NCBI RefSeq assembly: GCF_021129175.1
Contig: NZ_JAJOHV010000060.1
Coordinates: forward strand, 1 to 44,920
From: Chromobacterium piscinae
Lineage (GTDB): Bacteria > Pseudomonadota > Gammaproteobacteria > Burkholderiales > Chromobacteriaceae
DNA length: 44,920 nucleotides
Direction of reading: 5' to 3'
Part shown: piece by piece, positions 1 through 44,920 of the stretch
Layout of the letters: every line of letters starts with the position of its first letter
Numbering within the stretch: the stretch's first letter is position 1
The notes under the pieces: model-generated
Told to the model about the DNA's origin: nothing
Seen by the model: the letters and a program-made list of their open reading frames with translations, nothing else
Database searches by the model: none
Program-made: the position numbers and the translations under genes

Positions 1-52
1 CTGCCCGCAAAAAAGCGCATGTCTGTCCGCCTCCGCCGCGCTGGGGCACCGC

Positions 53-85
53 AAAACAAACAGGCCGGCGTTGCCGCCAGCCTGT
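53..85 (-). terminator. Rho-independent terminator of the HAD phosphatase gene
   Basis: Read on the minus strand, an 11-bp stem (positions 85-75 with 70-60, one internal mismatch) closes a four-base loop and is followed by a T-rich stretch. It lies 20 nt beyond the stop of the HAD phosphatase gene. Nothing else is visible in positions 1-105. Confidence 0.75.
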
Positions 86-105
86 CTCAATGCTCTTCTC
101 GTCCG

Positions 106-753
106 TTATAGATAGCCAAGCAGTTGCAATGGATGATCGATGTCGATATCCGCGCCCCAATGCGCCGGCCTGTCCTGCTCGGAGAAATAGCCCCAGTTGA
201 CCAACACTGTCTTCATGCCGACATTTCGACCTGCCTGAATGTCGCGCTCGGCATCGCCGACATACATGCAATGCTCGGGCGCGATGCCGATCTGGCTGGT
301 CGCGTGCAGCATCGGCTTCGGATCAGGCTTGGCCACCCCGACGGTATCGCCGCTGACGATCACCGCCGGCGGGATGGCGAAAGGCAGCCACGGCACCAAG
401 CGGTCGGTGAAGCGCATCGACTTGTTGGTGATGATGCCCCAGGCCAATCCCCGCTTATTCAGTTCGGAGATCAACTCATTCACGCCATCGAACAGCGTGG
501 TCTCCCCCGCGAGGTTGGCGTCATAGAGATCCATAAAGCGCACCCGCAGCTCCTCCATCCGGTCGGCATCGAGATCGGCACCGAAGCCGAGCTGAACCAG
601 ACCGCGCGCACCATGGCTGGCGACGGGACGAATAAGCTCATAAGACAGGGGGGCAAGCCCCTCCTCCGCCAGCAGGCAGTTCAACGCCGCACCCAGGTCG
701 CGTGCGGTGTCGGCCAGCGTGCCGTCCAAATCGAACAATACTGCCTTGATCAT
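106..753 (-). CDS. gph: HAD-IA family phosphatase (Gph/MupP-like)
   Basis: A 215-residue haloacid-dehalogenase hydrolase. The nucleophile motif DLDGT is at residues 7-11, the later conserved lysine lies in KPDP, and the acidic metal motif is GDAERD near the C-terminus. This is the phosphoglycolate phosphatase type, in which the first aspartate is phosphorylated during hydrolysis of a small phosphate ester in the cytoplasm. Close relatives include phosphoglycolate phosphatase (Gph) and N-acetylmuramate-6-phosphate phosphatase (MupP), and sequence alone does not separate them. The ATG at 753 is chosen because AGGA lies seven bases upstream and the protein then begins directly at the motif-bearing strand. 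An upstream TTG at 801 would overlap the ilvA stop. The gene follows ilvA closely and is probably cotranscribed with it. Confidence 0.85.
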   Translation of the reverse strand: MIKAVLFDLDGTLADTARDLGAALNCLLAEEGLAPLSYELIRPVASHGARGLVQLGFGADLDADRMEELRVRFMDLYDANLAGETTLFDGVNELISELNKRGLAWGIITNKSMRFTDRLVPWLPFAIPPAVIVSGDTVGVAKPDPKPMLHATSQIGIAPEHCMYVGDAERDIQAGRNVGMKTVLVNWGYFSEQDRPAHWGADIDIDHPLQLLGYL

Positions 754-797
754 GATTCCTGCTTCACCGGATTGAGAGTGAGACCGACATTGCACCA

Positions 798-2327
798 TCA
801 ACGGATAGTCTTGCCAAGGAACAATCGATACGCTGGATTTTCGGTTTCCTCTATATAAGGATATCCGAGCGAATCGAGGAACTGCTGGAAAGCCTGCGCA
901 TCACCGGATGGCACCTGGATGCCGACTAGCACCCGGCCGTAGTCGGCGCCATGATTGCGATAATGGAACAAGCTGATGTTCCAGTCGGTGCGCATCGCCT
1001 CCAGGAAACGCATCAGCGCGCCAGGACGGTCCGGAAATTCGAAGCGCAGCACCCGCTCGTCCTTCAACTGCGGCGCATGCCCGCCGACCAAGTGGCGGAT
1101 ATGCAGCTTGGCCAGCTCGTTGTCGGTCAGGTCGATGCCGTCCAGCTCCGCCTCGCGCAGGTCGCCGATCAGCCTTTCCACATCGTCCCGGCCGGCGATC
1201 TGCACGCCGACAAAGACGTGGGCGACGCTGGGATCGGCAAAGCGATAATTGAACTCAGTGATGTTGCGCCCCCCTATCACCGAACAGAAGCGCTTAAAGC
1301 TGCCCGGCTTCTCCGGAATAGTGACGGCGATGATGGCCTCGCGCCGCTCGCCCAGCTCGGAACGCTCCGACACGTGGCGCAGGCGGTCGAAGTTCATATT
1401 GGCGCCGCAGGAAATCGCCACCAGCGACTGCCCCTCGCAGCCTTCGCGCTCGACGTAGGCCTTGACGCCGGCCACCGCCAGCGCGCCGGCCGGCTCGACG
1501 ATGGAGCGGGTATCCTCGAAAATGTCCTTGATCGCCGCGCAGATGGCGTCGGAATCCACCAGGATGATTTCATCCAACAGCTCGCGGCAGATGCGGAAGG
1601 TTTCCTCGCCCACCAGCTTGACCGCTACGCCGTCGGCGAACAGACCCACGTCTTTCAGCTCGACCCGCTCGCCCTTCTCTATGGACTGGCGCATCGCGTC
1701 GGAGTCGACAGGCTGCACGCCGATGATCTTGATCTCGGGCTTCAGCCGTTTGATGAAGCTGGCCACGCCGGCCGCCAGGCCGCCGCCGCCGATGGCGACG
1801 AATACGGCATCCAGATCGTCCGGATGTTGGCGCAGGATTTCCATGCCCACCGTCCCCTGGCCTGCGATCACGTCCGGGTCGTCGAAAGGCGGGATGTAGG
1901 TGCGGCCGCTCTCCTCGGCCAGCTTCACCGCATGCAGGTAAGCTTCGTTGAAGGAGTCTCCCGACAGCACCACCTGGCCGCCGCGCTGCTTCACCGCGTC
2001 TATCTTGATCTGCGGCGTGGTGACCGGCATCACGATCACCGCCTCGCAGCCGAGCTTGCTGGCCGACAGCGCCACGCCCTGGGCGTGGTTGCCGGCGCTG
2101 GCGGTGATCACCCCGCGCGCGCGCTGCTCCGGCGTCAGCTTGGCCATCTTGTTGTAAGCGCCGCGCAGCTTGAACGAGAACACCGGCTGCAGGTCCTCGC
2201 GCTTGAGCAGAATGTTGTTGCGGTAACGACGCGACAGATTGGGGGCCAGTTCCAGCGGCGTCTCTACCGCCACGTCGTACACCCGCGAAGTGAGGATGCG
2301 CTCCAGATAGTCTTGCTTGTTACTCAT
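798..2327 (-). CDS. ilvA: Biosynthetic threonine deaminase
   Basis: Pyridoxal-phosphate enzyme converting L-threonine to 2-oxobutyrate and ammonia, the committed step of isoleucine synthesis. The 509-residue protein has the PLP lysine in SFKLRGAYN (K53), the phosphate-binding SAGNHAQG at 77-84 and a glycine-rich GGGGLAAG loop near 180-187. Two ACT-like regulatory domains follow (about 335-500), as expected for the feedback-inhibited long form. Short catabolic TdcB enzymes lack this tail. The ATG at 2327 has an AAGG upstream. It is the first gene of a minus-strand unit with the HAD phosphatase and is divergent from dacA. Confidence 0.95.
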   Translation of the reverse strand: MSNKQDYLERILTSRVYDVAVETPLELAPNLSRRYRNNILLKREDLQPVFSFKLRGAYNKMAKLTPEQRARGVITASAGNHAQGVALSASKLGCEAVIVMPVTTPQIKIDAVKQRGGQVVLSGDSFNEAYLHAVKLAEESGRTYIPPFDDPDVIAGQGTVGMEILRQHPDDLDAVFVAIGGGGLAAGVASFIKRLKPEIKIIGVQPVDSDAMRQSIEKGERVELKDVGLFADGVAVKLVGEETFRICRELLDEIILVDSDAICAAIKDIFEDTRSIVEPAGALAVAGVKAYVEREGCEGQSLVAISCGANMNFDRLRHVSERSELGERREAIIAVTIPEKPGSFKRFCSVIGGRNITEFNYRFADPSVAHVFVGVQIAGRDDVERLIGDLREAELDGIDLTDNELAKLHIRHLVGGHAPQLKDERVLRFEFPDRPGALMRFLEAMRTDWNISLFHYRNHGADYGRVLVGIQVPSGDAQAFQQFLDSLGYPYIEETENPAYRLFLGKTIR

Positions 2328-2400
2328 GGCGATGCCTTGTCCCTGATAGTTTCTTGTATTTGAACTGTCAGAGTATCAGGAACTCCAAACCAGCGGGAGA

Positions 2401-2457
2401 CCTGTCCGGCAGAATTTGCTGCATTGCAATATGCAACATGTCGGACAGGCTTTTTCC
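2401..2457 (+). promoter_or_regulatory. Stem-loop with T-run upstream of dacA
   Basis: CCTGTCCG at 2401-2408 is exactly complementary to CGGACAGG at 2442-2449. TGCAT/ATGCA and TTGC/GCAA pairs lie inside the loop, and the sequence then reads CTTTTT on the plus strand. It resembles an intrinsic terminator but lies in the intergenic space before dacA, where no plus-strand gene ends. It could be an attenuator in the dacA 5' leader or an operator-type inverted repeat shared with divergent ilvA. Confidence 0.4.
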
Positions 2458-2530
2458 GGCCGCGCAGGTAGCCCGAGTGTGTATAATCAACGGCTACTGT
2501 TTGTTACCCCTAGCAAGCCCCCTCCAGAAA

Positions 2531-3676
2531 ATGAAAAAATTCACCTCTGCCCTGGTGGCCGCCGCGCTGGCGCTGCCCTCGTTTGGCTTCGCCAATACCG
2601 CATTTGTGCCGCCGACGCCGGAAATAGCCGGCAAGGCCTATTACCTGCTCGACTACAACAGCCAGCAGGTGCTCGCCGCCCGCGATCCGGACGCCCGCGT
2701 CGAACCGGCCTCGCTGACCAAGCTGATGACCGCCTACCTGACTTTCAAGGCGCTGAAGGAAAAGCGCCTGTCGCTGGAACAGACGCTGACCGTGTCTCAG
2801 CGCGGCTGGAAGACCGAAGGCTCGCGGATGTTCCTGGACCCGAAAGTCCCGGCCAAAGTGGACGACCTGATCAAGGGCATGATCGTCCAGTCCGGCAACG
2901 ACGCCTGCGTGACGCTGGCCGAAGCCATCGCCGGCAGCGAAGACGTGTTCGGCCAGCTGATGACCCAGCAGGCGCAAAAGCTGGGCATGAAGAACACCCA
3001 GTTCAAGAACGCCACCGGCCTGCCGCATGACGGCCATTACACCACGGTGCACGATCTGGGCATCCTGGCCGCCGCGCTGATCCGCGACTATCCCGAGTTC
3101 TACCCGATCTACTCGATGAAGTCGTTCACCTACAACAACATCAAGCAGCCAAACCGCAACCTGCTGCTGTACCGCGACCCCAACGTCGACGGCATGAAGA
3201 CCGGCTACACCGACAGCGCCGGCTACAATATGGTGACCTCCAGCCACCGCGACGGCCGCCGCGTGATCTCCGTCGTCGTCGGCACCGCCAGCCCCGAAGC
3301 CCGCGCGGTGGAAAGCTCCAAGCTGCTGAACTATGGCTTGCAATTCTTCGACACGCCCAAACTTTATGCTGCGAACACCCGCGTATCGGACGTCCCCGTA
3401 TACAAAGGCAGCGAAAAGGCGGTGTCCGTAGGCTTCAGCGGCGACGTGTTCGCCACCGTGGCCAAGGGCCAAGCCGCCAAGCTGAAGGCCGACATGACCA
3501 CCATGCAGCCGCTGATCGCGCCGATCAAGGCCGGCCAAGTGGTGGGCAAGCTGACCGTATCCCTAGACGGCAAGCCGCTGCTGGAACGCCCGGTGGTAGC
3601 ATTGAAAGCCGTGGAAGAAGGCGGTTTCTTCAGCCGGCTGTGGGACAGCCTGAAGCTGATGCTCGGCTGGAAGTAA
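2531..3676 (+). CDS. dacA: D-alanyl-D-alanine carboxypeptidase (PBP5/6 family)
   Basis: Low-molecular-weight penicillin-binding protein that removes the terminal D-Ala from peptidoglycan pentapeptides in the periplasm. The 381-residue protein starts with a signal peptide (MKKFTSALVAAALALPSFGFA, cleavage after about residue 21). It carries the three serine-peptidase motifs S61-L-T-K64, S121-G-N and K223-T-G. The last residues (FFSRLWDSLKLMLGWK) form the amphipathic membrane-anchor helix of PBP5/6. The ATG at 2531 is chosen because it begins the signal peptide; the frame stays open upstream but encodes nothing sensible there. The order dacA-ybeD-lipB-lipA matches the well-known E. coli arrangement. 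The paralogue names dacA and dacC cannot be separated from sequence alone. Confidence 0.95.
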   Translation: MKKFTSALVAAALALPSFGFANTAFVPPTPEIAGKAYYLLDYNSQQVLAARDPDARVEPASLTKLMTAYLTFKALKEKRLSLEQTLTVSQRGWKTEGSRMFLDPKVPAKVDDLIKGMIVQSGNDACVTLAEAIAGSEDVFGQLMTQQAQKLGMKNTQFKNATGLPHDGHYTTVHDLGILAAALIRDYPEFYPIYSMKSFTYNNIKQPNRNLLLYRDPNVDGMKTGYTDSAGYNMVTSSHRDGRRVISVVVGTASPEARAVESSKLLNYGLQFFDTPKLYAANTRVSDVPVYKGSEKAVSVGFSGDVFATVAKGQAAKLKADMTTMQPLIAPIKAGQVVGKLTVSLDGKPLLERPVVALKAVEEGGFFSRLWDSLKLMLGWK

Positions 3677-3762
3677 GCCGCGGTATAATAGTATTCAGTA
3701 GTACGCAGCGCCGCGGCTCGTCCGCGGCCTGCCATTTTGTAATCGCATCAGAGTAGCCAGAC

Positions 3763-4032
3763 ATGTCCGACGAAAAACAGGAACTGATGGAATTCCCCTG
3801 TCGCTTTCCGCTCAAGATCATGGGCGAGCGGCATGATGAATTCGTCACCACCATCACCGAAGTGGTGCGCATCAACGCCCCCGATCTAGCCGAGATCGAC
3901 GTGGTGCTGCGCGAAAGCTCCGGCGGCCGCTTCTATGCGCTGACCGTCACCGTCACCGCCACCTCGCGCCAGCAGCTCGACAGCATCTATCTGTCGCTGA
4001 CCGGCCACCCGATGGTAAAAATGGTCCTCTAA
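3763..4032 (+). CDS. ybeD: YbeD/DUF493 (UPF0250) family protein
   Basis: Small 89-residue cytoplasmic protein of the DUF493 family, an ACT-like alpha/beta fold of unknown role that recurrently sits between dacA and lipB. The family signature is seen in FPLKIMG and in the C-terminal [15 protein letters not shown]-like end (here [15 protein letters not shown]). A TATAAT at 3684-3689 without a clear -35, and a GCCGCGG/CCGCGGC hairpin at 3710-3728, lie in the 86-nt gap after dacA. The gene may therefore have some transcription of its own. lipB begins 17 nt downstream. Confidence 0.9.
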
Positions 4033-4049
4033 AAACACCGGGAGTTCAG

Positions 4050-4673
4050 GTGCCTCGCATCATCAAACATCTGGGCCGGGTCGATTACGAGCCGACCTGG
4101 CGCGCCATGCAGGCCTTCACCGACAGCCGCGCCGCCGAGACCTGCGACGAGCTGTGGGTGGTGGAGCATCCAGCGGTATTCACCCAGGGCCTCGCCGGCA
4201 AGCCGGAACATCTACTGCAGCAGAACGACGTCCCGGTGGTGAAGACCGACCGCGGCGGCCAGATCACCTATCACGGCCCCGGCCAGCTGGTGGTCTACCT
4301 GCTGGTGGACTTCAAGCGCATGCGAGTCGGCGTGCGCGACCTGGTGCGCCACATCGAACAGGCTATCATCGACATGCTGGCCGAACAGGGCATCGCCGCT
4401 AATGGCGACGTGGACGCGCCCGGCGTCTATGTGGACGGCGCCAAGATCGCCTCGCTAGGCCTGCGCATCAAGAACGGCGCCACCTACCACGGCCTGAGCC
4501 TGAATGTGGATATGGACCTGACCCCGTTTAGCTGGATCAACCCTTGCGGCTACGCCAACCTCAAGGTGACCCAAATGAAGAATCTGGGCGTGAACCTCAC
4601 GGTCGCCGAAGCCGCCGACAAGCTGCTGCCGCACCTGGAACGCCACCTGAGCATAAGCAAGGAGACCGCATGA
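4050..4673 (+). CDS. lipB: Octanoyl-[acyl carrier protein]:protein N-octanoyltransferase
   Basis: Transfers octanoate from acyl carrier protein to the lipoyl domains of 2-oxoacid dehydrogenases and the glycine cleavage H protein, the first step of endogenous lipoate synthesis. The 207-residue protein shows [12 protein letters not shown] (68-79), the catalytic lysine in GAKIASLG (K132) and the catalytic cysteine in NPCGY (C166). The start is GTG at 4050, with GGAG eight bases upstream. Its TGA overlaps the lipA ATG in an ATGA junction, so the two are translationally coupled. Confidence 0.95.
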
Positions 4674-5617
4674 AGCCGGACAACCAGGCCGGGGTGAAGC
4701 ACAAGGGCGCGGCCAAGACCGCCCGCATCCCGATCAAGATCGTGCCGCTGGACGAAAAGCTGAAAAAGCCGGAATGGATCCGCGCCAAGCTGCCCAACGG
4801 CCAGCGCTTCCACGAGATCAAACAGATCCTGCGCGAACAGAAGCTGCACACCGTCTGCGAAGAAGCCACCTGCCCGAACATCGGCGAGTGCTTCAGCAAG
4901 GGCACCGCCACCTTCATGATCATGGGCGACATCTGCACCCGCCGCTGCCCGTTCTGCGACGTCGGCCACGGCCGCCCCAATCCTCTGGACCCGAACGAGC
5001 CCAAGCACCTGGCCGAGAGCGTGGCCGCGATGCGGCTGAAATACGTGGTGGTCACCTCGGTGGACCGCGACGACCTGCGCGACGGCGGCGCACAACATTT
5101 CGCCGACTGCATCGGCGCGGTGCGCGAAATGTCGCCGAACACGCAGATCGAAACACTGGTGCCGGATTTCCGCGGCCGCCTGGACATCGCCGTCGACATC
5201 CTGACCCAGACGCCGCCGGACGTGATGAACCACAACCTGGAAACCGTGCCGCGCCTGTACAAGCAAGCCCGCCCGGGCGCCGACTACGCGCACTCGCTGC
5301 AGCTCCTCAAGGACTACAAGGCGAAGAATCCGCACGTGCGCACCAAATCCGGCCTGATGGTGGGCCTGGGCGAGACCGACGAGGAAATCCTGGAAGTGAT
5401 GCGCGACATGCGCGCCCACAACGTGGACATGCTGACCATCGGCCAATATCTGCAACCGTCCGACGGCCACCTGCCGGTACTGCGCTACGTGCATCCGGAC
5501 GTGTTCAAGATGTTCGAGGAAAAAGCCTACGAAATGGGCTTCGTCCACGCCGCCGTCGGCGCGATGGTTCGCTCCAGCTACCACGCGGATGAACAGGCGC
5601 ACGAAGCGGGCGTGTAA
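4670..5617 (+). CDS. lipA: Lipoyl synthase (radical SAM)
   Basis: Radical-SAM enzyme that inserts two sulfurs into protein-bound octanoyl groups to form lipoyl cofactor. The 315-residue protein has the auxiliary-cluster cysteines C63, C68 and C74 ([12 protein letters not shown]) and the radical-SAM CxxxCxxC at C89, C93 and C96. It also has the C-terminal RSSYHA motif, whose serine ligates the auxiliary cluster. The ATG at 4670 sits inside the end of lipB (ATGA overlap) and is preceded by AAGGAG. The gene ends the dacA-ybeD-lipB-lipA unit just before a strong terminator. Confidence 0.97.
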
Positions 5618-5640
5618 TACACCCGGCGACCTCAAGCAAG

Positions 5641-5675
5641 AACGGCATCCGCGCCCAGGCCCGGATGCCGTTTTC
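5641..5675 (+). terminator. Rho-independent terminator after lipA
   Basis: An 11-bp perfect stem, AACGGCATCCG (5641-5651) with CGGATGCCGTT (5662-5672), closes a ten-base loop and continues into TTTTC. It lies 23 nt after the lipA stop, between convergent genes. Confidence 0.9.
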
Positions 5676-5689
5676 ACATCTCCCCCTTC

Positions 5690-6370
5690 TCATTCCGTGG
5701 GCTTTTCTATTACCAGCACGCTGGGAGCCCAGGCATAGCGCGTGCCATCGTCGTAAGCACCTTGATAAAACTTCGGCTGCACTAGCCTTGCCTCTAACCC
5801 ATCCAGACACACCAGCTCCTGCGCAACTTCCCACAATCGCCTGGACTTATGTTGCAGCCAAGCCACGGGAGTATCATGCCGAACCTTCTGTCTGGGCTCA
5901 TCAACACCGAGCCAGAACGCGAGACAGCCAAACTCCAATGCTCCCCCGCACCAGACACTCAACTCCAAAGCATCACGCAGCCTAGCTACATCCTCAAACA
6001 GACGTGCACCCGGCTCCGCCAAGTAATTCTTCACCTCGACAATCGCTCTAGGCACACCATCCTGGCCAACCTCGGGAGCTACCCACAGCACAACATCAGC
6101 CCTGCCATCCAGCCTAAGAGTCACTCTGGGCACCTCGTCGAGACACACATTTGCATACTCCAACGTCTCGCGCATACCGGCCTCTAAGGTGACATAACAA
6201 CCTTCCTCCACATCCACCAGCTCTCTTGCAACAGCACAAGTCAACAAGTACTCCGGCGCTCCGTGAAGCCCCTCATCCCCCGTCCATCTCAAGTACTCCC
6301 GATACGCCTTTCGGATACCAGTGCAGATTGCCCCCTCCACTTCGCTCTTCGAAACTCTCAACGCCGTCAT
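5690..6370 (-). CDS. Hypothetical protein with PD-(D/E)XK-like core
   Basis: Not recognised as a named family. The 226-residue protein has a helix with EYLLTCAVARELVD, then GRADVVLWV followed by RAIVEVKNY. A D then an E-x-K spaced this way on neighbouring strands is the signature of the PD-(D/E)XK nuclease fold. The C-terminal half is rich in tryptophan and aromatic residues. Two starts are plausible: ATG 6370 (GGAGG eight bases upstream, chosen) or ATG 6400 (also GGAGG at eight bases), giving ten more residues. No signal peptide or membrane segment is seen. It is a lone gene whose GC content is visibly lower than its neighbours, flanked upstream by AT-rich DNA, which suggests horizontal acquisition. 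A role in cleaving nucleic acid is inference only. Confidence 0.6.
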   Translation of the reverse strand: MTALRVSKSEVEGAICTGIRKAYREYLRWTGDEGLHGAPEYLLTCAVARELVDVEEGCYVTLEAGMRETLEYANVCLDEVPRVTLRLDGRADVVLWVAPEVGQDGVPRAIVEVKNYLAEPGARLFEDVARLRDALELSVWCGGALEFGCLAFWLGVDEPRQKVRHDTPVAWLQHKSRRLWEVAQELVCLDGLEARLVQPKFYQGAYDDGTRYAWAPSVLVIEKPTE

Positions 6371-6552
6371 GTCGCGCCCCTCCAAAATGATGGTCAGCAT
6401 AAAAATTGCCTCCGCCCATGCAAGATAAATCAATGGATCATGCAAAATGAAAGTCCGGCGCATCTTGCGGTTGAAATCCCCCCACCCAGAAGTTTCTATT
6501 TATGAAGCGATGGCAAATCCGCCACGCCGATTCCATCAAATAACAATCAGGT

Positions 6553-6581
6553 TTGATTTAATAACGGTTTTCGCTTATAGT
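6553..6581 (+). promoter_or_regulatory. Candidate sigma-70 promoter of the magnesium module
   Basis: TTGATT (6553-6558) and TATAGT (6576-6581) are separated by exactly 17 bp in AT-rich DNA. Transcription would begin near 6588, about 315 nt before the first leader ORF. The rest of the 6371-6904 gap holds AT-rich sequence to about 6650 and then two hairpins at 6693-6741, with no recognisable gene. Confidence 0.5.
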
Positions 6582-6692
6582 TGGCTTGTTATTAATTTTG
6601 CAAAGGCAAACCGTGGACAACGACGGTTCTAGTCGATCTTCGATCGCAGTATAAGCCTTGCAGGATTTCAGCAGACCGAACACTCTTCCTCT

Positions 6693-6741
6693 GCCGCATC
6701 CTGCAAGCAGGATGTGGCGTCCAGATCCGGCGGCAAGCCGG
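6693..6741 (+). promoter_or_regulatory. Two adjacent strong hairpins in the 5' leader
   Basis: A 12-bp stem (6693-6704 with 6707-6718, one G-T pair, two-base loop) is followed by CCGGC (6727-6731) pairing with GCCGG (6737-6741). No T-run follows, so it is not a simple terminator. It lies between the candidate promoter and the first leader ORF. Confidence 0.5.
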
Positions 6742-6904
6742 TTCCCAAGCCGCAATACGACGCACCGCGCCTCATGATGGATACTGTCCGGCCTTGATTG
6801 GCCGCATCCTCAACCGAGCCAGCGTCGCCGCGGCCAGCCCCCATCGACAGATCACGCGTCAGACGGATTGTTTGCGCATGCTTTCGTTTCGCAAAGGAGA
6901 TTCC

Positions 6905-6961
6905 ATGCCGGAAGAGCCAGAACCGCGAGCGAATGCGTCGCACGCCTGCCGGACAGGCTGA
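6905..6961 (+). CDS. Putative regulatory leader peptide 1 (MPEEPEP type)
   Basis: An 18-codon ORF, MPEEPEPRANASHACRTG, preceded by AAAGGAG five bases before the ATG, one of the best ribosome sites in the window. The peptide alternates acidic residues and proline at its start. In enterobacterial MgtL (beginning MEPDP) this pattern destabilises the translating ribosome when Mg2+ is low. The last codons overlap a hairpin, GCCTG (6944-6948) with CAGGC (6954-6958), so ribosome position would change RNA folding. The stop is 140 nt before the start of the first small MgtC-domain-like gene. A second ORF with the same seven first residues at 7530 makes chance unlikely. Function is inferred. Confidence 0.65.
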   Translation: MPEEPEPRANASHACRTG

Positions 6962-7101
6962 CCTTCCCTCGGGTGGGAATAAGCAGACCAGCAGCTGCGC
7001 GATATTCGCTCGTTCAATATCGGAGTACATCCGTGATTACGGTTTATTCAACCGGAACGGGATGTTTATTACCTGTTGAAATAATAATGGGGGGACTCAA
7101 T
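6962..7101 (+). promoter_or_regulatory. Structured leader between leader peptide 1 and its gene
   Basis: This 140-nt interval holds a stem CGATATT (7000-7006)/AATATCG (7016-7022), a small CCGT/ACGG hairpin (7031-7042) and a weak TTATTA/TAATAA pairing near the ribosome site. It also contains GGTTTA (7041), TGTTTA (7063) and TGTTGA (7074), spaced 22 and 11 bp. That phasing resembles PhoP-box direct repeats. Whether it acts as RNA, as an operator or both is not resolved. Confidence 0.4.
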
Positions 7102-7479
7102 ATGCACGCCCTGAAATTGACCCAGCTGCTGAAATTCTTCACCCGCAATAATCAAACTGCCGCATCCGCCGATTTCCGCCTGAATATTGTTTGCGATAAA
7201 GACGTGATCACCACGCTGCGCAAACGCCTGTTTTGGGAAATGCACGATCTGGGCCTGCGCGCCTCTCAGGTCACCATCGCGCCGGAAGGCTCCGATAGCC
7301 ACTGCAAGCTGTCAGTAGTGCTGAACTGCCCGCTGCAACAACGCCAGATTCTGGACGACATGGCGCTGCGCCTGAGCCAATTGCCGGAGATCCATCGCGT
7401 CCACTGGGGCCGCCGCGCGCAAGCCGCCCGCCCGCAGACGCGCGGACTGTTCGGCCACGGCCGCGCCAGAATCGCCTGA
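7102..7479 (+). CDS. Small MgtC-C-terminal-domain-like (ACT-like) protein 1
   Basis: A 125-residue soluble protein with no signal peptide or membrane segment. Residues about 24-103 follow the pattern of the ACT-like C-terminal domain of MgtC/SapB proteins: a first strand FRLNIVC, a helix TTLRKRLFWEMHDLGL, a strand KLSVVLNC, a helix with MALRLSQLP and a last strand HRVHW. The N-terminal transmembrane domain of MgtC is absent. A basic tail follows. The ATG at 7102 is preceded by GGGGGA; the ATG at 7087 has no site. It lies under leader peptide 1 and upstream of a paralogue and mgtA, so a role in Mg2+ homeostasis is inferred. Assignment rests on pattern likeness, not a search. Confidence 0.65.
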   Translation: MHALKLTQLLKFFTRNNQTAASADFRLNIVCDKDVITTLRKRLFWEMHDLGLRASQVTIAPEGSDSHCKLSVVLNCPLQQRQILDDMALRLSQLPEIHRVHWGRRAQAARPQTRGLFGHGRARIA

Positions 7480-7529
7480 CATCCATAAATTCATCCGCCA
7501 CGCCGCCTTAAAACGAGGAACACGCCGAC

Positions 7530-7577
7530 ATGCCCGAAGAGCCCGAGCCGCAAACAGCAAGCCTTCGCCGCCGGTAA
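7530..7577 (+). CDS. Putative regulatory leader peptide 2 (MPEEPEP type)
   Basis: A 15-codon ORF, MPEEPEPQTASLRRR, with GAGGA about ten bases before its ATG. Its first seven residues equal those of leader peptide 1 while its codons differ (CCC/CCG, CCC/CCA, GAG/GAA), so the peptide rather than only the DNA appears conserved. The RRR tail recalls the PRRR segment of E. coli MgtL. The stop is 133 nt before the second small gene, nearly the same spacing as in the first unit. Confidence 0.65.
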   Translation: MPEEPEPQTASLRRR

Positions 7578-7710
7578 CCCCCTGTCGTAAGCATCGGGGA
7601 ATGCCGCCGCGGCATGACCCGATCCGTTTCGCGTCCCCAAGCTGGACGCGGACATCCGTCGCCGCGCGCGATGGCCGGCCCGTCCGGCCCCGCGCGGCCA
7701 GGAGCTTACG
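7578..7710 (+). promoter_or_regulatory. Structured leader between leader peptide 2 and its gene
   Basis: Three strong hairpins fill this interval. ATCGGG (7593-7598) pairs with CCCGAT (7618-7623) around an inner ATGCC/GGCAT stem. CGCGTCC (7630-7636) pairs with GGACGCG (7644-7650). A nested stem CCGCGCG (7662-7668)/CGCGCGG (7691-7697) contains GGCCGG/CCGGCC. The last one ends two bases before the AGGAG ribosome site of the next gene. The density of structure supports an RNA-level control element. Confidence 0.55.
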
Positions 7711-8052
7711 ATGATGCAGAATCCCTTCCTGAATCCGCGCCAACAACAGCGCTACCAATTGTCGATCGCCTGCCCGGCCATGTCGCTGGGCGCGGCCCGC
7801 CGCGAGCTGCGCGGCCAGGCGCTGAAACACGGCCTGCGCATCCTGCAATGGCGGGAACAGCCGCAGGCCCCCGCCCGCGGCGCCATCCTGGCCGCCGCGC
7901 CCTGGCTGATCAGCGCCGACTTCCGTTCCGACTCCACCTCCTGCATGCATTTCCTGCAGGGCATCGCCCAGCGGCTGACCACGCTGCCGCTGACCCAGGT
8001 GAAGCTGGAATGCCTGTCGCTGCCACCCACCGCCAACCGCGCGCTGGCCTGA
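7711..8052 (+). CDS. Small MgtC-C-terminal-domain-like (ACT-like) protein 2
   Basis: A 113-residue protein that appears to be a diverged paralogue of the one at 7102. RYQLSIACP matches FRLNIVCDK, the helix LGAARRELRGQALKHGLRI matches TTLRKRLFWEMHDLGLRA, WLISADFRS matches KLSVVLNCP, and FLQGIAQRLTTLPLTQVKLE matches ILDDMALRLSQLPEIHRVHW. It has no membrane segment. AGGAG lies six bases before the ATG at 7711 (a second ATG follows at 7714). Its own MPEEPEP leader lies upstream. A regulatory or Mg2+-related role is inferred from fold likeness and from mgtA downstream. Confidence 0.6.
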   Translation: MMQNPFLNPRQQQRYQLSIACPAMSLGAARRELRGQALKHGLRILQWREQPQAPARGAILAAAPWLISADFRSDSTSCMHFLQGIAQRLTTLPLTQVKLECLSLPPTANRALA

Positions 8053-8356
8053 CGCCGTCTTCCTAAATCATGCGCCGCGCCTTCGCGCCCGGCGTCCAAG
8101 CAGCACAGGAGATGGCATGACATAGCGCCCCCCCCATAACCTTTTGAGATGCCACCCGCTGGGGCGTTCGCATAGAGCCCCCCAACGGGCGGCAATGTTC
8201 TCTCGCTTTTCGAGCTGACACATTGTCGGCGCTGATGCACGAGAGCCTGCTCAATATCCTTTCCGACATCGGCCGTTTCACGGCGCGCGGAAGGCGAAAT
8301 CGCGAGCACGCTCGAATGGCAGGGCTGGTCGTGCCCGCAGCGCCAGGAGATTTACC
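8053..8356 (+). promoter_or_regulatory. Long 5' leader of mgtA
   Basis: This 304-nt gap has no MPEEPEP copy. It holds a compound hairpin at 8151-8193 (GCC/GGC, CCCG/CGGG and GGGGC/GCCCC). A further hairpin CTCG (8202-8205)/CGAG (8211-8214) has an alternative partner, since CTCTCG (8200-8205) also pairs with CGAGAG (8240-8245). An AGGAG at 8107 precedes only a two-codon ORF. An eight-codon ORF ends at 8217, 139 nt before mgtA. A 41-codon ORF from ATG 8235 ends at 8360 in an ATGA overlap with the mgtA start, but it has no good ribosome site. Confidence 0.4.
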
Positions 8357-11101
8357 ATGACCAAGAACCTCACCCCCCGCAAACGGAACCGGGGCTTCAT
8401 CGCCGCTCCGGGCAAAACCGGCGACCAAATCGCCTTCCGCCTGGCCCATGAAGCCTTGCTGCCGCAGGAAGAAACCTTCAAGCGGCTGCGCAGCCAGCCG
8501 GAAGGCCTGACCTCCGCCGAAGCCGCCCAGCGGCTGGAGCAATACGGCCGCAACGAAGTGGCCCACGACAAGCCGCCGCATGCGCTGATCCAGCTGCTGC
8601 TGGCATTCAAGAACCCGTTCGTGATGGTGCTGATCGCGCTGGCCGCGATCAGCTATGTGATGGACATCGCGATGGCGGCGCCAGACGATCAGGACTGGAC
8701 CAAGGTCATCATCCTGGCCAGTATGATCGGCGTCAGCGGCCTGCTGCGTTTCTGGCAGGAATACCGCTCGGCCAAGGCGGCGGAAAAACTGAAGTCTCTG
8801 GTGCGCAACACCGCCACCGTCCAGCGCCGCCCCACTTCCCCCACCGTGCCGCTGCGCATGGAAGTGCCGATGACCGAATTGGTGGTCGGCGACGTCATCC
8901 ACCTGCAAGCCGGCGACATGGTACCCGCCGATGTGCGGCTGCTGGAGTCCCGCGACCTGTTCATCAGCCAGGCGGTGCTGACCGGCGAAGCGCTGCCGGT
9001 GGAGAAATACGACACCCTGGGCGCGGTGGCCGCCAAGTCCGCCGACGGCCAGACCGACGGCGAGGCCGGCCTGCTCGATCTATCCAACGCCTGCTTCATG
9101 GGCACCAATGTGGTGTCCGGCACCGCCCGCGCGGTGGTGGTGGCCACCGGCACCGATACTTACTTCGGCTCGCTAGCGCGCAATGTGGTCAGCCACAAGC
9201 GCATCGAAACTAGCTTCGACAAGGGCGTCAACAGCGTCTCCTGGCTGCTGATCCGCTTCATGCTGGTGATGGTGCCCATCGTCTTCATGATCAACGGCGT
9301 CACCAAGGGCGACTGGATGTCCGCCCTCACCTTCGCGCTGGCGGTGGCCGTGGGCCTGACGCCGGAAATGTTGCCGATGATCGTCTCCGCCAACCTGGCC
9401 AAGGGCGCAGTGGCGATGGCGCGGCGCAAGGTAGTGGTGAAGCGGCTGAACTCGGTGCAGAACTTCGGCGCGATGGATGTGCTATGCACCGACAAGACCG
9501 GCACCCTGACCCAGGACAAGATCATCCTGGAGCACCATTACGACGTCTACGGCGACAAGGACGAAACCACGCTGCAACTGGCCTGGCTCAACAGCTTCCA
9601 CCAGAGCGGCATGAAGAATCTGATGGACATCGCCATCGTCGAGCGCGCCGATGAGCTGGGCGAGCGCGTCAAGCTGCGCCATTACAGCAAGGTGGACGAG
9701 CTGCCGTTCGATTTCGAGCGCCGCCGGCTGTCGGTGATCCTGCAGGAGCAGAATGGCCAGCAACTGATGGTGTCCAAGGGCGCGGTAGAGGAAATGCTGG
9801 CCGTCTGCAGCCACATCCAGGACGGCGATGAAGTGCGCGCGCTGAACGCGCAAGAACGCGCCCGCCTGCTGCGCCTGAGCCAGGAATTCAACGCCGAAGG
9901 CTACCGCGTGCTGGTGGTGGCCACCCGCCATATCCCGTCCGACGAGCGCAAGAACGCTTACCAGACCGCCGACGAGCGCGGCCTGGTGGCGCGCGGCTTC
10001 CTGACCTTCCTCGATCCGCCCAAGGACTCCGCCGCGCCGGCGATCAAGGCGCTGAACGAGTACGGCGTCACCGTCAAGGTGCTGACCGGCGACAATCCCA
10101 TCGTTACCGCCAAGGTTTGCCGCGACGTCGGCCTCAATCCGGGCAAGCCGCTGCTGGGCCCCGAGATCGAGGCGATGGACGACGTCGCGCTGTGCGCCGC
10201 GGTCAAGCGCACCACCATCTTCGCCAAGCTGACCCCACTGCAGAAGTCTCGCGTGGTGAAAGCATTGCAGGCCAACGGCCACACCGTCGGCTTCCTCGGC
10301 GACGGCATCAATGACGCGCCGGCGCTGCGCGACGCCGACGTCGGCATCTCGGTGGACAGCGGCGCTGACATCGCCAAGGAAACCGCCGACATCATCCTGC
10401 TGGAAAAGAGCCTGATGGTGCTGGAGGAAGGCGTGATTAAGGGCCGCGAAACCTTCGGCAACATCCTCAAGTACCTGAACATGACCGCCAGCTCCAACTT
10501 CGGCAATGTGTTCTCGGTGCTGGTGGCCTCCGCCTGGCTGCCGTGGGAGCCGATGCTGGCGATGCAGCTGTTGCTGCAGAACCTGATCTACGACCTGTCG
10601 CAGATGTTCCTGCCCTGGGACAAGATGGATCCGGATTTCCTGAAGAAACCGCGCAAGTGGGAAGCCGGCAACATCAAGCGCTTCATGCTGTGGCTGGGGC
10701 CGACATCCTCGGTGTTCGACATCACCACCTACATCCTGCTGTGGACAGTGTTCGGCGCAGGCGCGGCCTACCACATGCACGGCGGCGACGGCGGCCAGCT
10801 GATCATGAACACCGGCTGGTTCATGGAAGGCCTGATCTCGCAGACCCTGGTGGTGCACATGCTGCGCACCCGCAAGATTCCGTTCCTGCAGAGCACGGCG
10901 TCGCTGCCGGTGCTGCTGTCGACTTCGATCGCCATCGCCATCGCCTGCTATCTGCCGTTCTCGCCGATCGCGTCCTCGCTGGGCTTCATCCAGCTGGACA
11001 CCAGCTACTTCTGGTGGCTGCTGCTGACGATGGCCGGCTATCTGGCGCTGACGCAGACGGTGAAGACCATTTACATCAAGCGTTACGGTCAATGGTTCTA
11101 A
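8357..11101 (+). CDS. mgtA: Mg2+-importing P-type ATPase (P3B, MgtA type)
   Basis: Inner-membrane pump that hydrolyses ATP to bring Mg2+ into the cytoplasm. The 914-residue protein has the actuator TGEALPVEK (209-217), the phosphorylation site DKTGTLT (D379), a KGA nucleotide-binding motif and the hinge GDGINDAP (648-655). Membrane helices lie at about 85-115 and 295-345, with a C-terminal block after about 700. ALTFALAVAVGLTPEMLPMIV matches the P3B membrane core, and length and order match MgtA/MgtB. AGGAG lies seven bases before the ATG. The long leader and the paired leader-peptide units upstream suggest Mg2+-responsive control, as mgtA has in enterobacteria. Confidence 0.96.
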   Translation: MTKNLTPRKRNRGFIAAPGKTGDQIAFRLAHEALLPQEETFKRLRSQPEGLTSAEAAQRLEQYGRNEVAHDKPPHALIQLLLAFKNPFVMVLIALAAISYVMDIAMAAPDDQDWTKVIILASMIGVSGLLRFWQEYRSAKAAEKLKSLVRNTATVQRRPTSPTVPLRMEVPMTELVVGDVIHLQAGDMVPADVRLLESRDLFISQAVLTGEALPVEKYDTLGAVAAKSADGQTDGEAGLLDLSNACFMGTNVVSGTARAVVVATGTDTYFGSLARNVVSHKRIETSFDKGVNSVSWLLIRFMLVMVPIVFMINGVTKGDWMSALTFALAVAVGLTPEMLPMIVSANLAKGAVAMARRKVVVKRLNSVQNFGAMDVLCTDKTGTLTQDKIILEHHYDVYGDKDETTLQLAWLNSFHQSGMKNLMDIAIVERADELGERVKLRHYSKVDELPFDFERRRLSVILQEQNGQQLMVSKGAVEEMLAVCSHIQDGDEVRALNAQERARLLRLSQEFNAEGYRVLVVATRHIPSDERKNAYQTADERGLVARGFLTFLDPPKDSAAPAIKALNEYGVTVKVLTGDNPIVTAKVCRDVGLNPGKPLLGPEIEAMDDVALCAAVKRTTIFAKLTPLQKSRVVKALQANGHTVGFLGDGINDAPALRDADVGISVDSGADIAKETADIILLEKSLMVLEEGVIKGRETFGNILKYLNMTASSNFGNVFSVLVASAWLPWEPMLAMQLLLQNLIYDLSQMFLPWDKMDPDFLKKPRKWEAGNIKRFMLWLGPTSSVFDITTYILLWTVFGAGAAYHMHGGDGGQLIMNTGWFMEGLISQTLVVHMLRTRKIPFLQSTASLPVLLSTSIAIAIACYLPFSPIASSLGFIQLDTSYFWWLLLTMAGYLALTQTVKTIYIKRYGQWF

Positions 11102-11137
11102 GCGCCTGATAGGGCGGCAACGCCATCACATGTCTGA

Positions 11138-11163
11138 GGCCGGTCCAAGACCGGCCTTTTTCA
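11138..11163 (+). terminator. Rho-independent terminator after mgtA
   Basis: GGCCGGTC (11138-11145) pairs with GACCGGCC (11149-11156) across a three-base loop and is followed by TTTTTC. The 260-nt space to the next gene shows no further feature I can support. Confidence 0.93.
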
Positions 11164-11423
11164 TATCGCCAACTCGCCTTTAGTTCAGCAACATCCAAGC
11201 CGCCAGGATTTTTGTGCAAAACCTGCACTTTTAGACAGCTAGTATTCGTACCTAAGCGCTCCCGCCTCTTCTTCCCGCCTCATGATAATCACGGCCCCTC
11301 CCTCATGCCGGCCGCCTCCCGCAAGCTGTGGAAATTAATCTGGCAAGGCTTCGTCCATATCCATCCTCTCTGGGCTGAATTACCACAAACAGTATCCATT
11401 CCAATAACCAGATGGAGAAAATC

Positions 11424-13337
11424 ATGAGCATGGACGATGCAGGCGGCCAGAAACGCTGGGCGCGCGATTACGTGTTCGACATCCTGAGCCAGCTGGGCAT
11501 ACACCGTATTTTCGGCGTGCCCGGCACCAACGAGATTCCCATCATCGACGGCACGTCCTACCCGGAAAACCAGGTGGAGTACATCGAGTGCCTGCACGAG
11601 AACATCGCCATCGGCGCGGCGATGGGCTCGGCGCGGATGACCGGCAAGCCCGGCGTGCTGGTGGTGCACGTGACGCCCGGCATCGCCCACGCCATCGGCA
11701 ATCTGTTCAACGCCTGGCGCTCACAGGCCCCGCTGGTGATCCTGTGCTGCCAGCAGCAGAACGAGCTGGTCACCCAGGAGCCTCTGCTGGCATCCAATCT
11801 GGTGGACTTGGCCCGTCAATACACCAAGTGGGCGCATGAGGTCCGCACTGAGCAGGAATTCCCAATGGTGCTGCAGCGTGCATTCAAGGAGGCGATGGCG
11901 CCGCCCAACGGCCCGGTATTCGTCGCCATCCCGTGGGAATTCACCATGCGCCGCATCGGCGACGACGACCGCATCAAGGGCGTGACGAAGATTTCGCCGC
12001 ACTTCACCGCCGATCGCCAGGCGATAACGCAGGCGGCGCAGCTGCTGCGCGAGGCCAAGAACCCCATCATCGTCACCGGAGACGCCGCCGGCTACGCCGA
12101 AGCCTGGCCGGAACTGCAGCGGATGGCGGAGCTGCTGGGCGCGCCGGTGCTGCAGCAAACCTTCAGCAGCCTGGCCAACTTCCCCAACAACGATTACCAC
12201 TGGCAGGGCGAGCTGCCCGGCAGCCAATCCGGCGTGCAGCAAGTGTTCGCCGGTCATGACGTCGCCTTCCTGTGCGGCTTCAGCAACCAGGCGCAGATCA
12301 CGGTCTACAAGTACAGCGACGGTCCGCTGATTCCGCCCTCCGTCACCCAGGTCTACCTCAGCAACCATACCTGGGACATCGGCAAGAACTACTACGGCGA
12401 GGCCGCGCTGTTCGGCGATCTGAAAGCCACGCTGCCGCTGATCAACCAGTTGATCGGCGACCAGCCCTCGACCGCGGCCGTTGCCCGCAACGCCAAGCTG
12501 AAAGAGCTGGCCGCCCAGCGCAAGGTCGCCTGGGACGCCTACCTGCGCGAAGCGATGCATCAGAACGAGATCTGGGCGGTGGTGATCGCCGACGCGCTGC
12601 GAAAGGAAATCGGCGAGCGCCAGCTGGAAAAGCAGTTCGTCTACGTGCACGAGGCGGTGTCCGATCCGGCGCCGTTCCAGTACCTGCTGCCATTCACCGA
12701 CCAAGCGGCTGCGCCGATCAGCTACTACTGCGTCGGCGGCGGCTCGCTGGGCTGGTCGATGCCGGCCACGCTGGGCATCAAACTGGAGCCGGACGGCTGC
12801 CAGGGCATAGACACCCGCTTCGTCGTCGCCGCCACCGGCGACGGCTCCTCGCTGTTCTACCCGCAAACCTGGTGGACCGCGCAACACCGCCAGCTGGGCG
12901 TGCTCTACATCATCACCAACAACCACGAGTACCACACGCTGCAGATGGGCCTGCAGCAAGTGGAGTCGATATACGGCGACGCGCCGGGCTACGAATGGAC
13001 CGCCAAGACGCAAGACCCGGAATACCTGCGCATCCATCGTCCCAAGCCGGATTTCGTCACCCTGGCCAAGGCCTTCGGCGGCATGGAGGGCGAAATCGTC
13101 CGCCATCCGGAGGACGTGCGCGCGGCAGTCAGGCGCGGCATTGACCACGCGCTGGGCGGCCACGCCTACGTGCTGGACATGCATACCATCGGCCTGGAAC
13201 AAACCCCGCCCACGCCGGAAGAAGCCAATGCCCGCTACGAGAAACAGCCCCGCCTGGACTGCTTCCACTTCGGCGCGGACGCGCTGAGGCGCAGCGACGA
13301 CGCTGGCCTGCCGGGCAATGTGCCGGTGATTTTCTGA
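11424..13337 (+). CDS. Thiamine-diphosphate-dependent enzyme (acetolactate synthase/decarboxylase superfamily)
   Basis: A 637-residue ThDP enzyme of the POX family fold. An N-terminal pyrimidine-binding domain carries the catalytic glutamate in CLHENIAIGAAMGSA (E59). A central domain follows at about 195-350. The C-terminal pyrophosphate domain has GDG at 472-474 and NN at 499-500, the metal-binding spacing of the family. The exact reaction is not readable: relatives include acetolactate synthase, benzoylformate and phenylpyruvate decarboxylases, and carboligases. The ATG at 11424 is chosen over 11412 because GGAG is correctly spaced. An amino-acid-oxidase-like gene starts 31 nt downstream, so the enzyme may act on the 2-oxo acid made there. 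It is unlikely to be the housekeeping IlvB because no small subunit follows. Confidence 0.85.
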   Translation: MSMDDAGGQKRWARDYVFDILSQLGIHRIFGVPGTNEIPIIDGTSYPENQVEYIECLHENIAIGAAMGSARMTGKPGVLVVHVTPGIAHAIGNLFNAWRSQAPLVILCCQQQNELVTQEPLLASNLVDLARQYTKWAHEVRTEQEFPMVLQRAFKEAMAPPNGPVFVAIPWEFTMRRIGDDDRIKGVTKISPHFTADRQAITQAAQLLREAKNPIIVTGDAAGYAEAWPELQRMAELLGAPVLQQTFSSLANFPNNDYHWQGELPGSQSGVQQVFAGHDVAFLCGFSNQAQITVYKYSDGPLIPPSVTQVYLSNHTWDIGKNYYGEAALFGDLKATLPLINQLIGDQPSTAAVARNAKLKELAAQRKVAWDAYLREAMHQNEIWAVVIADALRKEIGERQLEKQFVYVHEAVSDPAPFQYLLPFTDQAAAPISYYCVGGGSLGWSMPATLGIKLEPDGCQGIDTRFVVAATGDGSSLFYPQTWWTAQHRQLGVLYIITNNHEYHTLQMGLQQVESIYGDAPGYEWTAKTQDPEYLRIHRPKPDFVTLAKAFGGMEGEIVRHPEDVRAAVRRGIDHALGGHAYVLDMHTIGLEQTPPTPEEANARYEKQPRLDCFHFGADALRRSDDAGLPGNVPVIF

Positions 13338-13368
13338 ACGCAATCCACCCAGAGAAGGAAACAGCACC

Positions 13369-14988
13369 ATGGCTGAAGAAAATTTCGACATCGCCATCGT
13401 CGGCGGCGGCGTATCCGGCGTTTATTGCGCCTGGCGGCTGAAACAAACCAACCCCGGGCAGAAGATCGCCGTATTCGAAGCCAGCGACCACATCGGCGGG
13501 CGGCTGCTGTCAGTGCGCCCGCCCGACATTCCCGACATGGTGGCGGAGCTGGGCGGCATGCGCATCCTGCCCGCGGTGCAGCCGCTGGTGACAAAATTGA
13601 TTACCGAATTGAATCAGGAGCTGCCGGCCGACGAACAGATTTCGCTATATAAATTTCCGGTGGACGAGCCCCAGAACATCGCCTTCCTGCGCGGCGTCTA
13701 CCTGCGCCTGGCCGACTTCACCAACGATCCGGACATCGTCCCCTACCAGCTGAATTTCATCGACCACGGCCAAAGCGCTGGCGAGGTGATCGTCAACGCG
13801 ATCGAACAGATCGTGCCCGGCATCACCAACTCGAACCTGAGCGAGGAACAGCGCCGCGAAATGGCGCAAAGCGCTGAATTCGGCGGCGTGCCGCTGTACA
13901 AACAAGGCTTCTGGAACGTGCTGCTGCGGGTCATCACCGGCGAGGCTTACCACTACGCCGAAGATGTCGGCGGCTACGACTCCACGCTGTGCAACTGGAA
14001 CGCGGCGGACGCGATTCCATGGTATCTGTCCGACTTCGGGGTCAGTCCAGAATACATGGGCTTCAGCAACGGCTTCCAGCAGGTGCCGCTGTCGCTGGCG
14101 CAACTGTTTGAAAAATCCGGCGGCGATGTCAGGCTGGCATCCCACATCTCCCACATCACGCTACAGGGAGACGGCTTCGCCTTCCAGGTCAACGGCAGCG
14201 CGGCGACGGCCAAAAAGCTGATCCTGGCGATGCCCCGCCGCTCGCTGGAACTGCTGACTGCCACCAGCCCGGCGCTGCAGGACGCCAAAACCCAGGCGCT
14301 GATCTCCACCGTCACGCCGCGGCCGCTGTTCAAACTGTTCACCACCTATAACAGCCCCTGGTGGCGCAACACCGGCTACTCCTCCACCGACGACGACGGC
14401 AAACCGATCTACGTCGCGGTGCAGGCCGGCCGCTCGGTCACCGACCTGCCGGTGCGGCAAACCTACTATTGGCCGAAAAGCGATGGCACCGCCGCCACCG
14501 AAGGCCATGCGATGCTGCTGGCCAGCTACGACGACGGCGACAACACCGGTTTCTGGGACGGGCTGCGCGCCAAGCGCCGCCAGCCCAGAGCGCTCGGTAG
14601 GGATGTGGCGCAACTCGCCGATCCCTTCATCGGCGTGGACGACAATGTGCAGCGCGACGAGCTGGAATGGCACCAGTACAAGGCGCCGCGGATGATGACC
14701 GAGGAAGTGACTCGCCAGCTGACTGTGATGCACAGCCTGAACTACACGCCCAAAGTGCGCAACGCCGCCTACCGCGACTGGGGCGACGATCCGTTCGGCG
14801 GCGGCTGGAACAGCTGGAACATCGGCGTGAAGAGCTGGGAAGTGAAGCATGCGGTAGTTCAGCCCACCGACCTGCCGCTGTACATCTGCGGCGAGGCCTA
14901 TTCCGACGCGCAGGGCTGGGTGGAGGGCGCGCTGCAGACCGCCGGCTATCTGTTGGCAAAACTCGGCGTCGCGCCCTTCCCGCGTTAA
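13369..14988 (+). CDS. FAD-dependent L-amino acid oxidase / flavin amine oxidase
   Basis: A 539-residue flavoprotein of the amine-oxidase family. The Rossmann motif GGGVSG lies at 12-17 with the ribose-binding E37 in VFEAS, then GGR (43-45) and the following MVAELGGMRI segment. The C-terminal FAD motif CGEAYSDAQGWVEGAL is near 500-525. Such enzymes oxidise an amino acid to the 2-oxo acid with release of ammonia and H2O2, and bacterial and molluscan relatives are antimicrobial through the peroxide. No signal peptide is seen, so it is probably cytoplasmic. GAAGGAA precedes the ATG. It forms an operon with the ThDP enzyme. Substrate is unknown. Confidence 0.82.
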   Translation: MAEENFDIAIVGGGVSGVYCAWRLKQTNPGQKIAVFEASDHIGGRLLSVRPPDIPDMVAELGGMRILPAVQPLVTKLITELNQELPADEQISLYKFPVDEPQNIAFLRGVYLRLADFTNDPDIVPYQLNFIDHGQSAGEVIVNAIEQIVPGITNSNLSEEQRREMAQSAEFGGVPLYKQGFWNVLLRVITGEAYHYAEDVGGYDSTLCNWNAADAIPWYLSDFGVSPEYMGFSNGFQQVPLSLAQLFEKSGGDVRLASHISHITLQGDGFAFQVNGSAATAKKLILAMPRRSLELLTATSPALQDAKTQALISTVTPRPLFKLFTTYNSPWWRNTGYSSTDDDGKPIYVAVQAGRSVTDLPVRQTYYWPKSDGTAATEGHAMLLASYDDGDNTGFWDGLRAKRRQPRALGRDVAQLADPFIGVDDNVQRDELEWHQYKAPRMMTEEVTRQLTVMHSLNYTPKVRNAAYRDWGDDPFGGGWNSWNIGVKSWEVKHAVVQPTDLPLYICGEAYSDAQGWVEGALQTAGYLLAKLGVAPFPR

Positions 14989-15007
14989 GCCTCACCCTGG
15001 CCGCAAG

Positions 15008-15042
15008 AACGGACCGTTCGGCCAAGCCGGCGGTCCGTTTTC
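15008..15042 (+). terminator. Rho-independent terminator after the oxidase gene
   Basis: AACGGACCG (15008-15016) pairs with CGGTCCGTT (15031-15039) and continues into TTTTC. It sits between two convergent genes. Confidence 0.85.
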
Positions 15043-15655
15043 AGATTCGGTCCTGCTCCACCAGGCCCAGGCGCGGCACCACTGCGCCGGCCTCCAACAC
15101 CGTGCCCGGCGACAACACCGCGTTGGCCCCCACCCGCACGCCGTCGCCCAGCAGAGCGCCCAGTTTCTCCAGCCCCGGCAACAGCACCTTGCCAGCCACA
15201 TGCAGGCGTATGGTCTTGTCGTCGCGCTCGTTCCAGTGATTGGCCAGGATGCTCCCAGCCTCCAGGTTGACGTCGGCGCCCAGCACCGAATCGCCGACGA
15301 AATTGAAATGGGCGAGCCGGCTGCCCGGCCCGACGATGGAAGTCTTGATCTCGCAGCCCGGTCCCACCGTCACTCCGGCGCACAGAACCACTCCGCCGCG
15401 CAAGTAGGCGTGGGCGGCCACCCGACAAGCCGGGCCTATCCAGACCGGCCCTTTCAGGATCGCCCCTTCTTCCAACGTCGCGCTGCGATGGATCATCGCC
15501 TCGCCATCCCACACCCATTCATCGGGATTGGCTGCGGCGCGGCGCGCCGCCAACGCATCGGGCAAGCCTTCCAGCCATCGCCAGGGCACGTCAGCGGCAT
15601 TGAGCCACGGCAAGGCCTGGGCCACGGCGGACAACAAGCGGTGAAATTCCGGCAT
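15041..15655 (-). CDS. Left-handed beta-helix (hexapeptide-repeat) transferase-like protein
   Basis: A 204-residue protein whose residues from about 55 show repeated [LIV]-G-x4 hexapeptides (AILKGPVWIGPACRV, VGPGCEI, GVRVGANAVLSPGTVLEAGAVV). These build a left-handed beta-helix typical of trimeric acyl- and nucleotidyl-transferases. HFNFVGDSVLGADVNLEAG resembles the acetyltransferase half of GlmU, but there is no uridylyltransferase domain. Substrate cannot be named. The ATG at 15655 is preceded by AAGGAG; the upstream frame extension to 15718 is not needed. Its start lies just past the porin terminator, so it is probably transcribed separately. Confidence 0.8.
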   Translation of the reverse strand: MPEFHRLLSAVAQALPWLNAADVPWRWLEGLPDALAARRAAANPDEWVWDGEAMIHRSATLEEGAILKGPVWIGPACRVAAHAYLRGGVVLCAGVTVGPGCEIKTSIVGPGSRLAHFNFVGDSVLGADVNLEAGSILANHWNERDDKTIRLHVAGKVLLPGLEKLGALLGDGVRVGANAVLSPGTVLEAGAVVPRLGLVEQDRI

Positions 15656-15716
15656 CGGGGGCTCCTTAAGGCAAAGAAGCGATTTGACACGCACGAGCGC
15701 AGGCCGGCAAGCATCC

Positions 15717-15754
15717 AAAACAAAACTGCCGTTCCCTTGCGGGAACGGCAGTTT
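15717..15754 (-). terminator. Rho-independent terminator of the porin gene
   Basis: A perfect 14-bp stem (15754-15741 with 15736-15723 read on the minus strand) closes a four-base loop and is followed by a TTGTTTTGG tract. It lies 55 nt after the porin stop. Confidence 0.92.
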
Positions 15755-15809
15755 GTATCGGCGCTCCGATGTCAGCCCATCGGCGCGGCTGTTCTAATCC
15801 CTTGCGGTA

Positions 15810-16886
15810 TTAGAAGGAGTGAACCATGTTCAGGCCCACGCCGCGCAGCTTGTTGCCGGCGGTGGCGGTATCGCTGCCATTGGTGAAGATGGCTTGATCA
15901 GCCTTCACTTCGCCATATTGCAGGCCAACGGTGGTGCGCTTGGACATTTGATAGTCCACGCCGACCAGGAACTGCTTGTAGCCGCTGTTCGGTTCGGAGT
16001 TGCCATCAACCTTGACGTTGGTGCCTTGCGCGTAAGTCAGCTTCGGCGTGAATGCGCCCAGGGTGTAGGCGGCAGTCAGCGCGTATTCCTGCGACTTGTA
16101 CTTGCTGCCATCCAGAGCCGGAGCATTGTCGCCCAGGAAGTAGCTCAGCGGAGTCACGGAGCTGTCGCCACGGTCGTTGCGGTAGCCGAAGGCAAGCAGC
16201 AGGTTGTTGGCGTTGTAGCCAGCTTCCAGACGATGGCTGTCATTGGACTGGGTACGCACGCCGGCGATGGTCACCGGAGTCTGGTGGATGTACTGGTACT
16301 TGCCGAAGAAGCCGCTGTTCTCGTAGGACAGGCCCAGGTTGTACAGCTCGCGCGAGCTATCGCTCGGCGCGGTGGCGAAGGAAGCGGTCTTATCTTCCTT
16401 GGTGCCGTACAGGAACGCGCCCTGGAAGCCGTTGTAGTTGGCGGTGTCAAAACGGATGGCGTTCTTCACGCGGACATCGTCACGGGTAAAGGCGTTCAGT
16501 TGCAGCGCGTCGCTGGAGCTTTCCCACGGGTTCACGACGCTCATATTGGAGTCGCTGAAGGTGGAGATGTTGCCCAGACGCACTTTACCGTAGCCGGTAT
16601 CCAGGCCGACGAAGGATTCGCGGCTGGCGAACGTGCCGTACTTCTGACGGTTGGTGCCGTCAATGTCGAAGCCGCTCTCAACCTGCCAGATGGCCTTCAG
16701 GCCATTGCCCAGGTCTTCGCTGCCTTTGAAGCCGATACGGGAGCCCATGTCATCGACGTTGGTCTTGTTGATACCAGCGGCATCAACATTTTCCACGCCG
16801 GCCTTCAGTTGGCCGTAGATGGTGACATCAGCGAATGCGGCAGCCGGCAGAGTGGCAACCGCCAGGGCGATCAGAGTTTTTTTCAT
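15810..16886 (-). CDS. Outer-membrane general porin (betaproteobacterial OmpC/PorB type)
   Basis: A 358-residue 16-strand-type trimeric porin. A signal peptide (MKKTLIALAVATLPAAAFA, cut before DVTIYGQ) precedes DVTIYGQLKAGVE, the usual first strand of neisserial and burkholderial porins. The FVGLDTGYGKVRLGN segment belongs to the barrel wall leading into the constriction loop. The protein ends in VHSF with the terminal phenylalanine required for outer-membrane insertion. The ATG at 16886 has AAGGA nine bases upstream. It is adjacent to an EnvZ/OmpR-like pair and a candidate sRNA, both of which could control it. Ion preference is not readable. Confidence 0.93.
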   Translation of the reverse strand: MKKTLIALAVATLPAAAFADVTIYGQLKAGVENVDAAGINKTNVDDMGSRIGFKGSEDLGNGLKAIWQVESGFDIDGTNRQKYGTFASRESFVGLDTGYGKVRLGNISTFSDSNMSVVNPWESSSDALQLNAFTRDDVRVKNAIRFDTANYNGFQGAFLYGTKEDKTASFATAPSDSSRELYNLGLSYENSGFFGKYQYIHQTPVTIAGVRTQSNDSHRLEAGYNANNLLLAFGYRNDRGDSSVTPLSYFLGDNAPALDGSKYKSQEYALTAAYTLGAFTPKLTYAQGTNVKVDGNSEPNSGYKQFLVGVDYQMSKRTTVGLQYGEVKADQAIFTNGSDTATAGNKLRGVGLNMVHSF

Positions 16887-16925
16887 GGTGAACAATCCTT
16901 GTGGCTTGTCTTAGAAAGCGATTGA

Positions 16926-16954
16926 ATACTAATTCCACGGATGGATATATGCAA
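16926..16954 (-). promoter_or_regulatory. Candidate porin promoter
   Basis: On the minus strand TTGCAT (16954-16949) and TAGTAT (16931-16926) are 17 bp apart in AT-rich DNA. A transcript would start near 16919, giving a 33-nt leader before the porin ATG. The box matches are moderate. Confidence 0.4.
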
Positions 16955-17114
16955 GTGAACACTTCGGTACCATGTTGTAAAAACACATCACAATCGGCAA
17001 AAAAACAACACTAGTCATGAGCTCAGAAATCTTGTCCAAACTTAACAAATTTATGTATTTTTATTGCTTAATGAACATTAACAAAGCCATTAACGCCGAA
17101 ACAATGTTCAATAT

Positions 17115-17144
17115 CGAAAAAAAAGGCCCACACGTGTGGGCCTT
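17115..17144 (-). terminator. Strong rho-independent terminator
   Basis: AAGGCCCACAC/GTGTGGGCCTT at 17123-17144 is a perfect palindrome. On the minus strand it runs into eight consecutive T. It ends either the candidate sRNA or the long 3' tail of the regulator-kinase transcript. Confidence 0.9.
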
Positions 17145-17208
17145 ACATAAGGATAGACTTGACCTGAGCCTGCTCGAACCTAAGGAATGCAGACATCAAC
17201 CAGACTCA
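17115..17208 (-). ncRNA. Candidate small RNA between porin and EnvZ-like gene
   Basis: On the minus strand a promoter-like pair, TTGATT (17243-17238) and TACACT (17220-17215) with a 17-bp spacer, predicts a start near 17208. A strong terminator (GGCCCACACGTGTGGGCC plus eight T) ends it near 17115, giving a roughly 94-nt RNA. No ORF is convincing within it. It contains ATCCTT, complementary to the AAGGAT at the porin ribosome site, but six bases against a Shine-Dalgarno site is weak evidence. The alternative is that the terminator simply ends the kinase transcript 190 nt late. The remaining 16955-17335 sequence holds only AT-rich DNA. Confidence 0.4.
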
Positions 17209-17214
17209 ATTTAG

Positions 17215-17243
17215 AGTGTACTCGCTTTCGTTTTTCCAATCAA
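17215..17243 (-). promoter_or_regulatory. Candidate promoter of the small RNA
   Basis: TTGATT and TACACT separated by 17 bp on the minus strand. Four of six consensus bases match in each box. Confidence 0.35.
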
Positions 17244-17335
17244 TTTCTTTCCCAGCGCACTTTGTCAAACATTGTTAAGCCATTCCACATGCTTTGCGAG
17301 CGCGGCCATGCCGCGATGTCCCTCAGGCCCTCGGC

Positions 17336-18790
17336 TCAGCCACCTACGGCCGCTTCGCGCTGCGCGGGGAAGTGCAGCTCGGCGCACAAGCCGCCCAGCG
17401 GGTGATTGAACAGGAAAATGTCGCCGTGATGCTCGCGCGCGATGGCCCGGGCAATCGCCAGCCCCAGTCCGCTGCCGCCGGTATGCTTGGCCCGGGAATG
17501 CTCCAGCCTCACATAGGGCTCGAATACCCGCTCGAGATCGTCCTCGGCGATGCCTGGGCCATGATCCCGCACCATGATTTCCACGCGGCCGGCACGCTCG
17601 CGCAACGACACCTCCACGACACCACCGCCATAACGGCGGGCATTCTCCAACAGGTTGGCGATGCAGCGGCGCAAGGCCTGCGGCCGGGCGTACAAGGGCT
17701 TCACCGTTTCCGTCCTGCACATCACTTCGGCGCCCAACGCCTCAACGTCCTCGACCACGCCCTCCAGCAAGGCGCCGACATTGAGCAGCACCGTGCTTTC
17801 ATTGCCCTGCCCCATCCGCAGATAGGCCAGCGTGTCGCCTATCAGTTGATCCATCTCGACCAGGTCGCGCTCTATCGCCTGGCGCGCGCTTCCCTCCTCC
17901 AGCTGCTCCAGCCTCAGCCGGACGCGGGTGATCGGCAGGCGAAGATCGTGCGACACGCCTGCCAGCATCTGGCTGCGCGTCTGCAGATAACGCTGCAGCT
18001 CCTGTTGCATGCGGTTGAAGGCCCGGGAAGCGTTGACCACCTCCTGGGTGCCGGTTTCAGGCAAGGGCGGCTGGTTGAGGTTGGCCGCCAGCCCGGTCGC
18101 GGCCTGGGAAAACAGCGCCAGCGGCCGCGTCAGGCGGCGCACGGCCCAGGCGGAGGCCATGGCCACCACCAGCGCCACCAGCAGCAGCCAGGCGGTCACC
18201 CGCCACGGCGTTTCCGCCGCGCTGGATATCTGCCCGATGCGGAAGGTCACCACGGTGCCGTCCTTCAGCTGCGCCTGCACCGTGGCCATCTGGATCTTGA
18301 ACTCCGGCCCGCCTTCGCCCAGTTTGTTGGGAAAGGCCTGCACCCAGAACTGCTTGCCCGGCGTGAACACGTGCTGGCCCGGCTCAACGAAGGGACGCAG
18401 CAAATCTTCCGCGGCATCGGGAGAGTCGTCGCGGAAGGACAGCACCTGCAGGCGGAACGGAGAGCCAAGATCGTCCTGGATCAATTCGCGCAGCTTGCCG
18501 GCTTCCGGCAGATTGGTCTTGCCCCCGACCCGCCAGGGCTGGTCGAGCAACACCTGGGCGTTGGGCGAAGTCAGCGCGCCGGCCAGCTTGGGCCGGCTGG
18601 CGGCGGCGGTTTCGTCCAGCAGATTGATCATGTCCGCCAGGTGCTGCGCCACGTACTCGGCGCGCAAGGTGCGGCTGAGCCGCTCGCGGTCGGTCAGCAC
18701 CAGCGCGATGCCGATCACGTTGGCCAACAGCACGCTGGTCAGCAGCGTCAGCAACAGCTGGCCGTACAGGGTGCGAGGCAAGCGCCTCAT
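17336..18790 (-). CDS. EnvZ-like sensor histidine kinase
   Basis: A 484-residue inner-membrane kinase. A first transmembrane helix (about 10-33), a periplasmic domain (about 34-197) and a second helix (about 198-217) are followed by HAMP. The dimerisation/phosphoacceptor box is GVSHDLRLPITRVRLRLE (H281), close to EnvZ. The ATPase part shows NLLENARRYG, DHGPGIAEDD and a GGSGLGLAIARAI G-box. It would autophosphorylate H281 and pass the phosphate to the adjacent regulator. The ATG at 18790 overlaps the regulator TGA (ATGA), so the two are translationally coupled. The neighbouring porin fits an osmolarity or envelope role, but the signal is unknown. Confidence 0.9.
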   Translation of the reverse strand: MRRLPRTLYGQLLLTLLTSVLLANVIGIALVLTDRERLSRTLRAEYVAQHLADMINLLDETAAASRPKLAGALTSPNAQVLLDQPWRVGGKTNLPEAGKLRELIQDDLGSPFRLQVLSFRDDSPDAAEDLLRPFVEPGQHVFTPGKQFWVQAFPNKLGEGGPEFKIQMATVQAQLKDGTVVTFRIGQISSAAETPWRVTAWLLLVALVVAMASAWAVRRLTRPLALFSQAATGLAANLNQPPLPETGTQEVVNASRAFNRMQQELQRYLQTRSQMLAGVSHDLRLPITRVRLRLEQLEEGSARQAIERDLVEMDQLIGDTLAYLRMGQGNESTVLLNVGALLEGVVEDVEALGAEVMCRTETVKPLYARPQALRRCIANLLENARRYGGGVVEVSLRERAGRVEIMVRDHGPGIAEDDLERVFEPYVRLEHSRAKHTGGSGLGLAIARAIAREHHGDIFLFNHPLGGLCAELHFPAQREAAVGG

Positions 18791-19500
18791 CTCACCGGCA
18801 CCACCTCGCAAGCCAGCATGTAACCGCCGCTGCGGATGGTCTTGATCAGCAGCGGTTCGCGGGCGTCATCGCCCAGGCGGCGGCGCAAGCGGCCTATCAT
18901 CACGTCGACGGTGCGATCGAAGGGGCCGGCTTCCTTGCCGTTCATCGCCTCCATCAGCTGGTCGCGCGACATCACGCGCTGCGAATTCTCGGCCAGCGCC
19001 TGCATCAGCTTGAATTCGCCGCCGGACAGCGGCGTCACCACGCCGCCGCCGTCGACCAGATGCTGGGCGCCCAGCTCCAGCCGCCAGTCGCCGAACTGCA
19101 GCGCGCGCAGTGCGCTGTTGTTGCGGCGCTCTTCCACCCGGCGCAGGATGCTGCGCACGCGGGCCAGCAATTCGCGCGGGTTGAACGGCTTGGGCAGGTA
19201 ATCGTCGGCACCCATTTCCAGACCGATGATGCGGTCCAGTTCGTCGCCCCGCGCCGTCAGCATCAGGATCGGCATATTGGAGCGGGAGCGCAGATCGCGG
19301 CACAGTTTCAGGCCGTCCTCGCCCGGCAACATCAGATCCAGGATCAGGATGTCGAACGACTGCTCGGCCAAGGCGCGGTTCATCGCCTCGCCATCGCCCA
19401 CCGCCGAGACAACCATGTCCTGGCGGCTCAGGTAATCGCTAAGCAGATCGCGCAGATCCGGATCGTCATCGACAATAAGCACGCGGGAAGCTTGAGACAT
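18787..19500 (-). CDS. OmpR-like response regulator
   Basis: A 237-residue two-component regulator. The receiver domain (1-120) has the acidic pocket DDD near 11-13, phospho-acceptor D55 in LDLMLPGEDG and K104 in LPKPFN. The C-terminal winged-helix domain (about 135-235) has LSGGEFKLMQALAENSQRVMSRDQL and ends in TVDVMIGRLRRRLGDD...IKTIRSGGYML, the OmpR/PhoB DNA-binding type. AGGA lies eight bases before the ATG. It is first in a two-gene operon with the kinase. Porin control is a reasonable inference, not shown. Confidence 0.92.
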   Translation of the reverse strand: MSQASRVLIVDDDPDLRDLLSDYLSRQDMVVSAVGDGEAMNRALAEQSFDILILDLMLPGEDGLKLCRDLRSRSNMPILMLTARGDELDRIIGLEMGADDYLPKPFNPRELLARVRSILRRVEERRNNSALRALQFGDWRLELGAQHLVDGGGVVTPLSGGEFKLMQALAENSQRVMSRDQLMEAMNGKEAGPFDRTVDVMIGRLRRRLGDDAREPLLIKTIRSGGYMLACEVVPVR

Positions 19501-19559
19501 CGGCAGTTCCTAAGGTATCGGGAGTTAATCACGAAGGTGTCGCCTGCAAGCGCGACAAC

Positions 19560-19590
19560 AGCGCGGGCGCCGTGTTTGGGCGCCCGCGCT
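19560..19590 (-). terminator. Hairpin after terC, probable terminator
   Basis: A 12-bp perfect stem, AGCGCGGGCGCC (19560-19571) with GGCGCCCGCGCT (19579-19590). It is very stable but is followed on the minus strand only by TGTTGT, so termination strength is uncertain. Confidence 0.55.
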
Positions 19591-19614
19591 CTCAGGGTTG
19601 GAGTGACGAAGGTT

Positions 19615-20613
19615 TCAATTGGTTCCGCTGCGCGGTTCCTGCCGGGTTCGATGCCAGGAATAGCCGATGCCGCCGGCCAGCAGGGACACCGTCGCCAGCA
19701 GCGACCAGGCGGTGGGCAGCTTGAACGCCACCAGGCCAGCGTCGTGCAGGTAGACCAGCCCCACCTTGACGCCGATCAGCACCAGCACCAGCGCCAGCGC
19801 GTACTTCAGATAATGGAAACGGTGCACCATGGCCGCCAGCGCGAAATACAGCGCGCGCAGGCCCAGAATCGCGAAGATGTTGGAGGTGTAGACCAGGAAC
19901 GGATCCTGGGTCACCGCGAAAATGGCCGGGATGCTGTCCACCGCGAACACCAGGTCGGCCGACTCCACCAGAATCAGCGTCAGCAGCAGCGGCGTCGCCC
20001 ACCATCCCTTGCCCAGGCCATGGCGCTCGCCGCGCACCAGGAAGGCGTTGCCGTGCAGCTCCGGCGTCAGCCGCATCCGGCGGCGCAGCCACTGGTAAAA
20101 CTTCTGCTCAGTGAGCGGCGTGGCTTCCTCGTCGCCGGAGAACAGCATTTTCAGGCCAGCCCACAGCAGGAAGATGCCGAACAGCAGCAGCACCCACTGG
20201 AACTCGGCCACCAGCGCGGCGCCGGCGCCTATCATCAGCGCCCGCATCAGGATCGCGCCCAGGATGCCCCAGAACAGCACCCGGTGCTGAAGCGCTCGCG
20301 GCACCGCCATGCTGCCGAAGATCAGCGAGATCACGAACACATTATCCAGCGACAGCGACTTCTCCAGCAGATAGCCGGTGAAGTACTGCACGCCGGCGTC
20401 GGCACCGCGATACCACCACACCCAGCCGCCGAAGGCCAGGCCGATGCCGATATAGAACGCCGACAGCTTCAGACTGTCGCGCACGCCGATCTCGCGGCCG
20501 TCCTTCTGCAGGATGCCGAGGTCGAACGCCAGCAGCGCCAACACGCCGGCCAGGAAAGCCAGCCAGGTCCACAGCGGGTAGCCCAGCGCGGGGGCGGTCA
20601 GAAAATCGATCAC
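19615..20613 (-). CDS. alx: TerC/Alx family integral membrane protein
   Basis: A 332-residue membrane protein with about nine hydrophobic helices and the family signatures LEKSLSLDNVFVISLIF and LVESADLVFAVDSIPAIFAVT. The aspartates in these segments form the metal path. Family members such as E. coli Alx export Mn2+, while others are linked to tellurite resistance. The start is GTG at 20613, with GGAG seven bases upstream. It follows htpX by 54 nt, which contains an 8-bp hairpin (20640-20662) but no yybP-ykoY-type Mn riboswitch that I can recognise. It is likely cotranscribed with htpX. Confidence 0.88.
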   Translation of the reverse strand: MIDFLTAPALGYPLWTWLAFLAGVLALLAFDLGILQKDGREIGVRDSLKLSAFYIGIGLAFGGWVWWYRGADAGVQYFTGYLLEKSLSLDNVFVISLIFGSMAVPRALQHRVLFWGILGAILMRALMIGAGAALVAEFQWVLLLFGIFLLWAGLKMLFSGDEEATPLTEQKFYQWLRRRMRLTPELHGNAFLVRGERHGLGKGWWATPLLLTLILVESADLVFAVDSIPAIFAVTQDPFLVYTSNIFAILGLRALYFALAAMVHRFHYLKYALALVLVLIGVKVGLVYLHDAGLVAFKLPTAWSLLATVSLLAGGIGYSWHRTRQEPRSGTN

Positions 20614-20667
20614 TTCAACACTCCATTCAATCCGTCAATGCGGGCGGACAGACGCCGCCCGCGAGGG

Positions 20668-21549
20668 TCAACCGCGGCCTTCCAGCGCGGCGATGCGTTC
20701 TTCCATGCTCGGATGGGTGGCGAACAGGCCCAGCAGGCCGCGGCCGCCGGCGATGCCGGAGGCGGCCATGCTCTTGGGCAGGCCGTCGGCTTCGATGCCG
20801 CCCAGGCGGCGCAGCGCGTTGGCCATCGGCCGCGGCGAACCCAGCAGCTCGGCGGCGCCGGCGTCGGCGCGGAATTCGCGCTGGCGCGAGAAGTACATCA
20901 CCACCACGGAAGCCAGGATGCCGAACACGATCTCGCACACGATCACCGTGACGAAATAGCCAATGCCGGTGCCGGCGGAGCTGTTTTCCTCATCGCGCTT
21001 CAGCCAGCTGTCCACCAGATAGCCGACCACCCGCGCCAGGAAGAACACGAAGGTGTTGACCACGCCCTGGATCAGCGTCAGCGTCACCATGTCGCCGTTG
21101 CGGATGTGGGCGATCTCGTGCGCCAGCACCGCCTCCACTTCTTCCTCGTTCATATTGGCCAAGAGGCCGGTGGACACCGCCACCAGCGAGTTGGAGCGGC
21201 TGGGTCCGGTGGCGAAAGCGTTGGGCTCGCCCTCGTACACCGCCACCTCCGGCATCGGCAGGCCGGCGCGGTCGGCCAGCTTGCGCACGGTGTTCAACAG
21301 CCAGGCCTCGGTCTGGCCGGACGGCTGCGTGATCACCCGCGCGCCAGTGCTCCACTTGGCCATGGTCTTGGACAAGGCCAGCGAAATGAAGGCGCCGCCA
21401 AAGCCCAGCACCGCCGAGAACATCAGCAACATGCCCAGATTCAGCCCACCGGAAGTGACGAAGCGGTCCAGCCCCAAAAGACGGACGCTCACGCTCAGCA
21501 CCAGCATCACGGCGATGTTGGTCACAATCAGCAAAATCACCCGTTTCAT
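20668..21549 (-). CDS. htpX: Membrane zinc metalloprotease HtpX
   Basis: A 293-residue M48 protease that cleaves misfolded inner-membrane proteins. Two N-terminal helices (about 4-25 and 35-60) precede the zinc motif HEIAH (144-148). Two more hydrophobic segments (about 155-215) are followed by the third zinc ligand in the RADAGAAEL region. Length and layout match HtpX. GGGAG lies eight bases before the ATG. It is first in a unit with terC and divergent from the nhaR-like gene across 132 bp. Confidence 0.95.
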
Positions 21550-21628
21550 TGTTTAGTCTCCCGAAATCCATTCAATCATCGGCCAGGACGAAGCGCTGGC
21601 CACACTGCAGTGTATGCGACAAAAAGAA

Positions 21629-21673
21629 TCGAAAAAATAAAGTAAAATCTGAACATATATACGATTTTTTCGA
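21629..21673. promoter_or_regulatory. Inverted repeat between htpX and nhaR
   Basis: TCGAAAAAAT (21629-21638) and ATTTTTTCGA (21664-21673) form an exact 10-bp inverted repeat with a 25-bp AT-rich spacer that contains TATATA. It ends eight bases before the regulator start codon. A LysR-type operator or promoter overlap is likely. Confidence 0.5.
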
Positions 21674-21681
21674 ATTGAAAA

Positions 21682-22563
21682 ATGGACAAACTCAATTACA
21701 AGCATCTGCACTATTTCTGGGCCGTCGCCCGCACCGGCAGCGTCACCCGCGCCGCCGAACAGCTGGGCATCAGCATGCAGACCGTCAGCGGCCAGATTTC
21801 CCGGCTGGAGCAGCAGCTGGGACGGTCCTTGCTCCGCCAGCAAGGGCGAGGACTGGAACTGACCGAAGCCGGGCGCGTGGCCCAAGGCTACGCCGACCGC
21901 ATCTTTCTGCTGGGCGAGGAAATGGAAGAGGCGCTGGCCGATCCGTTGCTCGACCAGACGCTGCGGCTGGCGGCCGGCATTTCCGACGTTGTCCCCAAAG
22001 GCATCGCCAGCCGCCTGTTGCGGCCGGCGCTGCAAACCGGCTGCCGCCTCCGCCTCAGTTGCGGCGAAGGGGACTTCGACGAGTTGATCGGCGAATTGGG
22101 CCGGCACCGGCTGGATCTGGTGCTGGCGGACCGGCCGGTGGCCAGCAGCGAGCAGCAACAATTCCAGTCTTGGCCGCTGCTGAGCTGCCCGGTGCAACTG
22201 CTGGCCGCGCCGGCGCTGCACGCCAGCCGCCAGGCGGGTTTTCCCGCCAGCCTGGAGCAGGCGCCGCTATTGCTGCCCAGCCGCGACAACGTGCTGCGCC
22301 GGCAATTGGAGCATTGGTTCGAGGCAAGTGGTTTGCGGCCCGACGTTGTCGGCGAATTCGACGACCATGCGTTAATGGAGACATTCGCCCGCCAGGGAAT
22401 GGGACTGCTGCCCGCCCCCGTCTCGCCCGACGGAGAGGCCGATCATCCCGGCCTGCTGTCCTTGGGCGCGCTGGATGGCGTATCGGAGCGCTATTACGTC
22501 ACCGCCAGCCGGCGCAAATTGCAGCACCCCGCCCTGCAAGCCATTCTGCGGGCCTGGAGCTGA
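21682..22563 (+). CDS. nhaR: LysR-family regulator, NhaR-like
   Basis: A 293-residue transcription factor. The N-terminal helix-turn-helix (about 4-62: LNYKHLHYFWAVARTGSVTRAAEQLGISMQ...) and the following GRGLELTEAG closely follow NhaR, the activator of the Na+/H+ antiporter nhaA. A periplasmic-binding-type effector domain follows. No antiporter gene is adjacent, so the target may be elsewhere or be htpX. The start has no clear ribosome site but fits the family N-terminus. The 137 bp after the gene show no feature. Confidence 0.8.
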   Translation: MDKLNYKHLHYFWAVARTGSVTRAAEQLGISMQTVSGQISRLEQQLGRSLLRQQGRGLELTEAGRVAQGYADRIFLLGEEMEEALADPLLDQTLRLAAGISDVVPKGIASRLLRPALQTGCRLRLSCGEGDFDELIGELGRHRLDLVLADRPVASSEQQQFQSWPLLSCPVQLLAAPALHASRQAGFPASLEQAPLLLPSRDNVLRRQLEHWFEASGLRPDVVGEFDDHALMETFARQGMGLLPAPVSPDGEADHPGLLSLGALDGVSERYYVTASRRKLQHPALQAILRAWS

Positions 22564-22700
22564 GCTTGTGCCACACAGGCGACAGGCGGCCTCGTGAGGC
22601 GGACCAGCGGCGCCGACGATGATTCCGCCCAAGATAGTCTTGGCCGATAATGGTTCGAAGCACTTCGCCGGCGCGGCAGCCGGGCAACAGATCGAGCATC

Positions 22701-23258
22701 ATGGACAAGCAACAAGCTTTCACCCTGCCTGAGTTGTTGATCGTCATGGCCTTGCTGGCCATCGTCCTCGCATTCGCCGTGCCGGCCTACCAAAGCGCCG
22801 TGTCAGCCAACGCGGTGATGTCCGAGAGCAATAATCTGTACGGCGACATCCTGTCCGCCCGCAACGAGGCGCTCAAGCGCGGACAGACCGTGCTGGTCTG
22901 CCCCTCGGCCGACGGCGCCAACTGCAACGCCAGCTCGCCCGGCAACACCAACTGGGCCGGCGGCTGGATCGTGCTGCAGGCGGCCGGAGGAAACTGCACC
23001 GACACCAGCGGCGCCGTGCTGCGCAGACAGCAAGCCTTCTCCAGCGGCGACAGCGCCAGCTCCAACAACAGCGCCTATCCCTATCTATGCTTCAATCGCA
23101 TGGGCTATGCGCCATCCAGCAATGACGGCATGGTCACCTTCAATACTCCAGGCAATCAGGCCAGCAGCCGGCGCTGCGTGGCACTGGCCGCGGTGGGCCA
23201 CCCCCAGGTGCTGACCAACGGCCAGACTGACAGCACGGGACAATACACATGCCAATGA
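22701..23258 (+). CDS. fimT: Type IV minor pilin, FimT/FimU (GspH-like)
   Basis: A 185-residue prepilin-like protein that primes pilus assembly. A short leader MDKQQA is followed by FTLPELLIVMALLAIVLAFAVPAY, with the conserved glutamate at +5. The residue before the cleavage site is Ala rather than Gly. The rest is a GspH-type globular domain with paired cysteines. The ATG at 22701 is preceded only by GAG. It is the first gene of the minor pilin operon, and pilV overlaps its end. Confidence 0.85.
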   Translation: MDKQQAFTLPELLIVMALLAIVLAFAVPAYQSAVSANAVMSESNNLYGDILSARNEALKRGQTVLVCPSADGANCNASSPGNTNWAGGWIVLQAAGGNCTDTSGAVLRRQQAFSSGDSASSNNSAYPYLCFNRMGYAPSSNDGMVTFNTPGNQASSRRCVALAAVGHPQVLTNGQTDSTGQYTCQ

Positions 23259-23785
23259 AACTGTCCGGCCACAGCGGTTTCAGCATGCTGGAAGTGCTGG
23301 TGGCGCTGATCGTGATCTCGCTCGGTCTGCTCGGCATCGCCGGCATGCAGGCCGCCGCGATCAACAGCACCAGCATCGCCCGCAGCCGCAGCCTGGGCGC
23401 CATCGCCGCTGAAAGCATGGCCGCCGCCATGCACGCCAATACCGCGTATTGGGGCGCGTTGGGCGCCAGCGGCAGCTGGAGCGTCAGCGCCTCCGGCGTC
23501 ATCAGCGGCACGCCGGCCCTGAGCCAGTCAACGGACTGTTCCGCGTCAGGCACCACCTGCAACGCCGCCAATGTGGCCGGCTACGACGCCGCCCAATGGG
23601 GAAGCGGCACGATCAGCGCCCTGCCGGGCGGCAGCGGCCAGATCGCCTGCAATCCGGCCACCAGCGCCACGCCGGTCGCCTGCACCATCACCGTTTACTG
23701 GCTGGAAAAGAACCGCATGGTCAACGCCGTGTCCGTTGCCGCCGGCACCGCCAGCCAGAGCTACCAGATGGTGGTGGTGCCATGA
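23249..23785 (+). CDS. pilV: Type IV minor pilin PilV
   Basis: A 178-residue prepilin. The leader MPMKLSGHSG precedes FSMLEVLVALIVISLGLLGIAGMQ, the typical PilV N-terminal helix. The globular domain is rich in Ser/Ala and has cysteines spaced for disulfides. The ATG at 23249 lies inside the end of fimT; ATG 23255 is an alternative. The stop overlaps the pilW start (ATGA). Confidence 0.88.
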   Translation: MPMKLSGHSGFSMLEVLVALIVISLGLLGIAGMQAAAINSTSIARSRSLGAIAAESMAAAMHANTAYWGALGASGSWSVSASGVISGTPALSQSTDCSASGTTCNAANVAGYDAAQWGSGTISALPGGSGQIACNPATSATPVACTITVYWLEKNRMVNAVSVAAGTASQSYQMVVVP

Positions 23786-24471
23786 GCGCGCGCCGGCAGC
23801 GCGGCGGCGGTCTGATCGAGGTGATGGTGGCCATCGCCATCGGCCTGTTCCTGCTCAGCGTGCTGACGCTGATCTTCACCTCCGCGCGGCTGACCAAGAC
23901 CAGCCAGTCAGGCCTGGCCCAGCTGCAGGACAACCAGCGCACTGCGATGGCCCTGATCAGCAGCATCGTGCAGTCCGCCGGCTACTATCCCAATCCGCAA
24001 ACCCAGACCGCGGCGCAGGCGCTGCCCGCCGCAGGCGGTTTCGCCGCTGGACAGTCGGTCACTGGCACGTCGGGGGCATCTGGCGCGTCGGACACCTTGA
24101 GCGTGCGCTTCGCCACGCTGTCCGGCGACACCGTGCTCAACTGCAACGGCTCCAGCAACACCAGCGGAAGCGGCCAGATCTACATCAACCAGTTTTCCGT
24201 CAACGGCTCGAACCAGCTAGCCTGCGCCGTCAACGGCGGAACCGCCCAGGTGCTGGTGGACGGCGTCAGCAAAATGACGGTGATGTACGGCGTGGACCCC
24301 GCCAACAGCGGCTCTACCACCCATTACTATCCGGCCTCCGCCATTCCATCCGGCGCCACCGTGCGCTCGGTGTGGGTGACGCTGACCATGGTCAACCCCC
24401 TGGCCAATCAGCCTGGCCAGCCGGCCACGGTGAAAATGTCCTGGCTCACCGGCCTGATGAACCAGCTATGA
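23782..24471 (+). CDS. pilW: Type IV minor pilin PilW
   Basis: A 229-residue prepilin-like protein. MSARRQRGGG precedes LIEVMVAIAIGLFLLSVLTLIF, which is PilW-like, with Leu at the mature +1 position and Glu after two residues. This spacing differs from the usual FTLIE pattern and is common in PilW. The downstream DNQRTAMALISSIVQSAGYYPN segment is characteristic. It is coupled by ATGA overlaps to pilV and pilX. Confidence 0.85.
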   Translation: MSARRQRGGGLIEVMVAIAIGLFLLSVLTLIFTSARLTKTSQSGLAQLQDNQRTAMALISSIVQSAGYYPNPQTQTAAQALPAAGGFAAGQSVTGTSGASGASDTLSVRFATLSGDTVLNCNGSSNTSGSGQIYINQFSVNGSNQLACAVNGGTAQVLVDGVSKMTVMYGVDPANSGSTTHYYPASAIPSGATVRSVWVTLTMVNPLANQPGQPATVKMSWLTGLMNQL

Positions 24472-25019
24472 AGCGCTCACCTCCCCCTTCCCGTCTTTTC
24501 CGCCCACGCGGCTTCACCATGGTGGCGGCGCTGATGATGCTGATCGTGATCACCATCATCGGCATCGCGCTGATGCGCAGCAGCGGCCTGCTGGGCAAGC
24601 TGGCCGGCAACACCCGCGAGAAAGGCCGGGCCTTCGAAGCCGCCGAGGCAACGCTGCAATACGCGGAATGGTGGCTGAACCAGGGAGGCAACGCCGGCGC
24701 CGCCCCCAATTGCAGCAGCACCCAGACGCTGAGCGCGCTGCAAATCTGCAGCAACGCGATCGCCAATCCGACCACCAATGTACCGTGGACTACGGGCTAC
24801 ACCTACACACCGCCCTTCATGACAGCCTCGGCCAACGGCGGCAGCCAGACCTACTATCACGCGCCGCAGCTCTACATCCAGTACCTAGGGCTGAATGCAG
24901 CCGGCACCGGCGCCATCTATCAGCTCACTGCAATAGGCTACGGCGGCAACGCCGCATCCGTGGCCGTGCTGCAAAGCACCTACACGCTGTACTCGGGCAC
25001 CACGAATCTGGGGAAATGA
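24468..25019 (+). CDS. pilX: Type IV pilus assembly protein PilX
   Basis: A 183-residue PilX-family protein. A basic head (MKRSPPPSRLFRPRG) is followed by FTMVAALMMLIVITIIGIALMRSSGL and the EKGRAFEAAEATLQYAEWWL helix of PilX proteins. It lacks the +5 glutamate, as PilX often does. The start overlaps the pilW stop. Its own stop is three bases before the preferred pilY1 start. Confidence 0.87.
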   Translation: MKRSPPPSRLFRPRGFTMVAALMMLIVITIIGIALMRSSGLLGKLAGNTREKGRAFEAAEATLQYAEWWLNQGGNAGAAPNCSSTQTLSALQICSNAIANPTTNVPWTTGYTYTPPFMTASANGGSQTYYHAPQLYIQYLGLNAAGTGAIYQLTAIGYGGNAASVAVLQSTYTLYSGTTNLGK

Positions 25020-25021
25020 CT

Positions 25022-28000
25022 ATGCGATCCCATGCAACCCGCCTGCTCCCCCCGATCGCCATCCTCGCCGCCAGCCTATGGCCGCCAGCAGCGGGCGCGG
25101 TCACCGTCAGCGACAATTTCACCGGCGGCGGCGCGCAATTGAACTGGCTAGTGTTCGGCGGCGCCTGCATGACCGCCGGCACCGGCTCCGGCACCATCCC
25201 GGCCTGCGGCAGCAAGGATCCCAGCGGCAACACCCAGATCGGCGGCTATGGCGGCACACTGCCCGACACCAGCGGCAACGGCGCGCTGCGGCTGACCAAC
25301 AGCTCCGGCAGCCAGTCGGGCGCCATCGTCTACAACAGCCTGTTTCCATCCAGCAGCGGCCTGCAGGCCACCTTCACCAGTTACACCTATGACGGCGACT
25401 CCGGCGGCAGCGCGCGCGACGGCGCCGACGGCATGAGCTTCTTCCTGCTCACCGGCATTCCCAGCGCAGTCGGCTCCTTCGGCGGCAGCCTGGGCTACAG
25501 CTGCTCCAACGTGAACTCGCCTTACAACGGCATCATCGGCGGCTACCTGGGCCTGGGCATGGACGAGTACGGCAACTTCCCCAACGGCGGCTCCAGCAAC
25601 GACAACACCTCTAGCGGACCGGGCGCCAAACCGCAAAACATCTCGCTGCGCGGCGCCGGATCGGTGGCGTCCAGCCCGCTAGCCAGCCAGTTTGGGGGCA
25701 GCTTCAGCGCCTCCATGGTGCAAAGCGTCTGCAAGACCGGGAAATACGGCACCCAGAGCGTGATGAACTATCCGTTCATCAGCATTCCCGGCACCAGCAA
25801 CGGCGTCTACCAGCTGCCGTCCAATCAGCCCATGGCCAATGAATCCGCCACCAAACGCGGCCAAGCGGTGCCGATCAGCTACAAGCTGAAAATCACGCCG
25901 GCCAACCTGCTCAGCCTCTGGTACAGCTACAACAACGGCGCTTACGTGCCGGTGATCACCAACTACGACATCAACAACACCTCGGTCAGCGGCCCGCTGC
26001 CCAGTCAGATCACCTTCGGTTTCGCCGCGTCCACCGGCGCCAGCCGCAACGTGCACGAGATCAGCTGCTTCCAGGCCCAGCCCTTCACCCAGTCCGCCAG
26101 CTCCAGCGGTCTGAATAGCCAGCAAACCACCCTGATCCGCACCGGCACCCAACAATACGTGGCCAGCTACCACGCCGACAACTGGTGGGGTTCGCTCGCG
26201 TCCTACGCCCTGCAAGGCGACCCCAACACCGGCCAAGTCACAGTGGCCAGCACCGCCACTTGGGATGGCTCCTGCGTGCTGACCGGCGGCAGCTGCGCCA
26301 CCACCGGCGCCAGCAATATGAGCGCGCAGACCAGCCGCGCCATTCTCAGTTGGAACGGCAGCCAGGGCATCCCCTTCCAATGGGCGAATCTGACGTCCGC
26401 GCAGCAAACCGCGCTGAGCCCGGACGGCAACGGCTCGGCCCGGGTGTCCTACCTGCGCGGCGCGCGCGGCAACGAAGTGACCACGCTAGGCAGCGGTCTG
26501 TTCCGCGACCGCGACAGCGTGCTGGGCGATCTGATCAACAGCAGCCCGGTCTGGGCGGGTCCGCCGCAGAACAGTTATCCAGGCGCCTGGAGCGACAAGC
26601 TCTACCCGTCGGCCTCCCCGGCGGAAAACGCGACCGGCGCGCAATCCTATCCCAGCTATCAGAGCGCCAACGCCACCCGGACCAATATCGTCTACAACGG
26701 CGGCAACGACGGCATGCTGCACGGTTTCCGCACCGGAGCCAACGACAGCAACGGCAATTACGTGGCCACCAACAATGACGGCCAGGAAGTGCTCGCCTAC
26801 CTCCCGGCCGCGGTTCAGGCCAATACCGTCCAGTACGGCAGCCCCACCTATCCCCACCAATATTTCGTCGACGCCACCCCGGTCGCCGACGACCTGTTCT
26901 ACGGCAGCGGCTGGCACACCTGGCTGATCGGCGGCATCGGCGCGGGCGGCCAAGCGCTGTACATGCTGGATGTCAGCAATCCGGCCAACTTCGCCGAGAC
27001 CAGCGCCGCCAGCCTGGTGGTGACGGAAATCAACAGCGGCACGCTCAGCTGCGTTAACAAGGCCAGCTGCGGCAGCGACCTGGGTTACACCTTCGGCACG
27101 CCGGTGATCGCCCGCTTCCACAACGGCCAGTGGGGCGCGGTGTTCGGCAACGGCTACAACAGCGCCAACGGCCACGCCGTCATCTTCATCATGCTGGTGG
27201 GCAGCAACGGCGCGCCCAGCTACTACGAACTGGATACCGGCAGCGGCAGCGCCAACGACCCCTCGGGCGCCGGCGGCAAGAACGGCATCTACTACACCAC
27301 AGTCGCCGATCTGGACGGCGACAACGTCGCCGATTACATCTACGCCGGGGACTTGTTCGGCAATGTCTGGCGCTTCGACGTCACCGGCAACACGCCGGCC
27401 AGCTGGTCTGTATCGCAATTCGGCAAAGGCGCGGCCTCGCCGCTGTTCACCACCCTGTATACCTATTGCACCAGCGCGCAGATCAGCGCCGGCAGCTGCA
27501 CCCCCAGCCTGCAGCCGATCACCAGCAAGCTTCTGGTGACCGCCATTCCCACTGGCGGCGCCAGCCCGAGAGTGCTGGTATCTTTCGGCACCGGCCAAAA
27601 AATTCCCTTCACCACCAACTCCGCCGACGTTTACGCCGGCGGCACCCAGAGCCTGTACGGCGTCTGGGACTGGGACATGTCGGGCTGGAACACGCTGACC
27701 GGACAATCCGCCTACTATAGCCAGGCTGCGCCCACCGGCGGGCTGATCGTGCGCCCGAGCAACCTCACCGCCCAGACCGTCGCCGCGTCCTACAGCTCGA
27801 CGCTGGGCACGGTGCAAGGCTACCGCGCACTGTCCAGCAACACCGTCTGCTGGCAAGGCGGCGGCGCCTGCAGCCCAAGCACCAGCAACACCAGCTATGG
27901 CTGGCTGCTCAATCTGCCCGGCAGCGGCGAACAGGTAATCTATAACCCGGTCAGCCAGCTGGGCACCTTCACCGTCAACACCACCATTCCACCCAACAGC

Positions 28001-28303
28001 AATCCGTCGTCGTGCTCGGTATCGTCCGCCACCGGCTTCACCATGTCGCTGAACCCCAAGACCGGCGGCGCAACCGCGCGCTCCTATTACGCCAACGACG
28101 CCGGCAACTTCAGCGGCATCAGCGGCAGCGTGATCAACGGCATCGCGGTGAACATGGCCGGCTCGCCCAGCGTGGTGCGCGCCCTGGGCAATTATTTCGC
28201 GATCGGCAGCAGCATCAGCGGCGGGCCGGTCGCCACGCCGCCTCAACTCAACCCGGCCGCCTTCGACCTGCACGCCAGGCTGAACTGGATCGAGCTGCGC
28301 TAA
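25022..28303 (+). CDS. pilY1: PilY1-type pilus tip adhesin with lectin-like N-terminus
   Basis: A 1093-residue secreted protein with a signal peptide of about 27 residues (ending PPAAGA). The C-terminal half (about 530-1050) is the PilY1 beta-propeller, with the calcium loop DLDGDNVAD at 763-771 followed by YIYAGDLFGNVWRFDV. The N-terminal region (about 28-350) does not look like the von Willebrand A domain of Pseudomonas PilY1. Motifs DGADGMSFFLL (133-143), GYLGLGMDEYGNF (D181) and ITFGFAASTGASRNVHEI follow the L-type lectin pattern. The protein would sit at the pilus tip, aid assembly and bind surfaces. ATG 25022 (GGGGA eight bases upstream) is preferred over 25016, which overlaps pilX. Confidence 0.9.
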   Translation: MRSHATRLLPPIAILAASLWPPAAGAVTVSDNFTGGGAQLNWLVFGGACMTAGTGSGTIPACGSKDPSGNTQIGGYGGTLPDTSGNGALRLTNSSGSQSGAIVYNSLFPSSSGLQATFTSYTYDGDSGGSARDGADGMSFFLLTGIPSAVGSFGGSLGYSCSNVNSPYNGIIGGYLGLGMDEYGNFPNGGSSNDNTSSGPGAKPQNISLRGAGSVASSPLASQFGGSFSASMVQSVCKTGKYGTQSVMNYPFISIPGTSNGVYQLPSNQPMANESATKRGQAVPISYKLKITPANLLSLWYSYNNGAYVPVITNYDINNTSVSGPLPSQITFGFAASTGASRNVHEISCFQAQPFTQSASSSGLNSQQTTLIRTGTQQYVASYHADNWWGSLASYALQGDPNTGQVTVASTATWDGSCVLTGGSCATTGASNMSAQTSRAILSWNGSQGIPFQWANLTSAQQTALSPDGNGSARVSYLRGARGNEVTTLGSGLFRDRDSVLGDLINSSPVWAGPPQNSYPGAWSDKLYPSASPAENATGAQSYPSYQSANATRTNIVYNGGNDGMLHGFRTGANDSNGNYVATNNDGQEVLAYLPAAVQANTVQYGSPTYPHQYFVDATPVADDLFYGSGWHTWLIGGIGAGGQALYMLDVSNPANFAETSAASLVVTEINSGTLSCVNKASCGSDLGYTFGTPVIARFHNGQWGAVFGNGYNSANGHAVIFIMLVGSNGAPSYYELDTGSGSANDPSGAGGKNGIYYTTVADLDGDNVADYIYAGDLFGNVWRFDVTGNTPASWSVSQFGKGAASPLFTTLYTYCTSAQISAGSCTPSLQPITSKLLVTAIPTGGASPRVLVSFGTGQKIPFTTNSADVYAGGTQSLYGVWDWDMSGWNTLTGQSAYYSQAAPTGGLIVRPSNLTAQTVAASYSSTLGTVQGYRALSSNTVCWQGGGACSPSTSNTSYGWLLNLPGSGEQVIYNPVSQLGTFTVNTTIPPNSNPSSCSVSSATGFTMSLNPKTGGATARSYYANDAGNFSGISGSVINGIAVNMAGSPSVVRALGNYFAIGSSISGGPVATPPQLNPAAFDLHARLNWIELR

Positions 28304-28322
28304 GCTAACAAGAGACAAAACC

Positions 28323-28757
28323 ATGCAAAAGAAGCCCGAAGGATTTTCCCTGCTGGAACTGGTAATCGCGCTGGCGGTACTGGCCCTGCTGGTTTCCATC
28401 GCCCTGCCCTCCTACCGCAACTTCATGATGCAATCCAACCGCACCGCGGCCAAAACCGCGCTGCAGGACCTGGCCAGCCGCGAGGAAAGCTATTTTTCCA
28501 CCAACAACAACTACGCCAGCCAGCTGTCCACTCTGGGCTACGCCAGCGGCGCGGTCTACGCGCCGGGCAACGGCAACAATCTGTATGCGCTCTCCATCGC
28601 CAGCGCCACGGCCAGCACCTTCGTGCTGAACGCCGCGCCCCAAGGCAGCCAGGCCCAGGATAGCTGCCAGACCTACCAGTTGGACAATCTGGGCAACCAG
28701 AGCAATATCGCCAACAATGCCAGCGGAACCACCCTGAGCGTCAGCGGCTGCTGGTGA
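28323..28757 (+). CDS. pilE: Type IV minor pilin PilE
   Basis: A 144-residue prepilin. MQKKPEG precedes FSLLELVIALAVLALLVSIALPSYRNF with Gly at -1 and Glu at +5. The mature part is that of a small PilE minor pilin (AAKTALQDLASREESYFSTNNNYA...), ending with two cysteines (DSCQTY and SGCW) that would form the D-loop disulfide. It ends the fimT-pilE operon, 19 nt after pilY1. It is short compared with major pilins. Confidence 0.88.
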   Translation: MQKKPEGFSLLELVIALAVLALLVSIALPSYRNFMMQSNRTAAKTALQDLASREESYFSTNNNYASQLSTLGYASGAVYAPGNGNNLYALSIASATASTFVLNAAPQGSQAQDSCQTYQLDNLGNQSNIANNASGTTLSVSGCW

Positions 28758-28763
28758 CCGGCA

Positions 28764-28792
28764 AAGCAAAACGGCGCCCGATGGACGCCGTT
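28764..28792 (-). terminator. Terminator of the acyl-CoA-binding protein gene
   Basis: AACGGCG (28770-28776) pairs with CGCCGTT (28786-28792). On the minus strand the hairpin runs into TTTTGCTTT. It may also slow plus-strand transcription from the pilin operon. Confidence 0.65.
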
Positions 28793-28818
28793 CGGCTTGA
28801 TGGAGAACAGGCTCCGGC

Positions 28819-29079
28819 TCAGTCGGCCAGCAGCTTGTTCACCACGTCTACGTATTCCTGCATGGCCGCGGCGCCATCCTTGCCCTTCAGCTTTTCCCAG
28901 GCGTCGAACTTGGCGCGGTTGATGAAGTCCATCATGCCCGGACGCTCGCCGGCGGCGTCGCCTTCGGTCGCCTGCTTGAACAGCGCGTACAATTGCAACA
29001 GGGTCTGGTTGTCCGGACGCTCGGACAAGGTCTTGACGTCGGCCTGGGCCTGAGTGAAGAGAGTCTGCAGATCAGACAT
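28819..29079 (-). CDS. Acyl-CoA-binding protein
   Basis: An 86-residue four-helix protein of the ACBP family. LYALFKQATEGD and the later INRAKFDAWEKLKG hold the tyrosine and lysines that contact the CoA 3'-phosphate and acyl chain. It binds medium- to long-chain acyl-CoA in the cytoplasm and acts as a carrier or buffer. The length matches the family exactly from the ATG at 29079, which has AGGA seven bases upstream. Upstream frame extension is not needed. Confidence 0.93.
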   Translation of the reverse strand: MSDLQTLFTQAQADVKTLSERPDNQTLLQLYALFKQATEGDAAGERPGMMDFINRAKFDAWEKLKGKDGAAAMQEYVDVVNKLLAD

Positions 29080-29180
29080 GGCGTTTCCTTTGTCGATTGC
29101 CGGGACGGTTGGCTCCGTCCCTGGCGGTGTTAGCCCTCCGGCATGCGCCGGAACGGGGGACAATGTAGCATGAAGCGGAC

Positions 29181-29756
29181 TCAATGCGACAGTGGCGGCG
29201 GCGCATCCGCCTGCGGCTCTATCCGTATCCGCTTGTAGCTTTTCACCGCCCGCCCGTCCTTGCGCGCGGGTTGGTAATCCGCGCCGCGGAAAACCGGAGC
29301 GATGGCGTCGGCCAGCTTGGCGTCCACCTCGCCCTCGAAACGCACCGCATCCACCCTGCCGCCGGCGCCGATGAACACCAGCACCTCGACCGGCTGCGAC
29401 GGGCCGTTCAATGCCACGTCAGGCAGCGCGATGCGGCCGCGCTCCTGCGCCAGCTGATCCAGCTCCCGCGCCGGATAATAGATGTCGGCGCCCAGACGCA
29501 GCCTGTCGTCGCCGATGTCCTCCGGCGCCATATCGTCCGCGTCCGGCTTGGGCGCGTCAGCCAACGGCGGCGCGATCGGCGGCGGCTCGGCGGCGGCGGG
29601 CGCGGGCTCTCCCCGCAGCCTCACCCGCATCGCCTCATGCCAGGAAGCCCATTGCCCAGGCCTCAGCGGCAGCCACAGCAGGGCCGCGTGGACGAGCAGG
29701 GATAGCCACAGCGCCAGCAGCAACCGTTCCGTCGTATTCCAACGCCGCATCTTCAT
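29181..29756 (-). CDS. TonB-like membrane-anchored protein
   Basis: A 191-residue protein with an N-terminal transmembrane helix (about 10-32), a proline/alanine-rich acidic linker (about 45-80) and a C-terminal part resembling the TonB C-terminal domain. In that part PVEVLVFIGAGGRVDAVRFEG leads to FRGADYQPARKDGRAVKSYKRIRIE. The layout suggests energy or force transfer across the periplasm, but no ExbBD genes are near and it is short for TonB. The start is uncertain: ATG 29756 is chosen, ATG 29750 or 29780 is possible. The last of these sits just past the dsbC terminator. Confidence 0.65.
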   Translation of the reverse strand: MKMRRWNTTERLLLALWLSLLVHAALLWLPLRPGQWASWHEAMRVRLRGEPAPAAAEPPPIAPPLADAPKPDADDMAPEDIGDDRLRLGADIYYPARELDQLAQERGRIALPDVALNGPSQPVEVLVFIGAGGRVDAVRFEGEVDAKLADAIAPVFRGADYQPARKDGRAVKSYKRIRIEPQADAPPPLSH

Positions 29757-29781
29757 GCCTGTTTCGCGCCTCTCCGCCATG

Positions 29782-29810
29782 AAAAACGGGACCGGCGAAA
29801 CCGGTCCCGT
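29782..29810 (-). terminator. Rho-independent terminator after dsbC
   Basis: On the minus strand ACGGGACCGG pairs perfectly with CCGGTCCCGT (29810-29801 with 29795-29786) over a five-base loop and runs into TTTTTC, ten bases after the dsbC stop. Confidence 0.93.
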
Positions 29811-29819
29811 CTTGCTGGC

Positions 29820-30551
29820 TTACTTGGCGTTCAGCAGCTGTTCGATGTCGTCGCCGCCGATGGCGCCCGGCACCATGCGGCCATTGGCGAACACCAGCGC
29901 CGGCGTGCCGGTGATGCCCATCTTCTCGCCCAACGCCTGAATCTTCTCCAGCGGCGTGTCGCAGTTGTCCGGGCCGGTCAGCGGCTTGCCGTCGCGCATG
30001 AAGGCGGTCCAGGCGGCGGCCTTGTCGGCTGAGCACCAGATCTGCTTGGACTTGCGCATCGCATCCGGGTGCAGTTGGGTCAGCGGATAGAGGAAGGTGT
30101 AAATGGTGACGTTGTCGATGTCCTTCAGGCTCTCGCGCTCCAGCTTCTTGCAGAACGGGCAATCCGGGTCGGTGAACACCGCCATCTTGCGCTCGCCCTT
30201 GCCCCGCACGTCTTTGAAGGCGTATTGGAACGGCAGCGCGTTGAAGTCCACCTTGGACAAATCGGCCATCTTCTTCTCGGTCAGGCTTTCCTTGCTCTTG
30301 GTGTCGATCAGGTCGCCGACGAACAGATAGCTGGCGTCGCTATTGACGTACACCACCTGGCGGCCGTCCACCACCAGCTCGTAGATGCCCTTGACCGGGG
30401 TGGCGCTGACGCTCTTCACCTGCTTGCCGGGGAAGTGGCCGAGGAAGGCCTTCTTCACGTCTTCGACATTGCCGCCGGCGGCCTGGGAGCAGGCGGCCAG
30501 CGACATCAGCATCGCGCTGGACAGGGCCAGCGTTTTCATTCTCTTGTTCAT
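29820..30551 (-). CDS. dsbC: Thiol:disulfide interchange protein DsbC
   Basis: A 243-residue periplasmic disulfide isomerase. An N-terminal dimerisation domain (about 28-95) precedes a thioredoxin domain with CPFC (131-134) and the cis-proline in TGTPALVF. A further cysteine pair (IWC and DNC) matches the structural disulfide of DsbC. The signal region ends LMSLAAC, with C21 in a good lipobox, so the protein may be a lipoprotein rather than soluble. ATG 30551 has AGGA ten bases upstream. It is followed by its own terminator. Confidence 0.93.
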   Translation of the reverse strand: MNKRMKTLALSSAMLMSLAACSQAAGGNVEDVKKAFLGHFPGKQVKSVSATPVKGIYELVVDGRQVVYVNSDASYLFVGDLIDTKSKESLTEKKMADLSKVDFNALPFQYAFKDVRGKGERKMAVFTDPDCPFCKKLERESLKDIDNVTIYTFLYPLTQLHPDAMRKSKQIWCSADKAAAWTAFMRDGKPLTGPDNCDTPLEKIQALGEKMGITGTPALVFANGRMVPGAIGGDDIEQLLNAK

Positions 30552-30571
30552 CGATCAGGGGTCCTTTGGGA

Positions 30572-31723
30572 TCAGTATCCAATCGCCTGTCTGGCGAACT
30601 GCCGTTTCAGCGGAGTCAGGCAGTTGGTCAAAGACAGGCCGGTATTGCGCAGCCATGGCAGACCGGGCAGTTTCGCATGGAATAGCCGGTACAAGCCATC
30701 GCAGCCGAATTGCATGGCGGCCACCGCCTCGCGGCGCTGGCGCTGATAGCGGCGCAGCAGCATCCAGTCGCCGCAATCGGGCGCGGCGTCCAGCAGTCCC
30801 GCCAGTTGCGCGGCGTCCTGGAAGCCCAGGTTGACGCCCTGCCCGGCCAGCGGATGGACGGTGTGGGCGGCGTCGCCTATCAGCGCCACCCGCTCGGCCG
30901 CCACCGCCTCCGGCTGGATCAGCCGCAAAGGGAAGGCCGCCGCCGCAGTCAGAGTGGCAAACGCGCCCAGCTGCCGCCCGCCAGCCTCGGCCACCCGCGC
31001 GGCCAGTTCCTCCGGCGACAGCTGCAGCAGCGACTGCGGATCAGGAGTGGACCAGACCATCGATATTCGGTTCCCGGCCATCGGCAGCCAGGCAAGAATG
31101 CTGTCGCCGAAGAACCATTGCCGCGCGATGCCCTGATGCGGCAGCTCGCAGGTGAAATTGGCGACCACGCCGCTCTGGCCGTAGGGTTTGACGCTGGCCT
31201 GCAGGTCCAGCTGGCTCCTCACCCAAGAGTTGGCGCCGTCGGCCCCCACCAGCAGCTCGGCCGCCAGTTCGCGGCCGTCTTCCAACATCAGCCGGGCTTC
31301 GCCCGGCGTCGTGGCCAGCGTCTTGGCGCGCGCGCCGGTGATCAGCTCCGCGCCGCTATCGCGCAGCTGGGCCCACAGCGAGGCCAGCAGCCAGCGGTTC
31401 TCCACGATCCAGGCCAGCGCGTCGGCATCGGCGTCGCGGGCGGAGAAGGAAATCCGCCCGCCTGCGTCGCCTCGCACGTCCATTGACGCGATGGTGCCGA
31501 TCCGCGCCATGTCCGGCCAGGCGCCCATGCCCTCCAGGAAACGCCGGTTGGCCGGGCTGACCGCGTAAATGCGCGCGTCCCACCCTTGCTCCAGATCATC
31601 GACCGCCGGCTCCCCGGCCTCCAGCAACGCCACTCGTTTGCCGGCGCGCGCCAGCGCAAGCGCCAGGCTGGCGCCGACCAGGCCGCCGCCGACGATGACC
31701 GCTCGATATTTGTCGTAACGCAT
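30572..31723 (-). CDS. ubiI: UbiH/UbiF/VisC family FAD hydroxylase (ubiquinone biosynthesis)
   Basis: A 383-residue flavoprotein monooxygenase. GGGLVGASLALALARAG near 11-27 binds the FAD ADP part, GADGANSWVR is the DG motif, and ALIGDAAHTVHPLAGQGVNLGFQDA is the GD motif of the family. It would hydroxylate a ring position of a ubiquinone precursor. The order pepP-ubiH-this gene matches E. coli pepP-ubiH-ubiI(visC), hence the symbol. UbiF and UbiM remain alternatives. It starts three bases after the ubiH stop, with GGGGA upstream of the ATG. Confidence 0.85.
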   Translation of the reverse strand: MRYDKYRAVIVGGGLVGASLALALARAGKRVALLEAGEPAVDDLEQGWDARIYAVSPANRRFLEGMGAWPDMARIGTIASMDVRGDAGGRISFSARDADADALAWIVENRWLLASLWAQLRDSGAELITGARAKTLATTPGEARLMLEDGRELAAELLVGADGANSWVRSQLDLQASVKPYGQSGVVANFTCELPHQGIARQWFFGDSILAWLPMAGNRISMVWSTPDPQSLLQLSPEELAARVAEAGGRQLGAFATLTAAAAFPLRLIQPEAVAAERVALIGDAAHTVHPLAGQGVNLGFQDAAQLAGLLDAAPDCGDWMLLRRYQRQRREAVAAMQFGCDGLYRLFHAKLPGLPWLRNTGLSLTNCLTPLKRQFARQAIGY

Positions 31724-31726
31724 CGC

Positions 31727-32896
31727 TTATCCCCGCACGCCGAATACAAGATGGCCGGCGAATTTGCGCCGCAAAGCCGGCAGCGTGTCCAGCGCCGTCA
31801 TGCCGACGCCGCGCAGGCGATTCATCAACGGATGGTGGCCGTCGAACAGCTTGATCAGGCCATGGGTGAAGCCGACCACCGCGCGGCTGTCCAGCTTGCG
31901 CGAAGCGGCATAGCGTTTCAGCGCACGCGCGTCGCCGGCATCGGCCGCGCCCTCCAGCGCGTCGGCCAGGCCGACCGCGTCGCGCAGGCCCAGATTCAGG
32001 CCCTGGGCCGCCACCGGGTGCATGGTCTGGGCGGCGTTGCCGATCAGCGCCACCCGGCCGCTCGCCACCTGGCTGGCCTGGCGCAGCGCCAACGGGAAGG
32101 TGGCACGCGGCCCGACCGACAGTATCCGGCCCTGGCGCTCGCCGAAGGCCTGCTGCAGCTCGCCGCGCAGCACCGCTTCGTCGGCGGCGGCCAGCCGCTC
32201 GGCGTCGGCCTGGCTGCGGGTCCATACCAGCATGTAGCGCTCGCCATGCGGCAGCAGCGCGAACGGGCCGTCATGGGCGAAGCGCTCGTAAGCCACGCCC
32301 TGGGGCGGCAGCTCGGTCTCCACCTCGGCCAGCACCGCGCACTGATGATAATCGTGGGTCAGCCGGCGGATGCCCGGCAGCATTTCCGCCAGCGCGCCGC
32401 CCTCGGCCAGCACCAGCAAGCTTCCGGTCAATAGCAAGCGGCCGTCCGCCGTCTCCACCTCGGCGCACGCATACTGGCTCAGGCTCTTCACCGCCGTCAC
32501 CCGGCATTGCCACCTCACCTGCACGCCGGCCAGCTCCAGCGCGCCGCCGAGCCCGGCGACCAGCGCTGGGTAGTCGACCACCGCGCCCAGATGCGGCAGA
32601 TCCAGGTCTTCCCGATCCAGCCGAGTGCGGCCGCAGCTGCCCTGTTGCGACACGTGGACGGTGTCTATCGCCGTCGCCGGCAAATCGGCCGGCCAGGCGC
32701 CGGCCTCCTCCAGCAGGCGGCGGCTGTGCCAGGACAGCGCCAGCGCGCGGGCGTCGCGCACCTCGGCGTCTTTCGCCCTCGCCTCCAGCAGCATCACGCT
32801 GCGCCCCTGCCGCGCCAGCCTCAAGGCGGCCAGCGCGCCCACCGGGCCGCCGCCGACGATCAGGACGTCGGCGTGTTCGCTCATTCTTTCATTCAT
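31727..32896 (-). CDS. ubiH: 2-octaprenyl-6-methoxyphenol hydroxylase
   Basis: A 389-residue FAD monooxygenase of ubiquinone synthesis. VLIVGGGPVGALAALRLARQG near 11-31 is the dinucleotide fold. ALIGNAAQTMHPVAAQGLNLGLRDA has Asn in place of the usual GD aspartate, as is typical of UbiH proper. The central DG motif is also degenerate (LAEGGALAEML). ATG 32896 has GGGAG eight bases upstream; the frame extends further upstream inside pepP and is not used. It is five bases after pepP and is part of a pepP-ubiH-ubiI operon. Confidence 0.88.
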   Translation of the reverse strand: MNERMSEHADVLIVGGGPVGALAALRLARQGRSVMLLEARAKDAEVRDARALALSWHSRRLLEEAGAWPADLPATAIDTVHVSQQGSCGRTRLDREDLDLPHLGAVVDYPALVAGLGGALELAGVQVRWQCRVTAVKSLSQYACAEVETADGRLLLTGSLLVLAEGGALAEMLPGIRRLTHDYHQCAVLAEVETELPPQGVAYERFAHDGPFALLPHGERYMLVWTRSQADAERLAAADEAVLRGELQQAFGERQGRILSVGPRATFPLALRQASQVASGRVALIGNAAQTMHPVAAQGLNLGLRDAVGLADALEGAADAGDARALKRYAASRKLDSRAVVGFTHGLIKLFDGHHPLMNRLRGVGMTALDTLPALRRKFAGHLVFGVRG

Positions 32897-32901
32897 CGGT
32901 C

Positions 32902-34197
32902 TCACTCCCCGCGCATCAGCGCCTCGATCCCGGCCACCGTCTTGGGCGCCGCCACGGTGTATACCTCGTTGCCGTCCGCCGTCACCAGCACATTGTCCTC
33001 GATGCGCACGCCTATGCCGTGGAACGCCTCCGGCACGCCGGGCGCCGGCCGGATGTACAGGCCCGGCTCTATCGTCGTGCACATGCCCGGCTGATAGCCG
33101 CGCCATTGCCCGTCTTGCTTGCGCTGGCCGACGTCGTGCACGTCCAGGCCGATCAGGTGGCCGATGCCATGCATGTAGAACTGGCGGTAGGCGCCGGACT
33201 CGATCACGCTGTCCGCGGTGCCGGCCAGCAGGCCCAGATCCACCATCCCCTGCGCCAACACCGCCAGCGCGGCGTCCGACGGCGCGTGCCACACCGCGCC
33301 CGGCTTCACCGCGGCGATGCCGGCCAGCTGCGCCGCCAGCACCACCTCGTAGACATCGCGCTGCGGGCCGCTGAAGCGGCCGTTGGCCGGGAAGGTGCGG
33401 GTGATGTCGCCTGCGTAACCGCGGTATTCGCAGCCGGCGTCGATCAGCAGCATCTCGCCGTCGTTTATCCGCGCATTATTGGCCACGTAGTGCAGCGTGC
33501 AGGCGTTGGCGCCGGCTGCGACTATGCTTTCGTACGCCGTCTGGCGGGCGCCGTGGCCGACGAAAACGTGCAACAGCTCCGCCTCCAGCTGGTATTCATG
33601 CATGCCAGGACGCGCGGCGCGCATCGCCCGCACGTGGCCGGCGGCGGAAATCTCGCCGGCGCGGCGCAGCAGCGCGATCTCCGCCTCGTCCTTGACCATG
33701 CGCATCTCGTCCAGCAGCGCGCGCAGGTCGCCGTAATGCGCGGGCGGACGGGCGCCGGCGCGCGCGCGGCCGCGCACCGCGTCCAGCCATATGTTGACGC
33801 GACGATCAAACGCCTCGTCGTGGCCCAGCGGCCACCACAGCTGGCCGCAGTCCGCCAGCAAATCGGGAATCCGCTCGGCCATCTCCGCCAGCGGATAGGC
33901 TTCGTCAAAGCCGAAGACTTCCCTCGCGCCGTCAGGCCCATGGCGGAAGCCGTCCCAGATTTCCATTTCGGGATTGCGGTCGCGGCAGAACAGCACGGAC
34001 TTGCCGCTGCGGCCATCCAGCAGCAACACGGCCTCCGGCTCTTCGAAACCGGTCAGGTGCAGAAAATAGCTGTCGGCGCGGTAGGGATAATGGTTGTCGG
34101 CATTGCGCACCGCTATCGTCGCGGTGGGCAACAAGGCGACGCCGTCGCCTATCTGGGCCAACAGGCGCTTGCGGCGCTCGGCATGCGGCTGGTGCAT
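32902..34197 (-). CDS. pepP: Xaa-Pro aminopeptidase (aminopeptidase P)
   Basis: A 431-residue M24B peptidase that removes N-terminal residues next to proline. The N-terminal AMP_N domain (HYPYRADSYFLHLTGFEEPEAVLLL) is followed by the pita-bread catalytic domain with metal ligands D253 and D264 (DAGCEYRGYAGD), His in HGIGHLIGLDVHD, Glu in TIEPGLYI and Glu in GVRIEDN. ATG 34197 is used. A TTG six bases upstream is better spaced from AAGGA and may be the true start. It is the first gene of the ubi cluster. Confidence 0.94.
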   Translation of the reverse strand: MHQPHAERRKRLLAQIGDGVALLPTATIAVRNADNHYPYRADSYFLHLTGFEEPEAVLLLDGRSGKSVLFCRDRNPEMEIWDGFRHGPDGAREVFGFDEAYPLAEMAERIPDLLADCGQLWWPLGHDEAFDRRVNIWLDAVRGRARAGARPPAHYGDLRALLDEMRMVKDEAEIALLRRAGEISAAGHVRAMRAARPGMHEYQLEAELLHVFVGHGARQTAYESIVAAGANACTLHYVANNARINDGEMLLIDAGCEYRGYAGDITRTFPANGRFSGPQRDVYEVVLAAQLAGIAAVKPGAVWHAPSDAALAVLAQGMVDLGLLAGTADSVIESGAYRQFYMHGIGHLIGLDVHDVGQRKQDGQWRGYQPGMCTTIEPGLYIRPAPGVPEAFHGIGVRIEDNVLVTADGNEVYTVAAPKTVAGIEALMRGE

Positions 34198-34285
34198 GGG
34201 CAATGAAATCCTTGCGGAAACGGGACCTGCGGAACAAGCCGCCAGTTTACACCGCCCGCGCCCGCGGCCCAAGCCGCGCGGATAT

Positions 34286-34310
34286 GAAAAAACCCGGCCA
34301 GGCCGGGTTT
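34286..34310 (-). terminator. Rho-independent terminator of yebC
   Basis: AAACCCGGCC (34290-34299) and GGCCGGGTTT (34301-34310) are exactly complementary. On the minus strand the stem continues into a TTTTTT tract. Confidence 0.92.
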
Positions 34311-34330
34311 TCGCAGCGGACGGGAACGGC

Positions 34331-35056
34331 TTATTCGCCGATCACCACCGAGGTGTAGACATCCTGCACGTCGTCCAGGTCTTCCAGCGCGTCCAGCAGC
34401 TTCTGCATGCGGGCGGCTTCGTCGCCGGTCAGCTCGGTTTCGTTCTCGGCGCGCATGGTCACTTCTCCCATCTCGGACTTGAAGCCCTTGGCTTCCAGCG
34501 CGTCCTTGACGTCGGAGAATTCGTAGGGGCCGGTGATGACTTCGATCGAACCGTCGTCATTGCTGACCACATCCTCGGCGCCGGCTTCCAGCGCCGCTTC
34601 CATCAGCGCGTCCTCGTCCACGCCCGGCGCGAACACCAGGTAGCCGCAATGCTTGAACTGGAAGGACACGCAGCCGTCGGTGCCCATATTGCCGCCATAC
34701 TTGGAGAAAGCGTGGCGCACATCGGCCACGGTGCGGGTCTTGTTGTCGGTCAGGCAGTCCACCATCACCGCCGCGCCGCCGATGCCGTAGCCTTCGTAGC
34801 GGCACTCGACGTAATCGACGCCGTCCAGCTGGCCGGTGCCGCGTTTGATCGCGTTCTCGATATTGTCCTTAGGCATGGACTCGGCCTTGGCCTTGTCCAC
34901 CGCCAGGCGCAGGCGCGGGTTCATGTTGACGTCGCCGCCGCCCATCTTGGCCGCGACGGTGATTTCCTTGATCAGGCGGGTGAAGATCTTGCCACGTTTG
35001 GCATCCTGGCGACCCTTGCGGTGCTGGATGTTAGCCCATTTGCTGTGACCTGCCAT
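34331..35056 (-). CDS. yebC: YebC/PmpR family protein
   Basis: A 241-residue protein of the conserved YebC/TACO1 family. The N-terminus [25 protein letters not shown] is diagnostic, and three domains of standard length follow. Members have been described as transcription regulators and more recently as ribosome-associated factors helping translation of proline stretches. GAGG is five bases before the ATG at 35056. The frame extension to 35104 is not used. It is downstream of fliR by 103 bp. Confidence 0.93.
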
Positions 35057-35159
35057 ATTTGCCTCTGTGCGTTGTCTGGCCCCGGCGGCGCGCCGGAGCG
35101 TCAATCAAAATTCGCGGTATTCTAGCAGAAAGCCGTCCGGCTTTACGAGACGCGCCCGG

Positions 35160-35936
35160 CTACTTGGCCTGCAGCATCCGCAACATCATGTCAAAGCCGG
35201 CCTGGTACATGCGCTCTATCACCGGGATCATCATCGGCAGCGTCATGTATAGCGTGCCGAAGCCGATCATGATGGTCAGCGGGAAGCCGAACGAGAAGAT
35301 GTTGAACTGCGGCGCCGCCCGCGTCATCACCCCAATGGCCAGGTTAGTGATCAGCAGCGCGCCGATAATAGGCATCGCCAGCCACACCCCCCACTCGAAC
35401 AGATGGGCGCCCCACAGCGCCAACGCCTTGATCCCCTGGGCCGGCATAGCCATGCCTATCGGCAGCACCTGGAAACTGTGCGCCAGCGCGCTCAGCACCA
35501 CATGGTGGCCGTCGAAGGCGAGAAACAGGAAAAAAGTGAGCAAGGACAGCATCTGCGACAGCACCGGCACCTGGGCGGCGTGCACCGGGTCATAGAACAT
35601 TGCGAAGCCCAGGCCGGTCTGCGCTCCGATGATGAAGCCGGTCAGTTCCACCGCGCTGATCACGATACGCATCACAAAACCCATGGACAGGCCGATCAGC
35701 AGCTGTTGCACCAGGATGGCGATGCCCTCGGCCGATACCAGCGGCACCGCAGGCAGCGGCGGCAGCAGCGGTGCCAGGATCACGGTCAGAATCAGCGCAA
35801 ACCCGGCCTTAAAGCTGCGCGGAACGCCGCGGTAGGCAAAGATGGGCTCCGCTAGGAACAGGCCGACGATGCGCGCGAACGGCCAGGCGAAGACGCCGAC
35901 CCAGGCATTGATCTGGACATCGCTGATCGCCAGCAT
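35160..35936 (-). CDS. fliR: Flagellar export apparatus protein FliR
   Basis: A 258-residue inner-membrane component of the flagellar type III export gate. It has several long hydrophobic helices and the family segments VRIVGLF-like near 25 (ARIVGLFLAEPIF) and GAQTGLGFAMFYDP. It assembles with FliP and FliQ in the gate. The ATG at 35936 overlaps the fliQ TGA. A weak AAAGCC/GGCTTT hairpin (35129-35144) lies downstream and may help end the operon. Confidence 0.94.
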   Translation of the reverse strand: MLAISDVQINAWVGVFAWPFARIVGLFLAEPIFAYRGVPRSFKAGFALILTVILAPLLPPLPAVPLVSAEGIAILVQQLLIGLSMGFVMRIVISAVELTGFIIGAQTGLGFAMFYDPVHAAQVPVLSQMLSLLTFFLFLAFDGHHVVLSALAHSFQVLPIGMAMPAQGIKALALWGAHLFEWGVWLAMPIIGALLITNLAIGVMTRAAPQFNIFSFGFPLTIMIGFGTLYMTLPMMIPVIERMYQAGFDMMLRMLQAK

Positions 35937-36205
35937 CAGCCGATCACGCTGGGTATGCTCTGAAACAAGCGGGTGGTGTACTCGATCAGGGTGTTCAGCA
36001 TCCACGGACCGGCCAGCACCAGCACCAGAAACATCGCCAGCAGTTTGGGGATGAAAGTCAGCGTCATCTCATTGATCTGCGTCGCGGCTTGCAGGATGCT
36101 GATCAGCAGACCCACCAGCAACGATGTCAGCAGCACCGGCGCCGACACGATGATCAGGATGTACAGCGCGTTCTGCACGATGCTGATGATCAGCTCCGGA
36201 CTCAT
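35936..36205 (-). CDS. fliQ: Flagellar export apparatus protein FliQ
   Basis: An 89-residue protein with two transmembrane helices (about 13-40 and 53-74). LLVGLLISILQAATQINEMTLTFIPKLLA is the family signature. It is part of the FliPQR export gate. GGAGGGAGC precedes the ATG at 36205, which overlaps the last bases of the GNAT gene upstream. Confidence 0.95.
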   Translation of the reverse strand: MSPELIISIVQNALYILIIVSAPVLLTSLLVGLLISILQAATQINEMTLTFIPKLLAMFLVLVLAGPWMLNTLIEYTTRLFQSIPSVIG

Positions 36206-36702
36206 GCTCCCTCCTCCCGCCAGCCGCCCTTGGCCAGCAGCCAATTGTCGATCTCCACCCCGCGCCGGACGATTCGGTTGGCGCGAAGCAGCTGGTAGCC
36301 GGCCCGTTCGAACACCGGGCGCGACGCGTGGCTGGCCCAGACATGGAGGGCAGTCACGCCGGCCTCTGCGGCGCGGTGCTCCAGCTCGGCGACCATCCGT
36401 CCGCCCAAACCTTGCCTGCCGGCCCAGGGCGCGACATACAGCATGTCGAATTCGCCGTCGCGCTTCAGCCAGGCGAAACCGGCCAGCCGGCCGCCAGCGG
36501 CCACCGCCTTGCACGACCACGCGCCATCCAAGCGCGCGCGCCACACGCTTTCGGTTTCGGAATCCCACTCCCGAGCCGGCGCCCAGGCTTTACACTGGTC
36601 AATGGTATAGACCCCGCCCGCCAAGGCATGCACGCTTTGGCGAAACAGATTGAAACAGGCCGGCCAATCCGCGTCAGCCAATGGTTCCAGACGCATGCTC
36701 AT
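36202..36702 (-). CDS. GNAT-family N-acetyltransferase inside the fli operon
   Basis: A 166-residue GNAT protein. The acetyl-CoA loop is [21 protein letters not shown] (about 90-110), and [18 protein letters not shown] is the usual final beta-strand/helix region. Substrate is unknown and may be a small molecule, tRNA or protein. It is placed between fliP and fliQ, with its start overlapping the fliP stop by four bases and its stop overlapping the fliQ start by four bases. It is therefore expressed and translated with the export gate. Base composition is like its neighbours, so it is not a recent insertion by that measure. Confidence 0.88.
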
Positions 36703-37454
36703 CCCGTGTAGAAACTTTGCACCAGCGAGCCCATCAGCAGCGTCCAGCCATCCACCAGCACGAACAGCATCATCTTGAACGGCAAGGAGATGGTCACCGG
36801 CGACACCATCATCATGCCCATCGCCATCAGGATGCTGGCGACGACGAGGTCGATGATCATGAAGGGAATGAAGATCATGAAGCCGATCTGGAAGGCGGTT
36901 TTCAGCTCGCTGACGGCGAAGGCCGGAATCAGCGTCTTCATCGACACGTCTTCCTTGCTCTGCGGCTTCGGCGACTGGGAAATCTCGATGAAGAAAGCCA
37001 GATCCTTTTCCCGCGTCTGGCGCAGCATGAAGGCCTTCATCGGCTTGCTCCCCTCGTCCAGCGCCTGGCTGAAGCTGATCTTGTCGTCGGAGAATGGCAC
37101 CCAGGCTTTAGCGTAAACCTGGTCTAGGGTTGGCCCCATCACGAACAGCGTCAAAAACAGCGCCAGGCCGACGATCACTTGGTTGGGCGGCGACTGGGTA
37201 GTGCCCAGCGCCTGCCGCAGCAGGGACAGAACGATGATGATGCGGGTGAAGGCGGTCATCATCAGCAGCATCGCCGGGATGAAGGTCAGCGCCGTCATGA
37301 ACAGCAGCATCTGCAAGCTGAGCGAGTAGTTCTGCCCGCCGCCCGCCGCCGGCGTGCTGGTCATCAGCGGCAGCCCGGCCGCCGCGTCCGCCAGCAACGG
37401 CGACAGCAACGCCCCGCCGGACAGCAGAGCGATCACGATCTTTTTCTTCATCAT
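36699..37454 (-). CDS. fliP: Flagellar export apparatus protein FliP
   Basis: A 251-residue gate protein with a cleavable signal sequence ([24 protein letters not shown]). FliP motifs follow: [34 protein letters not shown] and [22 protein letters not shown]. Five FliP subunits form the core of the export gate. The start is an ATGATG overlapping the fliO stop, with AGGACAA before it. Confidence 0.95.
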
Positions 37455-37924
37455 TTGTCCTGCCGCCGCCGCTGCGCCTCGCGGCTCTTGTCCAAAGCGG
37501 CCTTCAGCCAGCGAGCGAACGGCTCGGCCGGCTCCGCCCGCTCCAGCTCCGCGCCCTCTGGCCGCGGCATCTTGTTGAGCAGATTGACCTGCTGAGGCGT
37601 CACGCCGAGCACCAGCCACTCGCCCTCCAGCTCGACAATCACCACCCGCTCCTTCTGGCCGACCATGGTACCGCCGACGACGCGGACGCGGCCCGCCCCG
37701 CCCAACGCGCCGCCTGACAAGCGCTTGAACAGCCAGGCCACGCCGACGATGGCGCCCAGCACGACCGCCAGACCCAGGATAACCTGCACCAGGCTGGCGA
37801 ACGGCGACGGCGCGGCTGTCGGCACGGGAGTGGCGGCCGTCGCCGCCCACAACGGCGAAGACGCCGCAAAGCAAAGTGCGCCTCGCAGCGCCAGGCGCAC
37901 TTTCACGAGTTTGCCCATATCCAT
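37451..37924 (-). CDS. fliO: Flagellar biosynthesis protein FliO
   Basis: A 157-residue protein with a signal-like N-terminus, one transmembrane helix (about 45-67) and a basic cytoplasmic domain ([29 protein letters not shown]), which is the FliO pattern. It helps assemble FliP. The start shares one base with the fliN stop. The sequence is weakly conserved, as usual for FliO. Confidence 0.88.
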
Positions 37925-38367
37925 TATTTCTGCAGTCGCCGTATTCGTTCCGCCGGAGTGATGATGTCGGTCAGTCGGATGCCGAACTTGTCGTTGACCA
38001 CCACCACTTCGCCCTGGGCGATCAGGCAGCCGTTGACCAGCACGTCCATCGGTTCGCCGGCCATGCCGTCCAGTTCCACCACCGAGCCCTGGGCCAGTTG
38101 CAGCAGGTTGCGGATCGCGATCTTGGTGCGTCCCAGCTCAACTGTCAGCTGGACCGGGATGTCCAGAATCATGTCAAGATTGGGCGGACCGCCAGCTACC
38201 GCGCCGGCGCCTATCTCCTGGAACAAGCCCTGGGCCGGTACCGCCTCGGACTCCGCCGGCGGCGCGCTCTCGACTGTCTCCTGCTCCGCCATCGCGGCGG
38301 CCCAGTCGTCCATCGACACTTCCTCTTCGGCGCCGGACGCGCCGCCCTGCAATTCTTCTTCGCTCAT
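37924..38367 (-). CDS. fliN: Flagellar motor switch protein FliN
   Basis: A 147-residue C-ring protein. An acidic N-terminal stretch (1-60) leads to the SpoA-like domain [33 protein letters not shown]...[12 protein letters not shown]. It binds FliM and the export ATPase complex. The start overlaps the fliM stop (ATGA). Confidence 0.95.
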
Positions 38368-39368
38368 TGCTCATGCTCTCCGGGGGACTCCAGGAACTCG
38401 TTGGTCCCCGCCAGTATCTTTTCCACCTTCAGCGCGTATCGGCCCTGCACGGTGCCGTAACTGGCTTCGAACACCGGGATGCCGGACACATCCGCCTCCA
38501 CCCGCTCCGGTATCTCCACCATCACCACGTCGCCGTTCTTCAGATTCAGTATCTGCCCCAGCGTCACCTTGGCGTGCGCGAGGCTGGCCACCAGTTCCAC
38601 TTCGGCCGCCTGCACCTGATGGGTCATCAGATTGACCCAGCGATTGTCCACCTCGGTGCGGTCGGCCTGCATGGTGCTGGACAGCAGATCGCGGATCGGC
38701 TCCACCATAGAGTACGGCAGGCAGATGTGAAAGTCGCCGCCACCCGCGCCCAGTTCGATATGGAATGTCATCGCCACCACCACTTCGGTGGGCGTGGCGA
38801 TGTTGGCGAACTGGGTGTTCATCTCCGAGCGCAGGTAGACGAACTCGATCGGATACACCGGCTCCCAGGCTTTCTGGCATTCGGTGAACACCACTTCCAG
38901 CAGGCGGTGGATGATGCGCTGCTCGGTCGGGGTGAAATCCCGTCCCTCAACCCGCACGTGGTAGCGGCCATCGCTGCCGAACAGATTGTCGACGATGAGG
39001 AACACCAGATCGGGATCGAAAATCAGCAAGCCGGTTCCACGCATCGGTTTGACGTGGACGAGGTTCAGGTTGGTCGGCACCACCAGATTGCGGATGAATT
39101 CGCTGTACTTCTGGACACGCACCGGACCGACCGAGATTTCCGCGTTCCGGCGCAGAAAGTTGAACAGACCGATGCGCAAATTGCGCGCGAAGCGTTCGTT
39201 GATGATTTCCAGCGTCGGCATCCGGCCGCGAACGATGCGCTCCTGCCGGCCGATGTCATAGCCCCGTACACCTTGGCCATCCTGCCCGCTTTCCTCGTCC
39301 TCGTCCTCGCCGGAGACGCCCCGCAATAGGGCGTCTACCTCTTCCTGGGACAGAATATCGTCGCCCAT
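38364..39368 (-). CDS. fliM: Flagellar motor switch protein FliM
   Basis: A 334-residue switch protein. The N-terminal DDILSQEEVDALLRGV binds phospho-CheY. The middle domain contains TGLLIFDPDLVFLIVDNLFG, and the C-terminal SpoA domain ends the protein (LGQILNLKNGDVVMVEIPERVEADVSGIPVFEASYG). It links chemotaxis to motor direction. It is seven bases after fliL. Confidence 0.96.
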   Translation of the reverse strand: MGDDILSQEEVDALLRGVSGEDEDEESGQDGQGVRGYDIGRQERIVRGRMPTLEIINERFARNLRIGLFNFLRRNAEISVGPVRVQKYSEFIRNLVVPTNLNLVHVKPMRGTGLLIFDPDLVFLIVDNLFGSDGRYHVRVEGRDFTPTEQRIIHRLLEVVFTECQKAWEPVYPIEFVYLRSEMNTQFANIATPTEVVVAMTFHIELGAGGGDFHICLPYSMVEPIRDLLSSTMQADRTEVDNRWVNLMTHQVQAAEVELVASLAHAKVTLGQILNLKNGDVVMVEIPERVEADVSGIPVFEASYGTVQGRYALKVEKILAGTNEFLESPGEHEQ

Positions 39369-39375
39369 GGCGCGC

Positions 39376-39894
39376 CTACTGCTTCTGGATGATGAAGGAA
39401 GTGAAGAGGACGCTGTCGACCACGGGCTCCTCGCCCGCGTCCATCGCCTCGTTGATGATCTGTTTGACCTGCGCCTTCAGCTTGACCTTGCCTTCGGCGG
39501 TGCTGACCTCGGCCGCGGTCTTGGACGACAGCAACAGGATAACCGCGCTGCGGACTTTGGGCGCGTAGTCGGTGAACTTCTTCTTCGCTTCCTCGTCGCC
39601 CAGTTCGGCCTGCATGTCGATCTGCAACAGGCTGCCGTCATTGCCGGCCAGATTGACTACGAAGGTGTCCATCTTTTCGAAGATCGGCGGCCCCTCGTGT
39701 TTTTTCTTCGGCTTTTCATGAACCTGCTCGGCCTGAGCCCCTGCCGGCTTGTTCATATTGGTGAACATATAGGCGGCCAACCCCCCCACGGCGGCCAGCA
39801 CCAGAATAAGCAGAATGATGACGATCAGCATCAGCTTGTTGCCGCCTCCTCCCGCCTTTTTTTCCGCCTTGTCCGCCTTTTTATCATCCGACAT
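39376..39894 (-). CDS. fliL: Flagellar basal body-associated protein FliL
   Basis: A 172-residue single-pass inner-membrane protein. A lysine-rich N-terminus is followed by a helix (about 20-44: NKLMLIVIILLILVLAAVGG). The periplasmic domain has DTFVVNLAGNDGSLLQIDMQAEL and ends with VDSVLFTSFIIQ. It supports stator function. The 107-bp gap upstream is the largest in the operon. It contains TTGACA (39989-39984) without a good -10 and GCCGAGAA, close to a sigma-28 -10, but without its -35. An internal promoter is therefore possible but unproven. Confidence 0.92.
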   Translation of the reverse strand: MSDDKKADKAEKKAGGGGNKLMLIVIILLILVLAAVGGLAAYMFTNMNKPAGAQAEQVHEKPKKKHEGPPIFEKMDTFVVNLAGNDGSLLQIDMQAELGDEEAKKKFTDYAPKVRSAVILLLSSKTAAEVSTAEGKVKLKAQVKQIINEAMDAGEEPVVDSVLFTSFIIQKQ

Positions 39895-40001
39895 AAGTTA
39901 TGACCTGTTCTTTATGGAGTTCCTAGTGAAATCTTAAACGATTTCCCGGCCATATTTTCCTGTTTTCTCGGCCTGCTGAACAGTGTCAATCTCAAATCGG
40001 A

Positions 40002-40964
40002 TCAAGCAAAGATGCTAAGTATGCCGCGCGCGGTCTTAATCACACTCAATGCGTCCACCCCCTCAGCCTCGCCGACGATGGGCTGAGACTGCCCTTTCCT
40101 CTGCTGATAAGCCTGTTGCTGCTGGCCGGAATTGCCGCTCGAAACTTGGGAATCGGTCAGCTGAATGCCATTGGAGGACAACATGGAGCCCAAACGGTGC
40201 ATATTGTTTTCCAGCGCTTCGCGGGTGGCCGGCACCGCTGCCGTGAACAATACCTGAGCCTGATCGGTGCCGTTCATTTTCAGCGTCACCTCGATTGGAC
40301 CCAATTGCGGCGGATTCAGCTGGATCTGCGCCTTGTCCATTTTCAGGCTGACCATGCTCATCACCTGCTCGCCCAATGCCTTGCCCCAGTTGGGGTCTGT
40401 CAGCGTTTGCGGCAAGGTCAGCTGCGGCATGTTGGCGTTGGCCGCCTGGACATGGTCGGATTGCTGGTGCTGCGCTTGCTGCTGCAATTGCTGCAGCGGC
40501 AAGAATTGCGCGGCCGAGGCATCCGGGTCCGGCAATTTTTGCTGGTTATCCTGCCAGTTGAAGCCTTGCTTCGTCGTCTGCAGCAACAAGGTCGGGTCGA
40601 CCTTTGCCGCAGGCTGCTGGGCAAGCAGATCCTGGGCCGGGGCCTTGACCTCGGCCTGCTGCGGCTGAACCTGCAGCGCCGTCAGCATCGGCATCGCCAG
40701 CGCAGCCTGCAGGCTAGCGTCGCCATCATCGCTCTTGGCCGCAGGCTTGTCGTCGACAGGCTTGTCTTCACTGGAGGCTCCGCCATCCGCCATTCCCGGC
40801 AACGTCGCGCCCATCGCACTCATCTGGATGCCCAACAAGCTGGCGAACAGATCCCCCGCCGCGCTGCCTGTTCCTGCGTTGGCAGCCGAGCCTGCCGCGC
40901 CCGCGGCGCCGGAGGAGGCCGCCGGACCGGACTTGGCTGCCAGCGTATTCACAATGATGGTCAT
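40002..40964 (-). CDS. fliK: Flagellar hook-length control protein FliK
   Basis: A 320-residue, Ala/Gln/Pro-rich exported molecular ruler. The N-terminal 190 residues are low complexity. The C-terminal domain has KALGEQVMSMVSLKMDKAQIQLNPPQLGPIEVTLKMNG, the FliK switch signature acting on FlhB. It is short compared with the 400-residue enterobacterial protein. ATG 40964 has GAGG about eight bases upstream. Confidence 0.9.
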   Translation of the reverse strand: MTIIVNTLAAKSGPAASSGAAGAAGSAANAGTGSAAGDLFASLLGIQMSAMGATLPGMADGGASSEDKPVDDKPAAKSDDGDASLQAALAMPMLTALQVQPQQAEVKAPAQDLLAQQPAAKVDPTLLLQTTKQGFNWQDNQQKLPDPDASAAQFLPLQQLQQQAQHQQSDHVQAANANMPQLTLPQTLTDPNWGKALGEQVMSMVSLKMDKAQIQLNPPQLGPIEVTLKMNGTDQAQVLFTAAVPATREALENNMHRLGSMLSSNGIQLTDSQVSSGNSGQQQQAYQQRKGQSQPIVGEAEGVDALSVIKTARGILSIFA

Positions 40965-41018
40965 GACGATGCCTCGACTGAGTGTAACGAGGTCAAACAA
41001 AGCAAGGAGCGTGCCAAG

Positions 41019-41471
41019 TCAGAAATCGTTGCCGTGGGAGCGGTCCCAGAATTGGCGGGTGGCGAATTCGTCCGTCTGCTTCTGCTGTAGTCTGGCCTCT
41101 TTCTGCGCCTCCCGCTCCCGCTCCCGCTGCAACAGCTTCTCGTAAGCCTTGAACTTCTTATACTCCATCTGCCAGGCTTGGCGCTCCATCACGAAGCGCT
41201 GCGCGCAGCGGTCGACATCCTGCTGCTGCTGGATCATCGCCTCGTCCAACCGAGAGAGAAAGCGGCGAAAATCCTGGTATTGGATGATGGAGATGCCCTG
41301 CCCGCCGCCGCTCACCAGCCGCTGCCGATACTCCTCGCGAAAAGCGTCCAGCTGGTCCAGACGCGAGCGGGATTCCGCCAGCCGGCTCTGCGCCATGCCC
41401 ATCCGCTCCGCCGCCGCCTGCTGGCGCTCGTCGGCGAGATGAATCAGCAGTTGGTACTTGCTGGCCGCCAT
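41019..41471 (-). CDS. fliJ: Flagellar export protein FliJ
   Basis: A 150-residue, charged, entirely helical coiled-coil protein (for example QQAAAERMGMAQSRLAESRSRLDQL and KAYEKLLQREREREAQKEARLQQKQ). It acts as stalk and chaperone-recycling factor under the FliI ATPase. Position between fliI and fliK confirms the call. It starts nine bases after fliI. Confidence 0.92.
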   Translation of the reverse strand: MAASKYQLLIHLADERQQAAAERMGMAQSRLAESRSRLDQLDAFREEYRQRLVSGGGQGISIIQYQDFRRFLSRLDEAMIQQQQDVDRCAQRFVMERQAWQMEYKKFKAYEKLLQREREREAQKEARLQQKQTDEFATRQFWDRSHGNDF

Positions 41472-41480
41472 GGATCAGAC

Positions 41481-42878
41481 TCAGGCCAGCACGCCGGCCA
41501 GCTGCTGGCAGCAGGAAGCGTAATCGTGCGACTCGTGCATAGGCTGCATCAGGAAGCTGACCATGGGCAGCTGGCGACGCATGGCGTCGTCCAGCACCGG
41601 GTCGGAGCCGGAAACATAGGCGCCGACGCTGATCAAGTCGCGATTGCGCTGATAACGGGAATACAGCTGCTTGAAATGGCGGGCCAGCTCCATCTGCTGC
41701 TGCGGCACCACGTCCACCATCACCCGGCTGATCGACTGCTCGATGTCTATCGCGGGATAGTGGCCCGCCTCGGCCAGATCGCGCGACAAGACGAAGTGGC
41801 CGTCCAGAATGGCGCGGGCCGAGTCGGCGATCGGATCCTGCTGGTCGTCGCCTTCGGACAAAACGGTGTAGAAGCCGGTAATGGAGCCGCCCCCCTCCTC
41901 GCCGTTGCCGGCGCGCTCGATCAACTGCGGCAACCGCGCGAACACCGATGGCGGGTAGCCCTTGGTCACCGGCGGCTCGCCGATCGCCAGCGCGATCTCG
42001 CGCTGCGCCATCGCGTAACGAGTGACCGAATCCATCAGCAGCAGCACATCCAGCCCCTGGGAGCGGAAATATTCGGCCAGCGCGGTGGCGTAAGCAGCGC
42101 CGTGCAGCCGCATCAGCGGCGGCATGTCGGCGGGTGCCGCCACCACCACGGAACGGGCCCGCCCTTCCTCGCCAAGGATGTTCTCGATGAAGTCCTTCAC
42201 TTCCCGGCCCCGCTCGCCGATCAGCCCCACCACAACCACGTCGGCCTTGGTGAAACGCGCCATCATGCCCAGCAACACCGATTTGCCGACGCCGGAGCCG
42301 GCGAACAGACCCAGGCGCTGGCCGCGACCCACGGTCAACAGGCCATTGATCGCGCGCACGCCGACATCCAGCACATCGTGCACCGGCGTGCGGTGCAAGG
42401 GGTTCATCGGCTGGCTGTACAAGGGAAACCAGGCCTCGGGGTGGATGGGACCCAGGCCGTCAAGCGGCCGCCCCAGCGAATCCAGCACTCTGCCGAGCAG
42501 GCTGGCGCCCACCGGCACCTGGCGGCCCACCGCGCCATTGGCGGCCGGCGCCGCGCCGCCATCATGGCCATAGCGGGGAAGATTGAAAGACGGCAAGGGA
42601 AATACCGGCGTGCCGGGCAGCAAGCCATGAACATTGGAGAGCGGCATCAGGAACACTTTGTCGCCGGAGAAGCCCACCACCTCGGCCTCCACCGAATGGT
42701 CGTCCGCCAATGCCACGCGGCAGGCGCCGCCCACCGGCAGCTTGATGCCCACCGCCTCCATCACCATCCCGGTGACGCGGACCAGGCGGCCGCAAGGCTG
42801 CCACAGCTTGGCCGTCTCCGCGGCAGCGCCGCAAGACGCCAGCCAGTCGCGCTGACGCTCAATCAGGCTGCCGCTCAT
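41481..42878 (-). CDS. fliI: Flagellum-specific ATPase FliI
   Basis: A 465-residue F1-like hexameric ATPase that powers substrate unfolding for flagellar export. Walker A is GSGVGKS (194-200). Walker B lies in [38 protein letters not shown], the FliI/YscN signature. GGAGG is six bases before the ATG at 42878. The start lies inside the end of fliH (20-bp overlap). Confidence 0.96.
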
Positions 42879-43734
42879 CTCCATCCTCCAGCCCCAGCGC
42901 ACGGCTCAGCGCCGCCAGCCGGGTCTCCAGCGCCATATCCAGCCGCACAGAACTGGCGTCGATCACGCAGCCGCCTCGACGCATCTGCGGATCCTCGACC
43001 CACTGCCACGCCGTCTCCGGCGTTTCCTGCCGCAGGAAGTCGCGCGCGGCGGCCAAATCTGCCGGATTGACGCGCAGACGGGCGCTGGACAGCGTGGACG
43101 GCAGCTCCGCCAGCGCCGCCTGCAACAACGGCAGCAAAACCTGCTCGTCCTGATCTATCTTCTGCTGCACCAACTTCTGGGCCAAACCCCAGGCAAGACG
43201 CAGCACATCCTGGGAAAGCGCCTGCTCCATTTGGGCCAGTTCGCTGGAAAAGCTCGCGCCCATCTCGCTCAATGCCTGCCAAGCCTGCTCCAGCCTGGGC
43301 AAGTGCTCGGCGCGCGCATCCGCCTCACCCCGCTCCCGCCCGGCCTGCAAGCCCTGTTCGAATCCTTCCGTCCGCCCCGCCTCCAGGCCGGCGTCATGGC
43401 CCGCCTGCCAGGCTTCCTGATGGATGGCCTCCAGCTCGGCGGCTGTGGGGTAGCCCAATGCCGGCGCTTCCGGCTCGGCCTCCTCAGTTTCGGCCTCGGC
43501 CTGCTCGGCCAGCGCTTCGGCCTCCGCCAGCGGAATCGGCGCAGACGGTTCGGATTCGGAGGCTGCGATGCGCTCGGCCAGGCTGGCGCCCGGGCGGCGC
43601 ATCTGCGCCATCGCCACCAATTGGGCCGGGGACAGCGCCTGGGTGAAGCCATCCAGCGATGCCGGGCTCCAACTGCTCCAGCTCTCCAAATCCTCGCCGG
43701 AAATGATGGGTCCGTTACTCGATGAGGCCTTCAT
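42859..43734 (-). CDS. fliH: Flagellar assembly protein FliH
   Basis: A 291-residue negative regulator and stator of FliI. A long acidic, Glu/Ala-rich N-terminal part (60-100) is followed by a GxxxG-like heptad segment ([26 protein letters not shown]) typical of FliH. A V-ATPase E-subunit-like C-terminal domain completes it ([26 protein letters not shown]...). It overlaps fliG by 20 bp. Confidence 0.93.
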
Positions 43735-44713
43735 CGCCGCCCTTGCTGCCTAGCACGATCTGGCCGTCGTCGGCGAGCTTGCGCACCACCTTGAGGATTT
43801 CCTTCTGCTCGGCCTCCACTTCGGACAGCTTGACCGGTCCCTTGGACTCCAGATCGTCGCGCAGCATTTCCGCCGCGCGCTGGGACATGTTGCGGAAGAT
43901 CTTTTCCTTGAGATCGGTGCTGGTGCCTTTCAGCGCGATCACCAGAGAGTCGGACTGGACTTCGCGCAGAATCGTCTGGATCGAGCGGTCGTCGATGTCC
44001 AGCAGGTTCTCGAACACGAACATCTTGTCCTGGATGCGCTGTGCCAGCTCGGGGTCGTACTCGCGGATGAAGCTGAGCGCCGACGCCTCGACGTTGCCGC
44101 CCATGAAGTTGAGGATTTCCGCGGTGAGGCCGACGCCGCCGGACGCGCTTTTCTTGATGCGGTCGGAACCCGACAGCAGCTGCGTCAGCACGTCGTTGAG
44201 TTCGCGCAGCGCCTGCGGCTGCACGCCTTCCAGCGTCGCGGTCCGGATCAGCACCTCGTTGCGCATCCGCTCCGGGAAGAAGGCCAGGATGGAGCTGGAC
44301 AGATCCGGCTCCAGATGCACCAGAATGGTGGCGATGATCTGCGGGTGCTCGTGGCGGATCAGATCGGCGGCGGACGACGGGTCCATCCACTTCAGACTCT
44401 CGATGCCGCTGTGATCGTTGCCCTGCATGATCTTGTCCAGCAGGTTGGCGGCCTTGTCCGGCCCCAGCGCCTCGATCAGCACGTTGCGCAGATATTCGTC
44501 GGACGCGCCGATGCTGGCGCGCGCGTCGCACTCCTTGCGGAATTCGGCCACCACCTCGTCGATCTGTTCGTAGCTGAGGTTGTTGATCGCCGCCATCGCC
44601 AGGGAAATCTTCTGCACTTCCTTGGGGCCGAGATACTTGAACACCTCGACCGCCTCGTTCTGGCCGAGACTGAACAACAGCACGGCGCTTTTGCGTATTC
44701 CGTTATCACTCAT
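43715..44713 (-). CDS. fliG: Flagellar motor switch protein FliG
   Basis: A 332-residue rotor protein. The N-terminal domain binds FliF. The middle domain has EHPQIIATILVHLEP, the EHPQR-type motif that binds FliM. The C-terminal domain has the charged torque helix near DDRSIQTILREVQSDSLVIALKG. It starts eight bases before the fliF stop. Confidence 0.96.
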   Translation of the reverse strand: MSDNGIRKSAVLLFSLGQNEAVEVFKYLGPKEVQKISLAMAAINNLSYEQIDEVVAEFRKECDARASIGASDEYLRNVLIEALGPDKAANLLDKIMQGNDHSGIESLKWMDPSSAADLIRHEHPQIIATILVHLEPDLSSSILAFFPERMRNEVLIRTATLEGVQPQALRELNDVLTQLLSGSDRIKKSASGGVGLTAEILNFMGGNVEASALSFIREYDPELAQRIQDKMFVFENLLDIDDRSIQTILREVQSDSLVIALKGTSTDLKEKIFRNMSQRAAEMLRDDLESKGPVKLSEVEAEQKEILKVVRKLADDGQIVLGSKGGDEGLIE

Positions 44714-44920
44714 CGGCGCTTATCCATTCCTTGATGACCTGGGCGGCCATGCGCGGATCAGACTTCACCAGCTCGCGCACGGCTTCCAGATTGCTGCTGT
44801 ATTGGCGCTTCTGCGCTTCGCGCGGGTCTTCGCCGGCGCCGGCCATCGCGGCGCCCGCGACACCGGACTCGCCTTCTTCTCCGGCCACGCCCAGCAAACG
44901 CCCTCCGGCGCCCGCAGCGC
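44706..44920 (-). CDS. fliF: Flagellar M-ring protein FliF, C-terminal fragment
   Basis: The open frame enters from the window edge and contributes about 70 C-terminal residues. EAQKRQYSSNLEAVRELVKSDPRMAAQVIKEWISADE is the FliG-binding tail of FliF. The gene is cut by the window, not broken. Confidence 0.9.
   Translation of the reverse strand, partial: AAGAGGRLLGVAGEEGESGVAGAAMAGAGEDPREAQKRQYSSNLEAVRELVKSDPRMAAQVIKEWISADE

Follow-up and report, generated by a model that had tools for sequence, protein, structure and literature searches.

Acidic leader ORFs ahead of small MgtC-type genes and mgtA in Chromobacterium as candidate Mg2+ attenuators

What is the role of two short ORFs that open with the same seven residues, MPEEPEP, and stand one before each of two small genes followed by mgtA? 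The arrangement occurs in a contig (NZ_JAJOHV010000060.1) of Chromobacterium piscinae, of a genus of soil and water bacteria, from which a whole stretch of 44,920 nucleotides was analysed (hereafter, the window). An earlier note had proposed that the two ORFs form an Mg2+-sensing attenuator analogous to MgtL, used twice. The primary papers behind the work on acidic leaders are reportedly Chadani 2017, Gall 2016 and Zhao 2011 and, to our knowledge, ribosome destabilisation by acidic nascent chains serves as a regulatory sensor mainly in enterobacterial Mg2+ genes. According to the accessible text of the sources, acidic and proline residues hinder or abort translation of MgtL and thereby control an Mg2+ transporter (PMC11282234, PMC11552253), and acidic residues hinder translation of the MgtQ leader (PMC8092293). 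The same sources describe that bL31 counters the hindrance, and that how the RNA folds and how the next gene is expressed depend on whether leader translation is aborted or completed (PMC8092293, PMC11282234, PMC11552253).

The operon and its two leader ORFs

On the plus strand, the predicted operon runs in the order promoter-like site, 5' RNA element, leader 1, gene 1, leader 2, gene 2, structured stretch and mgtA (Table 1). The promoter-type scan found one site, as compared to 0.6 expected by chance, and its -10 sequence TATAGT is kept across the 12 aligned genomes of the group to which the window belongs (the window group). A scan for intrinsic terminators gave a single match, on the minus strand, with 2.6 expected. 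The 257-aa ORF adjoining the operon (5690-6463, minus strand) has no Pfam match. At 11412-14988 lie a TPP-dependent enzyme (PF02776/PF00205/PF02775) and then a second ORF, which we take to resemble a FAD-dependent amine oxidase; the two are possibly a small biosynthetic pair.

Table 1. Features of the predicted operon, in window coordinates
Feature	Position	Strand	Description or basis
Promoter-like site TTGATT-17-TATAGT	6553..6581	+	Sequence scan; alignment
5' RNA element, model R2	6599..6721	+	Two mutually exclusive covarying helices
GTG-start ORF VDNDGSSRSSIAV within 5' element	6613-6654	+	
Shine-Dalgarno (SD) AAAGGAG of leader 1	6893..6899	+	Sequence; SD pairing energy
Leader 1 MPEEPEPRANASHACRTG	6905..6961	+	ATG 6905, 18 codons, stop ends 6961
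Possible hairpin over leader 1 stop	6957..6984	+	By eye; 5' arm could alternatively pair with gene 1 RBS
Small gene 1	7102..7479	+	125 aa, stand-alone MgtC/SapB C-terminal domain PF21770
Leader 2 MPEEPEPQTASLRRR	7530..7577	+	ATG 7530, 15 codons, stop ends 7577
Possible anti-RBS CGTAAGC	7586..7592	+	Complement of 7704-7710 GCTTACG, between gene 2 SD and start
Small gene 2	7711..8052	+	113 aa, without family match
Near-invariant RNA upstream of mgtA, model R1	8106..8232	+	
Two-codon ORF ATG ACA TAG (Met-Thr-stop)	8117..8125	+	SD AGGAG 8107-8111
mgtA	8357..11101	+	Magnesium-translocating P-type ATPase, 914 aa

The gene after the two small genes scored 1281 bits against TIGR01524 of NCBIfam (cut-off 611), thereby confirming the mgtA assignment of the earlier note. 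Gene 1 is a marginal member of PF21770, with 27.5 bits for a gathering cut-off of 27. Gene 2 matched no family in Pfam or NCBIfam, and gave zero matches in a PDB sequence search. The small genes had been called paralogous; two small genes are indeed present, but their kinship is plausible and no more than suggestive (profile-profile E 0.037, probability 1.4%). The search with gene 1 gave six loci. C. vaccinii MWU205 matches at 99% identity, and C. sphagni, C. amazonense, C. sinusclupearum, C. alticapitis and C. subtsugae are also named among the matches. A PDB sequence match of gene 1 to a designed pentatricopeptide protein (E 0.0018) was short, and was set aside as spurious.

Both leader ORFs, 18 and 15 codons long, are present as the earlier note described them, with 140 nt between the stop of leader 1 and the start of gene 1 and 133 nt between that of leader 2 and gene 2. 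Leader 2 is thus an acidic ORF in the intergenic region between the two small genes. The common MPEEPEP is written in different codons, three of the six after the ATG differing, all synonymously. A degenerate DNA pattern for MPEEPEP matched the 5.0 Mb draft genome (194 contigs) twice on the forward strand, at leaders 1 and 2, and never on the reverse; the pattern read backwards, as a control, gave no match. A good ribosome site had been ascribed to each ORF. This is true of leader 1 and partly of leader 2, since their SD pairing energies of -8.7 (strong) and -5.9 kcal/mol (modest) stand against 112 background ATGs, whose median is -2.5 kcal/mol and whose best tenth reaches -7.1 kcal/mol or lower. 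In 3 of 12 close relatives, leader 2 has almost no SD (-0.7, +0.9 and +0.9 kcal/mol).

Conservation and peptide-level constraint of the leaders

The search of relatives that the earlier note had proposed found short acidic ORFs upstream of the same genes. The family search took in 19 Chromobacterium genomes, with gene 1 present in 18 and absent from one (G023). An acidic/proline leader precedes gene 1 in all 18 (MPEEPEPR in the 12 of the window group, MLIEDPEPR in five forming a second group and MSEEPEPR in one, G020) and gene 2 homologues in 17 of 18 genomes (MPEEPEP in eight, MPEEPGP in three, MPEDPEP in one and MSEEPEP in five). The sole gene 2 homologue without a leader is that of G020, where the gene lies at another locus. 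The E-to-G change of leader 2 in three relatives was counted against the leader reading, as were weak SDs in some. Under the same rule, no leader was found before the first of the three small genes in the second group or the first small gene in G020 and in G010; extra small-gene copies in G020 and G026 also had none, and were counted against. Leaders were seen next to mgtA, next to MgtC-domain genes and, in G020, next to an mgtE-like ORF: here MTEEPEPEPR stands directly before mgtA, just after that ORF. G010, which belongs to another genus, has MSDDPRPR ahead of its second small gene and an ORF MSDDSYGPIP, read by eye, ahead of mgtA. MSEEPEPQ (without SD) and MNDDSYP occur before mgtA in G023. 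In the G020 locus (L074, 2805-5758), the ORF lying between the small genes and mgtA is presumably mgtE.

The search was widened to other families with one uniform rule: an SD, an ATG start, 8-62 aa, at least two D/E in residues 2-8, and a position 90-650 nt upstream of an mgtA match. Two families, f4 and f31, were entered without use of the leader, by way of the small gene or of the 5' element. The f4 sample comprised 200 genomes from a larger group, 100 of which had a small MgtC-type gene, and the best 30 of 103 small-gene places were read. A leader lay between small gene and mgtA in 17/17 loci with mgtA next (MPSALDPEPRLRP, MPATADPEPRWRR, MPNSDEPEPRLRW, MPGAIDSEPRLRR and variants), and an acidic leader in 0/13 loci without mgtA in the stretch examined. 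The f31 sample comprised 150 genomes, with the 5' element in 29; the 28 loci read included 25 with mgtA, two with the small gene only and one with neither. The uniform rule gave 17/17 loci in f4 and, in f31, 14/14 of genus g137 (MNSDDSSRLPLAG type) and 11/11 of genus g115 (MEDGSSRM.PVG type), and f4 and f31 pooled gave 42/42 mgtA loci of the types DPEPR, DDSSR and EDGSSR, counts that are not independent events because genomes within a set are related. The second Chromobacterium group together with G020 and G010 gave 5/7, the two missed being the G020 and G010 ORFs. None of the 12 window-group genomes carries an acidic leader directly before mgtA, which was counted against the reading. The shuffle expectation was 0.1 to 0.2 in each small set. 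The acidic cores seen were of the types EEPEP, DPEPR, DDSSR/DDSYP and EDGSSR.

The other mgtA loci of the order gave 2/63, with 2.1 expected from shuffles. These 63 are what is left of 66 loci, the higher-scoring part of the mgtA places in the order search, after removal of G339, for which the sequence was too short, and of G195 and G291, which are part of the f4 count. Acid/proline leaders ahead of other mgtA homologues were therefore dropped as a candidate: a loose rule gave isolated matches (L082, L127, L136, L150, L154), and the uniform rule gave chance level. The most leader-like of the isolated cases, MDPDPSRSC.. in G190, some 780 nt ahead of the MgtA match, stands alone. A class-level sample of mgtA loci gave no match to an SD-preceded acid/proline leader.

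At the 13 f4 loci with a small MgtC-type gene and without mgtA in the stretch examined (L193-L201, L204, L208, L210, L211), the small gene follows the GTG-start motif of the 5' element in 13/13, and other genes adjoin, by eye CtaG-like or porin.

Constraint was examined by pairwise synonymous/nonsynonymous counts in three frames. For leader 1 (12 sequences, six unique), pN/pS in frame 0 was 0.00 in the core (codons 2-8), where any ratio in the other frames was at least 1.3, and 2.83 in the tail (codons 9-12). The leader 2 core (codons 2-7) gave 0.14 in frame 0. The MPSA-type leaders of f4 gave 0.20 in the core and 1.48 in the tail, with 0.38 for all 17 f4 cores over seven codons, and those of f31 g137 gave 0.32 and 1.17. 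In frames 1 and 2, the cores of leader 1, leader 2, f4 MPSA-type and f31 g137 were all at least 0.82. Two tails were low in frame 1 (0.19 over four codons and 0.29 over eight), which we attribute to small numbers, having no other explanation to offer. Thus the test for synonymous bias that the earlier note had proposed came out in favour for the cores of leaders 1 and 2, with the exception of two second-group Chromobacterium sets of five sequences each. These gave 0.66 and 0.37 in frame 0 and 0.35 and 0.37 in frame 1, and are uninformative because the frame 1 ratios equal or fall below those of frame 0 and differences are few; their lack of a clear frame preference was counted against the reading. 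The GTG-start ORF of the 5' element gave 0.83 in frame 0 versus 0.61 and 0.66 in f4, and 0.68 versus 0.76 and 0.58 in f31 (16 rows, including two g115 rows with the ORF one codon shorter), and was rejected as a further leader peptide for want of a frame preference. Since the cores are limited in frame 0 and the GTG ORF is not, the leaders appear constrained as peptides and the 5' element as RNA. By these counts, peptide-level constraint falls on the acidic core alone, and an acidic/proline N-terminal chain is under selection, as in leaders of the MgtL type.

RNA elements and predicted folding

The 5' element was treated as RNA first, because its GTG ORF has no frame preference. It is near-invariant in the alignment of the 12 genomes. 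By nhmmer it was found in the second-group and G020 loci, G010, G195, G291 and G337, and not in G023. Its covariance model matched 11/399 genomes of the order at E<=0.01, in families f1, f4, f5, f15, f21 and f31. The f21 match is weak (E 0.005), yet lies just upstream of mgtA and carries the motif; the G320 match (E 0.008) is unlike the element in appearance. Downstream of the element are small MgtC-type genes, mgtA, or a gene that we take to be a porin; none of these was identified downstream of the weak matches in G320 and G994 and the second in G291. Acidic leaders are absent in three of its six families, and the mgtA loci with element and without leader, in G674 (f5), G121 (f15) and G126 (f21), were counted against; the 63 other loci include G121 and G126 and do not include G674.

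The two mutually exclusive helices (columns 71-77/153-159 and 147-157/165-175) have 94% and 96% of cells paired, and three and two doubly changed pairs, respectively. For each structure as a whole, including the third hairpin common to both, the percentage paired, the number of double changes and the covariation score were higher than in all 500 shuffles, though related sequences can beat shuffles without structure. The structures were not above shuffles on pair types, and were above all slid versions on cells paired. A search of Rfam with window positions 6400-8500 gave no match at E<=1 for the 5' element or the mgtA-proximal element, hence none to the known Mg2+ RNA families Mg_sensor and M-box. 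Six related loci gave just two sub-threshold Rfam matches, to other families.

The earlier note had held that each small gene has a leader instead of one serving the ATPase. This did not hold as worded: in many relatives an acidic leader stands immediately ahead of mgtA, in the window a two-codon ORF takes that place, and an intergenic acidic leader for a single gene has a precedent in mgtQ, as the accessible text of PMC8092293 describes it. The RNA around the two-codon ORF (model R1) was found in 12/61 family genomes searched, all Chromobacterium and all of the window group. The pattern ATG-[AC]C[AC]-TA[AG] is present in 12/12, with ACA, CCA or ACC giving Met-Thr or Met-Pro and a stop that is TAG in eight and TAA in four, never TGA. 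Its SD (-6.4 to -7.4 kcal/mol) is close to that of mgtA itself (-6.4 to -7.7 kcal/mol), and most positions right after its stop are variable. The R1 structure shows almost no covariation (1/35 pairs) because the element hardly varies. In loci L065 and L066, one hairpin loop of R1 holds an insertion of about 75 nt. The second group has, in the same interval, an ORF starting MTD[DE]SYP[RL]PP; on this basis, the two-codon ORF might be what is left of a leader, or its minimal form. If a true attenuator, it would be among the shortest attenuator ORFs.

The possible hairpin over the leader 1 stop codon was unsupported by consensus fold or covariation of a short automatic alignment; by eye, most single sequences seem able to form it. 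The segment at and after this stop could form 4 to 9 Watson-Crick pairs with the SD region of gene 1, often no more than shuffles did. The CGTAAGC/GCTTACG helix, just past the leader 2 stop, is an exact 7 bp in 7/12 genomes. In a simple fold model, the gene 2 RBS became easier to open with the ribosome at the leader 2 stop (-2.4 kcal/mol on average), less so with it at codon 5 (-0.8) and not at codon 8 (0.0); for leader 1 the means were +0.1 (codon 5), +0.5 (codon 8) and -0.6 kcal/mol (stop). Under this model the sign for leader 2 is opposite to a simple switch in which ribosome drop-off turns on the next gene, and no consistent switch appears for leader 1; both results were counted against the leader reading, and abortion may turn the genes either on or off. 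A simple scan, which is no proof of absence, found no Rho-like C-rich window in the leader stretches above the 95% background mark of 1.83 (1.72 in the leader 2 stretch, none in that of leader 1; the gene 2 coding region reached 2.1).

Interpretation and relation to known systems

We consider it likely that the leaders are cis-acting translated peptides whose acidic/proline chain destabilises its own ribosome at low Mg2+, altering expression of the next gene. Both ORFs would be translated and would act in cis. Their first residues (EEPEP, acidic and proline) would weaken the ribosome making them, more so when Mg2+ is scarce, and early abortion, as opposed to arrival at the stop codon, would lead to a different fold of the next ~135 nt, which in turn would set expression of the following gene. 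Each small gene of the window operon would have its own copy of the leader. mgtA would be controlled by its own acidic leader in many relatives, and by the two-codon ORF in structured RNA in the window group. Of the MgtL-like attenuator that had been proposed, the part that stands is a set of acidic/proline leaders, conserved as peptides, tied to Mg2+ genes and near MgtL and MgtQ in kind; translation, abortion, the Mg2+ response and the RNA switch with its direction we infer by analogy with these.

That the sequences are conserved as RNA or DNA, with the reading frame accidental, would fit a locus where the adjoining 5' element and the mgtA-proximal element are conserved as RNA, but we disfavour it and give it a very slim chance. 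Core variation falls almost only on third positions (variable columns by codon position 0, 0, 3 in leader 1 and 0, 1, 3 in leader 2), frame 0 alone is constrained, and the 5' element under the same test has no frame preference. Peptide-level conservation would equally suit trans-acting micropeptides with, for example, MgtA or the small proteins as targets. Here the constraint on the first residues, with tails free to vary in sequence and length (15-18 aa in leader 1, 13-22 aa in leader 2), and the similar distance from leader to gene in 12 genomes (135-143 and 110-157 nt, respectively) speak against such a role, which we regard as quite improbable.

An alternative that keeps the leaders in cis dispenses with acidic destabilisation: slowing of the ribosome at proline codons would sense EF-P activity or charged tRNA-Pro, a mechanism put forward for MgtP and, before that, for MgtL. 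Prolines are mostly kept in the Chromobacterium and f4 cores, and the accessible text of PMC6460261 links EF-P to mgtA. The MPEEPEP cores, however, have no consecutive prolines, and the f31 DDSSR and EDGSSR leaders have little early proline and keep the acidic cluster, so that we think this alternative unlikely. The best reading is that of ribosome-aborting nascent chains at low Mg2+, as reported for enterobacterial MgtL and MgtQ.

A broader picture may be drawn tentatively, and could well prove wrong: an undescribed layered Mg2+ control of mgtA operons in the order, made up of a two-state 5' RNA (six families), acidic leaders with at least four cores placed before mgtA or gene by gene, and, in one Chromobacterium group, a two-codon leader remnant (Met-Thr/Met-Pro-stop) in near-invariant RNA. 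Our literature search, for which most subscription journals were out of reach, found no account of the leaders or the 5' element, and none of a leader peptide tied to Mg2+ in this order. What seems new is the lineage, the genes that are targeted, the use of the same motif twice in one operon, the diversity of cores and the two-codon ORF. If different acidic leaders do act beside like genes in three other families, ribosome stability would be a more widely used gauge of Mg2+. The variety of cores is a natural motif set for testing which residues matter, and the 5' RNA and two-codon ORF are new leads on ion-sensing RNA and on the minimum length of a regulatory ORF.

The following comparisons go by the accessible text of the sources cited. 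The class of per-gene, intergenic acidic leader is already known, because MgtQ of Salmonella, between mgtC and mgtB, is likewise a short acidic ORF with its own SD in an Mg2+ operon, and serves only the next gene, whose RBS can be sequestered (PMC8092293). MgtQ differs in having 8 aa with Asp2/Glu5 and one Pro, in its gene (mgtB), in its sequence and in its occurrence in enterobacteria and relatives, and its stem-loops were tested by mutation, whereas those in Chromobacterium are predicted (PMC8092293). MgtL shares an acidic/proline N-terminus (EPDP) before a gene for an Mg2+ P-type ATPase, and the mgtA leaders of many relatives are alike in this (PMC11282234, PMC11552253); the window leaders, in contrast, precede small MgtC-domain-type genes, in stretches without a Rho-like window above background. 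MgtM and MgtP of the Salmonella mgtCBRU operon are likewise several leader ORFs in a single Mg2+-starvation operon; they differ in responding to ATP and charged tRNA-Pro, and both lie before mgtC, unlike the window with one per small gene (PMC8092293). CorL, the corA leader, resembles the leaders described here in that its translation is inversely tied to an Mg2+ transporter, and differs in being single and having few acidic or proline residues (PMC11552253). The CruR-type copper uORF of Bordetella is a metal-responsive leader ORF from a betaproteobacterium too, but is a 145-residue protein of unrelated sequence that uses a CXXC motif to sense copper and stalls at RAPP (PMC9426467).
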